64,000 bases of DNA from Methylibium rhizosphaerae. Lineage in GTDB: Bacteria > Pseudomonadota > Gammaproteobacteria > Burkholderiales > Burkholderiaceae_C. The notes under the pieces are model-generated. The model searched no databases, was not told the origin of the DNA, and saw only the letters and a program-made list of their open reading frames with translations. Both the position numbers and the translations under genes were made by a program. The stretch spans positions 62,001-126,000 of the forward strand of contig NZ_SWAR01000002.1 of the NCBI RefSeq assembly GCF_006386545.1, written 5' to 3'. Shown here one piece after another: positions 1-64,000 of this stretch (positions within the stretch are counted from its first letter, which is position 1; each line of letters begins with the position of its first letter).

Positions 1-1069
1 GCGCCAGCTGGGATTCGCTCCAGCCGACGCGCCGGGCGATCGTGAGGCCGAAGTTGTGGTCGATGAGCGACGTGCCCCGCTCCAGCAGCACGCCGGCGAT
101 GCCGGTGCAGACCTGCAGGCGGTTGGCGTCCTTCACCGCGTCGTTGGAGCAGTACTGCGCCACACGCTGGTAGCCGGGCATCGGCAGCGAAGCCTGCATG
201 GCGATCACTCGCGTGTAGACGGCCGGCCACAGGTACGCCGGCACGTCGGCCGGCAGGTGCGTGCGGGCCAGCCCGGGCAGCAGGCCGAAGAAGGTTTCGC
301 TTGCCTGGGCATGTGCGATCCGGTACATCGCCTCGGCAAACGCGCCGCCGTCACGACGGTTCTGCGCTGCTTCGGCGGCAAACATCCAGGGCACCGCATT
401 GCGCGCGTCGAGCTGCGCCCACTGGTCGTACGAAATGAGCTGGCAGCCGCCTCGCCGGCCTTCGAGGGCGCCGGTGCTCTGGCAGGCCTGCACCGCGAGT
501 GCATAGACCGCCGGGTCGCGCGAATCGACCGCCAGCTTCGCCAGAGCGTTCACCGGCTGGGTGGCACCGGCCACGTCGTCGTCAGGCGGCGCACTGGCCG
601 CCGCGGGCGTGCCGGCGATACGTGAGCGCTGCTCCAGAGCGACGCCCACCTGCTGCGCCACCTGCATCGACAAGCCCGCCGCCCGGGCGCGCGCGTCACC
701 CGCGAGCAGGCGCTCGATCAGGCGCCGCAGCGCGGTGTCGACGTCGGTGAGCGTGCGTTTGCGAAAGGCCTCGGACTCGAGTTCGGCTCGGGCCAGCGAG
801 CCCAGCCCGCAGACCTCGACCTGGGCCGGGCGTTCTTCGGCGGCGGCAACGCGCGGCGCGGCCGTCGGCACCACAGCCGGCTGCTGGCGTTGCGGAGCAG
901 AGGCACGGGGCTGGCCTGGCGCGGCCGCCACGCGTTCGGCCGAAACGGTTGCGGGCGCGACCGGGTGCCGATGCCAATAGGCAAGCGCCGCGAGCACCAG
1001 GCACACGACGACAACGCCGCGACCCCAAGCGTCGATGCGCCAACTCTCTCTTTCCCTGTCGCCCCTCAT
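1..1069 (-). CDS. Membrane-anchored protein of unknown function (3' end outside window)
   Basis: An uninterrupted minus-strand frame runs from an ATG at 1069 off the left edge, so at least 356 codons are present and the C-terminus is missing. It starts MRGDRERESWRIDAWGR, followed by one hydrophobic segment at about residues 17-31 (GVVVVCLVLAALAYW), then an Ala/Pro/Gln-rich linker to about residue 85. After that comes a largely helical soluble part with scattered cysteines, for example VEVCGLGSL and QYCSNDAVK. The picture is an inner-membrane anchor with a periplasmic domain. I do not recognise the family. The opposite strand carries open frames here, but they have the His/Gln/Arg-rich look of GC-rich antisense frames. 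Confidence 0.72.
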   Translation of the reverse strand, partial: MRGDRERESWRIDAWGRGVVVVCLVLAALAYWHRHPVAPATVSAERVAAAPGQPRASAPQRQQPAVVPTAAPRVAAAEERPAQVEVCGLGSLARAELESEAFRKRTLTDVDTALRRLIERLLAGDARARAAGLSMQVAQQVGVALEQRSRIAGTPAAASAPPDDDVAGATQPVNALAKLAVDSRDPAVYALAVQACQSTGALEGRRGGCQLISYDQWAQLDARNAVPWMFAAEAAQNRRDGGAFAEAMYRIAHAQASETFFGLLPGLARTHLPADVPAYLWPAVYTRVIAMQASLPMPGYQRVAQYCSNDAVKDANRLQVCTGIAGVLLERGTSLIDHNFGLTIARRVGWSESQLA

Positions 1070-1130
1070 GGCGCGAAATGATAGGCAAGACGGACCGGGC
1101 GACCCGTAACGAAACGCTGGCTTCGTGGGC

Positions 1131-2336
1131 TCACTGCAACCGTCGCCTGACCCACAGCCAGGCGACCAGGCCCACGTTCATCATCAGGAACGAAGCCACG
1201 GCGAGCGCCAGCGTGGAGTGCATCACCAGCGGGGCGATCACGCCGGCCACGATGCCGTTGGCGACGCTGCCGATGAAGGCCTGCAGCGACGAGGCCATGC
1301 CGCGCCGTTCGGGGAAGAGGTCGAGCACCATCAGCGTGACGACCGGCACCATCAGCGCCCAGCCGAAGGCGAAGATGCCAATGGGCAGCAGCGCCCAGCT
1401 CACGTGGGCCGGCCAGATGAAGTTGGCCGCCACGTTGACCACCGACACCACGCTCATGATCACGAAGCCGCGGCGGATCTGCCGGCGCGGCTCGATCCTG
1501 CCGGCCAGGCGGCCGCTCGCCCAGGCGCCGCCCATGATGCCGGCGATGGTGAGCGAGAAGAACCAGAAGAACTCGGTGGGGCCGAGCTTGAGGTGCTGGC
1601 CGAGGAAGGTGGGGGCCGACAGCACGTAGAGGAACATGCCGTTGAACGGCACGCCGCTGGCCAGCGCCAGCATCAGGAACCGGGGGCTGGAGCCGAGCTG
1701 CCAGTAGCCGCGCATCAGGTTCGGGATGTTGAACTGCTGGCGGTGCGTGACGTGCAGCGTTTCGGGCAGCAGCTTGTAGTTCGCCACCAGCAGCAGCAGG
1801 CCCACGCCGGTGAGGAACCAGAAGATCGCGTGCCAGTCGGCATGCACGAACAGGAAGCCGCCGACGATGGGCGCCACCGCCGGCGCCACGCCGAAGTAGA
1901 TGGTGACCTGCGACATCACCCGCTGCGCATCGGCCGGCGGAAACATGTCGCGGATCACCGCGCGCGACACCACGATGCCGGCACCGGTCGACAAGCCCTG
2001 CAGCGCGCGGAAGAACACCAGCGCGCCGATGCTTTCGGACAGCGCGCAGCCGGCCGAGGCCAGCGTGAACACCGCGATGCCGGCCAGCACCACCGGCCGC
2101 CGCCCGAAGCTGTCGGACAGCGCGCCGTGGAACAGGTTCATGAAGGCGAAGCCGAACAGGTAGGCCGACAGCGTCTGCTGCATCTGCACCGGCGTGGCCC
2201 CCACCGAGGCGGCGATGCCGTCGAAGGCCGGCAGGTAGGTGTCGACGGCGAACGGGCCCAGCATGCCAAGGCAGGCGAGCAAAACGGCAAGGGCCCAGCG
2301 CGGTGCGCGCCAGAGCGTGTGGGCATCGGGATTCAT
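1131..2336 (-). CDS. Bcr/CflA-family multidrug efflux MFS transporter
   Basis: Inner-membrane proton-driven drug exporter of the major facilitator superfamily, 401 aa with about 12 membrane segments. The sequence GPFAVDTYLPAF in helix 1 (about residues 27-38) is typical of the Bcr/CflA drug:H+ antiporters, and the MFS loop 2-3 motif GALSDSFGRR lies at 71-80. The start is placed at the ATG at 2336 (MNPDAHTLW), because the frame stays open further upstream only by running into the RNase P RNA gene. It is co-oriented with rnpB and begins only about 40 nt after the RNA's 3' end, so read-through from rnpB could contribute to expression. The exported substrate cannot be told from sequence. Confidence 0.9.
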   Translation of the reverse strand: MNPDAHTLWRAPRWALAVLLACLGMLGPFAVDTYLPAFDGIAASVGATPVQMQQTLSAYLFGFAFMNLFHGALSDSFGRRPVVLAGIAVFTLASAGCALSESIGALVFFRALQGLSTGAGIVVSRAVIRDMFPPADAQRVMSQVTIYFGVAPAVAPIVGGFLFVHADWHAIFWFLTGVGLLLLVANYKLLPETLHVTHRQQFNIPNLMRGYWQLGSSPRFLMLALASGVPFNGMFLYVLSAPTFLGQHLKLGPTEFFWFFSLTIAGIMGGAWASGRLAGRIEPRRQIRRGFVIMSVVSVVNVAANFIWPAHVSWALLPIGIFAFGWALMVPVVTLMVLDLFPERRGMASSLQAFIGSVANGIVAGVIAPLVMHSTLALAVASFLMMNVGLVAWLWVRRRLQ

Positions 2337-2375
2337 CGGCTGCCTTGTTCTTGTGGTTCCGCTTGTGGCGGAAAT

Positions 2376-2716
2376 GTGTGAAGCAAGCCGATAGGCCGGA
2401 TTCTGTGCGTCAGGTCGCCCTGACGTGACCGCCATTCCTCTGGGCCATGGATCGCTCGCATGGCTCGGTGCTACCTACCCGCCGGCTCCGCGGGCCGCAT
2501 CATCGCCGGCCTATTTGGTATTGCTGCGCGTAGAGATTGCCCGTTTCACCCGAGGCGTGCCGCGCATTCGCGCGGGCAACGCCTCGACTCGTCTCTGTTG
2601 CTCTGATCCTCACCTCACGGTGGACAGGTGTTACCTGCTACGCTGCCCTGCGCAGTCCGGACCTTCCTCCAGTGCGGCATTTCTGCACTTGCACCAGCGG
2701 CGGTCTGGCTTGCTTC
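2376..2716 (-). ncRNA. rnpB: RNase P RNA (M1 RNA, bacterial type A)
   Basis: Catalytic RNA that trims the 5' leaders of tRNA precursors. The 5' end GAAGCAAGCC (2716-2707) pairs perfectly with GGCTTGCTTC near the 3' end (2389-2380), forming helix P1. Conserved blocks read on the plus strand as their complements: GGCCGGATTCTGTGC near the 3' end, GTGCTACCTACCC, CCTATTTGG, GAGATTGCCCGTTTCACC, GGACAGGTGTTACCTGC and CCGGACCTTCCTCC. Length, about 341 nt, is right for betaproteobacteria. A plausible -10 (GATAAT, 2731-2726) precedes the 5' end. The ends are set from P1 pairing and may be off by a few nucleotides. Confidence 0.95.
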
Positions 2717-2783
2717 ACGGGCGCGATTATCCAGCCATCCGAGCCAGAATCAGCGGCGCAGCTGCACCAGGAGACCTCATCTC

Positions 2784-3710
2784 ATGAAAGTCAACAACGT
2801 CCTCGAAACCATCGGCGCCACGCCGCACATCCGCCTCAACCGGCTGTTCGGGCCCGGCGCCGGCAGGCACGAGATCTGGGTGAAGTCGGAGCGCAGCAAC
2901 CCCGGCGGCTCCATCAAGGACCGCATCGCGCTGTCGATGATCGAAGACGCCGAACGCTCCGGCGCGCTCAAGCCGGGCGGCACGATCGTCGAGCCCACCT
3001 CCGGCAACACCGGCATCGGCCTGGCCATGGTGGCCGCGGTCAAGGGCTACAGGCTGGTGCTGGTGATGCCCGACAGCATGTCGGTCGAACGGCGCCGGCT
3101 GATGCTGGCCTATGGCGCGACCTTCGAGCTGACGCCGCGCGAGAAGGGCATGAAGGGCTCGATCGCCCGCGCACAGGAGCTGGTGGCCGGCACGCCCGGC
3201 GCCTGGATGCCGCAGCAGTTCGAGAACCCCGCCAACATCGACGTGCACGTGCGCACCACGGCCCAGGAGATCCTGGCCGACTTCCCCGACGGGCTCGACG
3301 TGCTGATCACCGGCGTGGGCACCGGGGGCCACATCACCGGCTGCGCGCAGGTGCTCAAGAAGGCGTGGCCCGGGCTCAAGGTGTTTGCGGTGGAACCGAC
3401 CGCGTCGCCGGTCATCAGCGGCGGGCAGCCCGCGCCCCACCCCATCCAGGGCATCGGCGCCGGCTTCATTCCGAAGAACCTGCAGACCGAGCTGCTCGAC
3501 GGCGTGATCCAGGTGGAAGCCGAAGCGGCGCGCGAGATGGCGCGGCGCTGCGCACGCGAGGAAGGGCTGCTGGTGGGCATCTCCTCGGGCGCCGCACTGG
3601 CTGCGGTGGCCCAGAAGCTGCCCGAGCTGCCGGCCGGCTCTCGGGTGCTGTGCTTCAACTACGACACCGGCGAGCGTTACCTCTCGATCGAAGGCTTCCT
3701 GCCAGCCTGA
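2784..3710 (+). CDS. cysK: Cysteine synthase (O-acetylserine sulfhydrylase)
   Basis: PLP-dependent enzyme that makes L-cysteine from O-acetylserine and sulfide in the cytoplasm. The protein is 308 aa, the usual CysK length. [10 protein letters not shown] at 38-47 holds the PLP lysine (K45); PTSGNTG at 71-77 is the substrate-binding loop; [10 protein letters not shown] at 177-186 binds the PLP phosphate. The ATG at 2784 has AGGAGA about 10 nt upstream. The frame is open further 5' but would run antisense through rnpB. The gene ends 34 nt inside the 3' end of the convergent DUF3025 gene. CysK rather than CysM is preferred from the motifs, but both perform closely related reactions. Confidence 0.93.
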
Positions 3711-4426
3711 AGGGGCCGGAACACTTCCTCATCGTCATGGAAGCCGGGCACCTCGTTGCCCGGCCACCAGCCCGGCACGCCGAGCACCGGCAGCGGCAGG
3801 AAGGGCTTCGGCACCAGTGCCGAGGCGTCGAGCTCCGCACCCGGCACCCCCACCCACACATGGGCGGTGATCGACTTGTACGGGGTGACCAGCTTCTCGA
3901 GCAGCGCGTGGCCGAACAGCGTGAGCTTCACCTCCCGCTGCCAGCGGTCGCGCTGCGTGACGAGCAATCCTTTCCAGTCGCGCTCGCGCAGGCGCTGCAC
4001 CAGGTCCGCCGGCGCCTCCAGCAGCGCGGCGTTTTCGTCGAACAAGGTGAGCGCGTCGCGCAGCGGGCCGCGCGCCGTGCCCACGCCGTGCGCCGCCACG
4101 GCTTGCGCCTGCAGCTCGTTGAGCCGGCGCTTCAGCACCGGCCAGTGCAGCCACATCAGGCCGTTGAAGAAGTCGTGCAGGTTGTCGCGCGTGGGCACGC
4201 AGGCGGTGCGGTGGATGAAGGCCTCGTAGGCTTCGCCCTCGGGCTGGGCTCCTTGCGCCACGAAGTGCAGTTCGCCGCCTTCGAGCCGCAGCCCGCCCTG
4301 GCCCGACAACACCCGGTTGAGCGCACCGGCCACCGTGCCGCAGGCGGCCGCCAGGTTCGCCACTTCCTCGCCGCAGCGGCGATACGGCGCAAGCCAGGGG
4401 CGTGACCAGTCGATCGCCGGCAGCAT
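3677..4426 (-). CDS. DUF3025 domain-containing protein
   Basis: 249-residue soluble protein of a family common in beta- and gammaproteobacteria without an assigned function (DUF3025). Recognisable stretches are [15 protein letters not shown] and the ending [16 protein letters not shown]. There is no signal peptide or membrane segment. The ATG at 4426 overlaps the TGA of the upstream DeoR gene (TGATG), so the two are probably translationally coupled. An open frame continues N-terminally through the DeoR gene but is only its shadow. The 3' end overlaps the 3' end of cysK on the other strand by 34 bp. Confidence 0.82.
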
Positions 4427-5241
4427 CACCTGGCCCGCGTCCGCAACCGGGCGGCCGAGGAGGGCCCCGCCACTTGCACGTCCACCCCCAGCGCCGCCAC
4501 CTCCGGCCAGGCGCGGTCGGTCACCAGCGTGTGCACCTGGGACCAGGCGGCCACCACGAAAGGCGCCACGTTCTGCTGCTTGGAATGGTCGGCGAGGATC
4601 AGGGTGCGGGTGGCGGCGGAGATCATCGCGCGCTTGATGGCCGCATCGGCCTCGTCGCTCGCGGTGATGCCCATGCGTGCATCCAGCGCGCAGGCCCCGG
4701 GCACGGCCCAGTCGGCCCGGCAGTGGGCCAGCAGGTCGTGGGCGGCCGGCCCCCACAGCGCACGCTGCTGCGGCTGCCAGGTGCCGCCGGTGATCAGCAG
4801 CTGCACAGCCGGGTCGCGATCGAACAGGGCCGCCACGTCGAGCGCGTTGGTGATCACGGTGAGCGGACGCGCCGTCACAGAGCGTGCCATCGCCAGCGTG
4901 GTAGACCCGGCATCGAGGATCACCGTCTGCCCGGGCTCGATGAGCTGCGCGGCCGCATGGCCGATGGCGTCCTTGGCCTTGGCCAGCACCCCGGCGCGCG
5001 CCTCGAAGCCGAGCCGCGCGGTGTCGAGCATCACGGCACCGCCGTGGGTCTTCTGCAGCGCCCCCTGGGCTTGAAGCTCGAGCAGGTCGCGCCGGATGGT
5101 GTGTTCCGAGACCTCGAGCATTCGAGCAAGATCGAGCACCTCCACCCTGCCCTGCTGCTGCAGCCACTTCAGGATGCGGGCACGCCGCTCCTCCGCGAAA
5201 CGCGGCAATGCATCGGCGGGTTTGGGCACGGGTTTGACCAT
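4426..5241 (-). CDS. DeoR-family transcriptional regulator
   Basis: Sugar-phosphate-responsive repressor type, 271 aa. An N-terminal winged helix-turn-helix (about residues 20-70) contains LARMLEVSEHTIRRDLLELQ, the family recognition helix. The C-terminal DeoR sensor domain carries VILDAGSTTLAMA and ITNALDVAALF, and ends ADHSKQQNVAPF, a typical effector-pocket region. It is divergent from an MFS transporter gene, and the 84-bp gap holds three tandem 10-bp repeats whose minus strand reads TTCGAGCAAT, likely its operator. It therefore probably represses itself and the transporter. The effector is unknown. It is coupled to the DUF3025 gene downstream. Confidence 0.9.
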   Translation of the reverse strand: MVKPVPKPADALPRFAEERRARILKWLQQQGRVEVLDLARMLEVSEHTIRRDLLELQAQGALQKTHGGAVMLDTARLGFEARAGVLAKAKDAIGHAAAQLIEPGQTVILDAGSTTLAMARSVTARPLTVITNALDVAALFDRDPAVQLLITGGTWQPQQRALWGPAAHDLLAHCRADWAVPGACALDARMGITASDEADAAIKRAMISAATRTLILADHSKQQNVAPFVVAAWSQVHTLVTDRAWPEVAALGVDVQVAGPSSAARLRTRAR

Positions 5242-5263
5242 GGCGCGATTCTAGTCACACACC

Positions 5264-5293
5264 ATTGCTCGAATATGCTCTATATTGCTCGAA
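5264..5293. promoter_or_regulatory. Three tandem decamers, probable DeoR operator
   Basis: Three adjoining 10-bp units lie between the divergent DeoR and MFS genes: ATTGCTCGAA (5264-5273), TATGCTCTAT (5274-5283) and ATTGCTCGAA (5284-5293). The outer two are identical and the middle one matches loosely. A 10-bp period puts every unit on the same helix face, as in operators of DeoR-family proteins, which often contain a TTCGA-like core. The array sits 32-61 bp before the MFS ATG and 23-52 bp before the DeoR ATG, so occupancy would affect both promoters. Assignment to this DeoR is inferred from position. Confidence 0.65.
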
Positions 5294-5324
5294 CGTTTTC
5301 GACTCGCTCGCCGCCCCGCCCGCC

Positions 5325-6491
5325 ATGCGCCGCCCTTCGCTTGCCCCTGCCACTGCCGCCCGCCTGGCCATGGCGGTGATCTTCTTCGTCAACGGCGCGG
5401 GCTTCGCCAGCTGGGTGTCGCGCATCCCGGCGGTGCGGCAGGCGCTCGACCTCAGCGACGGCCAGCTCGGCACGGCGCTGTTCGCCATCGGCGCCGGCGC
5501 GCTGGCGGCCTTTCCGCTGGCCGGCCGCGGCTGTGCCGTGCTGGGCGCGCGCGCACTCACCGTGGCGTCCACCTTCATCTTCTGCTTCGCACTGCCGCAC
5601 CCTGCCCTGGTAGGGGTGCTGTCGTCGTTTGCGGTCACGCTGTTCCTGCTGGGCGCAGCCAGCGGCGCCATGGACGTGGCGATGAATGCGCTGGCGGTGG
5701 AAGTGGAGGCCCGGGTGGGCAAGCCCATCATGTCGTCGCTGCACGGCATGTGGAGCGCGGGCGGGCTGGCGGGCGCAGGGCTCGGCGCACTGATGGCCCG
5801 GCTCGACGTGTCGCCGGCGGCTCACCTGGCCGCCACAGCGGCCGTGCTGGCGCTGGGCGCGGCTGCGGTGATGCACTGGCTGCCCCGCAGCGAACCCCGG
5901 CCGCAGGCCAAGGCGGAGCCGCGTTTCGCGCGGCCCGAGGCCGCGATGGCCGGGCTGGGCGGCATCGTCTTCTGCGCCTTCCTGATCGAAGGCGCCATGG
6001 CCGACTGGAGCGCGGTCTTCCTGCACGACAGCCTGGGCACGACCGCGGCGGTCGCAGCCGTGGGCTACGCCGTCTTCTCGCTCACGATGATGAGCATGCG
6101 TTTCGCCGGCGATGCGCTGGTGGCCCGCTGGGGCCCGGTGTCCCTGCTGCGCATCACCAATGCGCTGGCCGCCTCGGCGCTGGGCCTTGCGCTGTGGAGC
6201 GCCCATGCCGGCATCACCATGGTGGCCTTTGCGCTGGTCGGCCTGGGCGTGGCCACCGTGGCGCCGCTGGTGTTCGGCGCCGCGGCGCGGCGCGCGAGCC
6301 GCCGCCCGGGCCGCAGCGCCGGCCAGGGCATCGCGGCCATGGCCACCCTGGGGTATGGCGGCTTCCTGCTCGGGCCGCCCTTCATCGGCTGGCTGGCCGA
6401 AGCCACCAGCCTGCGCACGGCGCTGGTGTTGCTGGCGGTGCTGGCAGGCGTGATCGCCACGCTGACCCACCACCTGCGAGAACCGGCCTAG
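5325..6491 (+). CDS. MFS transporter, YbjJ-like
   Basis: Inner-membrane transporter of 388 aa with about 12 hydrophobic helices. The first helix, FFVNGAGFASWVSRIPAVRQ, is characteristic of YbjJ-like MFS proteins. Further recognisable parts are GAASGAMDVAMNALAVEVE and SSLHGMWSAGGLAGAGLG. The ATG at 5325 is preferred; an earlier TTG at 5265 would put the start codon inside the operator repeats. The divergent DeoR regulator suggests that the cargo is a sugar or sugar-derived compound, but this is inference. The gene ends 7 bp from the convergent pyrC. Confidence 0.85.
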   Translation: MRRPSLAPATAARLAMAVIFFVNGAGFASWVSRIPAVRQALDLSDGQLGTALFAIGAGALAAFPLAGRGCAVLGARALTVASTFIFCFALPHPALVGVLSSFAVTLFLLGAASGAMDVAMNALAVEVEARVGKPIMSSLHGMWSAGGLAGAGLGALMARLDVSPAAHLAATAAVLALGAAAVMHWLPRSEPRPQAKAEPRFARPEAAMAGLGGIVFCAFLIEGAMADWSAVFLHDSLGTTAAVAAVGYAVFSLTMMSMRFAGDALVARWGPVSLLRITNALAASALGLALWSAHAGITMVAFALVGLGVATVAPLVFGAAARRASRRPGRSAGQGIAAMATLGYGGFLLGPPFIGWLAEATSLRTALVLLAVLAGVIATLTHHLREPA

Positions 6492-6498
6492 CGCAAGC

Positions 6499-7542
6499 TC
6501 AGTCGACCAGCTTCCAGGCCAGCGTTTCGCCGCCGCGCAGCGGCTTGAGGCTCGCTTCGCCGAAGGGCAGCGCCTCGGGCAGCGTCCAGCCTTCCTTCTT
6601 GAGCGTGACGGTACCGGTGTTGCGCGGCAGGCCGTAGAAGTCGGGGCCGTGGAAGCTGGCAAAGGCTTCGAGCTTGTCGAGCGCGCCCACCGCCTCGAAC
6701 GCCTCGGCATACAGCTCCATGGCGCTCAGCGCCGTGTAGCAGCCGGCGCAGCCGCTGGCATGTTCCTTCAGGTGGGCCGGATGGGGCGCGCTGTCGGTGC
6801 CGAGGAAGAACCTGTTCGAGCCCGACGTTGCGGCGTCCACCAGCGCAAGCCGATGCTCCTCGCGCTTGAGCACCGGCAGGCAGTAGTAGTGCGGGCGGAT
6901 GCCGCCGGTGAAGATGGCGTTGCGGTTGTAGAGCAGGTGGTGCGCGGTGACGGTGGCCGCCGTATGCGCATCGGCCTCGCGCACGTACTGGGCCGCGTCC
7001 TTGGTGGTGATGTGCTCCACCACGATCTTGAGTTCGGGGAAGTCGCGGCGCAGCGGGATGAGGTGGCGATCGATGAACACCGCCTCGCGATCGAATACGT
7101 CCACGCCCGGGTCGGTCACCTCGCCGTGCACCAGCAGCTTCAGGCCCGCGCGCTGCATGGCCTCGAGCGTGGCGTAGGTCTTGCGGATGTCGGTGACGCC
7201 GGCATCGCTGTTGGTGGTGGCGCCGGCCGGGTACAGCTTGAGCGCCACCACACCCGCGTCGGCCGCACGCCGGATCTCGTCCGGCGGAGTGTTGTCGGTG
7301 AGGTAGAGCGTCATCAGCGGCTCGAAGGCCAGGCCCTTCGGCACCGCCGCCTCGATGCGCTGACGATAGGCCAGCGCCTGTGCCGCGGTGGTCACCGGCG
7401 GCTTGAGGTTGGGCATGATGATCGCGCGGGCGAACTGGCGGGCGGTGTCGGGCACCACGGCCTGCAGCGCGGCGCCGTCACGCACGTGCAGATGCCAGTC
7501 GTCGGGGCGGGTGATGGTCAGGGAGGTGGGACTGCTGCTCAT
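6499..7542 (-). CDS. pyrC: Dihydroorotase (class II)
   Basis: Zinc amidohydrolase that closes carbamoyl-aspartate to dihydroorotate in pyrimidine synthesis. The protein is 347 aa. All metal ligands are present at positions matching the E. coli enzyme: DWHLHV with H17 and H19, the carboxylated lysine K102 in ALKLYPAG, H139 in LLVHGEV, H177 in VEHITT, and the catalytic D250 in LGTDSAPH. The ATG at 7542 is used; a GTG at 7560 is possible. It stands alone, convergent with the MFS gene, with the catalase-like gene ending 30 bp upstream on the same strand. Confidence 0.96.
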
Positions 7543-7572
7543 GGGCGCGGATTTTCTCACCCGCCCATGGCG

Positions 7573-8565
7573 TCAGGTCGCCTGGCGGCTGCGCTGGCTG
7601 TGGTAGTAGGCCACCTTGCGGGCGCGCATCACGTCGCCCAGCGGGCGGTGGTCCATCAGGCCGCTCCATGGGTCGAACATGGCGGCCTCGACCTCGGTTT
7701 CGAGCTGCCGGCCCGAATCGCCGTCGAGCGGCTGCACCGGGAGCGTGAGGCGGCCCACGGTGAGGTAGGGTGCGGCGGACTCGGGCCAGTCGACCGAGGC
7801 ATCCTCGATCGGCGTCTGCGCCTCGTCGGTGAAGAACTGCAGCTGCAGCTCGTATTCGAGCGCCTCGCGCGCCACCCGGCGGCGCATGTCGGCGGCCCAG
7901 TCGCCCTTCGCCGCGGCATCGGGTGCCTGGCCGGGCGGCGGCGACAGTCGCACCCTCACCGCATACGGGCCGCAGGCCATCGGCAGCACGCTGTGGAAGG
8001 GCTCGGTCGCAAAGCCGCTGAAGGGCCGCGCCATGACGGCGCCGAAACGCGCGATGAAACGCAGCCCGCCGGCGAGTCCGTAGGCGGCGAACAGGTGCTT
8101 GATCAGCGCACCCTTGCCGCGCGAAGCGGCCAGCACGAGCGCCACGAATTCGTCGCTCTTCGCGAAGGCGAACGCGGTCTGGTTGATGAGCAGGAAGTCC
8201 TGCGAGCCCGCCTCGCCCGAGCCGAGGGCGCTGGGTCCGTGCACGCCGAGCACCTTGATCGCGAAGCCGCGGATGTCGGGCTCGCGGTCGGAGCCGCGGT
8301 CCATGCTGCCGTTGGACAGCCGCACCAGCGCCTCATGCACGCCGGGCCGTTCGAACAGGCCGTGCCGCGCATGCGAAGGCAGGCCGGGCAGCACCTCGAG
8401 GCTCGCACGCAGGGCCAGCAGCTGCTTGCGATGCAGTGCGCGGCCATTGCCATACCGGGCGCTCTTGCGCTGCTGCATCTCGTCGAGGTCGCGCGCGAAC
8501 TGCGCATACCGCTCGCCTTCGCCCGGGCGGATGTCTTCCTTCCATGCAGTGCTCGGCTGTCCCAT
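7573..8565 (-). CDS. Catalase-like heme protein
   Basis: 330-residue protein related to the heme catalase fold but much shorter than classical catalases (about 480 aa or more). It aligns by eye with the catalase core. SHARHGLFERPG corresponds to the region of the catalytic His, HEALVRLSNGS to the VRFS strand, EPDIRGFAIKVLG to the DPRGFA block, and SQDFLLINQTAFAF to the region after it. The ending RKVAYYHSQRSR may carry the proximal heme tyrosine. Such short family members include peroxide- or hydroperoxide-processing enzymes, so true catalase activity is not assured. No signal peptide is seen. A terminator for gltL lies just upstream. Confidence 0.78.
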   Translation of the reverse strand: MGQPSTAWKEDIRPGEGERYAQFARDLDEMQQRKSARYGNGRALHRKQLLALRASLEVLPGLPSHARHGLFERPGVHEALVRLSNGSMDRGSDREPDIRGFAIKVLGVHGPSALGSGEAGSQDFLLINQTAFAFAKSDEFVALVLAASRGKGALIKHLFAAYGLAGGLRFIARFGAVMARPFSGFATEPFHSVLPMACGPYAVRVRLSPPPGQAPDAAAKGDWAADMRRRVAREALEYELQLQFFTDEAQTPIEDASVDWPESAAPYLTVGRLTLPVQPLDGDSGRQLETEVEAAMFDPWSGLMDHRPLGDVMRARKVAYYHSQRSRQAT

Positions 8566-8586
8566 GGCGCGCGCCTCCTCGTCAGC

Positions 8587-8612
8587 CAAAAAAGAAGCTC
8601 CCCGCGGGGAGC
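8587..8612 (-). terminator. Intrinsic terminator of the glt operon
   Basis: On the minus strand a perfect 16-nt palindrome GCTCCCCGCGGGGAGC (8612-8597) is followed directly by TTCTTTTTT (8596-8588). It begins 6 nt after the gltL stop and separates the glutamate transporter operon from the catalase-like gene. This is the clearest rho-independent terminator in the window apart from the riboswitch terminator. Confidence 0.9.
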
Positions 8613-8618
8613 CTTTCG

Positions 8619-9362
8619 TCAGTGCTGCAGGATCTTCGACAGGAAGTCCTTGGCCCGCGGCGAGCGGGCGTCGGGGTTGCCGAAGAATTCTTCCTTCTTG
8701 CAGTCCTCGATGATCTTGCCCTGGTCCATGAAGATCACGCGATGGCTCACCTTCTTGGCGAAACCCATCTCGTGCGTCACGCACATCATGGTCATGCCCT
8801 CGTGGGCCAGCTGCACCATCACGTCGAGCACCTCGCCCACCATTTCGGGGTCGAGCGCCGAGGTGGGCTCATCGAACAGCATCACGATCGGGTCCATGCT
8901 CAGCGCGCGGGCGATGGCCACCCGCTGCTGCTGGCCGCCCGACAGCTGGCCGGGGAACTTGTCCTTGTGGGCCATGAGCCCCACCCGGTCGAGCATCTTC
9001 AGGCCGCGCTTGGTGGCCTCGTCCTGGTTGCGGCCCAGCACCTTCACCTGCGCGAGCGTGAGGTTCTGCGTGACCGACAGGTGCGGGAACAGCTCGAAGT
9101 GCTGGAACACCATGCCCACGCGCGAGCGCAGCTTGGGGAGGTTGGTCTTGGGGTCGGACAGCGAGATGCCGTCGACCACGATGTCGCCCTTCTGGAAGGG
9201 CTCGAGCGCGTTGACGGTCTTGATGAGGGTGGACTTGCCCGAGCCGGAGGGCCCGCACACCACGACCACCTCGCCCTTGTTGACGACGGTGGTGTTGTCG
9301 GTCAGCACCTGGAAGCTGCCGTACCACTTGCTGACGTTCTTGATTTCGATCATTGCGGACAT
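8619..9362 (-). CDS. gltL: Glutamate/aspartate ABC importer, ATP-binding subunit
   Basis: ATPase of a polar amino acid importer, 247 aa. Walker A is GPSGSGKST (37-45), the ABC signature LSGGQQQR (140-147) and Walker [11 protein letters not shown] (about 159-168). [14 protein letters not shown] supplies the Q-loop, and the sequence is close to GltL of E. coli throughout. It is last in the order gltI-gltJ-gltK-gltL, 13 bp after gltK, and is closed by a strong terminator. The ATG at 9362 is used; a second ATG at 9353 is possible. Confidence 0.94.
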
Positions 9363-9375
9363 GTTGTGGTCCTTC

Positions 9376-10068
9376 TTAGCGAATGATGGCGATCTTCTTC
9401 TGCAGGCGCTTGACCAGCATGGACAGGCTGAAGCAGATGATGAAGTAGACGACCGCTGCGATCAGGTAGCTCTCGACCGGCCGGTTCAGGTTCTTGGCGG
9501 TGAGGTCGAAGCCCTTGAGCAGGTCGTAGGCGCCGATGGCATAGACCAGCGAGGTGTCCTGGAACAGGATGATGGTCTGCGTCAGCAGCACCGGCAGCAT
9601 GTTGCGGAAGGCCTGCGGCAGCACCACCAGCTGCATGGTCTGGCGGTAGCTCATGCCCACCGCGTAGCCTGCGTACACCTGCCCCTTGGGCACCGACTGG
9701 ATGCCGGCCCGCATGATCTCGGAGTAGTAGGCCGCCTCGAACAGCGTGAAGGTGATGACGGCCGACAGCTCAGCCCGATGGTTCGCACCCCAGGTGCCGG
9801 CGATGGCGCTGTAGAAGCCGCCCGGAATCAGCAGAAAGAACCACAGGATCACCATGACCAGAGGCACGCTGCGCATGGTGTTCACATAGGCCGCCGCCGG
9901 CAGCACAAGCCACTGCTTGCCCGACAAGCGCATCAATGCCAGCAGTGTGCCGATCACGATACCGCCGACCATCGCAACGAGCGTCAGCTGAATCGAGAAG
10001 AACAGCCCCTTGAGGATGAAGTTCTGGATGATGTCCCAGTTCAGGAAACCGAAATCGAGGTTCAGCAT
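9376..10068 (-). CDS. gltK: Glutamate/aspartate ABC importer, permease
   Basis: Inner-membrane permease of the His/Glu/Gln class, 230 aa with about five membrane helices. The EAA-type cytoplasmic loop that docks the ATPase is [22 protein letters not shown], followed by [15 protein letters not shown]. The ATG at 10068 overlaps the TGA of gltJ (TGATG), showing tight coupling of the two permease subunits. A long frame continues N-terminally through gltJ but is out of register with it and is a shadow. The gltK assignment comes from gene order and similarity. Confidence 0.92.
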
Positions 10069-10811
10069 CACTTGCCCCCCCCGATCATTCCCGGCACTTG
10101 CAGCTTGCGCTCGATGAACACTGCTACACGATTGATCGCAAACGCGGACACGAAGTACATCGCAGTCACGACGAGGTAGACCTCGATGCCGCGCGACGTC
10201 TCCTCCTGCAATTGCATGGCGATCCAAGCCAGTTCCGTGATGCTGACGGCGAAGGCGGCGGCGGAGTTCTTGATGATGTTCATCGACTCCGACGTCAGAG
10301 GCGGAATGACGATGCGAAACGCCATCGGCAAGAGCACGTACCGATAGGTCTGCGGCAGGGTCAGGCCGATCGCCAGGCCTGCATAGCGCTGCCCACGGGG
10401 AAGACTCTGGATTCCGGCTCGAACCTGCTCTGACACACGTGCGGACGTGAAGAAGCCGAGCGCGAACACCACAAGCACGAAGCTCGGCACGCCATGCAAC
10501 GGCGGGAAGATCTCCGGAAATACGTGGTACCAGAGGAATATCTGGACCAACAACGGAATGTTGCGGAACAGCTCTGTCCAGGCGTCTCCAAACAAGACCA
10601 ACCACTTGTTGGGAGTTGTGCGGAGAATGCCCACAAGCGCGCCGAGCACCAGCGCAACAATCAACGCCAGCCCCGAGACGGACAGCGTCCATCCCCAGGC
10701 CGACAACATCCAGTCGAGGTAGGTGATATCACCACCACTGCCGAAGCAGCGTGGCACCTGCTCGCCACTAATGGTGTCCCTGCAGAACACCTGCCAATCC
10801 CAACTGCCCAA
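10068..10811 (-). CDS. gltJ: Glutamate/aspartate ABC importer, permease (TTG start)
   Basis: Partner permease of 247 aa with about five membrane helices. The typical docking loop is EQVRAGIQSLPRGQRYAGLAIG. The N-terminus GSWDWQVFC fits the SWNWQVF-like start of GltJ proteins. No ATG or GTG occurs before it in frame. The TTG at 10811 has GGAGG 5 nt upstream, so a TTG start is the best reading. A stem-loop lies between this gene and gltI, which may lower permease output relative to the binding protein. Confidence 0.9.
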   Translation of the reverse strand: MGSWDWQVFCRDTISGEQVPRCFGSGGDITYLDWMLSAWGWTLSVSGLALIVALVLGALVGILRTTPNKWLVLFGDAWTELFRNIPLLVQIFLWYHVFPEIFPPLHGVPSFVLVVFALGFFTSARVSEQVRAGIQSLPRGQRYAGLAIGLTLPQTYRYVLLPMAFRIVIPPLTSESMNIIKNSAAAFAVSITELAWIAMQLQEETSRGIEVYLVVTAMYFVSAFAINRVAVFIERKLQVPGMIGGGK

Positions 10812-10850
10812 GGCCGCCTCCGTCGTTCGTCGAGTTATCGCCGGGTGGGT

Positions 10851-10882
10851 AGAAAAGGAACGCGGCGGACGGTGCCGCCGCG
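10851..10882 (-). terminator. Hairpin between gltI and gltJ (partial terminator)
   Basis: Read on the minus strand, CGCGGCGG (10882-10875) pairs with CCGCCGCG (10868-10861) around a 6-nt loop and is followed by TTCCTTTTC. A second, less perfect hairpin lies just upstream (AAGCCCTGAGGC with GCCTGGGGCTT, about 10895-10926). Placed after the binding-protein gene, they probably both trim read-through into gltJKL and protect the gltI message from 3' decay. This gives more binding protein than permease. Confidence 0.6.
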
Positions 10883-10945
10883 TCGATGAGCTTAAGCAAG
10901 CCCCAGGCCAAAAGCCTCAGGGCTTACGCGCAAGAAAGGCGAGCC

Positions 10946-11848
10946 TTACTTCTTGGCGTACTCTTCCATCGGCTTGTCGTTGGGGTTCGCCCAGGCCGCC
11001 TTGGTGGCCTCGGACAGCGGCAGGCCCACCTTGGTGTTGGACGGCGGGATCGGCTGCATGAACCACTTGTCGTACAGCTTGGCCAGCGAGCCGTCCTTGA
11101 TCTGGGCCTTGATGCTGTCGTCCACGGCTGCCTTGAAGGCGGGGTCGTCCTTGCGCATCATGCAGGCGATCGGCTCGACCGACAGCACCTCGCCGACGAT
11201 CTTGAAGTCCGCCGGGTTCTTGGACTTCGAGATGTTGCCGGCGAGGATCTGGCCGTCCATCACGAAGGCGTCGGCGCGGCCCGACTCCAGCAGCAGGAAG
11301 CTGTCGGCGTGGTCCTTGCCGAACACTTCCTCGAAGTTCACGCCGCCGGCGCGCTCGTGCTTGCGCAGCGTCTGCACCGAGGTCGTGCCGGTGGTGGTGG
11401 CGACCTTCTTGCCGTTCAGCTGGGCGATCGAGGTGATGCCGGAGTTCGCCTTGGTGGCGATGCGCACTTCCTCGACGTAGGTGGTCACCGCGAAGGCCAC
11501 GTCCTTCTGGCGCGCGGCGTTGTTGGTGGTGGAGCCGCACTCGAGGTCGACGGTGCCGTTCTGCACCAGCGGGATGCGGTTCTGAGACGTGACCGGCTGG
11601 TACTTGACGTCCAGCTTGGGCAGGCCGAGCTTCTTCTGCAGGTCGGCCACGATGCGGTTGGCCATTTCGGTGTGGAAGCCGGCGTACTTGCCGTCACCCA
11701 GCGTGAAGGCCAGAGCGCCCGAGGACTCACGCGTGCCGATGGTGATCGAGCCGGTGTCCTTGATCTTCTTCAGCGTGTCGGTGGCTTGCGCGTATGCCGT
11801 GCTCGAGGCGACGGCGGCGACAGCCAGGGCCAACAGGGTCTTCTTCAT
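10946..11848 (-). CDS. gltI: Glutamate/aspartate periplasmic binding protein
   Basis: Periplasmic receptor of the GltIJKL importer, 300 aa. A Sec signal MKKTLLALAVAAVASSTAYA is cleaved after residue 20. The mature part starts with the family pattern TLKKIKDTGSITIGTRESS and contains VDLECGSTTNNAARQKDVAF, closely shared by GltI proteins. AVTTYVEEVRIA and SGRADAFVMDG complete the bilobed fold. AAGGAG sits 6 nt before the ATG at 11848. It is the first gene of the transporter operon and is followed by hairpins. A paralogous binding protein gene lies 110 bp upstream. Confidence 0.94.
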   Translation of the reverse strand: MKKTLLALAVAAVASSTAYAQATDTLKKIKDTGSITIGTRESSGALAFTLGDGKYAGFHTEMANRIVADLQKKLGLPKLDVKYQPVTSQNRIPLVQNGTVDLECGSTTNNAARQKDVAFAVTTYVEEVRIATKANSGITSIAQLNGKKVATTTGTTSVQTLRKHERAGGVNFEEVFGKDHADSFLLLESGRADAFVMDGQILAGNISKSKNPADFKIVGEVLSVEPIACMMRKDDPAFKAAVDDSIKAQIKDGSLAKLYDKWFMQPIPPSNTKVGLPLSEATKAAWANPNDKPMEEYAKK

Positions 11849-11958
11849 GAGAGCTCCTTCAGTGGATGGATGGGTGAAGAAACAACGGGATTCTAGGGAG
11901 CCGGGGATACGTGGAACCACTTAGTACGACCCCCGGGACAAAAGGAAATCGCAGTCTG

Positions 11959-12858
11959 TCAGTAGGGCACCTGGTCGCTGGGGTACTTCCAGAAGTCCTT
12001 GAGCAGGTAGCTCATCGGCAGGTTCAGCGAAGTGTTCTTGGGCGGGATGGGCTTGGCGAACCAGCGCTCATAGATGGCATAGGCCTCGCGGCTGTTGACG
12101 AGGCGCTTCATCTCGTCGTCGACGATCTTCTTGAATTCGGGGTCGTCCTTCGGGAGCATGATGGCCAGCGGCTCGATGGTGAGGAACTTTCCCACCACCT
12201 TGAGCTTGCCCGGCTCCGGGCGCCCGGCGATGAGTCCGAACAGCAGCACGTCGTCCATCACGAAGCCGTCGGCCTCGCCTTTTTCGACCATCTCGACCGC
12301 GCGCGAATGGTCGGGGGCCTCGAGCACCTCGATGCGCAGCAGCCGCTCGCGGTTGGCCGCCTCCACCGCCTTGAGCGGCGTGGTGCCCTTGGTCGACACG
12401 AGCTTCCTGTTCTCGAACTGCTGCAGGTCCTCGATGCCGCTGTCGGCCCGCACCATGTAGCGCGCCCCGGTGATGTAGTGCGGCACGGTGAACGCCACCT
12501 TCTGGCGGCGCTCGGCGTTGTTGGTCGTCGAGCCGCATTCGAGGTCCGCCTCGTGGGCAACGATGGTCTCGATGCGGTTGGCCGGCGTGACCATCCTGAA
12601 TTCGACGCCGAGCGCCGGCATTTCGAGTTTCTTGCGCACGGCTTCGGCCACCTTCAGGCACAGGTCCACGGCATAGCCCACAGGGCGCTTGTTGGCATCG
12701 AGGTATGAAAACGGCACCGACGATTCGCGGTGGGCAATCACGAGCTTGCTGCCACCGGCCTTGAGCCGGTCGGTCACCGGCCCGGCCTGGGCACCGAGCG
12801 AAGACAAGAGGGCCAGGCAGGCGGTCAGGCGGAACATCCAACGACGGGAAATGTGCAT
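11959..12858 (-). CDS. Second GltI-like amino acid binding protein
   Basis: 299-residue periplasmic solute-binding protein, a paralogue of the adjacent GltI. It has a signal peptide (MHISRRWMFRLTACLALL, cleavage near SLGAQA), then AHRESSVPFSYLDANKRPVGYAVDLC. It shares the diagnostic VAHEADLECGSTTNNAERR with GltI. The ATG at 12858 is chosen because GGAG stands 5 nt upstream; ATG 12873 and TTG 12876 are alternatives. No second permease set is present, so it may share GltJKL and widen the ligand range. The ligand itself cannot be read from sequence. Confidence 0.88.
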   Translation of the reverse strand: MHISRRWMFRLTACLALLSSLGAQAGPVTDRLKAGGSKLVIAHRESSVPFSYLDANKRPVGYAVDLCLKVAEAVRKKLEMPALGVEFRMVTPANRIETIVAHEADLECGSTTNNAERRQKVAFTVPHYITGARYMVRADSGIEDLQQFENRKLVSTKGTTPLKAVEAANRERLLRIEVLEAPDHSRAVEMVEKGEADGFVMDDVLLFGLIAGRPEPGKLKVVGKFLTIEPLAIMLPKDDPEFKKIVDDEMKRLVNSREAYAIYERWFAKPIPPKNTSLNLPMSYLLKDFWKYPSDQVPY

Positions 12859-13040
12859 TTGAACTCCATGCATCAAATAGGGGTGCGGTAGAGCACAACC
12901 CGTGCCGGAGCGCCTGCTGCTGCCGTTGCTGCGGCAGGCACCGGTCGCCGCCGATGTTCACGAAACTGTCACCTCGCTGTTACTGGCGGCGGGACTGTAC
13001 GCACCGGGCCGTCGAGCGGCTAATGCTGTTTGAACGCGGG

Positions 13041-13061
13041 GTCATGCATCGAACGCATGAC
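13041..13061. promoter_or_regulatory. Palindrome GTCATGC-N7-GCATGAC, candidate LysR site
   Basis: Perfect 7-bp inverted arms GTCATGC (13041-13047) and GCATGAC (13055-13061) are separated by ATCGAAC. It contains the T-N11-A pattern bound by LysR-type regulators. It stands 183 bp before the binding-protein ATG at 12858 and 67 bp after the LysR stop. Both genes point the same way, so the LysR protein could activate the downstream glutamate uptake genes from here. The rest of 12859-13127 shows no coding potential that I can support. Confidence 0.5.
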
Positions 13062-13127
13062 ACATCAGGGTTTGTACGGGGTGTGCTAGCGAGCGATTGT
13101 GCGCTGGCCAGCAGGCCGCCGGAGGCC

Positions 13128-14051
13128 TCAAACCCGTGCGTTTTGCAGGAAATCCCAAAGTGCCTGCACGCCGGCCTTGGTGTGCCGGGCGGACTCCGGG
13201 CGTTCGCGGTAGATCCGCACTTCCATGGACACATCGAAGCCTGCGCCGTCGGGCGCGGCCAGCACCAGCTTGCGGCTGCGCAGCTCCTTCTTCACCGAGC
13301 TCGCCGGCAGGAAGGCCAGCCCGTGGCCTTCGAGCGCCATCGCCTTCAGGCCCTCGGCCATGTCGGTCTCGTAGATGGCGTCGAGCTGCAGGGGGCTCGC
13401 GGCCTGCTTGACGATGAGCTCGACCAGGCGCCCGAGGTAGGCGCCGCTCGCATAGGCCAGGAAGGGAATGCGCTCGCTCGGGCGCCCCGGCAGCTTGAAC
13501 AGCGGCACGCCGTCGGCGTTGGCCTTGGCATACGGCGCCAGCGTCTCGTGCCCCAGGCTGCGCATCTCGTAGCGTTCGGGGTCGAGCTGCAGCGGCTGCG
13601 AAGGGTGGTGGTAGGCGATCAGCAGGTCGCAGCTGCCTTCGGTCAGGCGCATCACCGCGTCGTGCACGTTCATCGCGATGAGGCGGGTCTTGACCGGCCC
13701 GAAGTCGCGCTTGAGGCCCAGCAGCCAGTGCGGGAAGAACGCGAACGCCAGCGTGTGCGGCACGGCGAACTCGATCATGTCCTGCCCGGCCACCTGGTGG
13801 CTGCGCATCATGTTGCGGGTGGTCTGCAGGTTGCCGAGGATCTCGAGCGCCTGGGCCAGGAAGGTTTCGCCGGCCGGCGTGAGCCGCGTCGGGTAGGACG
13901 ACCTGTCCACCAGGTCGGCGCCGGCCCAGGCTTCCAGCGCCTGGATGCGTCGCGAGAACGCCGGTTGGGTGACGTGGCGCAGCTGGGCCGAACGCGAGAA
14001 GCTGCGCGTTTCAGCCAGGCTGACGAAGTCTTCGAGCCATTTGGTTTCCAC
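13128..14051 (-). CDS. LysR-family regulator, HypT-like
   Basis: 307-residue LysR regulator. The N-terminal helix-turn-helix is METKWLEDFVSLAETRSFSRSAQLRHVTQPAFSRRIQALE, where ETKWL and VTQPAFSRRI resemble E. coli HypT (YjiE) more than average LysR proteins. The co-inducer domain follows from about residue 90 (IEFAVPHTLAFAFFPHWL). It lies directly upstream, in the same direction, of two GltI-like binding proteins and the Glt transporter, so control of acidic amino acid uptake is the likely role. A hypochlorite or oxidant response, as reported for HypT, is possible but not shown by sequence. Confidence 0.88.
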   Translation of the reverse strand: METKWLEDFVSLAETRSFSRSAQLRHVTQPAFSRRIQALEAWAGADLVDRSSYPTRLTPAGETFLAQALEILGNLQTTRNMMRSHQVAGQDMIEFAVPHTLAFAFFPHWLLGLKRDFGPVKTRLIAMNVHDAVMRLTEGSCDLLIAYHHPSQPLQLDPERYEMRSLGHETLAPYAKANADGVPLFKLPGRPSERIPFLAYASGAYLGRLVELIVKQAASPLQLDAIYETDMAEGLKAMALEGHGLAFLPASSVKKELRSRKLVLAAPDGAGFDVSMEVRIYRERPESARHTKAGVQALWDFLQNARV

Positions 14052-14111
14052 GCGCGGAAGTGTAACAAGGGGCTCCCGGCCGGCACCTTGCCGTCGCCAG
14101 CCCTGCCCGCA

Positions 14112-14672
14112 TCAGGCCTTGCCGGCCTTCCATTCGGCCAGCTCCACGCTCACCGAGTCGTCGCCGTCGCCGCCGATCCAGACCTGAGCGTCCTGCACCG
14201 TCACCTGCAGCCGCATGGTGCGCCGGGCCAGGCCCGCCAGCGCCTTGCTGTGTTCCTCGGCCAGATGCAGCACGCGCAACCGCTCGAGCTTCTCGAGCTC
14301 GCGGCGGTTCTGCTCCCACCAGACCTCGGCCGCACGGCCGAAGGTGATGAGCACCAGCTCGCGCGTACGGTGATGGGCCTTGCGCAGCAGCTTCTCGTCG
14401 GGCTGGCCCACGTCGATCCACAGCTCGATCTCGTCGACCAGGTTGCGGCGGTAGAGGTCCGGCTCGTCGTTGTCGGTCATGCCGTTGCCGAAGGCCAGCG
14501 GATGCTGGTCGTCGCCGGCCGCGAACAGTGCGTAGGCCAGCAGCCGCACCATCAGGCGCTCGTCGTTCTCGGACGGGTGCTGGGCGATGGTGAGGGCATG
14601 GTCGCCGTAGTAGCCGCGGTCCATGTCGGCGATCTGCAGATCGGCCTTGTAGATGGTTGCCTTCAGAGCCAT
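14112..14672 (-). CDS. YaeQ family protein
   Basis: 186-residue cytoplasmic protein of the YaeQ family, which has a PD-(D/E)XK nuclease-like fold in known structures but no settled function. Family signatures are MALKATIYKADLQIADMDRGYY at the start, THPSEND-like AQHPSENDERLMVRLLAYALF, and DEIELWIDVGQPDEKLLRKA. The ATG at 14672 is taken because homologues begin at MALKATIYKA. A 98-bp divergent gap separates it from the small gene at 14771. Confidence 0.92.
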   Translation of the reverse strand: MALKATIYKADLQIADMDRGYYGDHALTIAQHPSENDERLMVRLLAYALFAAGDDQHPLAFGNGMTDNDEPDLYRRNLVDEIELWIDVGQPDEKLLRKAHHRTRELVLITFGRAAEVWWEQNRRELEKLERLRVLHLAEEHSKALAGLARRTMRLQVTVQDAQVWIGGDGDDSVSVELAEWKAGKA

Positions 14673-14770
14673 GAAAGGTGGGGGATCGGTCGGTAGTGGT
14701 TCGCCGCACATTGGACCAGACGATGCGACCGGCTACCATGCGCTGACTGCCTGAAGGAAAGGAGAGCTCT

Positions 14771-14953
14771 TTGGCCACGCCGAACTATTCCTACGAGAAG
14801 CGACAACGCGAGCTCGCCAAGAAGAAGAAAAAAGAAGAAAAGCTCAAGAAACGGGCCGAGCGCACGACGGGCAGCGGCGACGCTGCCGAGGGCGAGGCGG
14901 CATCCCCCGACGCCCCCGAAGGCCAGCCGCCGGCCGATCAGCCTCCCGAATAG
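14771..14953 (+). CDS. Small highly charged conserved protein (TTG start)
   Basis: 60-residue protein starting at TTG 14771, with AAGGAGAG about 6 nt upstream. The N-terminal half is strongly basic (YEKRQRELAKKKKKEEKLKK, a likely single helix), and the C-terminal half is acidic and Pro-rich. I recognise a small family in Comamonadaceae-like genomes that begins MATPNYSYEKRQ; its function is unknown. A nucleic-acid or ribosome-binding helix would fit the charge pattern but is only a guess. The stop codon lies in a hairpin shared with the convergent transporter gene. Confidence 0.75.
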   Translation: MATPNYSYEKRQRELAKKKKKEEKLKKRAERTTGSGDAAEGEAASPDAPEGQPPADQPPE

Positions 14954-14978
14954 CCGCCGCCTGCGCTACAGCGGCGGC
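14953..14978. terminator. Hairpin shared by two convergent genes
   Basis: GCCGCCGC (14953-14960) pairs perfectly with GCGGCGGC (14971-14978) around a 10-nt loop. The stop of the small gene (14951-14953) touches the left arm, and the stop of the Atm1-type exporter (14968-14966) lies in the loop. There is no T-run on either side, so it may act as a transcript end-protecting structure or a factor-dependent stop rather than an intrinsic terminator. Confidence 0.45.
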
Positions 14979-16840
14979 GTCGCCACGGCCGCCGCACTGC
15001 CGGCCGCCACGGCCTCGGCGGCCGGCGCCCCGGCCTCCTGCAGCCGCCACATCTGGGCATAGCGCCCGCTGCGGGCCAGCAGGCTCGCATGGCTGCCGCG
15101 TTCGACGATGCGGCCCGCCTCCATGACCAGGATCTCGTGCGCATCGACCACCGTCGACAGACGGTGCGCGATCACCAGCGCCGTCTTGTTGCGCGCCGCC
15201 GATTGCAGCTCGGCCTGGATGGCGCGTTCATTGGCCGAATCGAGCGCCGAAGTGGCCTCGTCGAACACCAGGATCGGCGGGTTCTTCAGCAGCGTGCGGG
15301 CGATCGCCACCCGCTGCTTCTCGCCGCCCGACAGCTTGAGCCCCCGTTCGCCGACGATGGTGTCGTAGCCCTTGGGCGTGGACGCGATGAAGCCGTGGAT
15401 GTGGGCCGCCCTGGCCGCCGCCTCCACCTGCTCGCGGCCGGCGCCCGGCTGGCCGTAGGCGATGTTGTATTCGATGGTGTCGTTGAACAGCACCGTGTCC
15501 TGCGGAACGATGCCGATGGCCCGGCGCACGCTGCCCTGGGTCACCTCGCGCAGGTCCTGGCCGTCGATCGTGATGCGCCCGCCCTGGACGTCGTAGAAGC
15601 GGAACAGCAGCCGCGCAAGGGTCGACTTGCCGGAGCCGGACGGCCCGACCACCGCAACCTTCCTGCCGGCCGGGATCTCGAAGCTCACGTCATGGAGGAT
15701 GGGGCGGTCGCGCTCGTAGGCGAAGTCGACATGTTCGAAGCGCACCGTGGCGCCTTCGATCCGCAGCTCGGGCGCGCCCGGCTTGTCGGCCACCTCGCGC
15801 TCTCGCTCCAGCAGGCCGAACATCTTGTCGAGGTCGGTCAGCGCCTGCTTGATCTCGCGGTAGATCACGCCCAGGAAGTTGAGCGGGATGTACAGCTGGA
15901 TCATGAAGGCGTTGATCATCACCAGGTCGCCCAGCGTCAGCGTGCCGGCCACGACGCCTTCGGTGGCGCGCCACAGCATCGCGATCAGCGCGGTGGCGAT
16001 GATGAGCTGCTGCCCCGTGTTGAGGACGGACAGCGTGGTCTGCGACTTGAGCGCGGCCTTGCGCAGGCGCTCGAGGCTTTCGTCGTAGCGCCGGGCCTCG
16101 AAGCTCTCGTTGTTGAAGTACTTGACCGTCTCGTAGTTGAGCAGCGAATCGATGGCGCGGGTGTGCGCCTTCGAGTCGAGCTCGTTCATCTGCTTGCGGA
16201 ACTGGGTGCGCCACTCGGTGACCGTGATGGTGAACGCGATGTAGAGCACGAGCGCCGCTGCGGTGATCCAGGCGAACAGCGGATCGAACTGCAGGGCCAG
16301 CAGGGTGAGCACCAGCCCCACCTCGATGAGCGTGGGGAAGATGCTGTAGAGCGAATACGAGATGAGCGTGTGCACCGCGCGCGTGCCGCGTTCGATGTCG
16401 CGCGTCATGCCGCCGGTCTGCCGCTCGAGGTGGAAGCGCAGGCTGAGTGCGTGCAGATGCTGGAAGGTCTCGAGCGAGATGCGCCGCGACGCGCCTTCGG
16501 TGGCCTTGGCGAACACCAGCTCGCGCAGTTCGGTGAACAGCGACGTGGACAGGCGCAAGGCGCCATAGGCCACCAGCAGCCCGACCGGCACCACCAGCAG
16601 CGCCTGCGCCGAACCGGGCGTGATGCTCAGCGAATCGACCAGCTTCTTCAGCAGCACCGGCACGCCCACGTTGGCCAGCTTGGCCGCCACCAGGAAGGCG
16701 AGCGCCACCGCCACCCGCAGGCGGTAGTGCCACAGGTAGGGCAGCAACCGGCGCAGGGTGGCCCAGTCCGAGCGGGGCTTGGGAGGCTGTGAGGAACTAC
16801 CGGCCTCCCCTTCGGGCAGGCTCATGGCGACGCGGCGCAT
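14966..16840 (-). CDS. Atm1/heavy-metal-type ABC exporter (fused membrane and ATPase domains)
   Basis: 624-residue half-transporter that works as a homodimer in the inner membrane. About six helices span residues 40-330, with ELDSKAHTRAIDSLLNYETVKYFNNE in the cytoplasmic loops. NYETVKYFNNE is a hallmark of Atm1/HMT1-like exporters of glutathione-linked metals or persulfides. The ATPase domain follows: [13 protein letters not shown] (Walker A), LKLSGGEKQRVAIAR (signature), ILVFDEATSALD (Walker B). ATG 16840 (MRRVAMS) or 16825 (MSLPEGE) may be the start; neither has a good ribosome site. It is divergent from the thioesterase gene. Confidence 0.88.
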   Translation of the reverse strand: MRRVAMSLPEGEAGSSSQPPKPRSDWATLRRLLPYLWHYRLRVAVALAFLVAAKLANVGVPVLLKKLVDSLSITPGSAQALLVVPVGLLVAYGALRLSTSLFTELRELVFAKATEGASRRISLETFQHLHALSLRFHLERQTGGMTRDIERGTRAVHTLISYSLYSIFPTLIEVGLVLTLLALQFDPLFAWITAAALVLYIAFTITVTEWRTQFRKQMNELDSKAHTRAIDSLLNYETVKYFNNESFEARRYDESLERLRKAALKSQTTLSVLNTGQQLIIATALIAMLWRATEGVVAGTLTLGDLVMINAFMIQLYIPLNFLGVIYREIKQALTDLDKMFGLLEREREVADKPGAPELRIEGATVRFEHVDFAYERDRPILHDVSFEIPAGRKVAVVGPSGSGKSTLARLLFRFYDVQGGRITIDGQDLREVTQGSVRRAIGIVPQDTVLFNDTIEYNIAYGQPGAGREQVEAAARAAHIHGFIASTPKGYDTIVGERGLKLSGGEKQRVAIARTLLKNPPILVFDEATSALDSANERAIQAELQSAARNKTALVIAHRLSTVVDAHEILVMEAGRIVERGSHASLLARSGRYAQMWRLQEAGAPAAEAVAAGSAAAVATPPL

Positions 16841-16880
16841 CGTGGAAGAATCGCGGGGTTGTTTTGGGGAAGTAAAGCGT

Positions 16881-17300
16881 ATGGCCGAGTTTTCAACCAC
16901 CGCCCTGCTGGTGCCGGACAGTTTGCCGCAAGGCATGGAGCTCGTCATGCGAGTGGCGCCGATGCCCGCCGACGCCAACGGCAACGGCGACATCTTCGGC
17001 GGCTGGATCATGGCGCAGGTCGACCTGGCCGGCTCGGTGCAACCGGCGCGCATTGCGCGCGGGCGCATCACCACCGTGGCGGTCAACCAGTTCGTGTTCA
17101 AGCAGGCCGTGTCGGTGGGCGACCTGCTGAGCTTCTATTCGAAGGTCGAGCGCATCGGCAACACCTCGATCACCGTGCATGTGGAGGTGTTTGCCGAGCG
17201 CAACCCGGCCGCGCCGCAGCTGGTGAAGGTGACCGAAGCCAACCTCACCTACGTGGCGATCGACCGCGAAGGCAAGCCCCGCCCGATCCCCAGGGAGTGA
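16881..17300 (+). CDS. Acyl-CoA thioesterase, YciA type
   Basis: 139-residue single hot-dog-fold enzyme that hydrolyses acyl-CoA to acid plus CoA. The active-site region is PADANGNGDIFGGWIMAQVDLAG (about residues 27-49), with the asparagine/aspartate pair of the YciA/BFIT class. VSVGDLLSFYSKVERIGNTSITVHVEV follows. The ATG at 16881 is preferred over an upstream in-frame start that would overlap the divergent exporter gene. It ends just before the riboswitch leader of dadA. Confidence 0.9.
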   Translation: MAEFSTTALLVPDSLPQGMELVMRVAPMPADANGNGDIFGGWIMAQVDLAGSVQPARIARGRITTVAVNQFVFKQAVSVGDLLSFYSKVERIGNTSITVHVEVFAERNPAAPQLVKVTEANLTYVAIDREGKPRPIPRE

Positions 17301-17315
17301 GCGGTCTCGGGCGCG

Positions 17316-17324
17316 TGCTATCCT
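17316..17324 (+). promoter_or_regulatory. Extended -10 promoter of the riboswitch transcript
   Basis: TGCTATCCT (17316-17324) fits an extended -10 (TGn + TATCCT) and lies 8 nt before the first base of the riboswitch P1 stem. No convincing -35 is seen, which is common with extended -10 promoters. The element forms the loop of an inverted repeat CGGGCGCG / CGCGCCCG (17308-17315, 17325-17332) that may also end thioesterase transcripts. Confidence 0.45.
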
Positions 17325-17331
17325 CGCGCCC

Positions 17332-17521
17332 GTCCAGGAGAAGCGGCCCGCGTGCCCTACCGAAGGCGTATCCCTCAGAACGCTCAGGTTCAATGACTGG
17401 ACCTTCCGATTTCGAACAGCTGGAGAGCGCCGCGCGGTTTCGCAAGCAGCCGTGGCGGCCGCCGAAGGGGCAAGCGGCCATCGAGGCGATGGCAGCGAAT
17501 CTCTCAGGCAAAAGGACAGCG
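17332..17521 (+). promoter_or_regulatory. Tandem glycine riboswitch
   Basis: Two glycine aptamers stand in a row. Aptamer 1 (17332-17402) is closed by GTCCAG/CTGGAC and holds CTACCGAAGGCGTA and ACGCTCAGGTTCAATGAC. Aptamer 2 (about 17417-17521) is near consensus: GCTGGAGAGCGCC, CGCCGAAGGGGCAA and AATCTCTCAGGCAAAAGGAC. The linker is short. A strong terminator hairpin follows directly, and dadA starts at 17580. The arrangement matches a transcriptional ON switch: glycine binding would prevent the terminator. Glycine riboswitches usually control the glycine cleavage system, so dadA is a less usual target. Confidence 0.92.
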
Positions 17522-17522
17522 A

Positions 17523-17566
17523 GGGCCGGTGAACCGCAGGGCGGTTCACCGGCCCTTTCGCTTTCC
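17523..17566 (+). terminator. Riboswitch expression-platform terminator
   Basis: A perfect 15-bp stem, GGGCCGGTGAACCGC (17523-17537) with GCGGTTCACCGGCCC (17541-17555) and loop AGG, is followed by TTTCGCTTTCC. It begins 2 nt after the second aptamer and ends 24 nt before the dadA ATG. Its placement leaves little doubt that it is the output element of the glycine riboswitch. Confidence 0.88.
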
Positions 17567-17579
17567 TGGAGTCTGAAAG

Positions 17580-18836
17580 ATGAAAGTCATCGTCCTGGGT
17601 GCCGGCGTGATCGGCGTGTCCACCGCCTGGTATCTCTCCAAGGCCGGCCATGAAGTCACCGTGCTCGAGCGCAATGCCGGCGCTGCGCGCGAAACCAGCT
17701 TCGGCAACGGCGGCCAGATCTCGGTGAGCCATGCCGAGCCCTGGGCCAACCCGGGCGCGCCGTGGAAGCTGCTCAAGTGGCTGGGCCGCGAGGATGCGCC
17801 GCTGCTGTTCCGCCTGCGGGCCGACCCGGCGCAATGGCGCTGGGGCCTGCGCTTCCTGCTGGAGTGCCTGCCCTCGCGCTCGCGGCACAACATGATCCAG
17901 CTGCTCAACCTGGGCACCTACAGCCGCGCCAGCCTGCAGGCGCTGCGTGCCGAAACCGGCATGCAGTACGACCACCTGGAGCGCGGCATCCTGCACTACT
18001 ACACCAGCCAGCAGGAGTTCGATGCGGCGCAGGAGCCGGCGCGCATCATGCGCGAGCTGGGCTGCGAACGGTCGGTGATCGATCGCGACGAGATCGTGCG
18101 GCTGGAACCGGCGCTGGCGCACATCGCACCGAAGCTGGTGGGAGCCACCTACACCGCCGCTGACGAATCCGGCGACGTGCACCTGTTCACCACGCGGCTG
18201 GCGGCGCTGTGCGAGGCGCGCGGCGTGCGCTTTCGCTACGGCGTGCGGGTCCAGCGGCTGCACCAGGCAGGCGCGGAGCTGAGCGGCGTCGAATTCGCCG
18301 CCGAAGACGGCCGCTACGAACTCGCCACCGCCGACGCCTACGTGCTCGCGATGGGCAGCCACAGCGTGCAGTTCGCCAGCCAGCTGGGCGTGCCGCTGGC
18401 CATCTACCCGGCCAAGGGCTACTCGGCCACGCTGCCGGTGCTGGACGATTCGAAGGCCCCGCAGGTGAGCCTCACCGACGACGAATACAAGCTGGTGTTC
18501 TCGCGGCTGGGCAACCGCCTGCGGGTGGCCGGCACGGCCGAGCTGAACGGCCACGACCTCTCGCTCAACCGGGTGCGCTGCGAAGCCATCGTGAAGCGCA
18601 CGCTGGAGATCTTTCCCGGCGTGAGCCGGCCGGAGCTGGCGAGCTACTGGGCGGGCCTGCGGCCGGCCACGCCGGGCAACCTGCCGTACATCGGCCAAAG
18701 CCGTATCGGCAAGCTGTTCCTCAACACCGGACACGGCACACTCGGCTGGACCCACGGCGCAGGCTCGGGCCGCGCGCTCGCCGAGATCATCGGCGGGCGA
18801 AAGCCTGAGGTCGACTTCGCGTTCTGCGGCGCCTGA
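17580..18836 (+). CDS. dadA: D-amino acid dehydrogenase (FAD), DadA family
   Basis: 418-residue flavoprotein that oxidises D-amino acids to keto acids and ammonia, feeding electrons to the respiratory chain at the inner membrane. The N-terminal FAD-binding motif is VIVLGAGVIGVSTAWYL (GxGxxG at 7-12). SFGNGGQISVSHAEPWANPG and the C-terminal TGHGTLGWTHGAGSGRALAE are DadA signatures. It is alone behind a glycine riboswitch, implying induction by glycine. The enzyme may use glycine or be part of glycine/D-alanine catabolism. Its stop lies 2 bp from the convergent SDR gene. Confidence 0.93.
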   Translation: MKVIVLGAGVIGVSTAWYLSKAGHEVTVLERNAGAARETSFGNGGQISVSHAEPWANPGAPWKLLKWLGREDAPLLFRLRADPAQWRWGLRFLLECLPSRSRHNMIQLLNLGTYSRASLQALRAETGMQYDHLERGILHYYTSQQEFDAAQEPARIMRELGCERSVIDRDEIVRLEPALAHIAPKLVGATYTAADESGDVHLFTTRLAALCEARGVRFRYGVRVQRLHQAGAELSGVEFAAEDGRYELATADAYVLAMGSHSVQFASQLGVPLAIYPAKGYSATLPVLDDSKAPQVSLTDDEYKLVFSRLGNRLRVAGTAELNGHDLSLNRVRCEAIVKRTLEIFPGVSRPELASYWAGLRPATPGNLPYIGQSRIGKLFLNTGHGTLGWTHGAGSGRALAEIIGGRKPEVDFAFCGA

Positions 18837-18838
18837 AG

Positions 18839-19669
18839 TCAGTCCACGAAGAAGTCGGGGATGAAGTCCTTCGTCCCCGGCACCACGCTGTAGGGCTCCA
18901 GGTCGGTGATGCCGTGCTTCGCGAGCACCTCGTCGTCGATGAAGAAGTTGCCCGTCGTCGCCTTCGCGTCGCTGGTGAGGATGAAGTAGGCCGCATCGGA
19001 CAGGATCTCCGGCTTGCGGCACAGCTTCACGTCCACCCCCGGGATCATTTGCAGCGCGGCGGTGGCGATCGCGGTGCGCGGCCACAGCGAGTTGACCGCG
19101 ATGCCGTAGGGCCGGAATTCGCCCGCATGGCCCAGCGTGCATTCGCTCATGCCGTACTTGGCCATGGTGTAGGCGACATGGTTCTTGAACCAGTGCTCGC
19201 GCATCGACAGGGGCGGCGACATGTTGAGCACGTGCGGGTTGCGGCCCTTCTCGGCCGCCTTCTGCAGGTGCGGCAGGCAGGCCTGGGTGCACAGGTAGGT
19301 GCCGCGCACGTTCACGCCGAACATCAGGTCGAAGCGCTTCATCGGCGTCATGTGGGTGGGCGTGAGGCTGATCGCGCTGGCGTTGTTGACCAGGATGTCG
19401 ATGCCGCCGAAACGCTCCACCGTGCGGGCCACCGCATCCAGCACCGAGGCCTCGTCGCGGATGTCGCCCGCGATCGGCAGCGCCTGGCCGCCGGCAGCCT
19501 GGATCTCCTCCGCCGCCGAGTAGATGGTGCCCGGCAGCTTGGGGTTGGGATCGGTGGTCTTCGCGATGATGGCGACGTTGGCGCCGTCGGCCGCGGCACG
19601 CCTGGCGATGGCCAGGCCGATGCCGCGCGAAGCGCCGGTGATGAACAGGGTCTTGCCTTTGAGGCTCAT
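18839..19669 (-). CDS. Short-chain dehydrogenase/reductase, HSDL2-like
   Basis: 276-residue NAD(P)-dependent oxidoreductase. Cofactor motif TGASRGIG at 11-18, NNAS at 95-98, catalytic YTMAK with Y167 and K171. KTTDPNPKLPGTIYSAAEEI and the insertion MREHWFKNHVAYTMAKYGMS are characteristic of the hydroxysteroid dehydrogenase-like 2 group, linked to fatty acid metabolism in animals. It is the last gene of the minus-strand lipid degradation cluster, and its ATG overlaps the upstream SGNH hydrolase stop (ATGA). The substrate is unknown. Confidence 0.88.
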   Translation of the reverse strand: MSLKGKTLFITGASRGIGLAIARRAAADGANVAIIAKTTDPNPKLPGTIYSAAEEIQAAGGQALPIAGDIRDEASVLDAVARTVERFGGIDILVNNASAISLTPTHMTPMKRFDLMFGVNVRGTYLCTQACLPHLQKAAEKGRNPHVLNMSPPLSMREHWFKNHVAYTMAKYGMSECTLGHAGEFRPYGIAVNSLWPRTAIATAALQMIPGVDVKLCRKPEILSDAAYFILTSDAKATTGNFFIDDEVLAKHGITDLEPYSVVPGTKDFIPDFFVD

Positions 19670-20388
19670 GGTCTGGTCTCCTCCAAGAGTTGCTGGACGA
19701 TGAATGCGGCGATGGCTTCGCCGCACACGCGGTACACCTCGGGTCCGGGGTGGAAGCCGTCGCGGGCCATCACGTCGGGCGTGAGCCGCAGGTCGATCGG
19801 CACATGGCTCACGCCCTGCTGGCGCGCCGCCCAGGCGGCCTGGGCTGCGTCGAGCCGGCGCGCGTCGCGTCCGATCACCGCGCGCAGCGGCTGGGGCAGC
19901 AAGGGGAATTCATGCATCGGCGGCAGCGGCGCGAACACCACCTGCGCCACGCCGGCCCGCTCGCGCAGCTGGCGCACGAGTTGGTCGCGGGCCAGCAGTG
20001 CACGGTGGGGCGGCAGCTGCTCGACCACGTCGTTCACGCCGAGCACGACCACCGCGATGTCGGCCCGGTGCACCGGCGTGTTGTTCAGCAACTCGCAAGC
20101 GGCCGGGGTCGACACACCGGAGCGCGCAACCAGCTGCCAGTGCACGCGGCGCCGGCCGTCCGTTGCGATGGCGCGAGTCAGGTGGCCCGCGAAGGCCTCG
20201 TCCTGCGTGTCTGCGCCGACGCCCGCGCCGGACGAGTCACCCACGATGAGCAGGCGCAGCGGAGCGCCCTGCCCGACCGCACCTTCGCGGTCGCCTGCCG
20301 CCTCGGCCAGCGCCACCGCCCGCTGCCGCGCTCCACGCGCCTGCCACAACAGCAGCGGGCCGAGCGCGATCTTGGCGAGCAGGGTCAT
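19666..20388 (-). CDS. SGNH/GDSL-family hydrolase
   Basis: 240-residue esterase-type hydrolase. Block I LLIVGDSSGAGVG (nucleophile S52), a block III-like VVVLGVNDVVEQ and the catalytic D/H pair in DGFHPGPEVY are present. A hydrophobic N-terminal segment (LLAKIALGPLLLW) may anchor it to the inner membrane or act as an uncleaved signal. It lies between the enoyl-CoA hydratase and SDR genes, and its TGA overlaps the SDR start by 4 nt. A lipid ester or acyl-thioester substrate is plausible from context. Confidence 0.85.
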   Translation of the reverse strand: MTLLAKIALGPLLLWQARGARQRAVALAEAAGDREGAVGQGAPLRLLIVGDSSGAGVGADTQDEAFAGHLTRAIATDGRRRVHWQLVARSGVSTPAACELLNNTPVHRADIAVVVLGVNDVVEQLPPHRALLARDQLVRQLRERAGVAQVVFAPLPPMHEFPLLPQPLRAVIGRDARRLDAAQAAWAARQQGVSHVPIDLRLTPDVMARDGFHPGPEVYRVCGEAIAAFIVQQLLEETRP

Positions 20389-20402
20389 GCCGGCGCCCCT
20401 TT

Positions 20403-21173
20403 TCAGAGCTTCGAGAAGTCCGGCTTGCGCTTCTGCATGAAGGCCGTCATGGCCTCGCGTGCCGCCGGCTCGCGCAGCATGCGGGCGAAGTGGTCGCCTT
20501 CGGCATCCATGCGGCTGGCGGCCTCCTGCAGGCCCTGCTTCATGAGCGCCTTGGTGACCCGGATCGAACCCGACGGCTTGGCGGCCAGCTTGGCGGCCTG
20601 GGCCTGCGCATAGGCGTTCACCTCGCCCGGCGGCAGCACGCGGTTCACGATGCCGATCTCGGCGGCTTCTTCGGCATAGAACGGTTCGCCCAGCAGGAGC
20701 TTCTCGGCCGCGCGCTGGTAGCCCAGCAGCTGCGGCAGGAGGTAGCTGGAGCCGGCCTCCGGGCACAGGCCCAGGTTCACGAACGGCAGGCTGAAGGCGG
20801 CGTTGTCGCCGGCGTACACCAGGTCGCAATGCAGCAGCATCGTGGTGCCGATGCCCACGGCGGCGCCGCACACGGCCGCGACGATGGGCTTCGGGAAGGA
20901 CTGCAGGGTGTGCAGGAAGCGGAACACCGGCGCCTCGTCACGTGCATCGGCCGAGGGCGGCGCGGCCAGGAAGTCCTGCAGGTCGTTGCCGGCAGTGAAG
21001 ATCTGCTCATGGCCCTGGATCACCACGGTGCGCACCGCATCGTCTCCGGCGGCCTCCTTGAGCGCGTCGGCCAGGGCCGCATACATCGCCTGGGTGATGG
21101 CGTTCTTCTTGTCGAGGCGATTGAAGGTGAGCGTGAGCACCGCGTTCTCGAGGTGCACGAGGATGTCGGACAT
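20403..21173 (-). CDS. Enoyl-CoA hydratase/isomerase family protein
   Basis: 256-residue crotonase-fold enzyme. The oxyanion-hole regions are IFTAGNDLQDFL and VCGAAVGIGTTMLLHCDLVYA. The following stretch SLPFVNLGLCPEAGSSYLLP departs from the GQPE...GAGGTQRL pattern of classical hydratases, so double-bond isomerase or another crotonase reaction is possible. The start at 21173 (MSDILVHLE) agrees with homologues. It stands between an alpha/beta hydrolase and an SGNH hydrolase in the fatty-acid degradation cluster. Confidence 0.88.
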   Translation of the reverse strand: MSDILVHLENAVLTLTFNRLDKKNAITQAMYAALADALKEAAGDDAVRTVVIQGHEQIFTAGNDLQDFLAAPPSADARDEAPVFRFLHTLQSFPKPIVAAVCGAAVGIGTTMLLHCDLVYAGDNAAFSLPFVNLGLCPEAGSSYLLPQLLGYQRAAEKLLLGEPFYAEEAAEIGIVNRVLPPGEVNAYAQAQAAKLAAKPSGSIRVTKALMKQGLQEAASRMDAEGDHFARMLREPAAREAMTAFMQKRKPDFSKL

Positions 21174-21202
21174 GGTCGTCTCCAGGGGAAAAGCTGTTGT
21201 GT

Positions 21203-22069
21203 TCAAACGGCGGCCGAGGCGCCCAGCCAACGGGGCACCTGCGGCCACAGGGCCGCCTGCATCTTGTCGCGGAAGAAGCCGAAATGGCCGATGCGCTGCA
21301 CGCCCAGCGCCTGCGGCTTCACCGTCTCGAAATGCACCGGCGCGCCCGCATACAGGCTGTGCAGGCGGCGCACGCCGCGGTCGGTCATGTATTCATCGTC
21401 GGGAAAGATCAGCGCCGTGATGGGCGTGCGCACCTGCGCATATTGCGCCCGCACCGCCTCGCCTTCGCTGCCCACGTAGTCGGGGTGCATGCACCAGCGG
21501 CGCCACTGCAGCATCACGCCGGCCGGCAGGTTGCCCACCTTCTTCAGCCGCTTGCCGGGGAAGTAGCCGCTCAGGGCGATGGAGACCGGCGCCACCACAT
21601 GCCACAGCCACCAGGCGTAGTAGCGCAGCGGCCTGGCATTGAGCCTGGCATAGCCGGAGCCCGAAGCCACGGTGAGCACGCGCTCGAAGCGGTGCCGGTT
21701 GGGCAGCAGCCCGAAGATCTGCCCGCCCAGGCTGTGACCCACATAGCTCATCGGCAGGCCCGGGTGGCGCTGCGCCGCGGCTTCCACCACGGCCGGCAGG
21801 TCGCGCTGGGCCCAGTCATGGATGTCGGCCTTGAAGCCCTTCAGGGACGCCGGCGCCGAGTCGCCCATGCCGCGGTAGTCGAAGGTGACGACCGCCATGC
21901 CCTGCTGGGCGAGCCAGCGCGCGAAGGGCTCGTAATAGGCCTGGCGCACCCCCATCGCCGGTGCGATGACCACGAGCCGCGAGGCCGGCCCCTGCGCGGG
22001 GCCGAACGACTGAGCCTGCAGGCGCTGGCCGTCGGTGGTGAGCACTTCGAAGATCTGCTGCATGGTCAT
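21203..22069 (-). CDS. Alpha/beta hydrolase
   Basis: 288-residue alpha/beta-fold hydrolase. The nucleophile elbow is VGHSLGGQ (S113), the oxyanion segment is IAPAMGVRQAYYEPFARWL, and the conserved TFDYRGMGDS follows. A catalytic Asp is likely in IFPDDEYMTD and the His in IGHFGFFRDK. The family is common beside lipid catabolism genes in Burkholderiales and is often annotated as a lysophospholipase-like or serine aminopeptidase-type protein. ATG 22069 has AGGAG 4 nt upstream; ATG 22063 is also possible. The actual substrate is not known. Confidence 0.86.
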   Translation of the reverse strand: MTMQQIFEVLTTDGQRLQAQSFGPAQGPASRLVVIAPAMGVRQAYYEPFARWLAQQGMAVVTFDYRGMGDSAPASLKGFKADIHDWAQRDLPAVVEAAAQRHPGLPMSYVGHSLGGQIFGLLPNRHRFERVLTVASGSGYARLNARPLRYYAWWLWHVVAPVSIALSGYFPGKRLKKVGNLPAGVMLQWRRWCMHPDYVGSEGEAVRAQYAQVRTPITALIFPDDEYMTDRGVRRLHSLYAGAPVHFETVKPQALGVQRIGHFGFFRDKMQAALWPQVPRWLGASAAV

Positions 22070-22094
22070 CGTCTCCTCGTGGGCGGGGCGTCGA

Positions 22095-22607
22095 TCAGGC
22101 GCGCACCACTTCCTGCCAGTGGTTGGCCAGGTGCATGAGGTGGGCGCGGGTGTAGTCGGGCTTGTCGAGCTCGCCATAGGCGAAGTGCGGGCGCAACACG
22201 CCGTTGTAGGCCTCGAAGTCGCGCAGCGCCTTCAGCACCCGTTCCATGGCGGTGGGCAGCGCATCGGGCGCCGACAGCGCAGGCGCACCGGGGATCGGCT
22301 CGTCGAGCGAATGGTTCATCGCGCCGCGCGCCTTGAAGACCGCGAAGGCCGCTGCGCCTACCGTATGCCGGAACAGCGCCGGCTTCATTTCTGGAAAGCC
22401 GCTCATCGAGAACTCGATGCTCTGCGCCGCATGGTCGAGCATCTGCGCGAGCGACCAGGCGCCGCTCGAGCGCCAGCCCGAGGCCAGCCCTTCGATCGCC
22501 TGGCGGGCAGCCGCCAGGTCGGCGAAGCCCTTCACGTCGGCCGCCGCGCAGCCCGCCAGCGGCGCAGCGGCTGCGGCCATCAGCACGTCCCGCCTGCGCA
22601 TGCCCAT
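22095..22607 (-). CDS. DUF1569 family protein with Tat-type lipoprotein signal
   Basis: 170-residue protein. The start MRRRDVLMAAAAAPLAGC combines a twin-arginine-like RRRDVL with a lipobox LAGC, pointing to a lipoprotein exported by Tat or Sec. The rest matches the DinB-like DUF1569 fold: SGAWSLAQMLDHAAQSIEFSM and the conserved end AHLMHLANHWQEV with possible metal-binding histidines. The function is not known. It lies between thiolase and alpha/beta hydrolase genes in the lipid cluster. ATG 22607 follows GAGGGA; ATG 22601 is an alternative. Confidence 0.78.
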   Translation of the reverse strand: MGMRRRDVLMAAAAAPLAGCAAADVKGFADLAAARQAIEGLASGWRSSGAWSLAQMLDHAAQSIEFSMSGFPEMKPALFRHTVGAAAFAVFKARGAMNHSLDEPIPGAPALSAPDALPTAMERVLKALRDFEAYNGVLRPHFAYGELDKPDYTRAHLMHLANHWQEVVRA

Positions 22608-22632
22608 GCCCTTGTCCCTCCACAAATGACCC

Positions 22633-22665
22633 GGGGCCGCCAGCACCGGAAGTGATGGCGGCCCC
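22633..22665 (-). terminator. GC-rich hairpin after fadA
   Basis: On the minus strand, GGGGCCGCCA (22665-22656) pairs with TGGCGGCCCC (22642-22633) around a 13-nt loop, 27 nt after the thiolase stop. It has no T-run, so it may only attenuate, leaving some read-through into the DUF1569, hydrolase and hydratase genes. Confidence 0.5.
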
Positions 22666-22691
22666 GTGTTGTCGTCAGCCGGGTGAACCGA

Positions 22692-23888
22692 TCAGACGCG
22701 CTCGAAGATGCCGGCGGCGCCCTGGCCGGTGCCGACGCACATGGTCACCATGCCGTACTTCAGGTTGTGGCGGCGCAGCGCATGCACGACGGTGGCGGCG
22801 CGGATGGCGCCGGTGGCCCCCAGCGGGTGGCCCAGCGCGATGGCGCCGCCCATCGGGTTCACCTTCTTCGGGTCCAGGCCGACGCTGTTGATGACGGCCA
22901 GCGACTGGGCCGCGAACGCCTCGTTCAGCTCGATCCAGTCGATCTGGTCCTGGGTGAGGCCGGCGTACTTGAGCGCGGCCGGGATGGCCTCGATCGGGCC
23001 GATGCCCATGATCTCGGGCGGCACGCCGCGGGCGGCGAAGCTCACGAAACGGGCCAGCGGCTTCAGGTCGTACTGCTTGATGGCCTTTTCGCTGGCCAGG
23101 ATCAGCGCACCGGCGCCGTCACTGGTCTGCGAGCTGTTGCCGGCGGTGACGCTGCCCTTGGCGGCGAACACCGGCTTCAGCTTGGCCAGGCCCTCGAGCG
23201 AGGTGTCGGGGCGCGGGCCTTCGTCGATCTCCACCGTGCGGGTCTTGACCACCTGCTCGCCGGTGGCGAGGTTGGGCACACGAGACACCACCTCGATCGG
23301 CGTGATCTCGTCCTTGAACTCGCCGGCGGCGATGGCCTTGAGCGCGCGCTGGTGCGACTCGAGCGCGAAGGCGTCCTGCGCCTCGCGGCCCACCTTCCAC
23401 TGCGCAGCCACCTTCTCGGCGGTGAGGCCCATGCCGTAGGCGATGCCGACGTTCTCGTCCTTGGCGAACACCTCGGGGTTGAACGAAGGCTTGTTGCCGC
23501 CCATGGGCACCAGGCTCATCGACTCGGCGCCGCCGGCGATCAGCACGTCGGCCTCGCCCACGCGGATGCGGTCAGCGGCCATCTGGATGGCGGTGACGCC
23601 CGAGGCGCAGAAACGGTTGACGGTGACCCCGCCCACCGGGTGCGAGAAGGCCAGCGCCATCGCGATGCGTGCCATGTTCATGCCCTGCTCCCCCTCGGGG
23701 AAGGAGCAGCCGATGATGGCGTCCTCGATCGCCTTGGGGTCGAGCGAGGGCACCTGGGCCATCGCGCTCTTCACCGCGGCGACCAGCAGGTCGTCGGGAC
23801 GCGTGTTCTTGAAGTAGCCGCGGCCGGAACGTCCGATCGGGGTGCGCGTGGCGGCGACGATGTAGGCGTCTTGAACTTGCTTGGCCAT
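22692..23888 (-). CDS. fadA: Acetyl-CoA acyltransferase (beta-ketothiolase)
   Basis: 398-residue thiolase that performs the last step of beta-oxidation, cleaving 3-ketoacyl-CoA with CoA. Catalytic residues: C94 in VNRFCASG, H354 in LGHPLGATG, C384 in MCVGTGQG. The N-terminus MAKQVQDAYIVAATRTPIGR is typical for FadA of Burkholderiales. It belongs with fadB, but the two are separated by about 490 bp holding a DUF559 gene and repeats, so fadA may depend on its own promoter. Confidence 0.94.
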   Translation of the reverse strand: MAKQVQDAYIVAATRTPIGRSGRGYFKNTRPDDLLVAAVKSAMAQVPSLDPKAIEDAIIGCSFPEGEQGMNMARIAMALAFSHPVGGVTVNRFCASGVTAIQMAADRIRVGEADVLIAGGAESMSLVPMGGNKPSFNPEVFAKDENVGIAYGMGLTAEKVAAQWKVGREAQDAFALESHQRALKAIAAGEFKDEITPIEVVSRVPNLATGEQVVKTRTVEIDEGPRPDTSLEGLAKLKPVFAAKGSVTAGNSSQTSDGAGALILASEKAIKQYDLKPLARFVSFAARGVPPEIMGIGPIEAIPAALKYAGLTQDQIDWIELNEAFAAQSLAVINSVGLDPKKVNPMGGAIALGHPLGATGAIRAATVVHALRRHNLKYGMVTMCVGTGQGAAGIFERV

Positions 23889-23890
23889 GT

Positions 23891-24370
23891 CTAGGCTCCT
23901 GTTGATTCAGCTCCCTCTCCCGCCGGCGGGAGAGGGTTGGGGTGAGGTTGGGCGGCTTCGGCGATGACCTGAAGAACGCCTTCAAGGTTGGACAGGACTT
24001 CGTTGTTCCAGAAGCGGAGCACGTGCAAGCCGCAAGACTCGATGACTTGCGTCCGCAGGTCGTCTCGCCGCACGGCATCGCATTGGGCGTGCTGGCCGCC
24101 GTCGATCTCGACGGCGAGGCGCGCTTCAATGCAGGCAAAGTCCAGCACGTAGCCTTCGAGCGGATGCTGGCGGCGGAACTTGAGGCCGCCAAGTTGCCTT
24201 GCGCGCAACTTGCTCCACAACAGCGCTTCAGCGTCGGTGGAGGACCGGCGCAGAGCACGTGCCACCCTCACCCCTGCCCTCTCCCGCGCGCGGGAGAGGG
24301 AGTTGTCGGGCGCACCTGCCCCCTCTCCCGCCTGCGGGAGAGGGTTGGGGTGAGGGTGCATGGAAGCCAT
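23891..24370 (-). CDS. DUF559 (Vsr-like endonuclease fold) protein
   Basis: Core of about 110 residues of the DUF559 family, related to very-short-patch-repair-type nucleases: SSTDAEALLWSKLRARQLGG, FRRQHPLEGYVLDFAC, ARLAVEIDGGQHAQ, LHVLRFWNNEVL. The expected acidic and glutamine residues (DFAC, EIDGGQH) are intact. The ends of the frame are translated repeat DNA: HPNPLPQAGEG near the start and HPNPLPPAGEG near the stop. The ATG at 24370 gives 159 aa; ATG 24361 is another option, and a GTG at 24265 would start at the core and skip the repeats. It interrupts the fadB-fadA pair. Its biological role is unknown. Confidence 0.72.
   Translation of the reverse strand: MASMHPHPNPLPQAGEGAGAPDNSLSRARERAGVRVARALRRSSTDAEALLWSKLRARQLGGLKFRRQHPLEGYVLDFACIEARLAVEIDGGQHAQCDAVRRDDLRTQVIESCGLHVLRFWNNEVLSNLEGVLQVIAEAAQPHPNPLPPAGEGAESTGA
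23913..23947 (+). repeat. REP-like repeat, copy 1 (direct with copy 3)
   Basis: A 24-bp perfect palindrome with arms CCCTCTCCCGCC / GGCGGGAGAGGG is followed by TTGGGGTGAGG. It is 34/35 identical to copy 3 at 24321-24355 in the same orientation. It overlaps the 3' end of the DUF559 frame, 25 bp before the fadA start. Confidence 0.9.
24266..24300 (-). repeat. REP-like repeat, copy 2 (inverted)
   Basis: Same element in opposite orientation: CCTCACCCC, then a 24-bp perfect palindrome with arms CCCTCTCCCGCG / CGCGGGAGAGGG. It differs from the other copies at the palindrome centre and in the two bases after CCCC. With copy 3, 20 bp away, it forms a REP-type inverted pair. Confidence 0.88.
24321..24355 (+). 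repeat. REP-like repeat, copy 3 (direct with copy 1)
   Basis: Palindrome arms CCCTCTCCCGC / GCGGGAGAGGG with a 2-bp centre, followed by TTGGGGTGAGG. It is a one-mismatch direct copy of 23913-23947, so that copies 1 and 3 bracket a 373-bp segment carrying the DUF559 core. It lies 26 bp downstream of the fadB stop. Confidence 0.9.
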
Positions 24371-24380
24371 CTGCTGCAAC

Positions 24381-26765
24381 TCAGTTGCGAACGGGCTTGC
24401 CCGTCTGCAGCATGCCCATGATCCGTTCCTGGCTCTTCGGGTGCTCCAGCAGGCCGCAGAAGTGCTTGCGCTCCAGCGCCATCAGGTATTCCTCGGTCAC
24501 CAGCGAGCCGGCGTCGACGTCGCCGCCGCACACCACGTCGGCGATCAGCGAGCTGATGTGGAAGTCGTGCTGGCTGATGAAGCCGCCGTCGCGCATGTTG
24601 GCCAGCTGGCCCTTGATGGTGGCGATGGCATTGCGGCCGGCCACCGGGAAGGCAGCCCTGGCCGGGGCGCCGTAGCCCGACTCGAACATGGCCTTGGCCT
24701 GTTGCACGGCGACGTACAGCAGTTCGTCCTTGTTCGGCACGATCACGTCGCTCCACAGCAGGTAGCCCAGCTTGCGGCTTTCGATCGCGCTGGTGCCCAC
24801 CTTGGCCATCGCGGCGGAGGTGAAGCCGTCGATCAGGAACTTCTGGATGTCGGCGTTCGCATTGCCGGCGGCGGCCATCTCGGCGGCCCGGCGGGCGATG
24901 TAGGTCAGGCCGCCCGCACCCGGGATGAGGCCCACGCCCACTTCCACCAGGCCCACGTAGCTTTCCATCGCGGCCACGCGGCGGGCCGAGTGGATGGCCA
25001 GTTCGCAGCCGCCGCCCAGGGCGATGCCGCGGATGGCCGAGACCACCGGCACCGTGGCATAGCGGATGCGCAGCATCGCGTCCTGCAGCTTCTTCTCTTC
25101 AGGGGCGATGCCCTTGGCGCCCTTGGCCATGAACACCGGCATCAGCGCCTCGAGATTGGCGCCGGCCGAGAACACGTCGTCCGGCGACCAGATCACCAGG
25201 CCCTTGTAGCTCTGCTCGGCCAGTTCCACCGCCTTCAGCAGGCCTTCGGTGACGGTCGGGCTGATGAGGTGCAGCTTGGCGGTGATGCTGGCGATCAGCA
25301 CTTCGCCGTCCAGCGTCCACACGCGCACTTCGTCGTTCTTGAAGACTTCGGTGCCGGCCTTCAGCGGCTCGACGGCGCCTGAGCCCGACACGTTTTCCGG
25401 GAAGTACTGGCGCTGGTAGACGGCCAGGCCGCTGCGCGGCACGTAGGCGCCCCTGGCCGGCGACCACGAACCTTCGGCGGTGTGCACGCCGGTGCGGCCG
25501 TCGAACACCCAGGCCGGCAGCGGCGCCTTGCTGAGCGCCTTGCCGGCGTCGATGTCTTCCTTGATCCAGTTGGCCACCTGCTGCCAGCCGGCCTCCTGCC
25601 ACAGCTCGAACGGACCCTTCTGGGTGCCGAAGCCCCAGCGCATCGCGAAGTCCACGTCGCGCGCGGTCTCGGCGATGTCGGCCAGGTGCACCGCGGCGTA
25701 GTGGAAGCCGTCGCGCAGGATGGCCCACAGGAATTGCGCCTGCGGGTTGGTCGATTCACGCAGCAGCTTCAGGCGCTCGGCCGGGGCCTTCTTGAGCATG
25801 CGGCCCACGATCTCGTCGGCCTTGCCGCCGGCGGGCACGTACTCGCCCTTGGCCGGGTCCAGGCGCAGGATGTCCTTGCCGACCTTCTTGTAGAAGCCCG
25901 CGCCGGCCTTCTGCCCCAGCGCGCCCTGCTCGATGAGCTTCGCCACCACGGCAGGCGTGCCGTAGGTGGGGAAGAACGGGTCGTCGGCCAGGTTGTCCTG
26001 CAGCGTCTTGATGACGTGGGCCATGGTGTCCAGGCCCACCACGTCGGCGGTGCGGAAGGTGCCCGAGCTGGCGCGGCCCAGCTTCTTGCCGGTGAGGTCG
26101 TCGACCACGTCATAGGTGAGGCCGAACTTCTCGGCCTCGATGATGGTCGCCAGCATGCCGGCGATGCCCACGCGGTTGGCCACGAAGTTGGGCGTGTCCT
26201 TGGCGCGCACCACGCCCTTGCCGACGGCGGTGGTGACGAAGCTCTCGAGCTGGTCGAGGATCTGCGGCTGCGTGGTGGGCGTGGGGATCAGCTCCACCAG
26301 GTACATGTAGCGCGGCGGGTTGAAGAAATGGATGCCGCAGAAGCGCGGCTTGATCTCTTCGGGCAGCGCCTCGGACAGCCTGGTGATCGACAGGCCCGAG
26401 GTGTTGGACGCCACGATGGCGTGCGGCGCGATGAACGGCGCGATCTTCTTGTAGAGATCGAGCTTCCAGTCCATGCGCTCGGCGATGGCCTCGATGATGA
26501 GGTCGCAGTCCTTCAGCTGCTCGAGGTGCTCTTCGTAGTTGGCCTGGCCGATCAGCGCGGCGTCTTCGGGCACGCCCAGCGGGGCCGGCTTCAGCTTCTT
26601 GAGGTTGTCGATCGCCTTGCTGACGATGCCGTTCTTCGGGCCCTCTTTCGCGGGCAGGTCGAACAGCACGACCGGCACCTTCACGTTGACCAGATGGGCG
26701 GCGATCTGCGCGCCCATCACGCCGGCGCCGAGCACGGCGACCTTGCGGACTTGGAATCGACTCAT
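24381..26765 (-). CDS. fadB: 3-hydroxyacyl-CoA dehydrogenase / enoyl-CoA hydratase fusion
   Basis: 794-residue bifunctional beta-oxidation enzyme. The dehydrogenase half comes first: VAVLGAGVMGAQIAAHL (NAD-binding GxGxxG 13-18), FFNPPRYMYLVELIPT and TPNFVANRVG. The enoyl-CoA hydratase half is C-terminal (from about residue 500): DDVFSAGANLEALM, IRGIALGGGCELAIHSARRVAA and VGVGLIPGAGGLTYIA. This order is the reverse of E. coli FadB and usual in Burkholderiales. The ATG at 26765 has GGAG 8 nt upstream. It is followed by the repeat-flanked DUF559 gene, then fadA. Confidence 0.94.
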   Translation of the reverse strand: MSRFQVRKVAVLGAGVMGAQIAAHLVNVKVPVVLFDLPAKEGPKNGIVSKAIDNLKKLKPAPLGVPEDAALIGQANYEEHLEQLKDCDLIIEAIAERMDWKLDLYKKIAPFIAPHAIVASNTSGLSITRLSEALPEEIKPRFCGIHFFNPPRYMYLVELIPTPTTQPQILDQLESFVTTAVGKGVVRAKDTPNFVANRVGIAGMLATIIEAEKFGLTYDVVDDLTGKKLGRASSGTFRTADVVGLDTMAHVIKTLQDNLADDPFFPTYGTPAVVAKLIEQGALGQKAGAGFYKKVGKDILRLDPAKGEYVPAGGKADEIVGRMLKKAPAERLKLLRESTNPQAQFLWAILRDGFHYAAVHLADIAETARDVDFAMRWGFGTQKGPFELWQEAGWQQVANWIKEDIDAGKALSKAPLPAWVFDGRTGVHTAEGSWSPARGAYVPRSGLAVYQRQYFPENVSGSGAVEPLKAGTEVFKNDEVRVWTLDGEVLIASITAKLHLISPTVTEGLLKAVELAEQSYKGLVIWSPDDVFSAGANLEALMPVFMAKGAKGIAPEEKKLQDAMLRIRYATVPVVSAIRGIALGGGCELAIHSARRVAAMESYVGLVEVGVGLIPGAGGLTYIARRAAEMAAAGNANADIQKFLIDGFTSAAMAKVGTSAIESRKLGYLLWSDVIVPNKDELLYVAVQQAKAMFESGYGAPARAAFPVAGRNAIATIKGQLANMRDGGFISQHDFHISSLIADVVCGGDVDAGSLVTEEYLMALERKHFCGLLEHPKSQERIMGMLQTGKPVRN

Positions 26766-26805
26766 CGTTGTTTCTCCAGGTATTCGTTGGAACAGGCGCC
26801 GGCGG

Positions 26806-27249
26806 TCACTCGACCCGCACCCAGGTTTGCGTGCGGTAGAACGGGCCGATGTAGCCGCGCATCTCAAGCTTCCTGCCGCCCTCGACCGGCTTGAGCCGCG
26901 TCTTGTAGGTCTTGCCGTTGTTCGGATCGAGGATCTCGCCGCCGGTCCAGGCTTCCTTGTCCTCGGCGTCCTGCTTCACGTTGCGGATGATGGTGAGCCC
27001 GACCACCGGCTGACCCTTGCGCGCATCGGTGCACTTGTCGCACTTCGCGTCCTGGTTCTTCGGGTCGAAGATCTTCTCGATCCTGCCGCTGAGCACCCCA
27101 CCGCTGTCGGTGATGCGCACCAGCGACTTCTCGGTCTTGCCGTCGTCGTCGATGGTCTTCCACAGGCCCACCGGCGTGTCCTGCGCAAAGGCGGCACCGC
27201 CGGCGGCGAGCGTGAAGCTCAAGGCAAGGCAACGAACCACAGCTCTCAT
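26806..27249 (-). CDS. DUF2147 secreted protein
   Basis: 147-residue protein with a clear Sec signal (MRAVVRCLALSFTLAAGGAAFA) and a mature DUF2147 domain: TPVGLWKTIDDDGKTEKSLVRI, a CDKC motif, KGQPVVGLTIIRN, and GYIGPFYRTQTWVRV at the end. The DUF2147 family is a beta-rich periplasmic domain, often encoded near lipid metabolism genes, with no known activity. It is set between the acyl-CoA dehydrogenase and fadB genes in one direction and is probably co-transcribed with them. Confidence 0.85.
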   Translation of the reverse strand: MRAVVRCLALSFTLAAGGAAFAQDTPVGLWKTIDDDGKTEKSLVRITDSGGVLSGRIEKIFDPKNQDAKCDKCTDARKGQPVVGLTIIRNVKQDAEDKEAWTGGEILDPNNGKTYKTRLKPVEGGRKLEMRGYIGPFYRTQTWVRVE

Positions 27250-27293
27250 GGCGTCTCCCTTCGGTTGGATGCGAGCGAACGCGACGGCGAGGC

Positions 27294-29081
27294 TCAGAAC
27301 AGCGCCTCTTCCATCTCGAGCGGCTTGAGGCCGGCGCGGGCGGTGCGGATCAGGCTCGCGGTCTCGGGCAGCAGCTTGGCGAAGTAGAAGCGGGCGGTGG
27401 CGAGCTTGGCCTTGTAGAACGGGTCGCCGCTGTCCTGCTTGGCCAGGGCCACCTTGGCCATGCGGGCCCAGAAGTAGGCGAACACCAGGTGGCCGCACAC
27501 GCGCAGGTAGTCGACCGCGGCCGCGCCCACTTCGTCGGCGTTGCCCATGGCCTTCATGCCGATCTCCATGGTGAGCTTGGTGACCTTGTCGCCCAGGTCG
27601 GCCAGCGGGTTCACGAACTCCTGCATGTTCTCGTTGACGCCTTCGTCCTCGACGAACTGCTGCACGATCTTGCCAAACTTCTTGAGTTTCGCGCCGTTGT
27701 CGGCCAGCACCTTGCGGCCCAGCAGGTCCAGCGACTGCACGGTGTTCGTGCCCTCGTAGATCATGTTGATGCGGGCGTCACGGACGTACTGCTCCATGCC
27801 CCACTCCTTGATGTAGCCGTGGCCGCCGAACACCTGCATGCAGTGCGACGTGGCCAGCCAGCCGTTGTCGGTGATGAAGGCCTTGATGATGGGCGTGAGC
27901 AGGGCCACGATGTCGGCCGAGTCGCGGCGCACGTCCTCGTCGTCGGTGGCGAGTTCCTTGTCGAGCTCCAGCGCGGTGTAGATCGCCATCGCGCGGCCGC
28001 CTTCGGCGAAGGCGCGGGCGGTCAGCAGCATCTTGCGCACGTCGGGGTGCACGATGATCGGGTCGGCCGGCTTGTCCGGCGCCTTGGGGCCTGACAGCGA
28101 ACGCATCTGGATGCGGTCCTTCGCATAGGCCACCGCGTTCTGGTAGGCCACTTCGGTGAGGCCCAGCGACTGGTTGCCCACGCCCAGGCGGGCTGCGTTC
28201 ATCATCACGAACATCGCCTGCAGGCCCTTGTTGGGCTGGCCCACCAGCGTGCCGACCGCGCCTTCGAGCACGATCTGGGCGGTGGCGTTGCCGTGGATGC
28301 CCATCTTGTGCTCGAGGCCGGCGCAGTACACCGGGTTGCGCGCGCCCAGCGAGCCGTCCGCGTTGACCACGAACTTCGGCACCACGAACAGCGAGATGCC
28401 CTTGCTGCCCTCGGGCGCGTCCGGCAGGCGGGCCAGCACCAGGTGCACGATGTTCTCGGCCAGGTCGTGTTCGCCGGCAGAGATGAAGATTTTCTGGCCG
28501 GTGATCTTGTAGGTGCCGTCGGCCTGCGGCTCGGCCTTCGTGCGCAGCATGCCGAGGTCGGTGCCGCAGTGCGGCTCGGTCAGGCACATGGTGCCGGTCC
28601 ATTCGCCGCTGGTGAGCTTGGGCAGGTAGGTGGTCTTCTGCTCGGGCGTGCCGTGCGCATGCAGCGCCTCGTAGGCACCGTGCGACAGGCCGGGGTACAT
28701 GGTCCAGGCCTGGTTGGCCGAGTTCAGCATCTCGTAGAAGCACTGGTTCAGCGTGACCGGCAGGCCCTGGCCGCCGTATTCCGGGTCGCAGCTCAGCGCC
28801 GGCCAGCCGCCCTCGACGTACTTGGCATAGGCCTCCTTGAAGCCCTTGGGCGCCTTCACCTCGTGCGTGGCCTTGTCGAGGGTGCAGCCTTCCTCGTCGC
28901 CGCTCTGGTTGAGCGGGAACACCACTTCGGCCGCGAACTTGCCGCCCTCTTCGAGCACGGCGTTGATGGTGTCGGCATCGACCTCGGCGTGCTTGGGCAG
29001 CGCCTTCAGTTCGTCAACCACGTTCAGCACTTCGTGCATCACGAACTGCATGTCACGCAGCGGCGGGGTGTAGGTGGCCAT
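27294..29081 (-). CDS. Acyl-CoA dehydrogenase, DmdC-like with extra C-terminal domain
   Basis: 595-residue FAD enzyme introducing the trans-2 double bond in acyl-CoAs. Core motifs: MCLTEPHCGTDLGMLRTKAE (flavin/substrate loop), ITGQKIFISAGEHDLAENIV, CMQVFGGHGYIKEWGMEQYVRD, and the catalytic base E443 in MIYEGTN. The length and the C-terminal helical extension place it with DmdC-type dehydrogenases, some of which act on 3-methylmercaptopropionyl-CoA. In this cluster ordinary fatty acyl-CoAs are equally likely. It is first in the fad series after the tetR gene. Confidence 0.92.
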   Translation of the reverse strand: MATYTPPLRDMQFVMHEVLNVVDELKALPKHAEVDADTINAVLEEGGKFAAEVVFPLNQSGDEEGCTLDKATHEVKAPKGFKEAYAKYVEGGWPALSCDPEYGGQGLPVTLNQCFYEMLNSANQAWTMYPGLSHGAYEALHAHGTPEQKTTYLPKLTSGEWTGTMCLTEPHCGTDLGMLRTKAEPQADGTYKITGQKIFISAGEHDLAENIVHLVLARLPDAPEGSKGISLFVVPKFVVNADGSLGARNPVYCAGLEHKMGIHGNATAQIVLEGAVGTLVGQPNKGLQAMFVMMNAARLGVGNQSLGLTEVAYQNAVAYAKDRIQMRSLSGPKAPDKPADPIIVHPDVRKMLLTARAFAEGGRAMAIYTALELDKELATDDEDVRRDSADIVALLTPIIKAFITDNGWLATSHCMQVFGGHGYIKEWGMEQYVRDARINMIYEGTNTVQSLDLLGRKVLADNGAKLKKFGKIVQQFVEDEGVNENMQEFVNPLADLGDKVTKLTMEIGMKAMGNADEVGAAAVDYLRVCGHLVFAYFWARMAKVALAKQDSGDPFYKAKLATARFYFAKLLPETASLIRTARAGLKPLEMEEALF

Positions 29082-29125
29082 GAAAACTCCTGGTCAGGCT
29101 GGTCGATGTGAAAAGGTAAAAAGCG

Positions 29126-29872
29126 TCAGCGGCCGCTGTTCTTGGCCGGCTTGGCTGCGGAGGTCTTGCGTGCAGGCTTGGCCGTGATCGACGTCACCGT
29201 GGCATTCGGCGTGCCGTCGGTCACCTCGGTGGCGAGGATGCGGTCGAAGCCCTTGTAGGCCCGGTCGATGGCGCCGGGGTTGCGCATGAACCGCGCGTCG
29301 TGGTGCAACGCGAGGATCAGGCCGTGGATCTCGAACAGGATCTGCATCGCGTCGGCATCGGGCTTCAGGTGGCCTTCCTCGATGGCGATGCGGATGGCGC
29401 GCTCGAGCGCGCGGTGCCAGGCGCGCACCATGCCGGCCAGCGCATCGCGCACCGGGCCCGGCCGGTCGTCGAACTCGACCGCACCGCTGATGTAGATGCA
29501 GCCGGAGTCGATTTCGACGGACACACGCTTGACCCAGCGGTCGAACATGGCGCGCAGGCGCGGCAGGCCGCGCGCCTCGCGCACGGCCGGGTAGAAGACT
29601 TCTTCCTCGAACTTGGCGTGGTACTCGCGGATCACCGAGATCTGCAGTTCCTCGCGCGAGCCGAAGTGGGCAAACACGCCCGACTTGCTCATGTGCATCA
29701 TTTCGGCGAGCGCGCCGATCGACAGGCCTTCGAGGCCGATCTGCGATGCCAGGCCCAAGGCCGCCTCGAGGATGGCGGCGCGCGTCTGCTGGCCCTTTTG
29801 CAACCCGCGGGTCTCGCGGGCTGCCTTGACGCTGATGACGTTGCTGTTGGGCGGTGGCACGGTGATGCACAA
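29126..29872 (-). CDS. TetR-family regulator
   Basis: TetR repressor of up to 248 aa. The helix-turn-helix lies at about residues 46-66: LSIGALAEMMHMSKSGVFAHFGSREELQ. The ligand-binding domain continues to about 215, with a Lys/Ala-rich tail. The start is uncertain. The first in-frame start, TTG 29872, lies 8 nt from a palindromic operator and lacks a ribosome site; a downstream GTG (29860) or TTG (29803) is possible. It heads the fatty-acid degradation cluster and probably represses itself and the acyl-CoA dehydrogenase operon in answer to an acyl-CoA. Confidence 0.87.
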   Translation of the reverse strand: MCITVPPPNSNVISVKAARETRGLQKGQQTRAAILEAALGLASQIGLEGLSIGALAEMMHMSKSGVFAHFGSREELQISVIREYHAKFEEEVFYPAVREARGLPRLRAMFDRWVKRVSVEIDSGCIYISGAVEFDDRPGPVRDALAGMVRAWHRALERAIRIAIEEGHLKPDADAMQILFEIHGLILALHHDARFMRNPGAIDRAYKGFDRILATEVTDGTPNATVTSITAKPARKTSAAKPAKNSGR

Positions 29873-29879
29873 ATAAAAC

Positions 29880-29891
29880 GAACGGTCGTTC
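29880..29891. promoter_or_regulatory. TetR-type operator palindrome
   Basis: GAACG-GT-CGTTC is a perfect inverted repeat (29880-29884, 29887-29891) set in AT-rich flanks (AAATAAAAC on one side, TATTTTG on the other). It lies 8 bp from the earliest possible tetR start. Position and form fit autoregulation by the TetR protein. The following stretch to 30093 holds no gene I can support. Confidence 0.6.
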
Positions 29892-30093
29892 TATTTTGCA
29901 GAAATCCGTGTCAGCGGTGTTGGGCGTGCGAGCCTTTTTCTAGAGCCTGTTGCCTAGAGGCCGCAGCAACTGCGTCGCGGGACCTGAGGAAAACCCTTAG
30001 CCGGTTCCGGCGTTCGCCGGGAGAGATCCTGACGCGCCGGTGCAATGTAGCGCCGCCACCCGGCGACGCAAGTCGGTCCATCCCGCACGGCCG

Positions 30094-30110
30094 CGCCGGC
30101 TCAGCCGGCG
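30094..30110. terminator. Hairpin around the FTR1 stop codon
   Basis: CGCCGGC (30094-30100) pairs with GCCGGCG (30104-30110), and the 3-nt loop is the stop codon itself (TCA on plus, TGA on minus). It has no T-run. A role in ending or protecting the transcript is possible. Confidence 0.35.
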
Positions 30111-32059
30111 ATGCGCCGCCGGCGGCCCGTGGCCCACACGATCAGCACCACCAGCGCCAGCGTCGCGCCCTGCAGCCCGAGGCCTTGCACGGTGGGGTGG
30201 ATGCCCAGCAGCGGCAGCGACAGCGAACCCCAGGCGGTGGCGTCGAGCACGCCGGCCTCCTGCAGCGCAGCCACTCCGCTGCCCACGAACACCACCGCCA
30301 GCAGTGCCAGCAGGATCGAGGTCGCCGCGAAGAACGGCCCGATCGGCAGCCGGACGCTGTAGCGCAGGATCGCCCCGCCCAGCAGGGCCAGCAGCACGGC
30401 GGCGCAGGCGATGCCGCCGAGGACCGCATGCTGGCCGTCGGCGCCGACCTGGGCCCACAGGGTTTCGTAGAAGAGCACCACCTCGAACAGCTCGCGGTAG
30501 ACGGCCAGGAAGGACACACCCGCCATGGCCCACAGCGTGCCCTTGCCCAACGCCGATCCCACGTGCTCGCGGATGAACGCGTTCCAGGCCTGCGCGTTCG
30601 AACGGCTGTGCAGCCAGTAGCCCACGTACAGCAGCATGGCCGCCGCCAGCAGGGCGGTCACGCCCTCGGTCAGCTCGCGGTTCGCGCCCGAGATGCCCAC
30701 CACGTACCGGGCCACCGCCCAGGTGAGCGCGCCCAGCGCCACGGCGGCCAGCCAGCCGGCATGGATGTACGGCAGCGCATCGCGCCGGCCGGTCTTCTTG
30801 ACGAAGGCAATGATCGCCGCCAGCACCAGCAGGGCTTCCAGCCCCTCGCGCAGCAGGATCAGCAGGGCGCTGAAGAAGGCCGCCGCAGGAGACAGGCTGC
30901 CGCCGGACAGTTTGGCCTCCACCCGGTCCAGCAGCGCCATCACCTGTTTCGCCTGCTGCGCCACCGCCTCGGGCGGCCGGCCTTCGCCGATGGCGGCGCG
31001 CAAGGTCATCATCTGCGCCTCGGTTTCGGTGCGCAGCGGCGCATCGACGTTGTCCAGCGCAGCTTCCACCAGTTCGAAGCCCTCGAGGTAGGCCGCGATG
31101 GCGAGCCGCCGCGCCGCCTCGCGTTCGCCCCGGCCGTAGGCCGCCACCGCTTCGGCCAGGGTGTCGCGAGCAAAGGCCAGCGGCGACGGCGCGGCCGCCA
31201 GCACCTCCGCCGGCACCTGGGTGAGATAGGCGCGCACCGCATCGAGCCCGGCGTGCTGTGCTGCGAGTGCCTGCGGCGTGCCGGTCACGAGCGCGCGCAG
31301 GTTCCCGAACACGCCGCGGCCCTCGCCCCGGCGCCAGCGAGCCTGCCCGTCGGCACGCGCCTCGGCGCTGTCGCGCAGGCCGCCGACGTAGAACGCCAGG
31401 GCCCAGCGCTCGGCCTCCGACAACTCGGCAAAGCCGCGCATCGGCGTGCCGCCGACCCCCAGCGTGACGGTGTTGTACAGGCCGTACAGGCTGCGCTGCT
31501 GCATGCGGGCGGCATCGTGGAAGTCGCTGGGCGCCGGGTCCATGCCGCGTGCCAGCGGGCCGTCACCATGGCCTTGCGCGCCGTGGCAGGTGGCGCATTG
31601 CGCGGCGAACAGGCGCTGGCCCAGTGCCAGGTCGGGCGCGCTGCGTGGCGCCACGCTCAGCTGCCAGGCCCGCATCACGCCGGCACGCAGGTCACCCGCG
31701 AGCGCCGCGACTTCGGCACCGGGCGCCTTGGCGTCGATGCTTTCGACCAGGCGGCGGGCCTTCTCGACCAGCCCTGCCTGTTCCGCCACCGCCGGCAACT
31801 GGCCGAGCAACACCACGGCCTGCGTGGCGAACTCGCGCTGTTCCTGGTACTCGGCCTCGTCGAGCACCGTGCCGTCACGCACGAAGCCCGGATAGTCCAC
31901 GCCGACGTAGTCGAGCATGTGGACGATGGTCTGAGCCTTCGCATCGTCGCCGGTGGTAGCGGCCCAGGTCGTTGCGCTCAGCAGCGCGCTGGCAAGGACC
32001 ACCGACAGCAGCCGCAGGGGGCCGAGGGCGGCGGAAAGGGTTCGGAACAGTTCGACCAT
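30101..32059 (-). CDS. FTR1-family iron permease fused to a cytochrome c domain
   Basis: 652 aa. Signal peptide (residues 1-33, ending in ATTWAA), a helical periplasmic segment, a cytochrome c domain with CATCH at 155-159 and likely Met ligand in GVGGTPMRGF. A further helical region precedes the FTR1 permease from about 395, with seven or so membrane helices. Three iron-binding RExxE motifs are seen: REGLE (404-408), RELTE (461-465), RELFE (522-526). It probably imports ferric iron after periplasmic redox handling. The start is ATG 32059, since the ATG at 32086 lies inside a Fur box just upstream. Confidence 0.9.
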   Translation of the reverse strand: MVELFRTLSAALGPLRLLSVVLASALLSATTWAATTGDDAKAQTIVHMLDYVGVDYPGFVRDGTVLDEAEYQEQREFATQAVVLLGQLPAVAEQAGLVEKARRLVESIDAKAPGAEVAALAGDLRAGVMRAWQLSVAPRSAPDLALGQRLFAAQCATCHGAQGHGDGPLARGMDPAPSDFHDAARMQQRSLYGLYNTVTLGVGGTPMRGFAELSEAERWALAFYVGGLRDSAEARADGQARWRRGEGRGVFGNLRALVTGTPQALAAQHAGLDAVRAYLTQVPAEVLAAAPSPLAFARDTLAEAVAAYGRGEREAARRLAIAAYLEGFELVEAALDNVDAPLRTETEAQMMTLRAAIGEGRPPEAVAQQAKQVMALLDRVEAKLSGGSLSPAAAFFSALLILLREGLEALLVLAAIIAFVKKTGRRDALPYIHAGWLAAVALGALTWAVARYVVGISGANRELTEGVTALLAAAMLLYVGYWLHSRSNAQAWNAFIREHVGSALGKGTLWAMAGVSFLAVYRELFEVVLFYETLWAQVGADGQHAVLGGIACAAVLLALLGGAILRYSVRLPIGPFFAATSILLALLAVVFVGSGVAALQEAGVLDATAWGSLSLPLLGIHPTVQGLGLQGATLALVVLIVWATGRRRRIAG

Positions 32060-32067
32060 GGCGCACC

Positions 32068-32088
32068 AAATGAGAATTGTTCTCATTT
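32068..32088. promoter_or_regulatory. Fur box
   Basis: AAATGAGAA (32068-32076), TTG, TTCTCATTT (32080-32088): perfect 9-bp arms in a 21-bp palindrome matching the Fur consensus (AATGAGAAT..TTCTCATT in betaproteobacteria). It ends 9 bp before the FTR1 ATG at 32059, so Fur-Fe would block the promoter or early transcription under iron sufficiency. Confidence 0.92.
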
Positions 32089-32143
32089 TAAGAGGCCCGC
32101 GCCGAGGGGCGAGCCTGACCCAGGTCAAACGCCGGTCGCGGCG

Positions 32144-33172
32144 CTACTCGTCCGCGTCGAACTCGGGAGCGGCGCCGTCCTCGTCGCGCGCATGCCGGTC
32201 GAGCACCGCCTTCAGGTCCTGCGCCTCCTCGAAGAAGCGCCGGGTGTCCACCGCCGGCGCCACGCGCAGCAGCGGCGGCGCCAGCGTGGTCACGTACAGC
32301 TCGTCGAAGAAGCGGTCGTTGACCTGGTAGCTGCGCGCCAGCATGACGACGACGCCGGCCACGAACGCCCCCGCAGTGGCCGCGGCCAGCAGGCGCCTGC
32401 GCGCCGGCAGTACCAGCGACAGGTGCGCCAGCACCATGGCCGCCAGCACCGCACCGACGGCGAGGTCAGTGATGCGGCTGGCGAATTCCCACGACAGCGC
32501 ATAGGCCAGCAGCGGCAGCACCAGCGCCACCACGCCGCTGGCCAGCAGGTACACCAGCGCCACGCGCACGTGAGGCCAGAACTCGAACCGGTGCTGGAAC
32601 AGCTTGGAGCCCAGCGCCCACAGCCCGCACCACAAGGCCAGCGCCACCGGGCCGCCCGCCAGCACCGGCAGGTAGTCCGACAGGCGCCCGCCCGGGTCGG
32701 TGTTGAGCCACAGCTCGGCCATGTTCCAGGCCAGCAGCACCGCCGTCATTGCGGCCAGCAACCCCCAGCCGCCGCGCGGCTCGGGCGCCATGGCCTTTTC
32801 GGGCGCCAGTGCGTCGACTGCCCTTCGCACCCGCAGCCGGGTGCTGCCCAGCTGGAAGGCTTCTCCGCCGGCGAGTTCGGCGCGTTCGCCGCCAGCCATG
32901 CGCTTGCCGCCCACGCGCGCGCCGTTGAGCGTCGCCTCGAGGTGGAGCGAGAGTCCTGTGGCGGTCTCGTCGAGCGTCGCGTGGTGGGGGGCCACATGCG
33001 TGTCGTCGAGCACCACGTCGTTGTCGATGGCGCGGCCCACGCGCACCGGCCAGCGCAGCACCGGCACCGCCAGCCGCGCATGGCCGTCGCGGTCGAGCAC
33101 CTCGACCAGCGCGAGCTTTTCGGGAGCCGGGTTCAGCGCTGGCTGGTGGTCGCTTCGCTGCTGCTCGTCCAT
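32144..33172 (-). CDS. FHA-domain membrane protein
   Basis: 342 aa. An N-terminal forkhead-associated domain (about residues 40-115) reads PVRVGRAIDNDVVLDD, HHATLDE and LNGARVGGKRM; the Arg and His positions are those expected for phosphothreonine recognition. Five or six membrane helices follow (about 145-290: LLAAMTAVLLAWNMAELW, PVALALWCGLWALG, ALVYLLASGVVALVLPLLAY and others), then a soluble acidic tail. Its first 41 bases overlap the 3' end of a secreted serine protease gene, so the two are almost surely co-expressed. The function is unknown; phospho-dependent signalling at the membrane is suggested. Confidence 0.85.
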   Translation of the reverse strand: MDEQQRSDHQPALNPAPEKLALVEVLDRDGHARLAVPVLRWPVRVGRAIDNDVVLDDTHVAPHHATLDETATGLSLHLEATLNGARVGGKRMAGGERAELAGGEAFQLGSTRLRVRRAVDALAPEKAMAPEPRGGWGLLAAMTAVLLAWNMAELWLNTDPGGRLSDYLPVLAGGPVALALWCGLWALGSKLFQHRFEFWPHVRVALVYLLASGVVALVLPLLAYALSWEFASRITDLAVGAVLAAMVLAHLSLVLPARRRLLAAATAGAFVAGVVVMLARSYQVNDRFFDELYVTTLAPPLLRVAPAVDTRRFFEEAQDLKAVLDRHARDEDGAAPEFDADE

Positions 33173-34518
33173 GCGTAACCCTTCAGGTAGTGCTCGCCCA
33201 GCTTGAGGGCGTTCTCGAAACTCACGCCGCGCGCATCGAAGCGGCCCTGCACGCCGATGGTCGGCTGGTCCACCGTGGCCACCAGCACGCTCAGGTCGTA
33301 CAGGCCGGTGAGCTTCTTGTAGGCGCGCATGCACAGCACGGCGCGCAGCGGCAGGCCGCCCTGCTGCACGTAGCGCTCGCGGCACTGCGGCGCGGTGCGG
33401 TCGCGGCTGGCACGTCCACCGAAGCTTTCGTTCTTGAAGCTGTCGGAATAGCGGTCCGCGAACCGCAGGCTGCCGAGCTTGCGGCCGTCATAGGCCTCGT
33501 GGCGCACGGAGAGCGATCCGGTGGTCAGCCAGCCCGACACGAAGATGCGCGTGTCCATCTCGCAGTCGGAACGTTCGAACTCCAGGCCTTTCTCGTCGGC
33601 CGGGGTGCTGCGGCCCCAGCAGCGCATGAAGTCTTCCTGCGGCAGCGGGATCACGTACTGCGGATGGCCGGCGCTGCGCCAGGGCTGGGCGAGGAAGCGC
33701 TCGGTCAGCGTGGCCTGGTGCACCACCAGCTGGCGGGTGAGCTCTGGGTAGGCCGGCTGTGTGATGGGCTGGGCATTGCGGCCGCGCTGCAGCAGGTCTT
33801 CGGCAAACTGCGCCGGCACCAGGAAGCTCACCTGTTCGCCGTCGCGACGCGCCGCCACGTTGATGCCCATGACCTGGCCGCGTTCATCGAGCGTGGGGCC
33901 GCCGCTCACGCCGGCATTGAGCGAGCCGGCAAAGAACACGGTGGGATAGAAGCTGCGCTCGACCAGCCCGTTGTAGGTGCCTTCGAGCACCGCGAAGCCG
34001 ACGTCGAGCGGATTGCCCAGCGAATAGATGCGCTCGCCCTGGTGCACCGGCGTGTGGCGCGGCCGGAAGCGCAAGGCGCCGCGGCCGGCGATCGCGGCCG
34101 GATCGGCCACCTTCACCAGCGCGAGGTCGTGGATGGCATCGAAGGCCAGCAGCTGAAGAGGGCCTTCCTTGCGGTCGGCGGTGCTGTAGATGAGGCGATA
34201 GCGCTCGGGCTGCAGCGCGGCCTGGCTCACCACGTGGTAGTTCGTGATGATGTGGCCCTCGTTGCTGACCAGGAAGCCGGAGCCGACGCTGGCCTGGCTG
34301 TCCTGCCCCTTGAGGAGCGTGCGCACCTGCAGCAGCTGCGGGCGCGCGAATTCATACAGTCGCTGCGCCGAAGCCGACACCGGCACGGGCGCCGACGCTG
34401 CAGGCGCGGCAGGATCGGGCGGCGGCGTCTGCGTCTGGGCCTGCGCAGCACCCAGCGGTGTCAGCAGCAAGGCAGCCAGCGCACTCGTCCACAATCGGGC
34501 GGCAAGACGACTTTTCAT
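33133..34518 (-). CDS. Periplasmic trypsin-like serine protease
   Basis: 461 aa. A signal peptide (residues 1-27, TPLGAAQA) is followed by a Pro-rich linker and a trypsin-like domain with the full triad: H95 in ITNYHVV, D131 in AIHDLALVKV, S205 in NAGVSGGPT. This resembles the DegP/HtrA protease core, but no PDZ domain is seen. The C-terminal 200 residues contain several cysteines (FMRCWG, RSDCEMD, APQCRERY, AVLCMRAY) and no family I recognise. The gene overlaps the FHA membrane-protein gene by 40 bp in a different frame. Confidence 0.88.
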   Translation of the reverse strand: MKSRLAARLWTSALAALLLTPLGAAQAQTQTPPPDPAAPAASAPVPVSASAQRLYEFARPQLLQVRTLLKGQDSQASVGSGFLVSNEGHIITNYHVVSQAALQPERYRLIYSTADRKEGPLQLLAFDAIHDLALVKVADPAAIAGRGALRFRPRHTPVHQGERIYSLGNPLDVGFAVLEGTYNGLVERSFYPTVFFAGSLNAGVSGGPTLDERGQVMGINVAARRDGEQVSFLVPAQFAEDLLQRGRNAQPITQPAYPELTRQLVVHQATLTERFLAQPWRSAGHPQYVIPLPQEDFMRCWGRSTPADEKGLEFERSDCEMDTRIFVSGWLTTGSLSVRHEAYDGRKLGSLRFADRYSDSFKNESFGGRASRDRTAPQCRERYVQQGGLPLRAVLCMRAYKKLTGLYDLSVLVATVDQPTIGVQGRFDARGVSFENALKLGEHYLKGYAWTSSSEATTSQR

Positions 34519-34564
34519 CGGGCCATTCTAGGGACGAGAGACGGCTCGCTTCGGGAGTAACGGC

Positions 34565-35557
34565 ATGAAGATCACGATCGTGGGCCTCGGGGCCGTGGGC
34601 GGGCTGCTGGCAGTCAGGCTGGCGCAGGCCGGGCATGTGGTGAGCGCGCTGGCGCGCGGCGCCACCTTGCAGGCCGTGCGCGAACGCGGGCTGGCACTGG
34701 TGGCCGAAGGCCGTCGCTCGCGGGCCTCGCTGCAGGCGGCCGACAACGCCGCGGCGCTGGGCGAGCAGGAGCTGGTGATCATCGCGCTGAAGGCACAGAC
34801 GCTGCCCGCGCTCGCGCCCTCGCTGGCCCCTTTGCTGTCCGCCGACACCGTGGTGCTGACCGCGATGAACGGCGTGCCGTGGTGGTTCCTCGAAACACCG
34901 GCGCTCGCGCAGGTCCTGTCGCCGGCCGAACGCCGGCTGACGAGCGTCGACCCCGACGGGCGCATCGCCGCCAGCCTGCCGATCGAGCAGGTGCTCGGCG
35001 GCGTGGTGCACCTCACGGCACGGGTCGAGCAGACCGGCGAAGTGGTGCACGGCTTCGGCAACCGGCTCATCGTGGGCGAACCGTGCGGCGGCCTGTCGCC
35101 GCGCGTGCATGCGGTGGCCGAGGCCTTGCGCAGCGGCGGCTTCACCGTCGAAGAAAGCGCCGACCTGCGCCACGACCTCTGGTTCAAGCTGTGGGGCAAC
35201 ATGACCACCAACCCGGTCTCGGCCCTGACCGGCGCCACCGCCGACCGCATCCTCGACGACCCCTTCGTGGCGGCCTTCTGCCTGCGCGCGATGGCCGAGG
35301 CGGCGGCGGTGGGCGAAAAGATCGGCTGCCCGATCGCGCAAAGCGGCGAGGAGCGCCATGAGGTGACCCGCCGGCTCGGCGCGTTCAAGACCTCGATGCT
35401 GCAGGACGCCGAAGCCGGCCGGCCGCTGGAGCTCGACGCACTGGTCGGCGCGGTGGTCGAGATCGGCCGCAAGGTCGGTGTCGCCACGCCCAACATCGAC
35501 GCCCTGCTCGGTCTGACGCGGCTGATGGCGAACACCCGCGGGCTGCTGCCGCGCTGA
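34565..35557 (+). CDS. 2-dehydropantoate 2-reductase family protein (ApbA/PanE)
   Basis: 330-residue NADPH-dependent ketoacid reductase type. The N-terminal nucleotide-binding motif is MKITIVGLGAVGGLLAVRLAQAG (GxGxxG at 7-12). IIALKAQTLPALAPSLAPLL and TAMNGVPWWFLE form the domain linker. The catalytic lysine is likely in DLWFKLWGNMTTNPVSALTG, with the family end motif FKTSMLQDAEAGRPLELDALVGAVVEIG. Many genomes carry paralogues, so pantothenate synthesis is possible but not certain. It is divergent from the serine protease gene. Confidence 0.88.
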   Translation: MKITIVGLGAVGGLLAVRLAQAGHVVSALARGATLQAVRERGLALVAEGRRSRASLQAADNAAALGEQELVIIALKAQTLPALAPSLAPLLSADTVVLTAMNGVPWWFLETPALAQVLSPAERRLTSVDPDGRIAASLPIEQVLGGVVHLTARVEQTGEVVHGFGNRLIVGEPCGGLSPRVHAVAEALRSGGFTVEESADLRHDLWFKLWGNMTTNPVSALTGATADRILDDPFVAAFCLRAMAEAAAVGEKIGCPIAQSGEERHEVTRRLGAFKTSMLQDAEAGRPLELDALVGAVVEIGRKVGVATPNIDALLGLTRLMANTRGLLPR

Positions 35558-35618
35558 ACCCAGGCGCCCGGAGCAGCCGGGTGCGTGACGGGTTCAACAC
35601 TCTTGTCCTCTTGTCTGC

Positions 35619-35645
35619 TTGAGTTCGCCGGCCCTCGTCCGATAA
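35619..35645 (+). promoter_or_regulatory. Sigma-28 (FliA)-type promoter of the chemoreceptor
   Basis: TTGAGTTC (35619-35626), an 11-bp spacer and TCCGATAA (35638-35645). This compares with the FliA consensus TAAAGTTT-N11-GCCGATAA: 5 of 8 and 7 of 8 matches with the exact spacing. It lies 57 bp before the receptor ATG. A 7-bp inverted repeat, GACGGCC / GGCCGTC (35657-35678), follows in the leader. Confidence 0.65.
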
Positions 35646-35702
35646 GCCACGAGCGCGACGGCCGGGTTGACGGCCGTCAATTCCCGACCGAGCGACAACG
35701 AG

Positions 35703-37265
35703 ATGAACTTCCTTTGCAGTTTCAAGATCGGCCCCCGCCTCGGGGCCGCCTTCGCCCTGGTGCTGATGCTGACCATCGGCGCCGCCCTCTCCGGCATCTA
35801 CCAGCTGAACGGGGCCGTCGAGGCCTATGTACGCCTGCTCGGCTATGAAGTCGCGCATGAGCGCTCCACCGCGCAGATCGAGGTGCACTTCAAGACGCAG
35901 GTTCAGGAGTGGAAGAACGTCCTGCTGCGCGGCAAGGACCCGAAGCAGCTCGAGAAATACTGGGCCGCCTTCCAGAAGAGCGAACGCGAAGTCGCGCAGA
36001 ACGCCCGCGCACTGCATGACGCATTCGACGCGTCCGACGACGCAGAGATCCGCAAGCGCGTCGACGCGTTCATGACGGCCCATGCCGCGCTGGGCGCCGC
36101 CTACCGCAAGGGCTACGACGCCTTCGTGGCGGCCGGTTTCGACGCCTCGGCAGGCGACCAGGCGGTGCAAGGTGCCGACCGCGAGCCGTCGAAGCTGCTG
36201 ACCGAGATCGTGGCGGCCAATGTGAAGGGCCAGGCGGCGGCGAACGAACGCGCCAGCGCGCGCGCCCGGCAGGCCACGCTGTGGTCGGTGAGCCTGATGC
36301 TGGCGTCGTGCGTGCTGGCCGCGGTGCTCGCCTGGCTGGTCACTCGGTCGCTGACCCGGCCCATCGCCAGCGCGGTCAAGGTGGCCGAAACCGTGGCATC
36401 GGGCGACCTGACCTCGCACATCGAGGTCGTCGGGCGCGACGAAAGCGCCCAGCTGCTGGCCGCGCTCAAGCGCATGAACGACAGCCTGGTCAACATCGTC
36501 GGCCAGGTGCGCGACGCCTCGGAATCCATTGCCACCGGCTCGTCGCAGATCGCCAGCGGCAATGCCGACCTGTCGCAGCGCACGGAAGAGCAGGCCAGCA
36601 ACCTGCAGCAGACTGCCGCCTCGATGGAGCAGCTCACCGCCACGGTGAAGCAGAACGCAGACACCGCGATGACCGCCACCCAGCTGGCCGGCTCCGCCTC
36701 CTCGGTGGCCGAGGAAGGCGGCTCGGTGGTGAGCCGCGTGGTGCACACCATGGGCGACATCAGCGAGAGCTCGAAGCGGATCGCCGACATCATCGGCGTG
36801 ATCGACAGCATCGCCTTCCAGACCAACATCCTCGCGCTCAATGCAGCGGTGGAAGCGGCGCGCGCGGGCGAACAGGGCCGCGGTTTCGCGGTGGTGGCCG
36901 GCGAGGTGCGCAGCCTCGCGCAGCGCAGCGCGCAGGCGGCCAAGGAGATCAAGAGCCTCATCGGCGAAAGCGTCGGCAAGGTGGAAGCCGGTACGCGGCT
37001 GGTCGGCGACGCCGGGGAGACGATGGACAGCATCGTGTCGCAGGTCCGGCGCGTGAGCGACCTGATCAGCCAGATCAGCGCGGCCAGCATCGAGCAGTCG
37101 GGCGGCATCGGCCAGATCGGCGACGCCGTGCAGCAGCTCGACCACGTGACCCAGCAGAACGCGGCGCTCGTGGAGCAGTCGGCCGCCGCCGCCGAAAGCC
37201 TGAAGCAGCAGGCCGCGCGCCTGGCAAACACCGTGTCGGTGTTCCAGCTGGCACACGAACAGTGA
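35703..37265 (+). CDS. Methyl-accepting chemotaxis protein
   Basis: 520-residue chemoreceptor: short cytoplasmic N-terminus, TM1 at about 12-33 ([23 protein letters not shown]), a four-helix-type periplasmic domain, TM2 at about 195-215, HAMP ([23 protein letters not shown]) and a long signalling coiled coil. The kinase-control hairpin is [20 protein letters not shown] followed by [30 protein letters not shown] 35703 is chosen over an upstream TTG. There is no CheR-binding pentapeptide at the end (VFQLAHEQ). A FliA-type promoter upstream ties it to the flagellar regulon. The ligand is unknown. Confidence 0.93.
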
Positions 37266-37327
37266 CCAGTGACTCGTGACCAGTGACCTGTGAATTCACG
37301 AGTCACCAGTCACAAGTCACTGGTCAC
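37262..37327. repeat. 66-bp near-perfect palindrome built of GTGACCAGTGAC units
   Basis: Two 33-bp arms centred on GAATTC match at 28 of 33 positions. The left arm is itself two 14-bp tandem units (GTGACCAGTGACTC, GTGACCAGTGACCT). It starts at the stop codon of the chemoreceptor gene (TGA 37263-37265) and could fold into a very long hairpin in either strand's RNA. It may serve as terminator or mRNA end, but its regular build suggests an expanded repeat. Confidence 0.85.
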
Positions 37328-37417
37328 TACGACCAAGGGGGCAGTTGAGCTTGGCACCCTTGTTGCTCTATGCTCCGCAGGTCTGTGGATAACAGACCCT
37401 ACAAACAGGAGCGGGTC

Positions 37418-37975
37418 ATGGATGTGCTTCAACTCGACGTATCCGGCCGCCCGCAGGCCTGGATCTCGGCGAAAGAAGCAGCCGTGATCTACGCCTGCGA
37501 CGGAGTCGCCTGGACGCTGGGCGATCCTTTCTGGGTGCTGCGCGGCGGCACCCAGCGCCGCACCGGGCTGCAGTCGCGCATCGAGGTGCATCCCATCATC
37601 GCGGTACGCGGCGCCATCCCCAGCCGGGCCTGGCGCACGGTGCCGGCGCTGTCGAACCCCAAGCTGTTCGCGCGCGACCGCTACCTGTGCGCCTACTGCG
37701 GGCACCAGTTCCCGCAGGACGACCTGACCCGCGAACACATCCGGCCCACGTCGCGAGGCGGCGGCGACACCTGGATGAACTGCATCACCGCCTGCCGGGG
37801 CTGCAACGGCCGCAAGGGCAACCGCATGCCCGAAGAGGCCAACATGTCGCTGATCTACCTGCCCTACGTGCCCAGCCTGCACGAAGACATGATCCTGCGC
37901 GGCAGGCGCATCCTGGCCGACCAGATGGAGTTCCTGCTGGCCAGCGTTCCGAAACACAGCCGCCTGCACGGCTAG
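37418..37975 (+). CDS. HNH endonuclease
   Basis: 185-residue protein with a central zinc-bound HNH fold: CAYC (91-94), DLTREHIRPTSRGGGDTWMN (H107 and N121 of the active site), then CRGC (126-129) and NGRKGNR. The N-terminal 80 residues (MDVLQLDVSGRPQAWISAKEAA) are a conserved companion domain in this Burkholderiales family. CAGGAG lies 8 nt before the ATG. It is a free-standing host-type HNH protein: no methylase, toxin or phage genes are near. Its cellular target is unknown. Confidence 0.9.
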   Translation: MDVLQLDVSGRPQAWISAKEAAVIYACDGVAWTLGDPFWVLRGGTQRRTGLQSRIEVHPIIAVRGAIPSRAWRTVPALSNPKLFARDRYLCAYCGHQFPQDDLTREHIRPTSRGGGDTWMNCITACRGCNGRKGNRMPEEANMSLIYLPYVPSLHEDMILRGRRILADQMEFLLASVPKHSRLHG

Positions 37976-38013
37976 CGCTTGCGACGGCCCGTCCTGGCGA
38001 AAGGACACATGCC

Positions 38014-38481
38014 ATGAAGACCCTGCTTTCCGTGCTGGCCGCGGCGGCGCTGGCGGCCTGCTCCACGACCAGTCCCGACGTCGTGCAACGCAGCGAGGCC
38101 CAGCGGCTGTCGCAGGTGCAGGACGCCACCGTGCTCAGCGTGCGGCCGGTGGTGGTGGACGGCACGCAAAGCGGCACCGGCGGGGTGACCGGCGCGGTGG
38201 TGGGCGGCGTGGCCGGCTCGTCGGTGGGCGGCAGCCGCGAGGCCGTGGTGGTGGGCGTCCTGGCCGCGGTGACCGGCGCAGTGGTCGGCAACGCCGTCGA
38301 GCGGGCCGCCACGCGCGAGGACGCCTACGAGATCCTGCTGCAGCTGCCCAGCGGTGAACGCCGCTCGGTCGTGCAGGCCAAGGGCAGCGAGGTGCTGCAG
38401 CCCGGCGATGCGGTGATCCTCGTCACCACCGGCGGCAAGACCCGCGTGACCAAGGCGCCGCCGGTGCGGCCGGCGTCGTAG
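38014..38481 (+). CDS. Glycine-zipper outer-membrane lipoprotein, SlyB-like
   Basis: 155-residue lipoprotein. Signal peptide with lipobox LAAC (modified Cys16, followed by STTS, which favours outer-membrane sorting). The centre is a glycine-zipper repeat (GGVTGAVVGGVAGSSVGGS and VGVLAAVTGAVVGNAVE) that forms a helical hairpin in SlyB/Pcp-type proteins. The C-terminal part (YEILLQLPSGERRSVVQ, LQPGDAVILV) is a small beta domain. It probably stabilises the outer membrane. It precedes the Mla-type lipid transport operon. Confidence 0.88.
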   Translation: MKTLLSVLAAAALAACSTTSPDVVQRSEAQRLSQVQDATVLSVRPVVVDGTQSGTGGVTGAVVGGVAGSSVGGSREAVVVGVLAAVTGAVVGNAVERAATREDAYEILLQLPSGERRSVVQAKGSEVLQPGDAVILVTTGGKTRVTKAPPVRPAS

Positions 38482-38501
38482 GCCTGCAGCCGGCCCCTGC
38501 G

Positions 38502-38521
38502 CAGCGCCCGTCGCGGCGCTG
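38502..38521 (+). promoter_or_regulatory. Hairpin abutting the mlaE-like GTG start
   Basis: CAGCGCC (38502-38508) pairs with GGCGCTG (38515-38521) around CGTCGC. The last paired base is the G of the proposed GTG start codon, and no Shine-Dalgarno is visible. It may end transcripts of the lipoprotein gene or limit translation of the permease. Confidence 0.4.
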
Positions 38522-39327
38522 TGCTTCAATCGGCGCGGTCCGAGTCCACCCTCCGCCGCACCTTGCGCCTGGCTGCCCTTCTCCCGCTGCAAGCCGTTGC
38601 CTTCCTGGGCCATGTCGGCCTGTCGGCGGCCGGCGCCCTGCGCCACGGCAGCGCGTTCCGGTCGGGCGACTTCATCCGCATTGCGGCCGACTGCAGCGCC
38701 CGCTCGCTGCCCATCGTCTTCGTGGTCAACCTGCTGGTGGGCGCCATCCTGGCCTTCGTCGGCGCGGTGCAGCTGGTGAAGTTCGGCGCCGGCATCTACG
38801 TGGCCGACCTGGTGGGCATAGCGGTGGCCCGCGAGATGGCGGCGGTGATCACCGCGGTGGTCATGGCCGGGCGCACGGGCGCGGCATTTGCCGCGGAGCT
38901 CGCGACCATGCAGACCAACGAGGAAATCGATGCGCTCGAGGTGCTGGGCCTGCACGCGGTGGACTACCTGGTGCTGCCGCGCGTGCTGGCCCTGCTGGGG
39001 CTGATGCCGCTGCTGTTCGTGTATGCCTGCCTGACCGGCCTGCTGGGCGGGCTGCTGGTGGGCGGCGGCATGCTGCACATTGCGCCGGCCGCCTACTTCG
39101 ACCGCACCTTCGAAGCACTGAGCATGGCGCATGTCGGCCTCGGCTTCACCAAGTCGTTCGTGTTCGGCGCACTGGTGGCCATCACCGGCTGCTACTACGG
39201 CCTGCATGCGCAGCGCAGCGCCGCCGGCGTGGGTCAGGCCACCACCCGCACGGTGGTCGCCAGCATCGTCGGCATCATCGTGATCGACGCGGTGTTCGCG
39301 GTCTGCGCCAACGCCCTGGACATATGA
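38521..39327 (+). CDS. MlaE-like ABC permease of an MCE lipid transport system (GTG start)
   Basis: 268-residue inner-membrane permease with five or six helices, MlaE/YrbE family: FVVNLLVGAILAFVGAVQLVKFGA, VAREMAAVITAVVMAGRTGAAFAAELATMQTNEEIDALEVLG, VLPRVLALLGLMPLLFVYA. The GTG at 38521 is the only reasonable start after the in-frame stop at 38479. Its TGA overlaps the next gene's ATG (ATGA). With the following three genes it forms a PqiC-containing MCE system moving phospholipids between membranes. Confidence 0.88.
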   Translation: MLQSARSESTLRRTLRLAALLPLQAVAFLGHVGLSAAGALRHGSAFRSGDFIRIAADCSARSLPIVFVVNLLVGAILAFVGAVQLVKFGAGIYVADLVGIAVAREMAAVITAVVMAGRTGAAFAAELATMQTNEEIDALEVLGLHAVDYLVLPRVLALLGLMPLLFVYACLTGLLGGLLVGGGMLHIAPAAYFDRTFEALSMAHVGLGFTKSFVFGALVAITGCYYGLHAQRSAAGVGQATTRTVVASIVGIIVIDAVFAVCANALDI

Positions 39328-40094
39328 CACCGCTGCTGGCCGTCCACGACCTCGAGATGCGATTCGGATCGCGGCTCATCCAGGCCGGCGTGTCGTTCAC
39401 GCTCGAGCGCGGCTGCATCTTCGCGGTGATGGGCGGCAGCGGCTGCGGCAAGAGCACGCTGCTCAAGCACCTCATCGGCCTGCTGCCGCCGCATGCCGGG
39501 CGCATCGAATACGACGGCGTGGACTACTGGAAAAGCGGCGACGCCGAGCGGCAGCGTTTGCGCGCCGGCTTCGGCATGCTGTTCCAGAGCGCGGCGCTGT
39601 GGTCGTCGATGAGCGTGCTCGACAACGTGCTGCTGCCGCTGGAGCGGCAGACCACGCTCGACGCCCGGCAGCGCGAGGCGCGCGCCCGCGAGGTGCTCGA
39701 ATGGGTGGGCCTGGCCGAACACGCCGGCAAGGCGCCTTCCGAACTCAGCGGCGGCATGAAGAAGCGCGCCGGCCTGGCGCGTGCCATCGCGGCCGAGCCG
39801 CCGCTGCTGTTCCTCGACGAGCCCTCGGCCGGGCTCGACCCCATCAGCTCGGTGCGGCTCGACGAGCTGATCCTCGACCTGCGCGAGCGCACCGGCGCGG
39901 CCGTGGTCATGGTGAGCCACGAGCTGCCCAGCCTGCTGGCCATTGCCGACGACGGCATCTTCCTCGACGCCGACAGCCGCCGCCCCATCGCCCATGGCAG
40001 CCCGCGCCGGCTGCGCGATGATGCGCAACACCCCACCGTGCGGGCTTTCCTGCGGAGGGAAACTCCGGCCCGTCAAACCCCGGTCATCTCATGA
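39324..40094 (+). CDS. MlaF-like ATPase of the MCE lipid transport system
   Basis: 256-residue ABC ATPase. Walker A VMGGSGCGKSTLLKHL, Q-loop region FGMLFQSAALWSSMSV, signature LSGGMKKRAGLARAIA (the GGMxKR form typical of MlaF-type proteins), Walker B PPLLFLDEPSAGLD and the H-loop MVSHE. Both ends overlap neighbours by ATGA, showing strict coupling with the permease and the MCE protein. Confidence 0.92.
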   Translation: MTPLLAVHDLEMRFGSRLIQAGVSFTLERGCIFAVMGGSGCGKSTLLKHLIGLLPPHAGRIEYDGVDYWKSGDAERQRLRAGFGMLFQSAALWSSMSVLDNVLLPLERQTTLDARQREARAREVLEWVGLAEHAGKAPSELSGGMKKRAGLARAIAAEPPLLFLDEPSAGLDPISSVRLDELILDLRERTGAAVVMVSHELPSLLAIADDGIFLDADSRRPIAHGSPRRLRDDAQHPTVRAFLRRETPARQTPVIS

Positions 40095-41056
40095 AACGCC
40101 ACGCCCTCCTCGTCGGCAGCTTCCTCATCGGCGCCCTGGTACTGGCAGTGGCCGGCGTGCTGTGGCTGAGCGGCGCCGACCTGTTCCAGCAGCAGGTGCG
40201 TGCGGTCATCTACTTCAAGGGCAACGTGAGCGGCCTGTACATCGGGGCGCCGGTCACCTTCCGCGGCGTGCAGGTGGGCCAGGTCATGAACATCGGCATC
40301 GAGGTCGACCGGCAGACGCTGGCGGCCAGCATCCCGGTGCATGTGCGGCTGCAACCGTCGGCCGTGTACGTGAACGGCGGCAACGAGAAGGCGCCCATCG
40401 ACATCGACCAGCTGGTGCAGCGGGGCCTGCGTGCCCGGCTGGTGGCGCAGAGCTTCGTGACCGGACAGCGCGCCATCGACCTCGACTTCGCACCCGACAC
40501 GCCGGCCGAGCGCCTGGGCCGCAACGGCGGCGAGCCCGAGATCCCGGCGCAGCCCGACCGGTTCGGCGCGCTCATCGACCAGGTGGCCGAGCTGCCGCTG
40601 CGGCAGACGGTCGAGGACCTGCGCCACACGCTGCAGGCGCTGCAGAAGACGCTGACCACCGCACAGGCCACGCTCGACATCACCGCCAGGGAGGTGAGCG
40701 CCACCGCCGGCGAAGCGCGCCGGACGCTTGCCACGGCCGCCGGCGCCATCCAGCAGGTCGAACGAAATGCCAACGTGACGCTGGCCTCGGTCACCCGTTT
40801 GTCAGAGACTACGCGCGACACCGTGGCCGGTGTGCAGCCCGAGCTGCAGAGAACCCTCACCGGTGCACGCGAGGCTGCAGAATCGGCGCGCCTGGCGATG
40901 GACCGGGTGGCCGAGCTCACCGCCCCGGGCGCACCGCTGCGCGACGACCTCGACATTGCCGTGCGCGACCTGTCGCAAGCGGCACGCAGCCTGCGCGACT
41001 GGGCCGAGCTGCTGGAAGAAAAACCCAACGCCGTGATCTTCGGGAACCGTCCATGA
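40091..41056 (+). CDS. MlaD/MCE-domain substrate-binding protein
   Basis: 321-residue inner-membrane-anchored protein. One N-terminal helix (residues 7-28, ALLVGSFLIGALVLAVAGVLWL), a single MCE domain at about 37-115 (VRAVIYFKGNVSGLYIGAPVTFRGVQVGQV), then a long helical region to 305 (EDLRHTLQALQKTLTTAQATL..., TRLSETTRDTVAGVQPELQ) that could extend as a coiled coil across the periplasm. It is longer than E. coli MlaD (about 183 aa) and closer to PqiB/YrbD-type fused forms. It delivers lipids to or from the ABC complex. Confidence 0.9.
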   Translation: MKRHALLVGSFLIGALVLAVAGVLWLSGADLFQQQVRAVIYFKGNVSGLYIGAPVTFRGVQVGQVMNIGIEVDRQTLAASIPVHVRLQPSAVYVNGGNEKAPIDIDQLVQRGLRARLVAQSFVTGQRAIDLDFAPDTPAERLGRNGGEPEIPAQPDRFGALIDQVAELPLRQTVEDLRHTLQALQKTLTTAQATLDITAREVSATAGEARRTLATAAGAIQQVERNANVTLASVTRLSETTRDTVAGVQPELQRTLTGAREAAESARLAMDRVAELTAPGAPLRDDLDIAVRDLSQAARSLRDWAELLEEKPNAVIFGNRP

Positions 41057-41739
41057 ACCTGCTTTGCAGATTGCCCCGCGTCGTTGCCCTGCCGGTGCTG
41101 GCGCTGCTGGCGGCCGCGCTCGCCGGCTGCGCCAGCCGCGAGCCGCGCCCGACGCTGCTCACCGTACCGGCCGCTGCGCGACCCGCGCAGGGCGCCAGCG
41201 TCTCGAGCATCACGCCGGTGCCGCGCCAGCCGGGGGCGGTGCTGGCGGTGCGGCGGCTCGGGCTGCCCGAATACATCCAGGCGCGGCGCGTGCGCTACCG
41301 CGCCGACGCGAGCACCCTGGCCGAATGGCCCAACACCTTCTGGGCCGAACGCATCGAGGTCGGGCTGGCCCGCGAGTTCCAGGCCGCGCTGCGCCAGGCC
41401 TTGCCCGGCTGGCAGCTGTGCGACGACGACTGCTCGGAGCGCAATGCCACGCTGAGCGTGCAGGTGGACCTGGCGCCGCTCGACTTCGTGCGCAACCGCC
41501 TCACGCTGCAGGCCCATGCCCGCATCGTGGTGAGCAGCCTTCCGGCCGCCTCCGCCGGGGGCAAGCCGGGCACGGTGGCAGCGCCGCCGCGCCCGCTGCT
41601 GACGCTGGAGCGCAATTTCGAGCTGGCCGCGAGCGCCGACACGCCGCAGGCCCATGCCCAGACGCTGTCGGACCTGCTGGAGGCGCTGGCCTTCGCGGTG
41701 GCAGAAACCGCGCAGCGTGCGCAGGCAGCCCCTCGCTGA
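41053..41739 (+). CDS. ABC-type transport auxiliary lipoprotein (PqiC family)
   Basis: 228-residue lipoprotein: MNLLCRLPRVVALPVLALL, lipobox LAGC with Cys26, then the PqiC/DUF330 domain (VLAVRRLGLPEYIQARRVRYR, LAEWPNTFWAERIEVGLAREF, LCDDDCSERNATLSVQVDL). PqiC-type proteins sit in the outer membrane and receive the MCE tunnel. It overlaps the MCE gene by ATGA and ends the operon. Confidence 0.88.
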   Translation: MNLLCRLPRVVALPVLALLAAALAGCASREPRPTLLTVPAAARPAQGASVSSITPVPRQPGAVLAVRRLGLPEYIQARRVRYRADASTLAEWPNTFWAERIEVGLAREFQAALRQALPGWQLCDDDCSERNATLSVQVDLAPLDFVRNRLTLQAHARIVVSSLPAASAGGKPGTVAAPPRPLLTLERNFELAASADTPQAHAQTLSDLLEALAFAVAETAQRAQAAPR

Positions 41740-41759
41740 AGACGCTCGCGCCGGCGGCG

Positions 41760-42755
41760 CTACTCCAGCACGATGTTGTGGGCCTTCGCGATGCCCCGGT
41801 AGAACTGGATGCGCTGCTGGATCTCCTGCCGGTACTCGGCCGGCTTCACGTTCTCCGGGACCATCGCACCGCGTTTGCGCCAGGCCTCCTGCGTCTGCGG
41901 GTCGCGCAGCACGGTGCGCATGGCTTCGTAGAGCTGGGCAACGATGGGCTCCGGCGTCCTGGCGGGCGCGGCCAGGCCGGACCACGAGGTGAGGTTCAGG
42001 TCGGGCAGCTTCAGCTCCTCGAAGGTGGGCACGCCGGGCAGTTGCGGCACCCGGATGGGCGACGCCGCCGCCAGTGCACGCAGGCGGCCGTCCTCGATCA
42101 TGCTGAGGTTGGACGACAGGTTGTTCCAGGTCATGTGCACCTGTCCGCCCAGCAGGTCGTTGAGCGCCGGCCCGGCCCCGCGGTACGGGATGTGGGTGAT
42201 GAACACGCCCAGCTTGGCCTTCAGCAGCTCCATGCTCAGGTGCGCCACCGAGCCCTTGCCTGACGAGGCGTAGTTCAGCTTGCCCGGGTTGGCCTTCACG
42301 TACTTCAGGAACTCCGCGAAGTTCTTCACCGGCAGCGCCGGGTTCACCAGCAGCACGTTGGCCAGCCGGTCGATCAACGTGATGGGCGCGAAGTCGTTGA
42401 CCGCGTCATACGGCAGGCTGGCCGACACGGCGGGGTTGACCACATGGGTGGACTGCGACGCGACGATCAGCGTGTGGCCGTCGGGCGGCGCCTTGGCCAC
42501 GTAGGCGGAGCCGATCGCGCCACCCGCGCCGGCCTTGTTCTCCACCAGCACCGGCTGCCCCAGCACCTTGCTCAGCCGGTCGGCGACAGCCCGGCCCGCC
42601 TGGTCCACCGAGCCGCCGGGCGCGAATGGCACCACCAGCGTGATCGGACGGCTCGGGTAGCGCGCAGGTGCCTGGCCCAGCGCAGGCAGGGCGATGGCGC
42701 CGGTGAGGCGGCAGGCGGCGCCGACGAAGCTGCGGCGGCCCATGGAAGTGGTCAT
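41760..42755 (-). CDS. Bug-family (TctC-like) periplasmic binding protein
   Basis: 331-residue tripartite tricarboxylate transporter receptor. A signal peptide with twin Arg (MTTSMGRRSFVGAACRLTGAIALPALGQA) is followed by family motifs YPSRPITLVVPFAPGGSVDQAGR, PVLVENKAGAGGAIGSAYVAKA, PPDGHTLIVAS and VFITHIPYRGAGPALNDLLGGQVHM. No TctA/TctB permease is nearby, as is common for the many Bug proteins of Burkholderiales. It is divergent from a LysR gene that probably controls it. The ligand is likely a carboxylate but undefined. Confidence 0.92.
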   Translation of the reverse strand: MTTSMGRRSFVGAACRLTGAIALPALGQAPARYPSRPITLVVPFAPGGSVDQAGRAVADRLSKVLGQPVLVENKAGAGGAIGSAYVAKAPPDGHTLIVASQSTHVVNPAVSASLPYDAVNDFAPITLIDRLANVLLVNPALPVKNFAEFLKYVKANPGKLNYASSGKGSVAHLSMELLKAKLGVFITHIPYRGAGPALNDLLGGQVHMTWNNLSSNLSMIEDGRLRALAAASPIRVPQLPGVPTFEELKLPDLNLTSWSGLAAPARTPEPIVAQLYEAMRTVLRDPQTQEAWRKRGAMVPENVKPAEYRQEIQQRIQFYRGIAKAHNIVLE

Positions 42756-42851
42756 GACGGCTCCTGTTGAGATGCGAGGCAAGCGTAGGCAGCCCGGGGC
42801 CCATGGGCAAACGACAATCCGGGCTGCACTGATAACCCGATGTAATCGGCC

Positions 42852-43778
42852 ATGCGGTTCAAGTCGCCTTCATTGCCCGAGTTGCATGCCTTCCTGGCGG
42901 TGTGCCAGCTGGGCAGCTTCCGCCAGGCGGCCGACGTGCTGTGCGTCACGCAGGCCGCCGTGAGCCGCGCCGTGCAGCGCCTCGAGCAGCGGCTCGAATG
43001 CACGCTGATCGACCGCTCGGGCGCACGGGTCCAGCCCACGGCGCGAGGCCGTGAATTCCAGGCGCTGGTGGAGCCCCACGTGGCCGGTCTCGAAAACGCC
43101 ATCGGCCAGCTCGGGCTGGGCGCCGCCCGGCGCAAGCTCCGGGTGAGCGTGGTGCCCACGCTGTGTACCCGCTGGCTCGTGCCGCGGCTCGCGAAGTTCT
43201 CCGCCCTGCACCCCGACATCGAGGTGGAGCTGCGGCCCTTCCGCCTCGACGAGGACTTCGCGCGCGACGACGTGGATCTGTGGATCAACCTGAAGCGCCA
43301 TGCGCGAGCCTGGCCGCGCGGCATCCGCGCCCGCTACCTGCTGGGCCGCGAGATCCTCCCGGCCTGCACGCCTGCACTGGCCGGCGGCCTGCGCGAGCCT
43401 CGCGACCTGCTCGGCATCACGCTGCTGCAGCACATCAACTTTCCGGGCAACTGGGCCCTGTGGCTGCACAAGAGCGGCGGGGTGGACACGCCCCCCAGGC
43501 TCGGGCCGGGGTTCGACCTCGGCAACAACCTGATCGCCGCCGCCTGCGCCGGCATGGGCGCCACCGTGATCCAGCCCTGCCTGATCGAGGCGGAGCTGGC
43601 CAGTGGGCAACTGGTGCTGCCGTTCGGCGCGGCCGTCGCCACCGACCGCGGCTACTACCTTTGCAGCCGCGCCGCCCTGGCCGGCAATGCGGCGGCACAG
43701 CGGTTCACCCAGTGGCTGCTCGCCGAGTCGAGGGCCAGCACCCGCCGCTTCGGGCCGGGCTCGCGCGACGCCTCCTGA
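42852..43778 (+). CDS. LysR-family regulator, GcvA-like
   Basis: 308-residue regulator. The helix-turn-helix reads LPELHAFLAVCQLGSFRQAADVLCVTQAAVSRAVQRLE, which with the form of the effector domain (LRVSVVPTLCTRWLVPRLAKFSALHPDIEVELRPF) resembles GcvA-like LysR proteins. It starts at ATG 42852 and is divergent, over a 96-bp gap, from the Bug binding-protein gene, its likely target. It ends 7 bp before the convergent ktrB gene stop. Confidence 0.9.
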   Translation: MRFKSPSLPELHAFLAVCQLGSFRQAADVLCVTQAAVSRAVQRLEQRLECTLIDRSGARVQPTARGREFQALVEPHVAGLENAIGQLGLGAARRKLRVSVVPTLCTRWLVPRLAKFSALHPDIEVELRPFRLDEDFARDDVDLWINLKRHARAWPRGIRARYLLGREILPACTPALAGGLREPRDLLGITLLQHINFPGNWALWLHKSGGVDTPPRLGPGFDLGNNLIAAACAGMGATVIQPCLIEAELASGQLVLPFGAAVATDRGYYLCSRAALAGNAAAQRFTQWLLAESRASTRRFGPGSRDAS

Positions 43779-43785
43779 GCCGGCC

Positions 43786-45147
43786 TCAGCCCAGGTAGAC
43801 CCGCCCTTCGGGGTAGCGGATGGCGTCGGCCGTGCCGCGCGCCAACATGAGCCCCAGCGCCAGCGGCCCGATGCGGCCGAGGAACATGATGACCACCAGC
43901 ACGCCGCGGCCGAAGTCGTCGAGCCGGGTGGTGGTGCCGCGCGACAGCCCGGTGGTGCCGGTGGCCGACACCGCCTCGAACATCAGGTCGAGGAAGCTGC
44001 CTTCCTGGGTGGCCACCAGCAGGAACACGCCGAACATCGCGACGATGAGGCTCAGGAACACCAGCGCCAGCACCCTCAGCATGTCGACCGTGGAGACGGT
44101 GCGGCCGAAGGCCGACGGCGACGTCGAGCCGCGCAGGAAGGCCAGCGTGGCGATGACCAGCACCATGAACGACGACACCTTGATGCCGCCCGCGGTGGAG
44201 GTGCTGCTGCCGCCGATGAACATCTGCGACATGGTCATGAAGGCGGTGGCGTCCGTTAGGGCGCTCACGTCCACCGTGTTGAGGCCGGCGGTGCGGAAAG
44301 ACACCGCCTGGAACAGCGAGACGAGCAGCCGGTCGGCCACGCCCGCATGCTGGCCCAGCGTGCGCGGGTTGTGCCATTCGAGCGCCGCGAACATCACCGT
44401 GGCCCAGACCACCAGCGCGGCCGTGCCCACGAGGGTGAGCCGGGTGTGCAGCGACAGCGCCCGCCAGCGGCGCCGGTTGGCCACCTCGTCGATCACCGAA
44501 AAGCCGATGCTGCCCAGCAGGACCATCGCGATGAGGACGAAGTTCACCCAGCCGTCGGTGGCGTAGCGCACCAGCCCGTCGGGCCACAGCGCGATGCCGG
44601 CGTTGTTGAAGGCCGACACCGCGTGGAAGAGCGCGCGGAACAGACCCTCGCCCCAGCCGAATTCCGGCACGAGGCGCACCGCCAGCGCCAGCGTGCCGGC
44701 GGCCTCGGCTGCCCCCACCACGGCGGCGATCACCACCACCAGGCGCATCAGGTCGCCCAGCGAGGTCTGGTTCAGGTCTTCCTTGAGCACCAGCTGCTGG
44801 CGGATGCCCAGCCGCTGGCCGAGCAGGGCCAGCACCATCACGGTGAAGGTCATGATGCCCAGGCCGCCCAGTTGGATGAACGCCAGCAGCAGCCATTGCC
44901 CGGTGCGGGTGAGGTCGCTGCCGGCGTCCACCACCGCCAAGCCGGTCACGGTGACCGCAGACGCCGCGGTGAACAGCGCCTCCATCCAGGTGAACGGGCG
45001 GGTCGTCACGCCGGGCAGCAACAGCAGGGCGGTGGCCACCACGATGAGCACGAGGAACAGCAGGGCCAGCACCGCGGTGGGCGGCAGGCGGATCACCTGC
45101 CGCTGCGCAGCGGTGAACGGCGCCTCGATGGACGACCAGTGCTTCAA
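43786..45147 (-). CDS. Potassium uptake channel subunit, TrkH/KtrB family
   Basis: 453-residue inner-membrane potassium translocator with four pore repeats. Selectivity loops are seen at SAVTVTGLAVVD, SAFNNAGIAL, SFRTAGLNTVD and SATGTTGLSRG, each with the conserved glycine. IGGSSTSTAGGIKVSS is the flexible intramembrane loop that gates KtrB. Length and the partner fit KtrB better than the longer TrkH (about 480 aa). Its start overlaps the end of the RCK-subunit gene (ATGA). Confidence 0.92.
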   Translation of the reverse strand: MKHWSSIEAPFTAAQRQVIRLPPTAVLALLFLVLIVVATALLLLPGVTTRPFTWMEALFTAASAVTVTGLAVVDAGSDLTRTGQWLLLAFIQLGGLGIMTFTVMVLALLGQRLGIRQQLVLKEDLNQTSLGDLMRLVVVIAAVVGAAEAAGTLALAVRLVPEFGWGEGLFRALFHAVSAFNNAGIALWPDGLVRYATDGWVNFVLIAMVLLGSIGFSVIDEVANRRRWRALSLHTRLTLVGTAALVVWATVMFAALEWHNPRTLGQHAGVADRLLVSLFQAVSFRTAGLNTVDVSALTDATAFMTMSQMFIGGSSTSTAGGIKVSSFMVLVIATLAFLRGSTSPSAFGRTVSTVDMLRVLALVFLSLIVAMFGVFLLVATQEGSFLDLMFEAVSATGTTGLSRGTTTRLDDFGRGVLVVIMFLGRIGPLALGLMLARGTADAIRYPEGRVYLG

Positions 45148-45812
45148 AGCTTCTCTCGCGAGAAGCGCCGCAGCGCCGCCAGCGTGCCCAGCAGCACCAG
45201 CCGGTCGCCGCGGCGCAGGGGGCGCTGCTGCAGGTCGCCGGTGGTGGCAGGCTCGCCTTCACGCTTTGCAGCCAGCACGCCGACACCGTAGTCCTCTGCG
45301 AGCCTGAGCGTCGCGGCCGTCTGGCCGTCGAGCGCCTGCGGCACCTCGAGCTCGACGATGTAGTCGTCGCCGCCCAGCGCGATGTAGTCGAGCACGTGCG
45401 GATAGATCATCGTGCGTGCCACGTGCACGCCCACGTGGTGCTCCGGGTTCACGATGCGGTCGGCGCCCAGCCGCTCGAGGATGCGGTGGTGCACCGGGGA
45501 AGCCGCCTTCACCCAGATGCAGGGCACGCCCAGGCTCTTGAGCGCCAGCGTGCACAGGATGTTGGATTCGAGGTCCTCACCGATGGCGACGACCGCGCCG
45601 TCGTGGTCGGCCACGCCCAGCTCGCGCAGCACCTTCTCGTCCTGCGCGTCGGCGATCACTGCATGCGACAGTTCCTCGGCGATGCGGTTGACGTGTTCGT
45701 CATTGCGGTCGATGCCCAGGACCTCATTGCCCAGGCGCTCGAGCTCGCGAGCGACCGTGCTGCCGAAGGTGCCCAGGCCGATGACGGTGTACTTGAGTTT
45801 GCTCATGCGCAT
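45144..45812 (-). CDS. RCK-domain regulatory subunit, TrkA/KtrA family
   Basis: 222-residue cytoplasmic nucleotide-binding subunit. It has one Rossmann RCK domain (YTVIGLGTFGSTVARELERLG, then the acidic IDRND end of beta 2, and GEDLESNILCTLALKSLGV) and a C-terminal RCK_C domain (VGVLAAKREGEPATTGDLQQRPLRRGDRLVLLG). The single-RCK layout is KtrA-like, unlike E. coli TrkA, which has two. It likely forms the octameric ring that gates the partner channel through ATP/ADP or NAD(H). ATG 45812 or 45806 may be the start. Confidence 0.92.
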   Translation of the reverse strand: MRMSKLKYTVIGLGTFGSTVARELERLGNEVLGIDRNDEHVNRIAEELSHAVIADAQDEKVLRELGVADHDGAVVAIGEDLESNILCTLALKSLGVPCIWVKAASPVHHRILERLGADRIVNPEHHVGVHVARTMIYPHVLDYIALGGDDYIVELEVPQALDGQTAATLRLAEDYGVGVLAAKREGEPATTGDLQQRPLRRGDRLVLLGTLAALRRFSREKL

Positions 45813-45855
45813 CTATCGATGGGTCCATCTTTGTCAGTGAGTCGAAGGGGCGACC

Positions 45856-46647
45856 TTACCCGCCTTTCCTGCGCGGCATCGCAGTGCCCGGCTCCTCGAT
45901 CGGATAGCGATGCGGCGCCCAATACCGCCCGATGGGCGCGTGGCCGCGGGCGTGCTCGAAGAAGTCCTGCCAGTAGCGCGCGGCCACCCAGATGGCCTCC
46001 GGGCACGAGGCCCGCGCCTCCAGCCCCGGCGTGAGGTCGAGGTTGGCCGCCGCGCACACGGTCTCGAGCATGCAGGCCGAGGGCAGTCCGAAGTTGTCGT
46101 GCAGCGGGTTCGGCGTGCGCGCCGCCCCCCAGGCGAAGGCGAGCCAGCGCAGCACGTGCTCCAGCGCATCGAGCGTGGAGCGCGACTTGCGAAAGCGCTG
46201 CACCGCCTCGAGGATCCTGGCCTGCGGCACCGGCAGCGCGATCAACGCGATGTTGGGGTAGCGCCGGGTGTCGTCGAAGTGCCGCAACGGGCGCACCACC
46301 ACGCCGTTGTTGCGGGTCGAGAAGTCGGGCCCCTCGGGCTGCACCAGCGGCACGTGGATCGCCCGGGCGCCGGCCACGCTGTTGGCCTTGAGCTCCACCA
46401 GGATGGCCTCCGACCAGAACGAGGGCAGCATGTCGCTGCGCAGGTGCGACTGCGCAATGCGCAGCCGGAAGGCCATGGTGTCGGAGCCGCCCAGCAGCAC
46501 CACGTAGCTCCAGTCGCTGCTGCCGCCCGTGTCCATCTGCGCCACCGCCCGTTCGCCCCATTGCGTGTTGCTTTCGGCGAGCGGCCGCTCCAGCGGCGTG
46601 AACAGCGGGTTGGCGGTCTTCGATGTCGAACGGGCTTGCCTGAGCAT
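45856..46647 (-). CDS. Conserved protein of unknown function beside a PhoD-like phosphatase
   Basis: 263-residue soluble protein that I do not recognise. It begins MLRQARSTSKTANPLFTPLERPLAES and contains VVLLGGSDTMAFRLRIAQSHLR, SFWSEAILVELKANSVAGA, a conserved-looking HVPLVQPEGPDFSTRNNGVV, and ends in APHRYPIEEPGTAMPRRKGG. No signal peptide, membrane segment or known catalytic motif is visible. The stretch RPLRHFDDTRRYPNIALIALP looks like the edge of an alpha/beta domain. It begins 18 bp after the phosphatase gene on the same strand and is probably co-transcribed with it. Confidence 0.8.
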   Translation of the reverse strand: MLRQARSTSKTANPLFTPLERPLAESNTQWGERAVAQMDTGGSSDWSYVVLLGGSDTMAFRLRIAQSHLRSDMLPSFWSEAILVELKANSVAGARAIHVPLVQPEGPDFSTRNNGVVVRPLRHFDDTRRYPNIALIALPVPQARILEAVQRFRKSRSTLDALEHVLRWLAFAWGAARTPNPLHDNFGLPSACMLETVCAAANLDLTPGLEARASCPEAIWVAARYWQDFFEHARGHAPIGRYWAPHRYPIEEPGTAMPRRKGG

Positions 46648-46665
46648 GGGGCTCCTCCTCGTGCT

Positions 46666-48120
46666 TCAACTGCTGCGCAGGGGAATGCGCTCGGTGGATT
46701 GCGACTTCGCGATCGCCTTGTCGGGGTGGACGGCGTAGTAGGTGGCCTGGAAGTCGACGCCGTTGCCGGCGCGCGAGAACGACAGCACCGCCACCTGGTC
46801 GCCGCGCTGCTTGAACAGGGTGCGCAGCCCGAAGCGGCGGTTGTCGCCGAAGCGCTCGGGCACGTCTTCCGGCTCGGTGTGGCGCGGCCAGGGCGGCGGC
46901 TTGCCGAAGATGCCGCGCACCCCGGCCCACGACTCGCGCGCCGCGTCGGCAAAGGGCACGCGGATCAGCCGCGACGGCGAGCAGATCACCTCATGGAGCA
47001 GCGTGCGGCCGCTGCGCAGGTCGGTGCCGCTGGCCACCCGGCCCCAGTGCACGTCGCCGGTGATGTAGAGCACCGGCACGCCGGCATCGGCCAGCCGCTC
47101 GATGGCACGGTACAGCGGGTGGAACTGCTCGTAGTTGGCCAGCTCCGCGTCGACGTTGCGCTTGTCGGACTCGCGCTGCGGCGCGTCGATGAACAAGGCC
47201 TGGCCCGACGCGAGCAGCCCCACGGCCGGCTGCCCCGCCGCCCGGGCCGCCAGCAGGTCGGCGGCCCACTGCTCCACCGCCGCCATGGTTTCCTCGCTCA
47301 TCAGCCGCTCGAACCTGTCATCGCGCCGGCACCGTGTGTCGATGAGCAGCAGCTTCAGCGGCTCGACGTCGATGCGCTGGGCGCCATGGGCGCCGGTGCG
47401 CTGGTAGTCGTCGTACAGGGCCAGCGCGGCATCGGCCCAGCGCCTGCGCACCGCGCCGCGCCAGGTGTTGGGCAGCTGCTTCTGCTCGAAAGGGTAGTTG
47501 TTCCAGAACTCGTGGTCGTCGGGCAGGCAGGCCACCGGCGCGCGCGCCAGCACCGGCCCCAGCCCGGCGATGCCGAGCGCCGACGAGGCCCAGTTGCGGC
47601 GGTACTTCTCGCCCAGGCGCTGCGACAGCGCCGGCTCGGTTTCCGGCAGGTCCTCGAACAGCGGCAGGTCGAGGTACACCTGGTCGCCCAGCATGAGCGT
47701 GAGCTGCGGCGAACGCTGGATCTGCGACACGATGGTGCCCAGCAGGCCGCTCGCGTCTTCAGGCTGGAAGTAGCACGAGCACAGCAGGATGTTGAAGCTG
47801 CCGTCGAGCACCTGCGGCACCGCATGGGGCAGCGCGGGCGTGACCAGCTCGTGGCGCCAGGCACCGGCCTGGACCTCCACCCGGTAGGGCCGCCCGGGCT
47901 GCGGCACCACGAAGCTGAACACGCCGCGGTGGTTCGCCGGCAGGCCGCCGGGGCCGGTGGTGCGGTCGCGTATGGGGGTCAGCGCCGGCGCGCCCAGCGG
48001 TGTGGCCGGCTGTCCGTCGATGCGAAACGCCAGCGGCGGCGGCTGCTCGGTGTCGAACAGGCCGACCCACAGCCGGATCAGGCCGGGTTCGGCTGCCTGG
48101 GCATACGCAGCAAGACTCAT
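46666..48120 (-). CDS. PhoD-like metallophosphatase
   Basis: 484-residue protein of the alkaline phosphatase D / metallophosphoesterase group. Metal-ligand motifs: SCYFQPED, LMLGDQVYLDLP (GDQxY), LPDDHEFWNNYP (DDHE), LYITGDVHWGRVASG (GDVHW). The N-terminal 110 residues form a beta-sandwich-like domain. No signal peptide is evident, unlike secreted PhoD, so it may act in the cytoplasm. Substrates may be phosphodiesters or nucleotides; nothing in the sequence decides this. It is followed by the unknown gene above. Confidence 0.86.
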   Translation of the reverse strand: MSLAAYAQAAEPGLIRLWVGLFDTEQPPPLAFRIDGQPATPLGAPALTPIRDRTTGPGGLPANHRGVFSFVVPQPGRPYRVEVQAGAWRHELVTPALPHAVPQVLDGSFNILLCSCYFQPEDASGLLGTIVSQIQRSPQLTLMLGDQVYLDLPLFEDLPETEPALSQRLGEKYRRNWASSALGIAGLGPVLARAPVACLPDDHEFWNNYPFEQKQLPNTWRGAVRRRWADAALALYDDYQRTGAHGAQRIDVEPLKLLLIDTRCRRDDRFERLMSEETMAAVEQWAADLLAARAAGQPAVGLLASGQALFIDAPQRESDKRNVDAELANYEQFHPLYRAIERLADAGVPVLYITGDVHWGRVASGTDLRSGRTLLHEVICSPSRLIRVPFADAARESWAGVRGIFGKPPPWPRHTEPEDVPERFGDNRRFGLRTLFKQRGDQVAVLSFSRAGNGVDFQATYYAVHPDKAIAKSQSTERIPLRSS

Positions 48121-48121
48121 G

Positions 48122-48144
48122 GGGCCGGATCATTGCACCGGCCC
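48122..48144 (-). terminator. Hairpin after the inositol dehydrogenase pair
   Basis: GGGCCGG (48122-48128) pairs with CCGGCCC (48138-48144), loop of 9 nt, 26 nt after the last dehydrogenase stop on the minus strand. There is no T-run. It probably separates the inositol genes from the phosphatase pair. Confidence 0.45.
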
Positions 48145-48169
48145 GCGGCTTGTCCAACCCTCTCGAGGG

Positions 48170-49189
48170 TCAGACCGCCTCGACCTGCCCGCTGCGCAGC
48201 GACCGGGTGATGGCCAGCCCGATGCGGGTGGCCTCGGTGGCATCGGCCAGCGTGAGCGGCAAGGCCCGCTCGCCGCGGCAGGCATCGACGAAGGCCTGCA
48301 TTTCGGCGGCAAAGGCGCCTTCGAAGCGCTCGAAGAAGTCGGCCAGTGCCACATGCCGCACGCCATGCGCGTCGCTCGTGACCACGCGGTCGCGCGCCGC
48401 GCCGTGGCCCACCAGCAGCTTGCCTTGCGTGCCGATGACCTCGGTGCTGGTCTCGTGGCCGTGGGCAAAGGTGCGCGAGGCATAGAACACCGCCCGGGCG
48501 CCGCCTTCGAACTCCACCGTCGCGAAACCGTTGTCCACGTCGCCGAGGGGCTCGAGGCCCTTGTGGATCGCCACGGTGCCGGTGGCGAACGCACGCTCGG
48601 CCCTGGGGTTGCCGAGCATCCAGCGGGCCAGGTCGATGTCGTGCACGCTGCAGTCCATGAACAGGCCGCCAGAGGTGGGTGCGAAGCGGATGAAGGCGCC
48701 GGACTCGTCGTTGCGGTCGCAGGTCTGCGACCGCACGATGAAGGCGCGGCCGATCCCGCCCGCATCGACCGCCGCCTTGGCCTGTGCATAGCTCGCGTCG
48801 AAGCGCCGCACGAAACCGACCATCGCGACCTGCCGCGGGTGCTCACGCGCCGCCGCCTCGACGCGTTCGCAGTCCGGCAGGTCGAGCGCCAGCGGCTTTT
48901 CGACGAAGACATGCTTGCCGGCCTGGAGCGCCGCGATGACCTGGTCGGCATGCAGCGAGGTCGGCGTGACCAGCACCACCGCATCGAGCCCCGGGTCGTT
49001 CACGAACCGCTCGAAGCTCTCATGCAGGCGGCCCACGCCCAATTGCGAGGCCGCCCGCTGCAGCTCCGCCGGCACCGGGCTGCAGGCCGCCGCCAGGTCG
49101 CAATGCCGGGTGCGCAGCGCCAGGTTCTCGGCATGCCGCCAGCCCAGCCGGCCCAGGCCGGCGATGCCGACCCTGAGGCGGGCGCCCAT
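48170..49189 (-). CDS. Gfo/Idh/MocA-family oxidoreductase (inositol dehydrogenase-like)
   Basis: 339-residue NAD(P)-dependent sugar/inositol dehydrogenase type. The nucleotide fold is LRVGIAGLGRLGWRHAENLAL; the catalytic-lysine motif is HVFVEKPLALD; the C-terminal domain has GGLFMDCSVHDIDLARWMLG with the conserved D and H (HDIDLARW). Its ATG stands 1 bp after the stop of a second Gfo/Idh gene. Context with iol genes points to oxidation of an inositol isomer, for example myo-, scyllo- or chiro-inositol. Confidence 0.88.
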   Translation of the reverse strand: MGARLRVGIAGLGRLGWRHAENLALRTRHCDLAAACSPVPAELQRAASQLGVGRLHESFERFVNDPGLDAVVLVTPTSLHADQVIAALQAGKHVFVEKPLALDLPDCERVEAAAREHPRQVAMVGFVRRFDASYAQAKAAVDAGGIGRAFIVRSQTCDRNDESGAFIRFAPTSGGLFMDCSVHDIDLARWMLGNPRAERAFATGTVAIHKGLEPLGDVDNGFATVEFEGGARAVFYASRTFAHGHETSTEVIGTQGKLLVGHGAARDRVVTSDAHGVRHVALADFFERFEGAFAAEMQAFVDACRGERALPLTLADATEATRIGLAITRSLRSGQVEAV

Positions 49190-49190
49190 G

Positions 49191-50183
49191 TCAGCCCAGC
49201 CGCACCGGCTGGCCGGTGCGCATGGACTCGGCAGCCGCATCGGCCAGGCGCTGCGCGGCCACGCCGTCTTCCACCGTGGTGCGGAACGGCTTGCCGTCCT
49301 GCAGCCGCTCGAAGAAGTGGGTGACCTCGAGCCGGTAGGCCTCGCGGTAGCGCTGCAGGAAGAAATGCTCCGGGTTGTCGTGGCTCGTGCCGGCCGACGT
49401 GGCCAGCGTCACCTCGGTGGGCTTGTGGTTGCCGCAGGCGAGCAGGCCCTTGGAGCCCAGCACCTCGAAGCGCTGGTCGTAGCCGTAGGCGGCGCGCCGG
49501 GTGGTGTTGATCTGGCACAACCGCCCCTGCTTCGTGCGGATCGTCACCGCCGTGCTGTCCACGTCGCCCGCCTCGGCGATGGCAGGGTCGGTGAGGCACG
49601 AACCGGTGGCGCTGAGCCAAACCGCCTCGTCGCCCAGGATCCAGCGGAACACGTCGAAGTCATGGATCAGCATGTCGCGGAAGATGCCGCCGGACTGCCG
49701 GATGTAGTCCACCGGCGGCGCGCCGGGGTCGCGGCTGGTGATGACCAGCATCTCGGGCGTGCCGATCTCGCCGGCATCGAGCCTTTCCTTCGCGGCATTG
49801 AAGGTCGGGTCGAAGCGGCGCTGGAAGCCGATCATGCAGGCCACGCCGGCCTCGGCCACCGCGCGGGCGCAAGCCTGTGCGCGATCCACCGACAGGTCCA
49901 CCGGCTTCTCGCAGAAGATGTGCTTGCGCGCCGCCGCGGCCCGGGTGATGAGCTCGCTGTGGGTGGTGGTGGGCGAGGCGATCGCCACCACGTCGATGCT
50001 GGCATCGGCGAACACCGCATCGATGCTCGAGGCGACCTGGGCCCCATGGCGGCCGGCGAGTTCGCGCGCGGCGTCGGCCATCGGGTCGCTCACCAGGGCG
50101 AGCTCCACCCCGGGCAGGGCGGCAAGGTTGGCGGCGTGGATGCGGCCGATGCGGCCGGCGCCGAAGAGGGCAACGCGTTTCAT
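49191..50183 (-). CDS. iolG: Inositol 2-dehydrogenase (Gfo/Idh/MocA family)
   Basis: 330-residue enzyme expected to oxidise myo-inositol to 2-keto-myo-inositol with NAD+. Signature parts: VALFGAGRIGRIHAANLA, HIFCEKPVDLS (catalytic Lys), MIGFQRRFDPTF, and GGIFRDMLIHDFDVFRWILGD with the D/H pair. These match IolG proteins well. It follows the RpiR regulator gene with almost no gap and is divergent from the importer and iolCDEB genes. Which of the two neighbouring dehydrogenases is the main myo-inositol enzyme is inferred from similarity. Confidence 0.88.
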   Translation of the reverse strand: MKRVALFGAGRIGRIHAANLAALPGVELALVSDPMADAARELAGRHGAQVASSIDAVFADASIDVVAIASPTTTHSELITRAAAARKHIFCEKPVDLSVDRAQACARAVAEAGVACMIGFQRRFDPTFNAAKERLDAGEIGTPEMLVITSRDPGAPPVDYIRQSGGIFRDMLIHDFDVFRWILGDEAVWLSATGSCLTDPAIAEAGDVDSTAVTIRTKQGRLCQINTTRRAAYGYDQRFEVLGSKGLLACGNHKPTEVTLATSAGTSHDNPEHFFLQRYREAYRLEVTHFFERLQDGKPFRTTVEDGVAAQRLADAAAESMRTGQPVRLG

Positions 50184-50184
50184 C

Positions 50185-51075
50185 TCAAGCGAGCTCCGAA
50201 GAAGAACGGGACGACGAGGACGAGCTGGGCTGGTAGTCCAGCTCGAGGTGGTAGGCCAGCGCAATGAACAGGCTCTGCGCCAGGCACATGGTGTTGGTGA
50301 GCGAGCGGAAGCCGAAGGTGCTGCTTTCCTGCACCAGCAGCACCGCGCTGGCGTCGCGCGCCACCGGGCTCATGCGGCTGTCGGTGATGGCGATGAGGCG
50401 CGCGCCGCGCGCGAGCGCCGTTTCACAGCAGAACTGCGTTTCCTCGGCATACGGCGCGAACGAGACGGCGATCACCACGTCGCCCGGCTTCACGCCGCGC
50501 ATCTGCCCTTCATGCATGCTGCCGATCGCGGTGACCTGGTGGACCGGCTTGTCGGTGTGCTGCAGCGCATACGCCAGATAGGCGGCCACCGCATACGAAC
50601 GCCGCGTGCCCAGGATCCACACCGAGGGCGCCTCGGCCAGCAGGTCCACCGCCGCGGTGAAGGCCGAGCTGTGCAGGTCGCGCTGCAGCTCCTGCATGCC
50701 GGCGATGCTGCCGCCGATGAATTCGTGCGCGATGTCGGCGCTCGACAGCCGCCCCTGTGCGGTGTCGATCACCTGGCGGATGCGCGCCTGGTAGTTGCGG
50801 CTGGGCGCGATCTGCTGCGCGATGCCCTCGCGGAAGATTTTTTGCATCTCGGAGTAGCCGGAGAAACCGAAATGCTTCGCGAAGCGGATCACCGCCGATG
50901 GCTGGACCTCGCAGCGCTCGGCCACGTCTTGGATGCGCTCGAGCGCCAGATGGTCGCGATGCCGCTCCACGTAGTTGGCTATCACTTTCAGCTGGCGGCT
51001 CAGTTTTTCGTAGTCGGCGCTGATCTTCTTCAGCAGCTCGTCGACCGTGGTGATGGCGGGAGGCGGGGTTCTCAT
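50185..51075 (-). CDS. RpiR/MurR-family regulator of the inositol genes
   Basis: 296-residue regulator. The N-terminal helix-turn-helix is in LERIQDVAERCEVQPSAVIRFAKHFGFSGYSEMQKIFREG (about 43-82). The C-terminal SIS domain (about 125-265) reads VDLLAEAPSVWILGTRRSYAVAAYLAYAL and PGDVVIAVSFAPYAEET, which binds phosphorylated sugars. It ends in a serine-rich tail. Divergent from the inositol importer over an AT-rich 179-bp gap, it is the likely iol repressor, with a phosphorylated inositol catabolite as effector (inferred by analogy with other IolR-type RpiR proteins). Confidence 0.9.
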   Translation of the reverse strand: MRTPPPAITTVDELLKKISADYEKLSRQLKVIANYVERHRDHLALERIQDVAERCEVQPSAVIRFAKHFGFSGYSEMQKIFREGIAQQIAPSRNYQARIRQVIDTAQGRLSSADIAHEFIGGSIAGMQELQRDLHSSAFTAAVDLLAEAPSVWILGTRRSYAVAAYLAYALQHTDKPVHQVTAIGSMHEGQMRGVKPGDVVIAVSFAPYAEETQFCCETALARGARLIAITDSRMSPVARDASAVLLVQESSTFGFRSLTNTMCLAQSLFIALAYHLELDYQPSSSSSSRSSSELA

Positions 51076-51107
51076 GAGGGCACGCTTGTTCGACCTTGGG
51101 CGCCATT

Positions 51108-51178
51108 GGATCAGAAAAACAGAAAAAACTTTCTACGGGAAATCACGAAAGAACAAAAATTCTCTCGCTTCCTAGAAT
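51108..51178. promoter_or_regulatory. Control region between rpiR and the inositol operon
   Basis: The only markedly AT-rich stretch in this part of the window. It carries an inverted repeat AGAAA-AAAC-TTTCT (51121-51134) and further GAAA/TTTC-like half sites (GGGAAAT, CGAAAGAA, ATTCTCTC). A possible -10, TAGAAT (51173-51178), lies 77 bp before the binding-protein ATG. It is a likely site for the RpiR protein. The exact operator cannot be fixed from one sequence. Confidence 0.5.
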
Positions 51179-51254
51179 CCTCCACAGGGTCGCCAGTGCG
51201 TGCGTCCCGTGAGGCGAAGTACCCGACCCGACAGACCAGAACACAGGAGACGAC

Positions 51255-52289
51255 ATGACTTCGATGCTCTTCAAGCGGCCGGTGCGCACGGCGCTGGCCC
51301 TGGCCGTGCTGCTGGCCGCCGCGGGCGGCGCCCAGGCCGCCGGCAAGTACGTGCTGATCAGCCACGCGCCGGACTCGGACTCGTGGTGGAACACGATCAA
51401 GAACGCCATCAAGCAGGCCGGCGAGGACTACGGCGTGCAGGTGGACTACCGCAACCCGCCCAGCGGCGACCTCGCCGACATGGCCCGCCTCATCGAGCAG
51501 GCGGCCGCCGCCGGCTACGACGGCGTCATCACCACGATCGCCGACTACAACGTGCTGCAGGGCGCGATCAAGAAGGTGACCGACAAGAAGATCCCGCTCA
51601 TCACCATCAACTCCGGCACCACCGAGCAGAGCGAGAAGCTCGGCGCGCTCATGCATGTGGGCCAGCCCGAATACGACGCCGGCAAGGGTGCCGGCGAGCG
51701 CGCCAAGGCCGCAGGCATCAAGAGCTTCCTGTGCGTGAACCACTACGCCACCAACCCGGCCTCGTTCGAGCGCTGCCGCGGCTTTGCAGAAGCCATCGGC
51801 GCCGACTACAAGAAGTCCACCCTCGACGCCGGCGACGACCCGACCACCATCGAGTCGAAGGTGTCGGCCTACCTGCGCCAGAACGCTGGCACCCAGGCGG
51901 TGCTCACGCTCGGCCCCACCTCGGCCCATCCGACGCTGAAGGTGATCGAGAAGGGCGGCCTGAAGGGCAAGCTCTGGATGGCGACCTTCGACCTTTCCGA
52001 CGAGATCAGCAAGGGCATCAAGGACGGCACGGTGCAGTTCGCCATCGACCAGCAGCCCTACCTGCAGGGCTACATCCCGGTGGCGGTGCTGGCCACGATG
52101 AAGGAAATGAAAGGCGCCGACCAGAAGCGCGTGGCCGACGCGGTGAAGGGCAATGCCAAGGCGAAGAAGCGCTTCGACGAATACGGCCTCGCCCCGGCCT
52201 ACGGCGCGCGCCACATCGGCTCCGGGCCGGGGTTCGTCACGAAAGACAACATCGGCAAGGTCGAGAAGTACGCGGGGCAGTACCGCTGA
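51255..52289 (+). CDS. Inositol/sugar ABC importer, periplasmic binding protein
   Basis: 344-residue type I periplasmic binding protein (RbsB-like fold). A Sec signal (residues 1-28, LAVLLAAAGGAQA) is followed by YVLISHAPDSDSWWNTIKNAIKQAGEDYGVQVDYRNP, GYDGVITTIADYNVL and ATFDLSDEISKGIKDGTVQFAIDQQPYLQGYI, which is the typical hinge and ligand region of ribose-type receptors. AGGAGA is 7 nt before the ATG. As first gene of the iol operon its ligand is most likely myo-inositol. A REP-like hairpin follows. Confidence 0.9.
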   Translation: MTSMLFKRPVRTALALAVLLAAAGGAQAAGKYVLISHAPDSDSWWNTIKNAIKQAGEDYGVQVDYRNPPSGDLADMARLIEQAAAAGYDGVITTIADYNVLQGAIKKVTDKKIPLITINSGTTEQSEKLGALMHVGQPEYDAGKGAGERAKAAGIKSFLCVNHYATNPASFERCRGFAEAIGADYKKSTLDAGDDPTTIESKVSAYLRQNAGTQAVLTLGPTSAHPTLKVIEKGGLKGKLWMATFDLSDEISKGIKDGTVQFAIDQQPYLQGYIPVAVLATMKEMKGADQKRVADAVKGNAKAKKRFDEYGLAPAYGARHIGSGPGFVTKDNIGKVEKYAGQYR

Positions 52290-52310
52290 AAGTCCCTCAG
52301 CAAGCCACCG

Positions 52311-52420
52311 CTTCCCGTTCGGGCTGAGGTATCGAAGCCCTGCGACAAGCGTTGCGAGCCCTTCGATACGCCTTGGCGTACCTTGCCCTGAGGTATCGAA
52401 GGGGTCAGGGCGAACGGAAG
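52311..52420 (+). repeat. REP-like hairpin cluster between binding-protein and permease genes
   Basis: Three copies of a GTATCGAAG core, two direct (52329-52337, 52393-52401) and one inverted (52361-52369), are set inside outer arms CTTCCCGTTCG / CGAACGGAAG (52311-52321, 52411-52420). A 7-bp inner stem GCCCTGA / TCAGGGC (52385-52391, 52405-52411) surrounds the last copy. The element resembles the GTTCGCCCTGA...TCGAAGGG repeats scattered in many Burkholderiales. It could raise binding-protein mRNA stability over that of the permease. Confidence 0.8.
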
Positions 52421-52471
52421 TGGTGGTGCACGCGATGCCTGCAATGGCTCGCCCATGAACAGGAGATCCCA

Positions 52472-53635
52472 ATGGCTGCGGTTCCGGCCCATCCTCACGT
52501 CGCCATGACGCCTCGCGACAACGCCCCACCCTCCGACGAACGCGTGCGCAGCATCGGCCCGCTGCGCCGCTTCCTGTCGCGCCCGGAGTTCGGCTCCATC
52601 TCCGGAGCGGTGCTGGTGTTCGCGCTGTTCGCGGTGACCGCCGGCGACTCCGGCATGTTCAGCGCCGAGGGCGCGATGAACTGGGCCACGGTGGCCGCCT
52701 TCCTGGGCCTCATCGCGGTGGGTGCGGCGCTCCTGATGATCGGCGGCGAGTTCGACCTGTCGATCGGTTCGATGATCGGCTTCGCCGGCATGATGCTCGC
52801 CATCCCGGCGCTCTACTGGGGCTGGCCGCTGTGGCTGGCCTGCCTGTTCGCCTTCGCGCTGGCCATGGCGCTGGGCTCGCTCAACGGCTACCTCGTCATG
52901 AAGACCGGGCTGCCGTCGTTCATCGTCACGCTCGCGTTCTATTTCATCCTGCGCGGCCTGTCGCTGGCCTTGTCGACCCTGCTCACCGGCAAGACCATCA
53001 TCAGCACCAACGAAGGCGCCACGCTGCGCGAGCTGGCAGCCAACGACGCGGTGTTCTCGGCACTCTTCTCCGGCCATGTGCTCACCGGCCTCTTCAACGA
53101 CCTGGCGCACTGGGGCTGGATCGCCGCGCGCGACGACGGCACTGCACTCGCGATCGGCGTGCCCAAGGTGGTGGTGTGGTGGGTGGCGCTCACCCTGGCA
53201 GGGGCCTTCCTGCTCGCCCGCACCCGCTTCGGCAACTGGATCCTCGCGGTGGGCGGCGACGCCAACGCCGCCAAGAACACCGGCATCCCGGTGGCGCGGG
53301 TGAAGATCACGCTGTTCGTGCTGATGGCCGTGTGCTCCACGCTGTTCGCCGTGCTGCAGGTGGCCGACGCGGGCTCCGCGGCCGCGGACCGCGGGCTGCA
53401 GAAGGAGTTCGAGGCCATCATCGCCGCGGTGATCGGCGGCTGCCTGCTCACCGGCGGCTACGGCTCGGTGGTGGGCGCCTCGATCGGCGCGCTGATCTTC
53501 GGCGTGGTGCAGATCGGCATCGGCTACACCAGCATCGACAACAACTGGTACCGCGTCTTCCTCGGCGCCATGCTGCTGGCTGCGGTGCTGTTCAACAACT
53601 TCATCCGCCGCCGCGTCGCGCTAGGCAAGCGTTGA
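52472..53635 (+). CDS. Inositol/sugar ABC importer, permease
   Basis: 387-residue RbsC-type permease with 8-10 membrane helices. Characteristic parts are LIAVGAALLMIGGEFDLSIGSMIGFAGM, KTGLPSFIVTLAFYFILRGLSL, ARTRFGNWILAVGGDANAAKNTGIPV (the cytoplasmic docking loop) and IIAAVIGGCLLTGGYGSVVGASIGALIFGVV. AGGAGA lies 5 nt before the ATG at 52472; an upstream open stretch passes through the repeat and is not coding. It is partnered with the ATPase gene 9 bp downstream. Confidence 0.92.
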   Translation: MAAVPAHPHVAMTPRDNAPPSDERVRSIGPLRRFLSRPEFGSISGAVLVFALFAVTAGDSGMFSAEGAMNWATVAAFLGLIAVGAALLMIGGEFDLSIGSMIGFAGMMLAIPALYWGWPLWLACLFAFALAMALGSLNGYLVMKTGLPSFIVTLAFYFILRGLSLALSTLLTGKTIISTNEGATLRELAANDAVFSALFSGHVLTGLFNDLAHWGWIAARDDGTALAIGVPKVVVWWVALTLAGAFLLARTRFGNWILAVGGDANAAKNTGIPVARVKITLFVLMAVCSTLFAVLQVADAGSAAADRGLQKEFEAIIAAVIGGCLLTGGYGSVVGASIGALIFGVVQIGIGYTSIDNNWYRVFLGAMLLAAVLFNNFIRRRVALGKR

Positions 53636-53644
53636 GGACCCGCG

Positions 53645-54426
<782 letters not shown>

Positions 54427-54430
<4 letters not shown>

Positions 54431-56370
54431 CCTCGCTGAACTTTCCCTCGGGCCGCCGCTTCGACCTCGCCTGCCTCGGCCGGCTGGCGGTGGACCTGTA
54501 TGCCGAGCAGGTGGGCTGCGGGCTGGAGGACGCCGCCAGCTTCGCCCGGTACCTGGGCGGCTCGTCGGCCAACGTGGCCTTCGGCACTGCCCGGCTGGGC
54601 CTTTCGAGCGCAATGATCTCGCGGGTGGGCAACGAGCAGATGGGCCGCTTCCTGCTGGCCACGCTGCAGCGTGAAGGCTGCGACACCTCGCAGGTGCAAG
54701 TGGATCCGCAACGCCTCACCGGCCTCGTGCTGCTGGGCCTGAAGGACCGCGACACCTTCCCGCTGCTCTTCTACCGCGAGAACTGCGCCGACATGGCGCT
54801 CGACGCCGCCGGCATCGACGAGGGCTTCATCGCGCAATGTCGCGCGCTGGCCGTCACCGGCACCCACCTGTCGACGCCGCAGGTCCGCAAAGCCGCGCAC
54901 ACCGCGCTCGACCATGCGGCGAAACACGGTGTCGTGCGCGTGCTCGACATCGACTACCGGCCGGTGCTGTGGGGCCTCACCGGGCGCGGCGCCGGCGACA
55001 ACCGCTACGTGCCGGATGCCCGGGTGACGCAGCAGCTGCAGGCATCGCTGCCGCGCTTCGACCTGCTGGTGGGCACCGAGGAGGAATTCCTCATCGCCGG
55101 TGGCGTGCCGGGCGACCTGCTCGCCTCGCTGCAGGCGGTGCGGGCCGTCACCCCGGCGGTGCTGGTGGTCAAGCGCGGCGCGCTCGGCTGCAGCGTGATC
55201 GAAGGCGCGATTCCCGGGCGCATCGAGGACGCGCCCGCCTTTGCCGGCGAGCGGGTCGAAGTGCTCAACGTGCTGGGCGCGGGCGACGCCTTCCTCGCCG
55301 GCCTGCTGGCCGGCCTGCTGCGTGGCCGCGGCTGGGAAGAGTCGGCCCGCATCGCCAACGCCTGCGGCGCGATCGTGGTGTCGCGCCACGGCTGCGCGCC
55401 GGCCATGCCGACGCCGGCCGAGCTGGCGCACTGGTTCGGCGGACAGCGCCCGCCGCGGGTGGACAGCGACCGGCAGCTCGCCCACCTGCACCGCGTGACG
55501 GCACCACGCGCCAGATGGTCCGAGCTGCAGGTGATGGCCTTCGATCACCGCAGCCAGTTCCACGACCTGGCGCGCAGCCTGGGGGCGGCCGAGGCGCGCC
55601 TGCCTGCCCTCAAGCGCCTGCTGGTGCGCGCCGCCGAGCGGGCCGAGACCGAGCTGGGCCTGCAGGGCCGGCTGGGCGTGCTGGCCGACGGCCGCTACGG
55701 CGAGGCCGCGCTGCACGATGCCACCGGCCGCGGCTGGTGGGTCGGCCGCCCGATCGAGCTGCCCGGCTCGCGGCCGCTGCGCTTCGACGAGTCCGACTCG
55801 GTGGGCAGCGCGCTGCTGCACTGGCCGCGCGAGCAGGTGGTGAAGTGCCTGGTGCACTACCACCCTGACGATCCGGTGATGCTGCGCCTCGAACAGGAAG
55901 CGCAGTTGCTGCAGCTGTGGGCCGCCACGCGCGAGAGCGGGCATGAGCTGCTGCTGGAGGTGATTCCGCCACGCACCGGCAGCGGCGACGCCGACGATGC
56001 CGTGCTGCGTTCACTGCAGCGCCTGTACAACCTGGGCCTGAAGCCCGAGTGGTGGAAGCTCGCGCCCATGAGCGAAGCCGGCTGGGCCCGGCTCGGCGCG
56101 CTGGTCAAGGCCCGCGACCCCCACTGCCGCGGCGCGGTGATCCTGGGGCTCAACCAGCCGATTGCCGAGCTGGTGAAGAGCTTCGCTCTGGCACGCGATC
56201 CCGTCGTCAAGGGCTTCATGGTCGGCCGCAGCCTGTGGGCCGGACCCAGCCGCAGCTGGCTGGCCAACGAGATCGACGACGCCACGCTGATCGACGGCGT
56301 GCTGCAGAACTTCAGTCAACTGGTGGAAGGCTGGCGCACCAGCCGATCCCCCCTCGCGAGGGCCGCCTGA
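54427..56370 (+). CDS. iolC: 5-dehydro-2-deoxygluconokinase fused to a DUF2090 aldolase-like domain (TTG start)
   Basis: 647 aa. The N-terminal PfkB sugar kinase (about 1-335) reads RFDLACLGRLAVDLYAEQ, RYLGGSSANVAFGTARLGL and the catalytic VLNVLGAGDAFLAGLLAGLL (GAGD). The C-terminal DUF2090 domain (about 350-640), ELQVMAFDHRSQFHDLARS and FMVGRSLWAGPS at the end, is a TIM-barrel expected to split the phosphorylated product to malonate semialdehyde and DHAP, replacing a separate IolJ. TTG 54427 is the start: it overlaps the ATPase stop and has GGAAGGGG 7 nt upstream. Confidence 0.9.
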
Positions 56371-58232
56371 TGAGCAAGACGGTACGAATCACGATGTCCC
56401 AGGCGCTGGTGCGGCACCTCGCCGCGCTGCGCGTGGAAACGGCCGACGGCCGGCTGCTGCCCTACTTCGGCGGCGTGTTCTCGATCTTCGGCCACGGCAA
56501 CGTGGCCGGGATCGGCGAAGCGCTGTCGGCCGAGCGCGAACGGCTCGCCACCTACCGGGCCCACAACGAGCAGGCCATGGCGCATGCCGCCATCGCGTTC
56601 GCGAAGGCGCAGTTCCGGCAGCGTGCGATGGCGGTCACCACCTCCATCGGGCCGGGCGCCACCAACCTCGTCACCGCCGCCGCGCTGGCGCATGTGAACC
56701 GCCTGCCGGTGCTGCTGCTGCCGGGCGACGTGTTCGCCTCGCGAGCGCCCGACCCGGTGCTGCAGCAGCTCGAGGACTTCCACCACGGCGACCTGTCCGC
56801 CAACGACAGCCTGCGGCCGGTGGTGCGCTACTTCGACCGCCTGATGCGGCCCGAGCAGGTCCTGACCGCCCTGCCGCGCGCCCTCCAGGTGATGACCGAC
56901 CCGGCCCTGTGCGGACCGGTGTGCCTGGCGCTGCCGCAGGACGTGCAGACCGAAGCCTTCGACTGCCCGGAGGACTTCCTGCGCCCGGAGCCGATCCGCC
57001 TGCGCCGCCCGCCGCCGGATGCACAGGAACTGGCGCGCGCCGTGCAGCGGCTGCGTGTGGCCCGCAAGCCCGTGGTGGTGGCCGGCGGCGGCGTGCTCTA
57101 CAGCCAGGCCGGCGCCGCGCTGCGGGCCTTCTGCGAAGCGCACGGCGTGCCGGTGGCCGAGTCGCAGGCCGGCAAGGGCAGCCTGGCCTGGGACCATGCG
57201 CTGAACCTCGGCGCGCTCGGCGTCAGCGGTTCGCCCGCAGCCAACGCGATGGCGGCCGACGCCGACCTCGTGCTCGCGGTCGGCACCCGGCTGTCGGACT
57301 TCACGACCGGCTCGCATGCGCTGTTCGGCCAGGCTCGTCTGCTCGGCCTGAACGTGCAGCCGCTCGATGCCGGCAAATGGGGCGGCCAGGCGCTGGTGGC
57401 CGATGCGGCGGCGGGCCTGGCACAGCTCTCGTCGGCGCTGGGCGGCTGGCAGGCCGACTCGGCCTGGACCGCACGCGCCGAGGCCCTGGCCTCGCAGTGG
57501 CGCCAGCGGGTGGCCGCCCTCACCGGCGCTGCCCCTCCGCAGGGCAGCCTGCCCTACGACGCCGAGGTGATCGGCGCGGTGCAGGCCAGCGCCGCCGATT
57601 CGCCGCAGCGCGACGTGGTCGTCTGTGCCGCCGGCACGCTGCCGGCCGAGCTGCACAAGCTGTGGCGCACCGGCGCGCCGGGCGGCTACCACATGGAGTA
57701 CGGCTACTCCTGCATGGGCTACGAGATCGCCGGCGGCCTGGGCGTGAAGCTGGCGCGACCCGAGGCCGAGGTGATCGTGATGGTGGGCGACGGCTCCTAC
57801 CTCATGATGAACAGCGAGATCGCCACCTCGGTGATGCTGGGCGCCAAGCTCATCGTGGTGGTGCTCGACAACCGCGGCTACGGCTGCATCCACCGGCTGC
57901 AGCGCGCCTGCGGCGGCACGCGGTTCAACAACCTGCTGGCCGACTGCGCGGGCGAAGCCGGCGCCGACGTCGAGATCGACTTCGCGGCCCATGCCAGGAG
58001 CCTGGGCGCGGTGGCCGAACACGTGGCCGACGTCGCCGGCCTCCAGGCCGCGATGCAACGCGCCCGGGCGGCCGCGCGCACCCACGTGATCGTGATCGAC
58101 ACCTCGCCCGAGCGCACCACCGAAGACGGCGGCGCCTGGTGGGAGGTGGCCGTCCCGGAAGTCTCCGAACGCAGCGAAGTCCGAGCCGCTCGCGACAGCT
58201 ACATCGCCAACAAGCGCCAGCAGCGCTTCTGA
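56370..58232 (+). CDS. iolD: 3D-(3,5/4)-trihydroxycyclohexane-1,2-dione hydrolase
   Basis: 620-residue thiamine-diphosphate enzyme that opens the inositol ring. N-terminal ThDP half: PYFGGVFSIFGHGNVAGIGEAL, RAHNEQAMAHAAIAFAKA (activating Glu) and TTSIGPGATNLVTAAALAHVNRLPVLLLPGD. C-terminal ThDP half: GYSCMGYEIAGGLGVKLA, then VMVGDGSYLMMNSEI and VLDNRGYGCI, the GDG...N metal-binding motif. The ATG overlaps the iolC stop (TGATG). It acts after IolE and before IolB. Confidence 0.95.
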   Translation: MSKTVRITMSQALVRHLAALRVETADGRLLPYFGGVFSIFGHGNVAGIGEALSAERERLATYRAHNEQAMAHAAIAFAKAQFRQRAMAVTTSIGPGATNLVTAAALAHVNRLPVLLLPGDVFASRAPDPVLQQLEDFHHGDLSANDSLRPVVRYFDRLMRPEQVLTALPRALQVMTDPALCGPVCLALPQDVQTEAFDCPEDFLRPEPIRLRRPPPDAQELARAVQRLRVARKPVVVAGGGVLYSQAGAALRAFCEAHGVPVAESQAGKGSLAWDHALNLGALGVSGSPAANAMAADADLVLAVGTRLSDFTTGSHALFGQARLLGLNVQPLDAGKWGGQALVADAAAGLAQLSSALGGWQADSAWTARAEALASQWRQRVAALTGAAPPQGSLPYDAEVIGAVQASAADSPQRDVVVCAAGTLPAELHKLWRTGAPGGYHMEYGYSCMGYEIAGGLGVKLARPEAEVIVMVGDGSYLMMNSEIATSVMLGAKLIVVVLDNRGYGCIHRLQRACGGTRFNNLLADCAGEAGADVEIDFAAHARSLGAVAEHVADVAGLQAAMQRARAAARTHVIVIDTSPERTTEDGGAWWEVAVPEVSERSEVRAARDSYIANKRQQRF

Positions 58233-58242
58233 GGAAGCCTTC

Positions 58243-59145
58243 ATGACCTGGAACGTCCGCATCGGCATCAACCCCATTTCCTGGAGCAACGACGACCTGC
58301 CCGAACTGGGCGGCGACACCCCGCTCGAGACGGCATTGAGCGAGGGCGCCGAGATCGGCTACGAAGGCTTCGAGCTTGGCAACAAGTTCCCGAAGGAGCC
58401 CGGTGCGCTGGCCGACAAGCTCGCCGAGTTCAAGGTGGCCTGCGTGTCGGGCTGGTATTCGGGCTGGCTCGCCGAAGGCGAGCTCGATGCCGAGATCGAC
58501 CGCTGCGCCGCCCACATGAAGAAGCTGCAGTTCAACGGCTGCAGGGTGGCGGTGTACGGCGAAGTGGCCGGCTCCATCCAGGGGCGCATCGACACACCGC
58601 TCGCCAGGCGGCCGGTGTTCACGAGCGATGCCCAATGGCAGGGCTATGCGAAACGCCTCGACGCCTTCGGCGAGCACCTGCAGGCGGCCTACGGCCTCAC
58701 GCTCGCCTACCACCACCACATGGGCGCCTACGTGCAGGCCCCCGAAGACGTGGACCGCCTGATGGCGGAGACCGACCCGGCGCTGGTCGGCCTGCTGTTC
58801 GACACCGGCCATGCCTACTTCGGCGGGGCCAGCGATCCGGTGGCCCTGTTGAAGAAACACGCGAAGCGGGTGGTGCATGCGCACTGCAAGGACGTGCGCG
58901 CCGAGGTGGTGGAGATGTCGCGCAACCGGCAGTGGAGCTTCCTGCAGTCGGTGCTCAACGGCGCCTTCACCGTGCCGGGCGACGGCGCGATCGACTTCGC
59001 CGCCGTGCTGCAGACGCTGCGGCATGCCGGCTATGAAGGCTGGCTGGTGGTCGAGGCCGAGCAGGACCCGGCGGTGGCGCCGAGCTACCAGTACGCGAAG
59101 AAGGGCTACGAGACGCTGCGCGCCTTGGTGGAGAAGCTCTCATGA
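58243..59145 (+). CDS. iolE: Myo-inosose-2 dehydratase
   Basis: 300-residue TIM-barrel dehydratase that removes water from 2-keto-myo-inositol. Family signatures: VRIGINPISWSNDDLPELGGDTPLE, YEGFELGNKFPKEPGAL, SGWYSGWLAEGELDAEI, LAYHHHMGAYVQAPEDVDRLM (metal-binding His/Glu area), LLFDTGHAYFGG and VVHAHCKDVR. Its gene is 10 bp after iolD and its stop overlaps iolB (ATGA). Confidence 0.95.
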   Translation: MTWNVRIGINPISWSNDDLPELGGDTPLETALSEGAEIGYEGFELGNKFPKEPGALADKLAEFKVACVSGWYSGWLAEGELDAEIDRCAAHMKKLQFNGCRVAVYGEVAGSIQGRIDTPLARRPVFTSDAQWQGYAKRLDAFGEHLQAAYGLTLAYHHHMGAYVQAPEDVDRLMAETDPALVGLLFDTGHAYFGGASDPVALLKKHAKRVVHAHCKDVRAEVVEMSRNRQWSFLQSVLNGAFTVPGDGAIDFAAVLQTLRHAGYEGWLVVEAEQDPAVAPSYQYAKKGYETLRALVEKLS

Positions 59146-59936
59146 GTTCGCTGTTGGTGAAAGCCGCGCCGCGGGACCGGCGCATCGTGGAGGTGACGCC
59201 GACCTCGGCAGGCTGGCGCTACGTGGGCTTCGAGGCGCTGCGGCTCGCGCCGGGCGAGGAGCACGCGATCGACACCGGCACGCGCGAGCTGTGCCTGGTG
59301 GTGCTCACCGGCCAGGTCGACGTGCAGGTGGGTGCCGAGCGCTACACGGCCCTGGGCACGCGCGACAGCGTGTTCGAGCCGGTGTCGCCCGCCGCGCTGT
59401 ACCTGCCGCCCGGCCGCACGCTGAAGGTCACCGCCGGGCGCGCCAGCGAAGTGGCGCTGTGCACCGCGCCCGCCGAGGGCCGGCACGGGGCCCGGGCCAT
59501 CGACCCGGCTGCCATGAAGCGCAGCGTGCGAGGCAGCGGCGCCAACACCCGCTACATCTGCGACATCCTGCCGGAGAGCGACCCGCTGGCCGAGCACCTG
59601 CTGGTGGTGGAGGTGCTCACGCCGGCCGGGCATTCGTCGAGCTACCCGCCGCACAAGCACGATGCCGACACCAGCGACGAGACCCAGCTCGAGGAAACCT
59701 ACTACCACCGCCTGAACCCGCCGCAGGGCTTTGCCTTCCAGCGCGTCTACACCGACGACCGCAGCCTCGACGAAGCCATGGCGGTGGAGAACCACGACGT
59801 GGTGATGGTGCCCAGGGGTTACCACCCCGTCGTCGCCCCGCACGGCTACGACCTGTACTACCTGAACGTGATGGCCGGCCCGGGCCGGCGATGGCAGTTC
59901 AAGAACGACCCGGCGCACGAATGGATGCTGCGCTGA
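59142..59936 (+). CDS. iolB: 5-deoxy-glucuronate isomerase
   Basis: 264-residue double-cupin isomerase turning 5-deoxy-D-glucuronate into 5-dehydro-2-deoxygluconate. Cupin motifs: EVLTPAGHSSSYPPHKHDAD (metal histidines), EETYYHRLNPPQGFAFQRVYTDD, ENHDVVMVPRGYHPVVAPHGYDLYYLNVMAGP. The early part RRIVEVTPTSAGWRYVGFEALRL matches IolB starts. It ends the operon; a small hairpin follows between it and the convergent pssA. No iolA-type dehydrogenase follows within the window. Confidence 0.95.
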   Translation: MSSLLVKAAPRDRRIVEVTPTSAGWRYVGFEALRLAPGEEHAIDTGTRELCLVVLTGQVDVQVGAERYTALGTRDSVFEPVSPAALYLPPGRTLKVTAGRASEVALCTAPAEGRHGARAIDPAAMKRSVRGSGANTRYICDILPESDPLAEHLLVVEVLTPAGHSSSYPPHKHDADTSDETQLEETYYHRLNPPQGFAFQRVYTDDRSLDEAMAVENHDVVMVPRGYHPVVAPHGYDLYYLNVMAGPGRRWQFKNDPAHEWMLR

Positions 59937-59938
59937 GG

Positions 59939-59956
59939 GCCGCGGCGCACCGCGGC
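59939..59956. terminator. Hairpin between convergent iolB and pssA
   Basis: GCCGCGG (59939-59945) pairs with CCGCGGC (59950-59956), 4-nt loop, filling nearly the whole 24-bp space between the two stops. It lacks a T-run and would be at most a factor-assisted bidirectional terminator. Confidence 0.4.
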
Positions 59957-59960
59957 GGCG

Positions 59961-60581
59961 CTACAGCTTCGGGATGCGGATGCGGCTCACCATCAGCGAG
60001 CCCGACAGCGCGAACAGCAGCACCAGCGGGTGCAGGGTGAAGCCGGCGATCCTGACCGCGCCGAACCACATCTGGTCGCCCAGGGCGCCCTGCCACGCCG
60101 CCACCGCCAGGACCATCACCAGCACCAGCGAGGTGGGGATGGGGGTGCCCTCGAAGTACTTCACCTTGTCGCCGCCTTCGGCAAGCTTTTCTGCCGTGAC
60201 GTTGTAGCGCGCCAGGCGCGACACGCCGCAGGCCACGAAGAACACCAGCACGATGCGGTCGTACAGGCCCTGCATGCCACAGCCGTAGGCGATGGCCGCG
60301 GGCGCCACGCCGAAGGAGATGACGTCGGCCAGCGAGTCGAGCTCGCGCCCCATGGCCGAGCTGCGCTGGCGCCAGCGGGCGATGCGGCCGTCGAGCACGT
60401 CGAACACAAGCGCCACCGGAATGAGCGCGCAGGCGAAGTAGATGTGCAGCACGTCGCGCGACTGCAGGTACGACATGACCGAAAAGAGGGCGCCCACGCC
60501 GCAGAACGCGTTGGCGAGGGTGAACCAGTCCGCGAGGTGGAACTCGCGGATCATCGAGAAGGGTTTCGGGCGGCTGTTCAT
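59961..60581 (-). CDS. pssA: CDP-diacylglycerol--serine O-phosphatidyltransferase
   Basis: 206-residue inner-membrane enzyme making phosphatidylserine, the precursor of phosphatidylethanolamine. It carries the complete CDP-alcohol motif: D61-x2-D64-G-x2-A-R-x8-G-x3-D82-x3-D86 (DVLDGRIARW ... MGRELDSLAD). About six membrane helices are seen. Homologues start near MNSRPKPFSMIREFHLADWFTLANAF, so ATG 60581 is used; ATG 60593 would add four residues. This is the membrane, Bacillus-like type II class, not the soluble E. coli form. Confidence 0.93.
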   Translation of the reverse strand: MNSRPKPFSMIREFHLADWFTLANAFCGVGALFSVMSYLQSRDVLHIYFACALIPVALVFDVLDGRIARWRQRSSAMGRELDSLADVISFGVAPAAIAYGCGMQGLYDRIVLVFFVACGVSRLARYNVTAEKLAEGGDKVKYFEGTPIPTSLVLVMVLAVAAWQGALGDQMWFGAVRIAGFTLHPLVLLFALSGSLMVSRIRIPKL

Positions 60582-60714
60582 GGCGGCGAGCATAGTGCAG
60601 CAACCGCCGTGCCGCGCCGACCTGTTTCATCGGCGGCGACCTCGCGCAACATGGGACTGAGGGTACAGGGAACACGGCTTGCCGCCCGTGGCTGCCCATC
60701 CCTCTGGAGCCGCC

Positions 60715-62259
60715 ATGAAGAAGCCTTCGATTTCGCGCACGCCCGTCGCCGCGGTTTGCGGCAGCTGCGTTGCCGGCCTGCTGCTCGCCCTGCCGCACGG
60801 CAGTGCGCAGAATGCCCCCCCGCGGCGCGATGCAGTGCAGGAGGCACAGGCGCCTGCCAGTGCGGTGCCGATCACCCGGCCCGAGCAGCAGAAGCAGCCG
60901 CAGGACCGTCCTGATCGCTTCACCGCGCCGAACGCCCAGCCTTCGTCGCCGGCCTTCGCGGCCCAGCCCGATGCCGGCAAGATCACCGGCTTCGACTTCT
61001 ACCGCGACCCGCTCAACGCGAAGAAGCCGATGCAGACCTTCGAGGAGACAATGGCGGCCGACGTGCGCGACAAGCCGCGGGTGATGGACAGCCACCGGCG
61101 CCTGCTCGAAGCGCGCTATGACCTCAAGCCGCGGCTGGACGGCGAGGCCCGCATGTCGCGCGGCAAGCCGCTGCCGGTGGGCCCGACCGCGCGGCTGGCG
61201 GCCGGCATGAGCTGGGAGAAGCTCGCCGCCATGGCGCCGGAAGAAATGCGCCGCCAGGGCCTGTTCCCCTACCCTTCGCTGCCGCATCCCAAGCAGGTGA
61301 CCGGCGGACAGGTGTTCCCGCAGATGCAGATCGACATGTTTCCGCGGCTGCAGCGCTTCGACGTGGACTTCGACCTGCCCGAGGCCTTCCTGCCGGAATT
61401 CCCGCCGGCGATCTTCTTGCAGAACCGCCCGGAGCTGGGCGACGTCTCGCGCGGGGAGGTGGTCTCGATCAACAACTTCTACCGGCTCTTCAAGGACCTG
61501 CTGACGCCGGTGCAGCTCAACGGCCTGCAATTCCTGCTGACGCCCCTGCCGCAGGAGGAGTTCAACCCGACCGACGACCGCAAGAGCGCACAGCCCAGCC
61601 TGGGCGTGGCCTGCTTCGACTGTCACGTCAACGGCCACACGACCGGGCAGTTCCACCTGAACCCCGACACGCGGCCGCAGGAGCGGCGGCTGCGGCTGGA
61701 CACCACTAGCCTGCGCGGCCTGTTCGCCCAGCAGATCCACGGCTCCAAGCGCAGCCTGCGCTCGGTGGAGGACTTCACCGAGTTCGAATTCCGCACCGCC
61801 TACTTCAATGGCGACCCGATCCACGCCATGAAGAAGGGCTTCCCGATCATCGACCGCATCCATGTGAGCCACATGGCGCAGTTCCAGAACATGCTGGACT
61901 TCCCGCCCGCGCCCAAGCTGCTGCCGGACGGCCGGCTCGACAAGGCCAAGGCCACCGACCGCGAGGAACGCGGCGAGAAGATCTTCTTCGGCAAGGGACG
62001 CTGCGCCAGCTGCCACACGCCGCCGGCCTTCCTGGACCAGCAGATGCACGACCTGCACCTCGAGCGCTTCGTCAATGAACCCGGCGACGGGCCGATGAAG
62101 ACCTTCACCCTGCGCGGCATCAAGGACAGCCCGCCCTACCTGCACGACGGCCGGCTGCTCACGCTCGAAGACACGGTGGAGTTCTTCAACCTCGTGCTGC
62201 AGCTGAAGCTCAGCACCGAGGAGAAGCGCGACCTGGTGGCCTACATGCGGCAGCTGTAG
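60715..62259 (+). CDS. Diheme cytochrome c, MauG/cytochrome c peroxidase-like
   Basis: 514-residue exported protein. A Sec signal (residues 1-32, LLLALPHGSAQ) is followed by a Pro/Gln-rich linker and two heme c sites: CFDCH (C300, C303, H304) and CASCH (C430, C433, H434). Strongly conserved-looking blocks are FPRLQRFDVDFDLPEAFLPEFPP, LGDVSRGEVVSINNFYRLFKDLL, NPTDDRKSAQPSLG and TLRGIKDSPPYLHDGRLLTLEDTVEFFN. The last, with its PYLHDGR, is typical of the di-heme peroxidase/MauG superfamily. It may be a peroxidase or a protein-oxidising enzyme; no partner gene is seen. Confidence 0.86.
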   Translation: MKKPSISRTPVAAVCGSCVAGLLLALPHGSAQNAPPRRDAVQEAQAPASAVPITRPEQQKQPQDRPDRFTAPNAQPSSPAFAAQPDAGKITGFDFYRDPLNAKKPMQTFEETMAADVRDKPRVMDSHRRLLEARYDLKPRLDGEARMSRGKPLPVGPTARLAAGMSWEKLAAMAPEEMRRQGLFPYPSLPHPKQVTGGQVFPQMQIDMFPRLQRFDVDFDLPEAFLPEFPPAIFLQNRPELGDVSRGEVVSINNFYRLFKDLLTPVQLNGLQFLLTPLPQEEFNPTDDRKSAQPSLGVACFDCHVNGHTTGQFHLNPDTRPQERRLRLDTTSLRGLFAQQIHGSKRSLRSVEDFTEFEFRTAYFNGDPIHAMKKGFPIIDRIHVSHMAQFQNMLDFPPAPKLLPDGRLDKAKATDREERGEKIFFGKGRCASCHTPPAFLDQQMHDLHLERFVNEPGDGPMKTFTLRGIKDSPPYLHDGRLLTLEDTVEFFNLVLQLKLSTEEKRDLVAYMRQL

Positions 62260-62277
62260 GGCCGGGCAGACCGGCCC
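62259..62277. terminator. Hairpin between convergent cytochrome and GGDEF-like genes
   Basis: GGGCCGG (62259-62265) pairs with CCGGCCC (62271-62277), 5-nt loop, beginning at the last base of the cytochrome stop codon. There is no T-run. Confidence 0.4.
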
Positions 62278-62296
62278 GCGCCTTCGCCTTCCTCGT

Positions 62297-63226
62297 TCAG
62301 CCTTCGTCGTCGTTGGCCGCAGGCGCGGCGCCGCGCTCGCCGATGGTGGCGAAGCCGCCCTGCCCTTCGGCGGCGCCCAGGTTGGCCTGGCCCACCGCCC
62401 GGCGCAACAGCGTCTCGGCATCGCGCCCGTGCTCGGGGTACAGCGAAAAGCCGATGCTCACCGTGATGCCGACCTCGCGGCCGGTGATGCTGAACGGCCG
62501 ATGCAGCGCCTGGGCCAGCTTGGCAGCGACGCGCTGGCCGTCGTCGGCGCTGTCGATCCAGGCCAGCAGCACGCCGAACGCGTCGCGTCCGATCGAGGCG
62601 ACCACGTCGCTGGCGCGCAGCGCCGAGCGCAGGCGCACCGCCGCCTTGCGGCGCAGCACGTTGGCCGACTCGAGGCCCAGCATCGATTCGATGCGGGCCA
62701 GCCCGCCCACCCGCAAGGCCAGCAGCGCCATCGGCGCGGGTTCGCGTTCGCGCAGCGCGAACAGGTGGGTCATGTGGTCGAGCAGGCGGGTCTGATTGGG
62801 CAGGCCGGTCGACAGGTCGGTGAGCTGGGACTTCTGCGCAAGCTGCTCCAGCGCCTTGCGCTGCACCGCCAGCGCGAGCCGGCGCGAGAGCACCGCGGCG
62901 TCGGCCGCCTCGGCGCTCGACAGCAGGTCGGCCACGCCCAGCGGCATCAGCCGCGCGGCCATGGATGGGTCAGGCTCGCCCGCCGCCAAGGCCACGACGA
63001 CCGCCGATTCGAGCACCGCCTGCGACAGCGCCGGCCAGGCGGCCAGGGCCTCGGCATGCTGTGCGGAAGGCAAGGCAACCAGCACGCAGTCGTGGCGACG
63101 CGCCTGCAGGTGTTGCGCCGCCTCGTCGAGCGTGGCGCAGGGCAGCGGGGTGAAGGCGCCCCAATCGGGAACGAGCGCGGGCGCGGCCATGCCGACACAC
63201 AGGAGGCTCTGGGCAGGGGCGCTCAT
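62297..63226 (-). CDS. Degenerate GGDEF-domain protein
   Basis: 309 aa. An N-terminal receiver-like alpha/beta domain (about 1-120) lacks a clear phosphorylatable Asp pattern. A GGDEF-fold domain follows (about 135-295): LTDLSTGLPNQTRLLDHM, RSALRASDVVASIGRDAFGVLL, VGITVSIGFSLYPEHGRDAETLLRRAVGQA. The active-site loop reads GRDAF (213-217) instead of GGDEF, and the metal-binding DxD of the first strand is replaced (LLALRVGGLARIE). It should not make cyclic di-GMP and may be a sensor or partner protein. Confidence 0.85.
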   Translation of the reverse strand: MSAPAQSLLCVGMAAPALVPDWGAFTPLPCATLDEAAQHLQARRHDCVLVALPSAQHAEALAAWPALSQAVLESAVVVALAAGEPDPSMAARLMPLGVADLLSSAEAADAAVLSRRLALAVQRKALEQLAQKSQLTDLSTGLPNQTRLLDHMTHLFALREREPAPMALLALRVGGLARIESMLGLESANVLRRKAAVRLRSALRASDVVASIGRDAFGVLLAWIDSADDGQRVAAKLAQALHRPFSITGREVGITVSIGFSLYPEHGRDAETLLRRAVGQANLGAAEGQGGFATIGERGAAPAANDDEG

Positions 63227-63260
63227 TCGCAGTCGTTCGGTTCGTGAAGCTACCCGCCGA

Positions 63261-64000
63261 TTAAAGCGCAGCGGGGGCTTGGCGCGCCAGTGCGCGTTGC
63301 CGGATCTCCTCGAAATCGGCCGGCCGGCGATGCAGCTCGAGCCGGCTGCCGGCCTTGGCGATCTGGCTGGGGATGTCGTGACCGATCAGCGCCGGCAGCC
63401 GCTTCGCCGCGGCGGTGAGCCTGGCGAGGTCCACGCCGGTGTCGTAGCCCATCAGCTGCAGCGCATGCACGATCTCCTCGCTGCAGACGTTGCCGGTGGC
63501 GCCCGGCGCATAAGGGCAGCCGCCGATGCCGCCCACCGAGGCGTCGAAGCGGTCGGCGCCGGCGTCGATGGCGGCCAGCACGTTGGCCAGCCCCATGCCG
63601 CGGGTGTTGTGGAAGTGCAGCGTGAGCTCGGTGCCCGGCCAGCGTTCTCGGAACGCGGCGATGAGCGCCGCCACCTGCGGCGGGTAGGCCATGCCGGTGG
63701 TGTCGCACAGGGTCACGCCGGTGGCGCCCAGCCTTTCGATGTGGCGCGCGCACCAGTCGAGCACCGTGTTGGCCGGCACGTCGCCTTCCATCGGGCAGCC
63801 GAACGAACACGACAGCGACACGTTGACCGCCACGCCGGCCGGCCGGCCGAGGGCCGCCACCTCGGACAGCGCGGCGAACGACTGGTCGCGCGTCATGCGC
63901 AGGTTGGCCAGGTTGTGGGTTTCGCTGGCCGACATCACCAGGTTGAGCTCGTCGGCCTTCGATTCGATGGCGCGTTCGGCCCCGCGCAGGTTGGGCACCA
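63261..64000 (-). CDS. Hydroxymethylglutaryl-CoA lyase (5' end outside window)
   Basis: The 3' 740 bp of a gene for a TIM-barrel HMGL-like lyase that cleaves HMG-CoA to acetoacetate and acetyl-CoA in leucine degradation. Diagnostic parts: NVSLSCSFGCPMEGDVP, VTLCDTTGMAYPP, LTLHFHNTRGMGLANVLAAIDAGADRFD, and the catalytic-cysteine loop GGIGGCPYAPGATGNV. The last loop is specific for HMG-CoA lyases within the family. The visible frame continues to the right edge, so an apparent ATG near 63998 is internal. About 60 N-terminal residues are missing. Confidence 0.92.
   Translation of the reverse strand, partial: VPNLRGAERAIESKADELNLVMSASETHNLANLRMTRDQSFAALSEVAALGRPAGVAVNVSLSCSFGCPMEGDVPANTVLDWCARHIERLGATGVTLCDTTGMAYPPQVAALIAAFRERWPGTELTLHFHNTRGMGLANVLAAIDAGADRFDASVGGIGGCPYAPGATGNVCSEEIVHALQLMGYDTGVDLARLTAAAKRLPALIGHDIPSQIAKAGSRLELHRRPADFEEIRQRALARQAPAAL

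Follow-up and report, generated by a model that had tools for sequence, protein, structure and literature searches.

A small gene for a DUF559 protein lies between fadB and fadA in Methylibium rhizosphaerae, surrounded by copies of one short palindrome. What kind of unit is this, and what do the gene and the palindromes have to do with each other? DUF559 is known as a putative nuclease, one member of which has been proposed as a Vsr-like repair enzyme (PMC12907096). No published link between DUF559 and repeats was found in the literature searched; preprints and most subscription papers were outside this search, and priority is uncertain. The gene was found in a window of 64,000 nucleotides, the whole stretch of DNA analysed (contig NZ_SWAR01000002.1, positions 62,001 to 126,000 of the forward strand), and coordinates without a genome name are positions in this window.

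Organization of the unit

At 23889-24380, three palindrome copies, each consisting of CCCTCTCCCGCnnGCGGGAGAGGG followed by a TTGGGGTGAGG tail, surround an intact DUF559 nuclease gene. The unit is placed between fadA and fadB because fadA occupies 22692-23888 and the 3' end of fadB begins at 24381. Its parts and neighbours are as follows.

22692-23888, minus strand: fadA-type thiolase gene, adjoining the unit
23891-24379, minus strand: maximal open frame of 162 amino acids with a TTG start and its stop at 23891-23893, probably over-long
23913-23947, plus strand: palindrome copy 1 and tail (CCCTCTCCCGCCGGCGGGAGAGGGTTGGGGTGAGG), tail toward the DUF559 gene; downstream boundary relative to the direction of the gene
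23954-24268, minus strand: intact DUF559 (PF04480) nuclease core, by Pfam profile match
24265-24300, minus strand: palindrome copy 2 and tail, inverted relative to copy 1, tail toward the gene; upstream boundary
24321-24355, plus strand: palindrome copy 3 and tail, tail away from the gene; doublet with copy 2 at 20-bp spacing
24381-26867, minus strand: fadB-type gene (longest frame), adjoining the unit

The enclosed minus-strand frame matches Pfam DUF559 with E=1.9e-37 (127.9 bits, cut-off 20.6) and contains no internal stop. No methyltransferase gene is found between or beside fadB and fadA in the window. An initial annotation had reported an intact core, an inverted third copy, and copies 1 and 3 lying in like orientation around 373 bp with 34 of 35 bases identical; all of this held. 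It had also taken copies 1 and 3 as direct repeats bracketing the unit, which is corrected here. The conserved boundary is formed by copies 1 and 2, which are inverted relative to each other and have both tails facing the gene, while copies 2 and 3 make up a doublet of the same kind as those dispersed elsewhere in the genome.

A pattern search of the window genome (G000, 6.17 Mb) finds 27 exact palindromes of the form CCCTCTCCCN{3,11}GGGAGAGGG and none in the reversed control. At this density about 0.002 would be expected in 430 bp and three are seen, so the palindromes at the unit are not there by chance. The genome has one DUF559 gene and one Y1-transposase gene.

Two in-frame GTG codons of the minus-strand gene lie in the tail of copy 2, at 24271 and 24265, and a purine-rich stretch of copy 2 precedes the probable start codon. 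Judging from sequence alone, translation likely starts at one of these codons rather than upstream of copy 3, and copy 2 probably supplies both the ribosome-binding sequence and the start codon. Since these GTGs are better-placed starts, translation probably does not include the long N-terminal extension, and only the C-terminal 'PHPNPLPPAGEG' tail is clearly encoded by the repeat. The claim of repeat-encoded protein tails at both ends is therefore upheld for the C-terminus only.

Association of DUF559 genes with palindromes

Among 61 genomes of the family to which the window belongs, nine have a small full-length DUF559 gene, and in 9/9 palindromes lie on either side of it. The 16 DUF559 matches in family genomes that are weaker or have long frames all lack flanking palindromes of the CCCTC-type pattern. 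The wider sample consists of 119 loci (80 of them named) from Pseudomonadota, Chloroflexota, Nitrospirota, Kapabacteria, and others, picked by protein match only; 112 of these are testable. A palindrome lies within 250 bp on at least one side in 105 of the 112 and on both sides in 76. Sixty further DUF559 loci behave alike, with palindromes on both sides in 42, on one side in 14, and on neither in 4. Hairpin density reaches 4-11 per kb in the 150 bp next to the DUF559 core, compared with 0.5-0.8 per kb at distances over 400 bp. The tail of the nearest palindrome is readable on both sides in 65 loci, and in 50 of these both tails point toward the gene. Palindromes are also present around plasmid-borne copies in Deinococcus and Picosynechococcus. 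Tight linkage is shown by these counts, and it is very likely that a DUF559 gene and its cognate palindromes form one unit.

Two loci have a peculiar arrangement of repeats. At L019, 63-bp tandem repeats with a palindrome in each follow the DUF559 gene (1809-2200), and the DUF559 frame continues through them into a further coding region, giving an open frame of 641 amino acids. At L247 (genome G440), a palindrome-containing unit of about 219 bp is found in tandem downstream of DUF559 (about 1050-1721 of the reverse complement).

The number of palindromes in a genome follows the presence of the gene. The family genomes with a small DUF559 gene have 28, 31, 34, 47, 69, 78, 85, 91, and 2 palindromes, and more than nine are found in only 2 of the 52 without one. 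Across 398 pseudomonadotal genomes, the 104 that have DUF559 carry a median of 15.5 palindromes and the 294 that lack it a median of 0 (p=6e-43, odds ratio 41). The association survives when permutation is confined to families (z=7.9) or to genera (z=4.5), so genome-level co-occurrence is shown. No palindromes at all are found in 210 of the 294 genomes without DUF559. The genome with two palindromes, G018, has both of them at its DUF559 gene; this unit appears to be a cassette of recent arrival. Three other genomes (G151, G417, and G359) are rich in palindromes and have DUF559 only as stop-ridden or truncated remnants, which is expected if the repeats outlive the gene.

There are exceptions in both directions. 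Twenty-one genomes without DUF559 (at E<=1e-20) have at least five palindromes, including G114 (57), G200 (113), G221 (119), and G321 (34). Conversely, 25 genomes with DUF559 have fewer than five of the exact type counted, partly because palindrome types differ. The RAYT/Y1_Tnp control in the same 398-genome test gives p=0.34, with no effect within families or genera, and no CCCTCTCCC palindromes lie within 1.5 kb of the lone Y1 (RAYT-like) gene of the window genome, L041 (G000:C132:20978-21301). RAYT is thus ruled out as the driver of these palindromes.

Correspondence of enzyme and palindrome types

Palindrome arms vary among loci and include CCCTCTCCC, CCCTCCCC, CCTTCCCCC, ATCTCCCCC, ACCTCTCCCC, CCCCTCTTT, and others. 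Across 109 loci, DUF559 protein distance correlates with arm distance (Mantel rho 0.33, p=5e-4). A test independent of the host is possible within genomes, using 13 genomes that each have at least two diverged DUF559 paralogs (36 paralogs in all). The mean edit distance between left and right palindromes is 2.33 for the same paralog versus 4.75 +/- 0.46 for sister paralogs (p<=5e-5). In G231, for example, ATCTCCCCC, CCTTCTCCC, and ACCTCCCCC each surround a different paralog. The ATCTCCCCC type is found in 12 of 398 genomes, 11 of which belong to one family, and where the DUF559 loci of a genome carry it, 76-183 copies are present. Matching of enzyme and palindrome type is shown by these comparisons. 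Inside genomes, paralog identity is not significantly related to arm distance (rho -0.21, p=0.23). Paralogs sharing a genome are usually diverged, and the DUF559 gene itself therefore rarely duplicates.

Gain and loss of units

In about 34 of 56 family genomes, 8-49 bp separate fadB and fadA. A DUF559 unit occupies this gap in six of the 56 (G000, G006, G018, G021, G036, and G044), and in G045 a single palindrome remains, whose right end is common to the G021 unit. Presence and absence of whole units is thus shown. The six units represent two DUF559 groups with two palindrome types at one junction, which means that the site received units twice or that one unit took the place of another. Empty sites exist, and the relatives are too diverged to define a recognition site split by the insertion.

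Nine other family genomes (G001, G004, G008, G010, G022, G029, G031, G048, and G051) have a different insert of about 520-660 bp at fadB-fadA. It carries an apparent small ORF, with neither DUF559 nor palindromes (L164, L166, L179, L182, L185, L186, L210, L219, and L230). The gap is possibly a recurrent insertion point.

Movement is also indicated at other places. In G440, two DUF559 copies with 97% DNA identity are found at unrelated sites, and the homology begins just inside the upstream palindrome region. Dispersed copies are often arranged as doublets. The doublets in G000 and G005 have their tails inward, 35-56 bp apart, and those in G118 and G122 have their tails outward around a conserved 52-bp core (GTGCCGGCTGA...TTTCATCCTGCACCGA). 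No target-site duplication is recognisable at the inserted or variable palindrome units compared. No synteny was found between G118 and G122 in the first 400 kb, hence no insertion sites could be read there.

The G118 and G122 doublets (e.g., G122:C1:62515 and 154496) resemble a discrete MITE family, with variants of 75 and 86-90 bp. In Rfam, the doublet of copies 2 and 3 in the window gave only sub-threshold matches to eukaryotic microRNA hairpins, which are due to chance.

ycjD and palindromes in E. coli

The DUF559 gene of E. coli K-12 is ycjD (b1289, 1351407-1351760), located between sapF and fabI. Its relatives are found in 3366 of 5426 complete E. coli genomes. Palindromes in a decayed state are found downstream of ycjD, as is the triplex-motif copy listed as no. 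9 in the literature (K-12 1351204-1351239). The upstream side has a different inverted repeat and not the usual palindrome. In L153 (1940-1985) and L158, which cover sapF-ycjD, the inverted repeat directly 5' of ycjD is long and perfect (CACCTCATTCTGACAAG...CTTGTCAGAATGAGGTG) and overlaps the start region.

The ycjD-less strains examined have no palindromes at sapF-fabI. They have instead an RND efflux operon, published as eef, and the locus was rejected as a clean empty site for this reason. Palindrome pairs vary among strains as well. The whole pair of about 100 bp found at hrpB-mrcB in K-12 is absent from AF206 and AR_0017, and a pair has collapsed exactly to one palindrome in 2017.02.03CC (hrpB-mrcB) and in ATCC 25922 (alx-sstT).

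Note that PLSDB lists some chromosome-sized records of E. coli and N. gonorrhoeae as plasmids (NZ_CP141089.1, NZ_OL790696.1, and NZ_CP119142.1).

Predicted fold and conserved residues

YcjD was assigned to the PD-(D/E)XK superfamily before 2005 (PMC1189080). An AlphaFold model was built from 59 aligned DUF559 cores (pLDDT 84). The solved structures closest to it are NGO0050 of N. gonorrhoeae (3hrl), the catalytic domain of I-Bth0305I (3r3p; second-best), and Vsr (1vsr); NGO0050 and I-Bth0305I were likewise matched by a sequence profile search of PDB. Matches to cholera-toxin B in the PDB sequence search (E~0.3) are due to chance. Residues invariant in the 59 relatives include R8, E15, W19, D44, E55, D57, H61, D70, and R86 (aligned-core numbering). 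The model predicts a fold like those of Vsr and homing endonucleases, and the conserved acidic and histidine residues E15, D44, E55, D57, H61, and D70 are candidates for catalysis. The nuclease-type fold with these residues is counted with the points shown, as a prediction of the model.

Comparison with known systems

The closest parallel in logic is RAYT-REP (TnpA-REP, REPIN). In both systems one small DNA-processing gene is flanked by palindromes that are dispersed in its genome, the repeats are often inverted doublets, the repeat type goes with the gene, and repeat abundance depends on the presence of the gene (here a correlation is found for DUF559 and none for Y1_Tnp). The enzymes differ, RAYT being an HUH/Y1 tyrosine transposase and DUF559 a Vsr-type nuclease. 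The repeats differ as well: REPs end in GTAG, whereas a GTAG foot is found in 1 of 390 elements here. Both the GTAG and the CGTC classes of REP (1 and 4 of 390 elements, respectively) are ruled out, as these numbers are below those at random positions.

The palindrome itself has been described. The triplex-motif repeat TM_ECO/PIT, present in 23 copies in E. coli K-12 (Holder et al. 2015, PMC4666352), is the same repeat, with CCCTCTCCC-loop-GGGAGAGGG followed by a GGGTGAGGG-like third strand (compare Table 1 of PMC4666352). Formation of an intrastrand triplex by the E. coli motif was demonstrated in vitro (PMC4666352). The repeat of Enterobacter 638 is CCCTCTCCCxx(x)GGGAGAGGG (PMC2869309). Like the palindromes reported here, TM_ECO/PIT and the Enterobacter repeat occur as inverted pairs, are intergenic, and vary among strains. 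Holder et al. noted instability of the sites at the strain level and no mobility function nearby (PMC4666352). Unlike the present analysis, neither the TM/PIT nor the Enterobacter 638 paper (PMC4666352, PMC2869309) reports an associated gene.

Free-standing homing endonucleases (I-Bth0305I, Vsr-like) share the catalytic fold and the setting of a selfish element. The DUF559 unit, in contrast, has no intron or intein, and its ends are multicopy palindromes rather than a unique split target. Vsr and the Caulobacter protein VsrA, which carries a DUF559 domain, are alike in fold (PMC12907096); unlike Vsr, the window gene has no neighbouring methyltransferase, there is no evidence for mismatch specificity, and no repeat association is reported for Vsr. 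MITEs with an autonomous partner have a similar make-up, an autonomous copy (ends and gene) plus non-autonomous paired ends, but the DUF559 unit lacks a transposase-type enzyme and target-site duplication was not found. The DUF559-palindrome system is therefore likely to fall outside every described enzyme-repeat family, with a logic resembling that of RAYT-REP.

In Legionella experimental evolution, segments with a transposase and DUF559 were recombination hotspots (PMC12308824). This fits the model of DUF559 and its repeats and does not prove it.

Possible mechanism and alternative explanations

The initial annotation had described an insertion into a normally adjacent gene pair, had compared the unit to RAYT-REP, and had suggested that the nuclease mobilises or maintains its own palindromes. 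The insertion holds, given the empty sites in the family. Both comparative checks that it had proposed, a search for such sites and a count of palindromes at DUF559 genes, came out in favour of its interpretation: palindromes are enriched at DUF559 genes everywhere examined, and their genome-wide number tracks the gene. The comparison with RAYT-REP holds as logic and fails as homology, the enzyme being of Vsr/PD-(D/E)XK type and the palindromes having no GTAG foot. The suggested activity fits the comparative data and remains an inference without biochemistry.

On balance, with a modest preference, DUF559 is inferred to act on its palindromes and so to drive their spread or upkeep. The unit would then be a 'master' copy, in which one DUF559 gene lies between inverted palindromes of the type its nuclease recognises. 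DUF559 would bind the cognate palindrome once this is extruded (hairpin or cruciform) or folded in single-stranded form, and nick it. Repair or copying of the broken element would then spread, homogenise, and occasionally collapse the palindromes, and the scattered single and paired palindromes would be non-autonomous, REPIN/MITE-like offspring. PD-(D/E)XK/Vsr-type nucleases are not known to join strands, and host repair must therefore supply the copying. The palindrome as the substrate, the nick as the first step, and the subsequent copying are all inferred; that the nuclease nicks or cuts an extruded hairpin, with host repair coming after, is likewise an inference from fold and repeat shape. 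What stands against this reading is that no biochemical or genetic evidence has DUF559 touching a palindrome. Also counting against it are the lack of a resolved target-site duplication, the exceptions to co-occurrence in both directions, the rare duplication of the gene itself, the non-significant relation of paralog identity to arm distance inside genomes, and the different inverted repeat upstream of ycjD.

Three other explanations can be considered. DUF559 may be a homing-type nuclease that parasitises the palindromes, cutting at or inserting between repeats that were spread by other means. Among the solved relatives with a known function, the homing endonuclease I-Bth0305I is the nearest, DUF559 is located inside palindrome arrays, and two clades with two palindrome types occur at the same fadB-fadA junction. 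This is unlikely, however, since most genomes without DUF559 (210/294) lack palindromes and would offer scant independent targets, paralogs have their own matched types on both sides, and in G018 the palindromes are at the DUF559 gene only. Alternatively, the palindromes may control the DUF559 gene, as its ribosome-binding site and start, its terminator, or an autoregulatory operator to which DUF559 binds, the dispersed copies being by-products or a regulon. In favour of this, copy 2 in the window probably gives the start codon and the purine-rich stretch before it, and palindromes lie just beyond the coding core on both sides. This explanation is very unlikely, as it leaves unexplained the tens to hundreds of dispersed copies tracking the gene and the REPIN-like doublets, and the E. 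coli copies showed neither promoter nor terminator activity in an earlier test that Holder et al. cite (PMC4666352).

It is equally improbable that DUF559 serves the host by repairing mismatches as Vsr does or by processing hairpins, and that repeat-rich genomes keep it to deal with the repeats or 5mC deamination. Vsr is among the structural matches, and Caulobacter VsrA has a functional link to a cytosine methyltransferase (PMC12907096). Housekeeping does not predict, however, a gene inside its own palindrome type, paralog-specific types, or the situation in G018, and the repair role of VsrA is itself only proposed, without biochemical demonstration (PMC12907096).

Implications

Beyond the preferred reading of a nuclease acting on its own palindromes, a bolder one can be put forward, for and against which the case seems evenly balanced. 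DUF559 would be a second, bacteria-wide class of repeat-associated enzymes unrelated to RAYTs, each member specifically cutting a triplex-forming palindrome of its own type and in this way propagating a population of such palindromes within the genome. Triplex/PIT repeats, in E. coli as in hundreds of further species, would descend from DUF559 master elements, ycjD being one.

Few short repeats in bacteria are as common as these palindromes, which have long been known in E. coli without a known driver. Linking them with a small nuclease of unknown function gives each partner a role and offers a reason for the reported instability of these sites from strain to strain. The origin of the repeats becomes directly testable in E. 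coli K-12 through ycjD, and many natural pairs of enzyme and palindrome are now at hand for studies of specificity. If the link with the nuclease holds, the strategy of combining REP-like repeats with an enzyme would have arisen at least twice, with unrelated enzymes.
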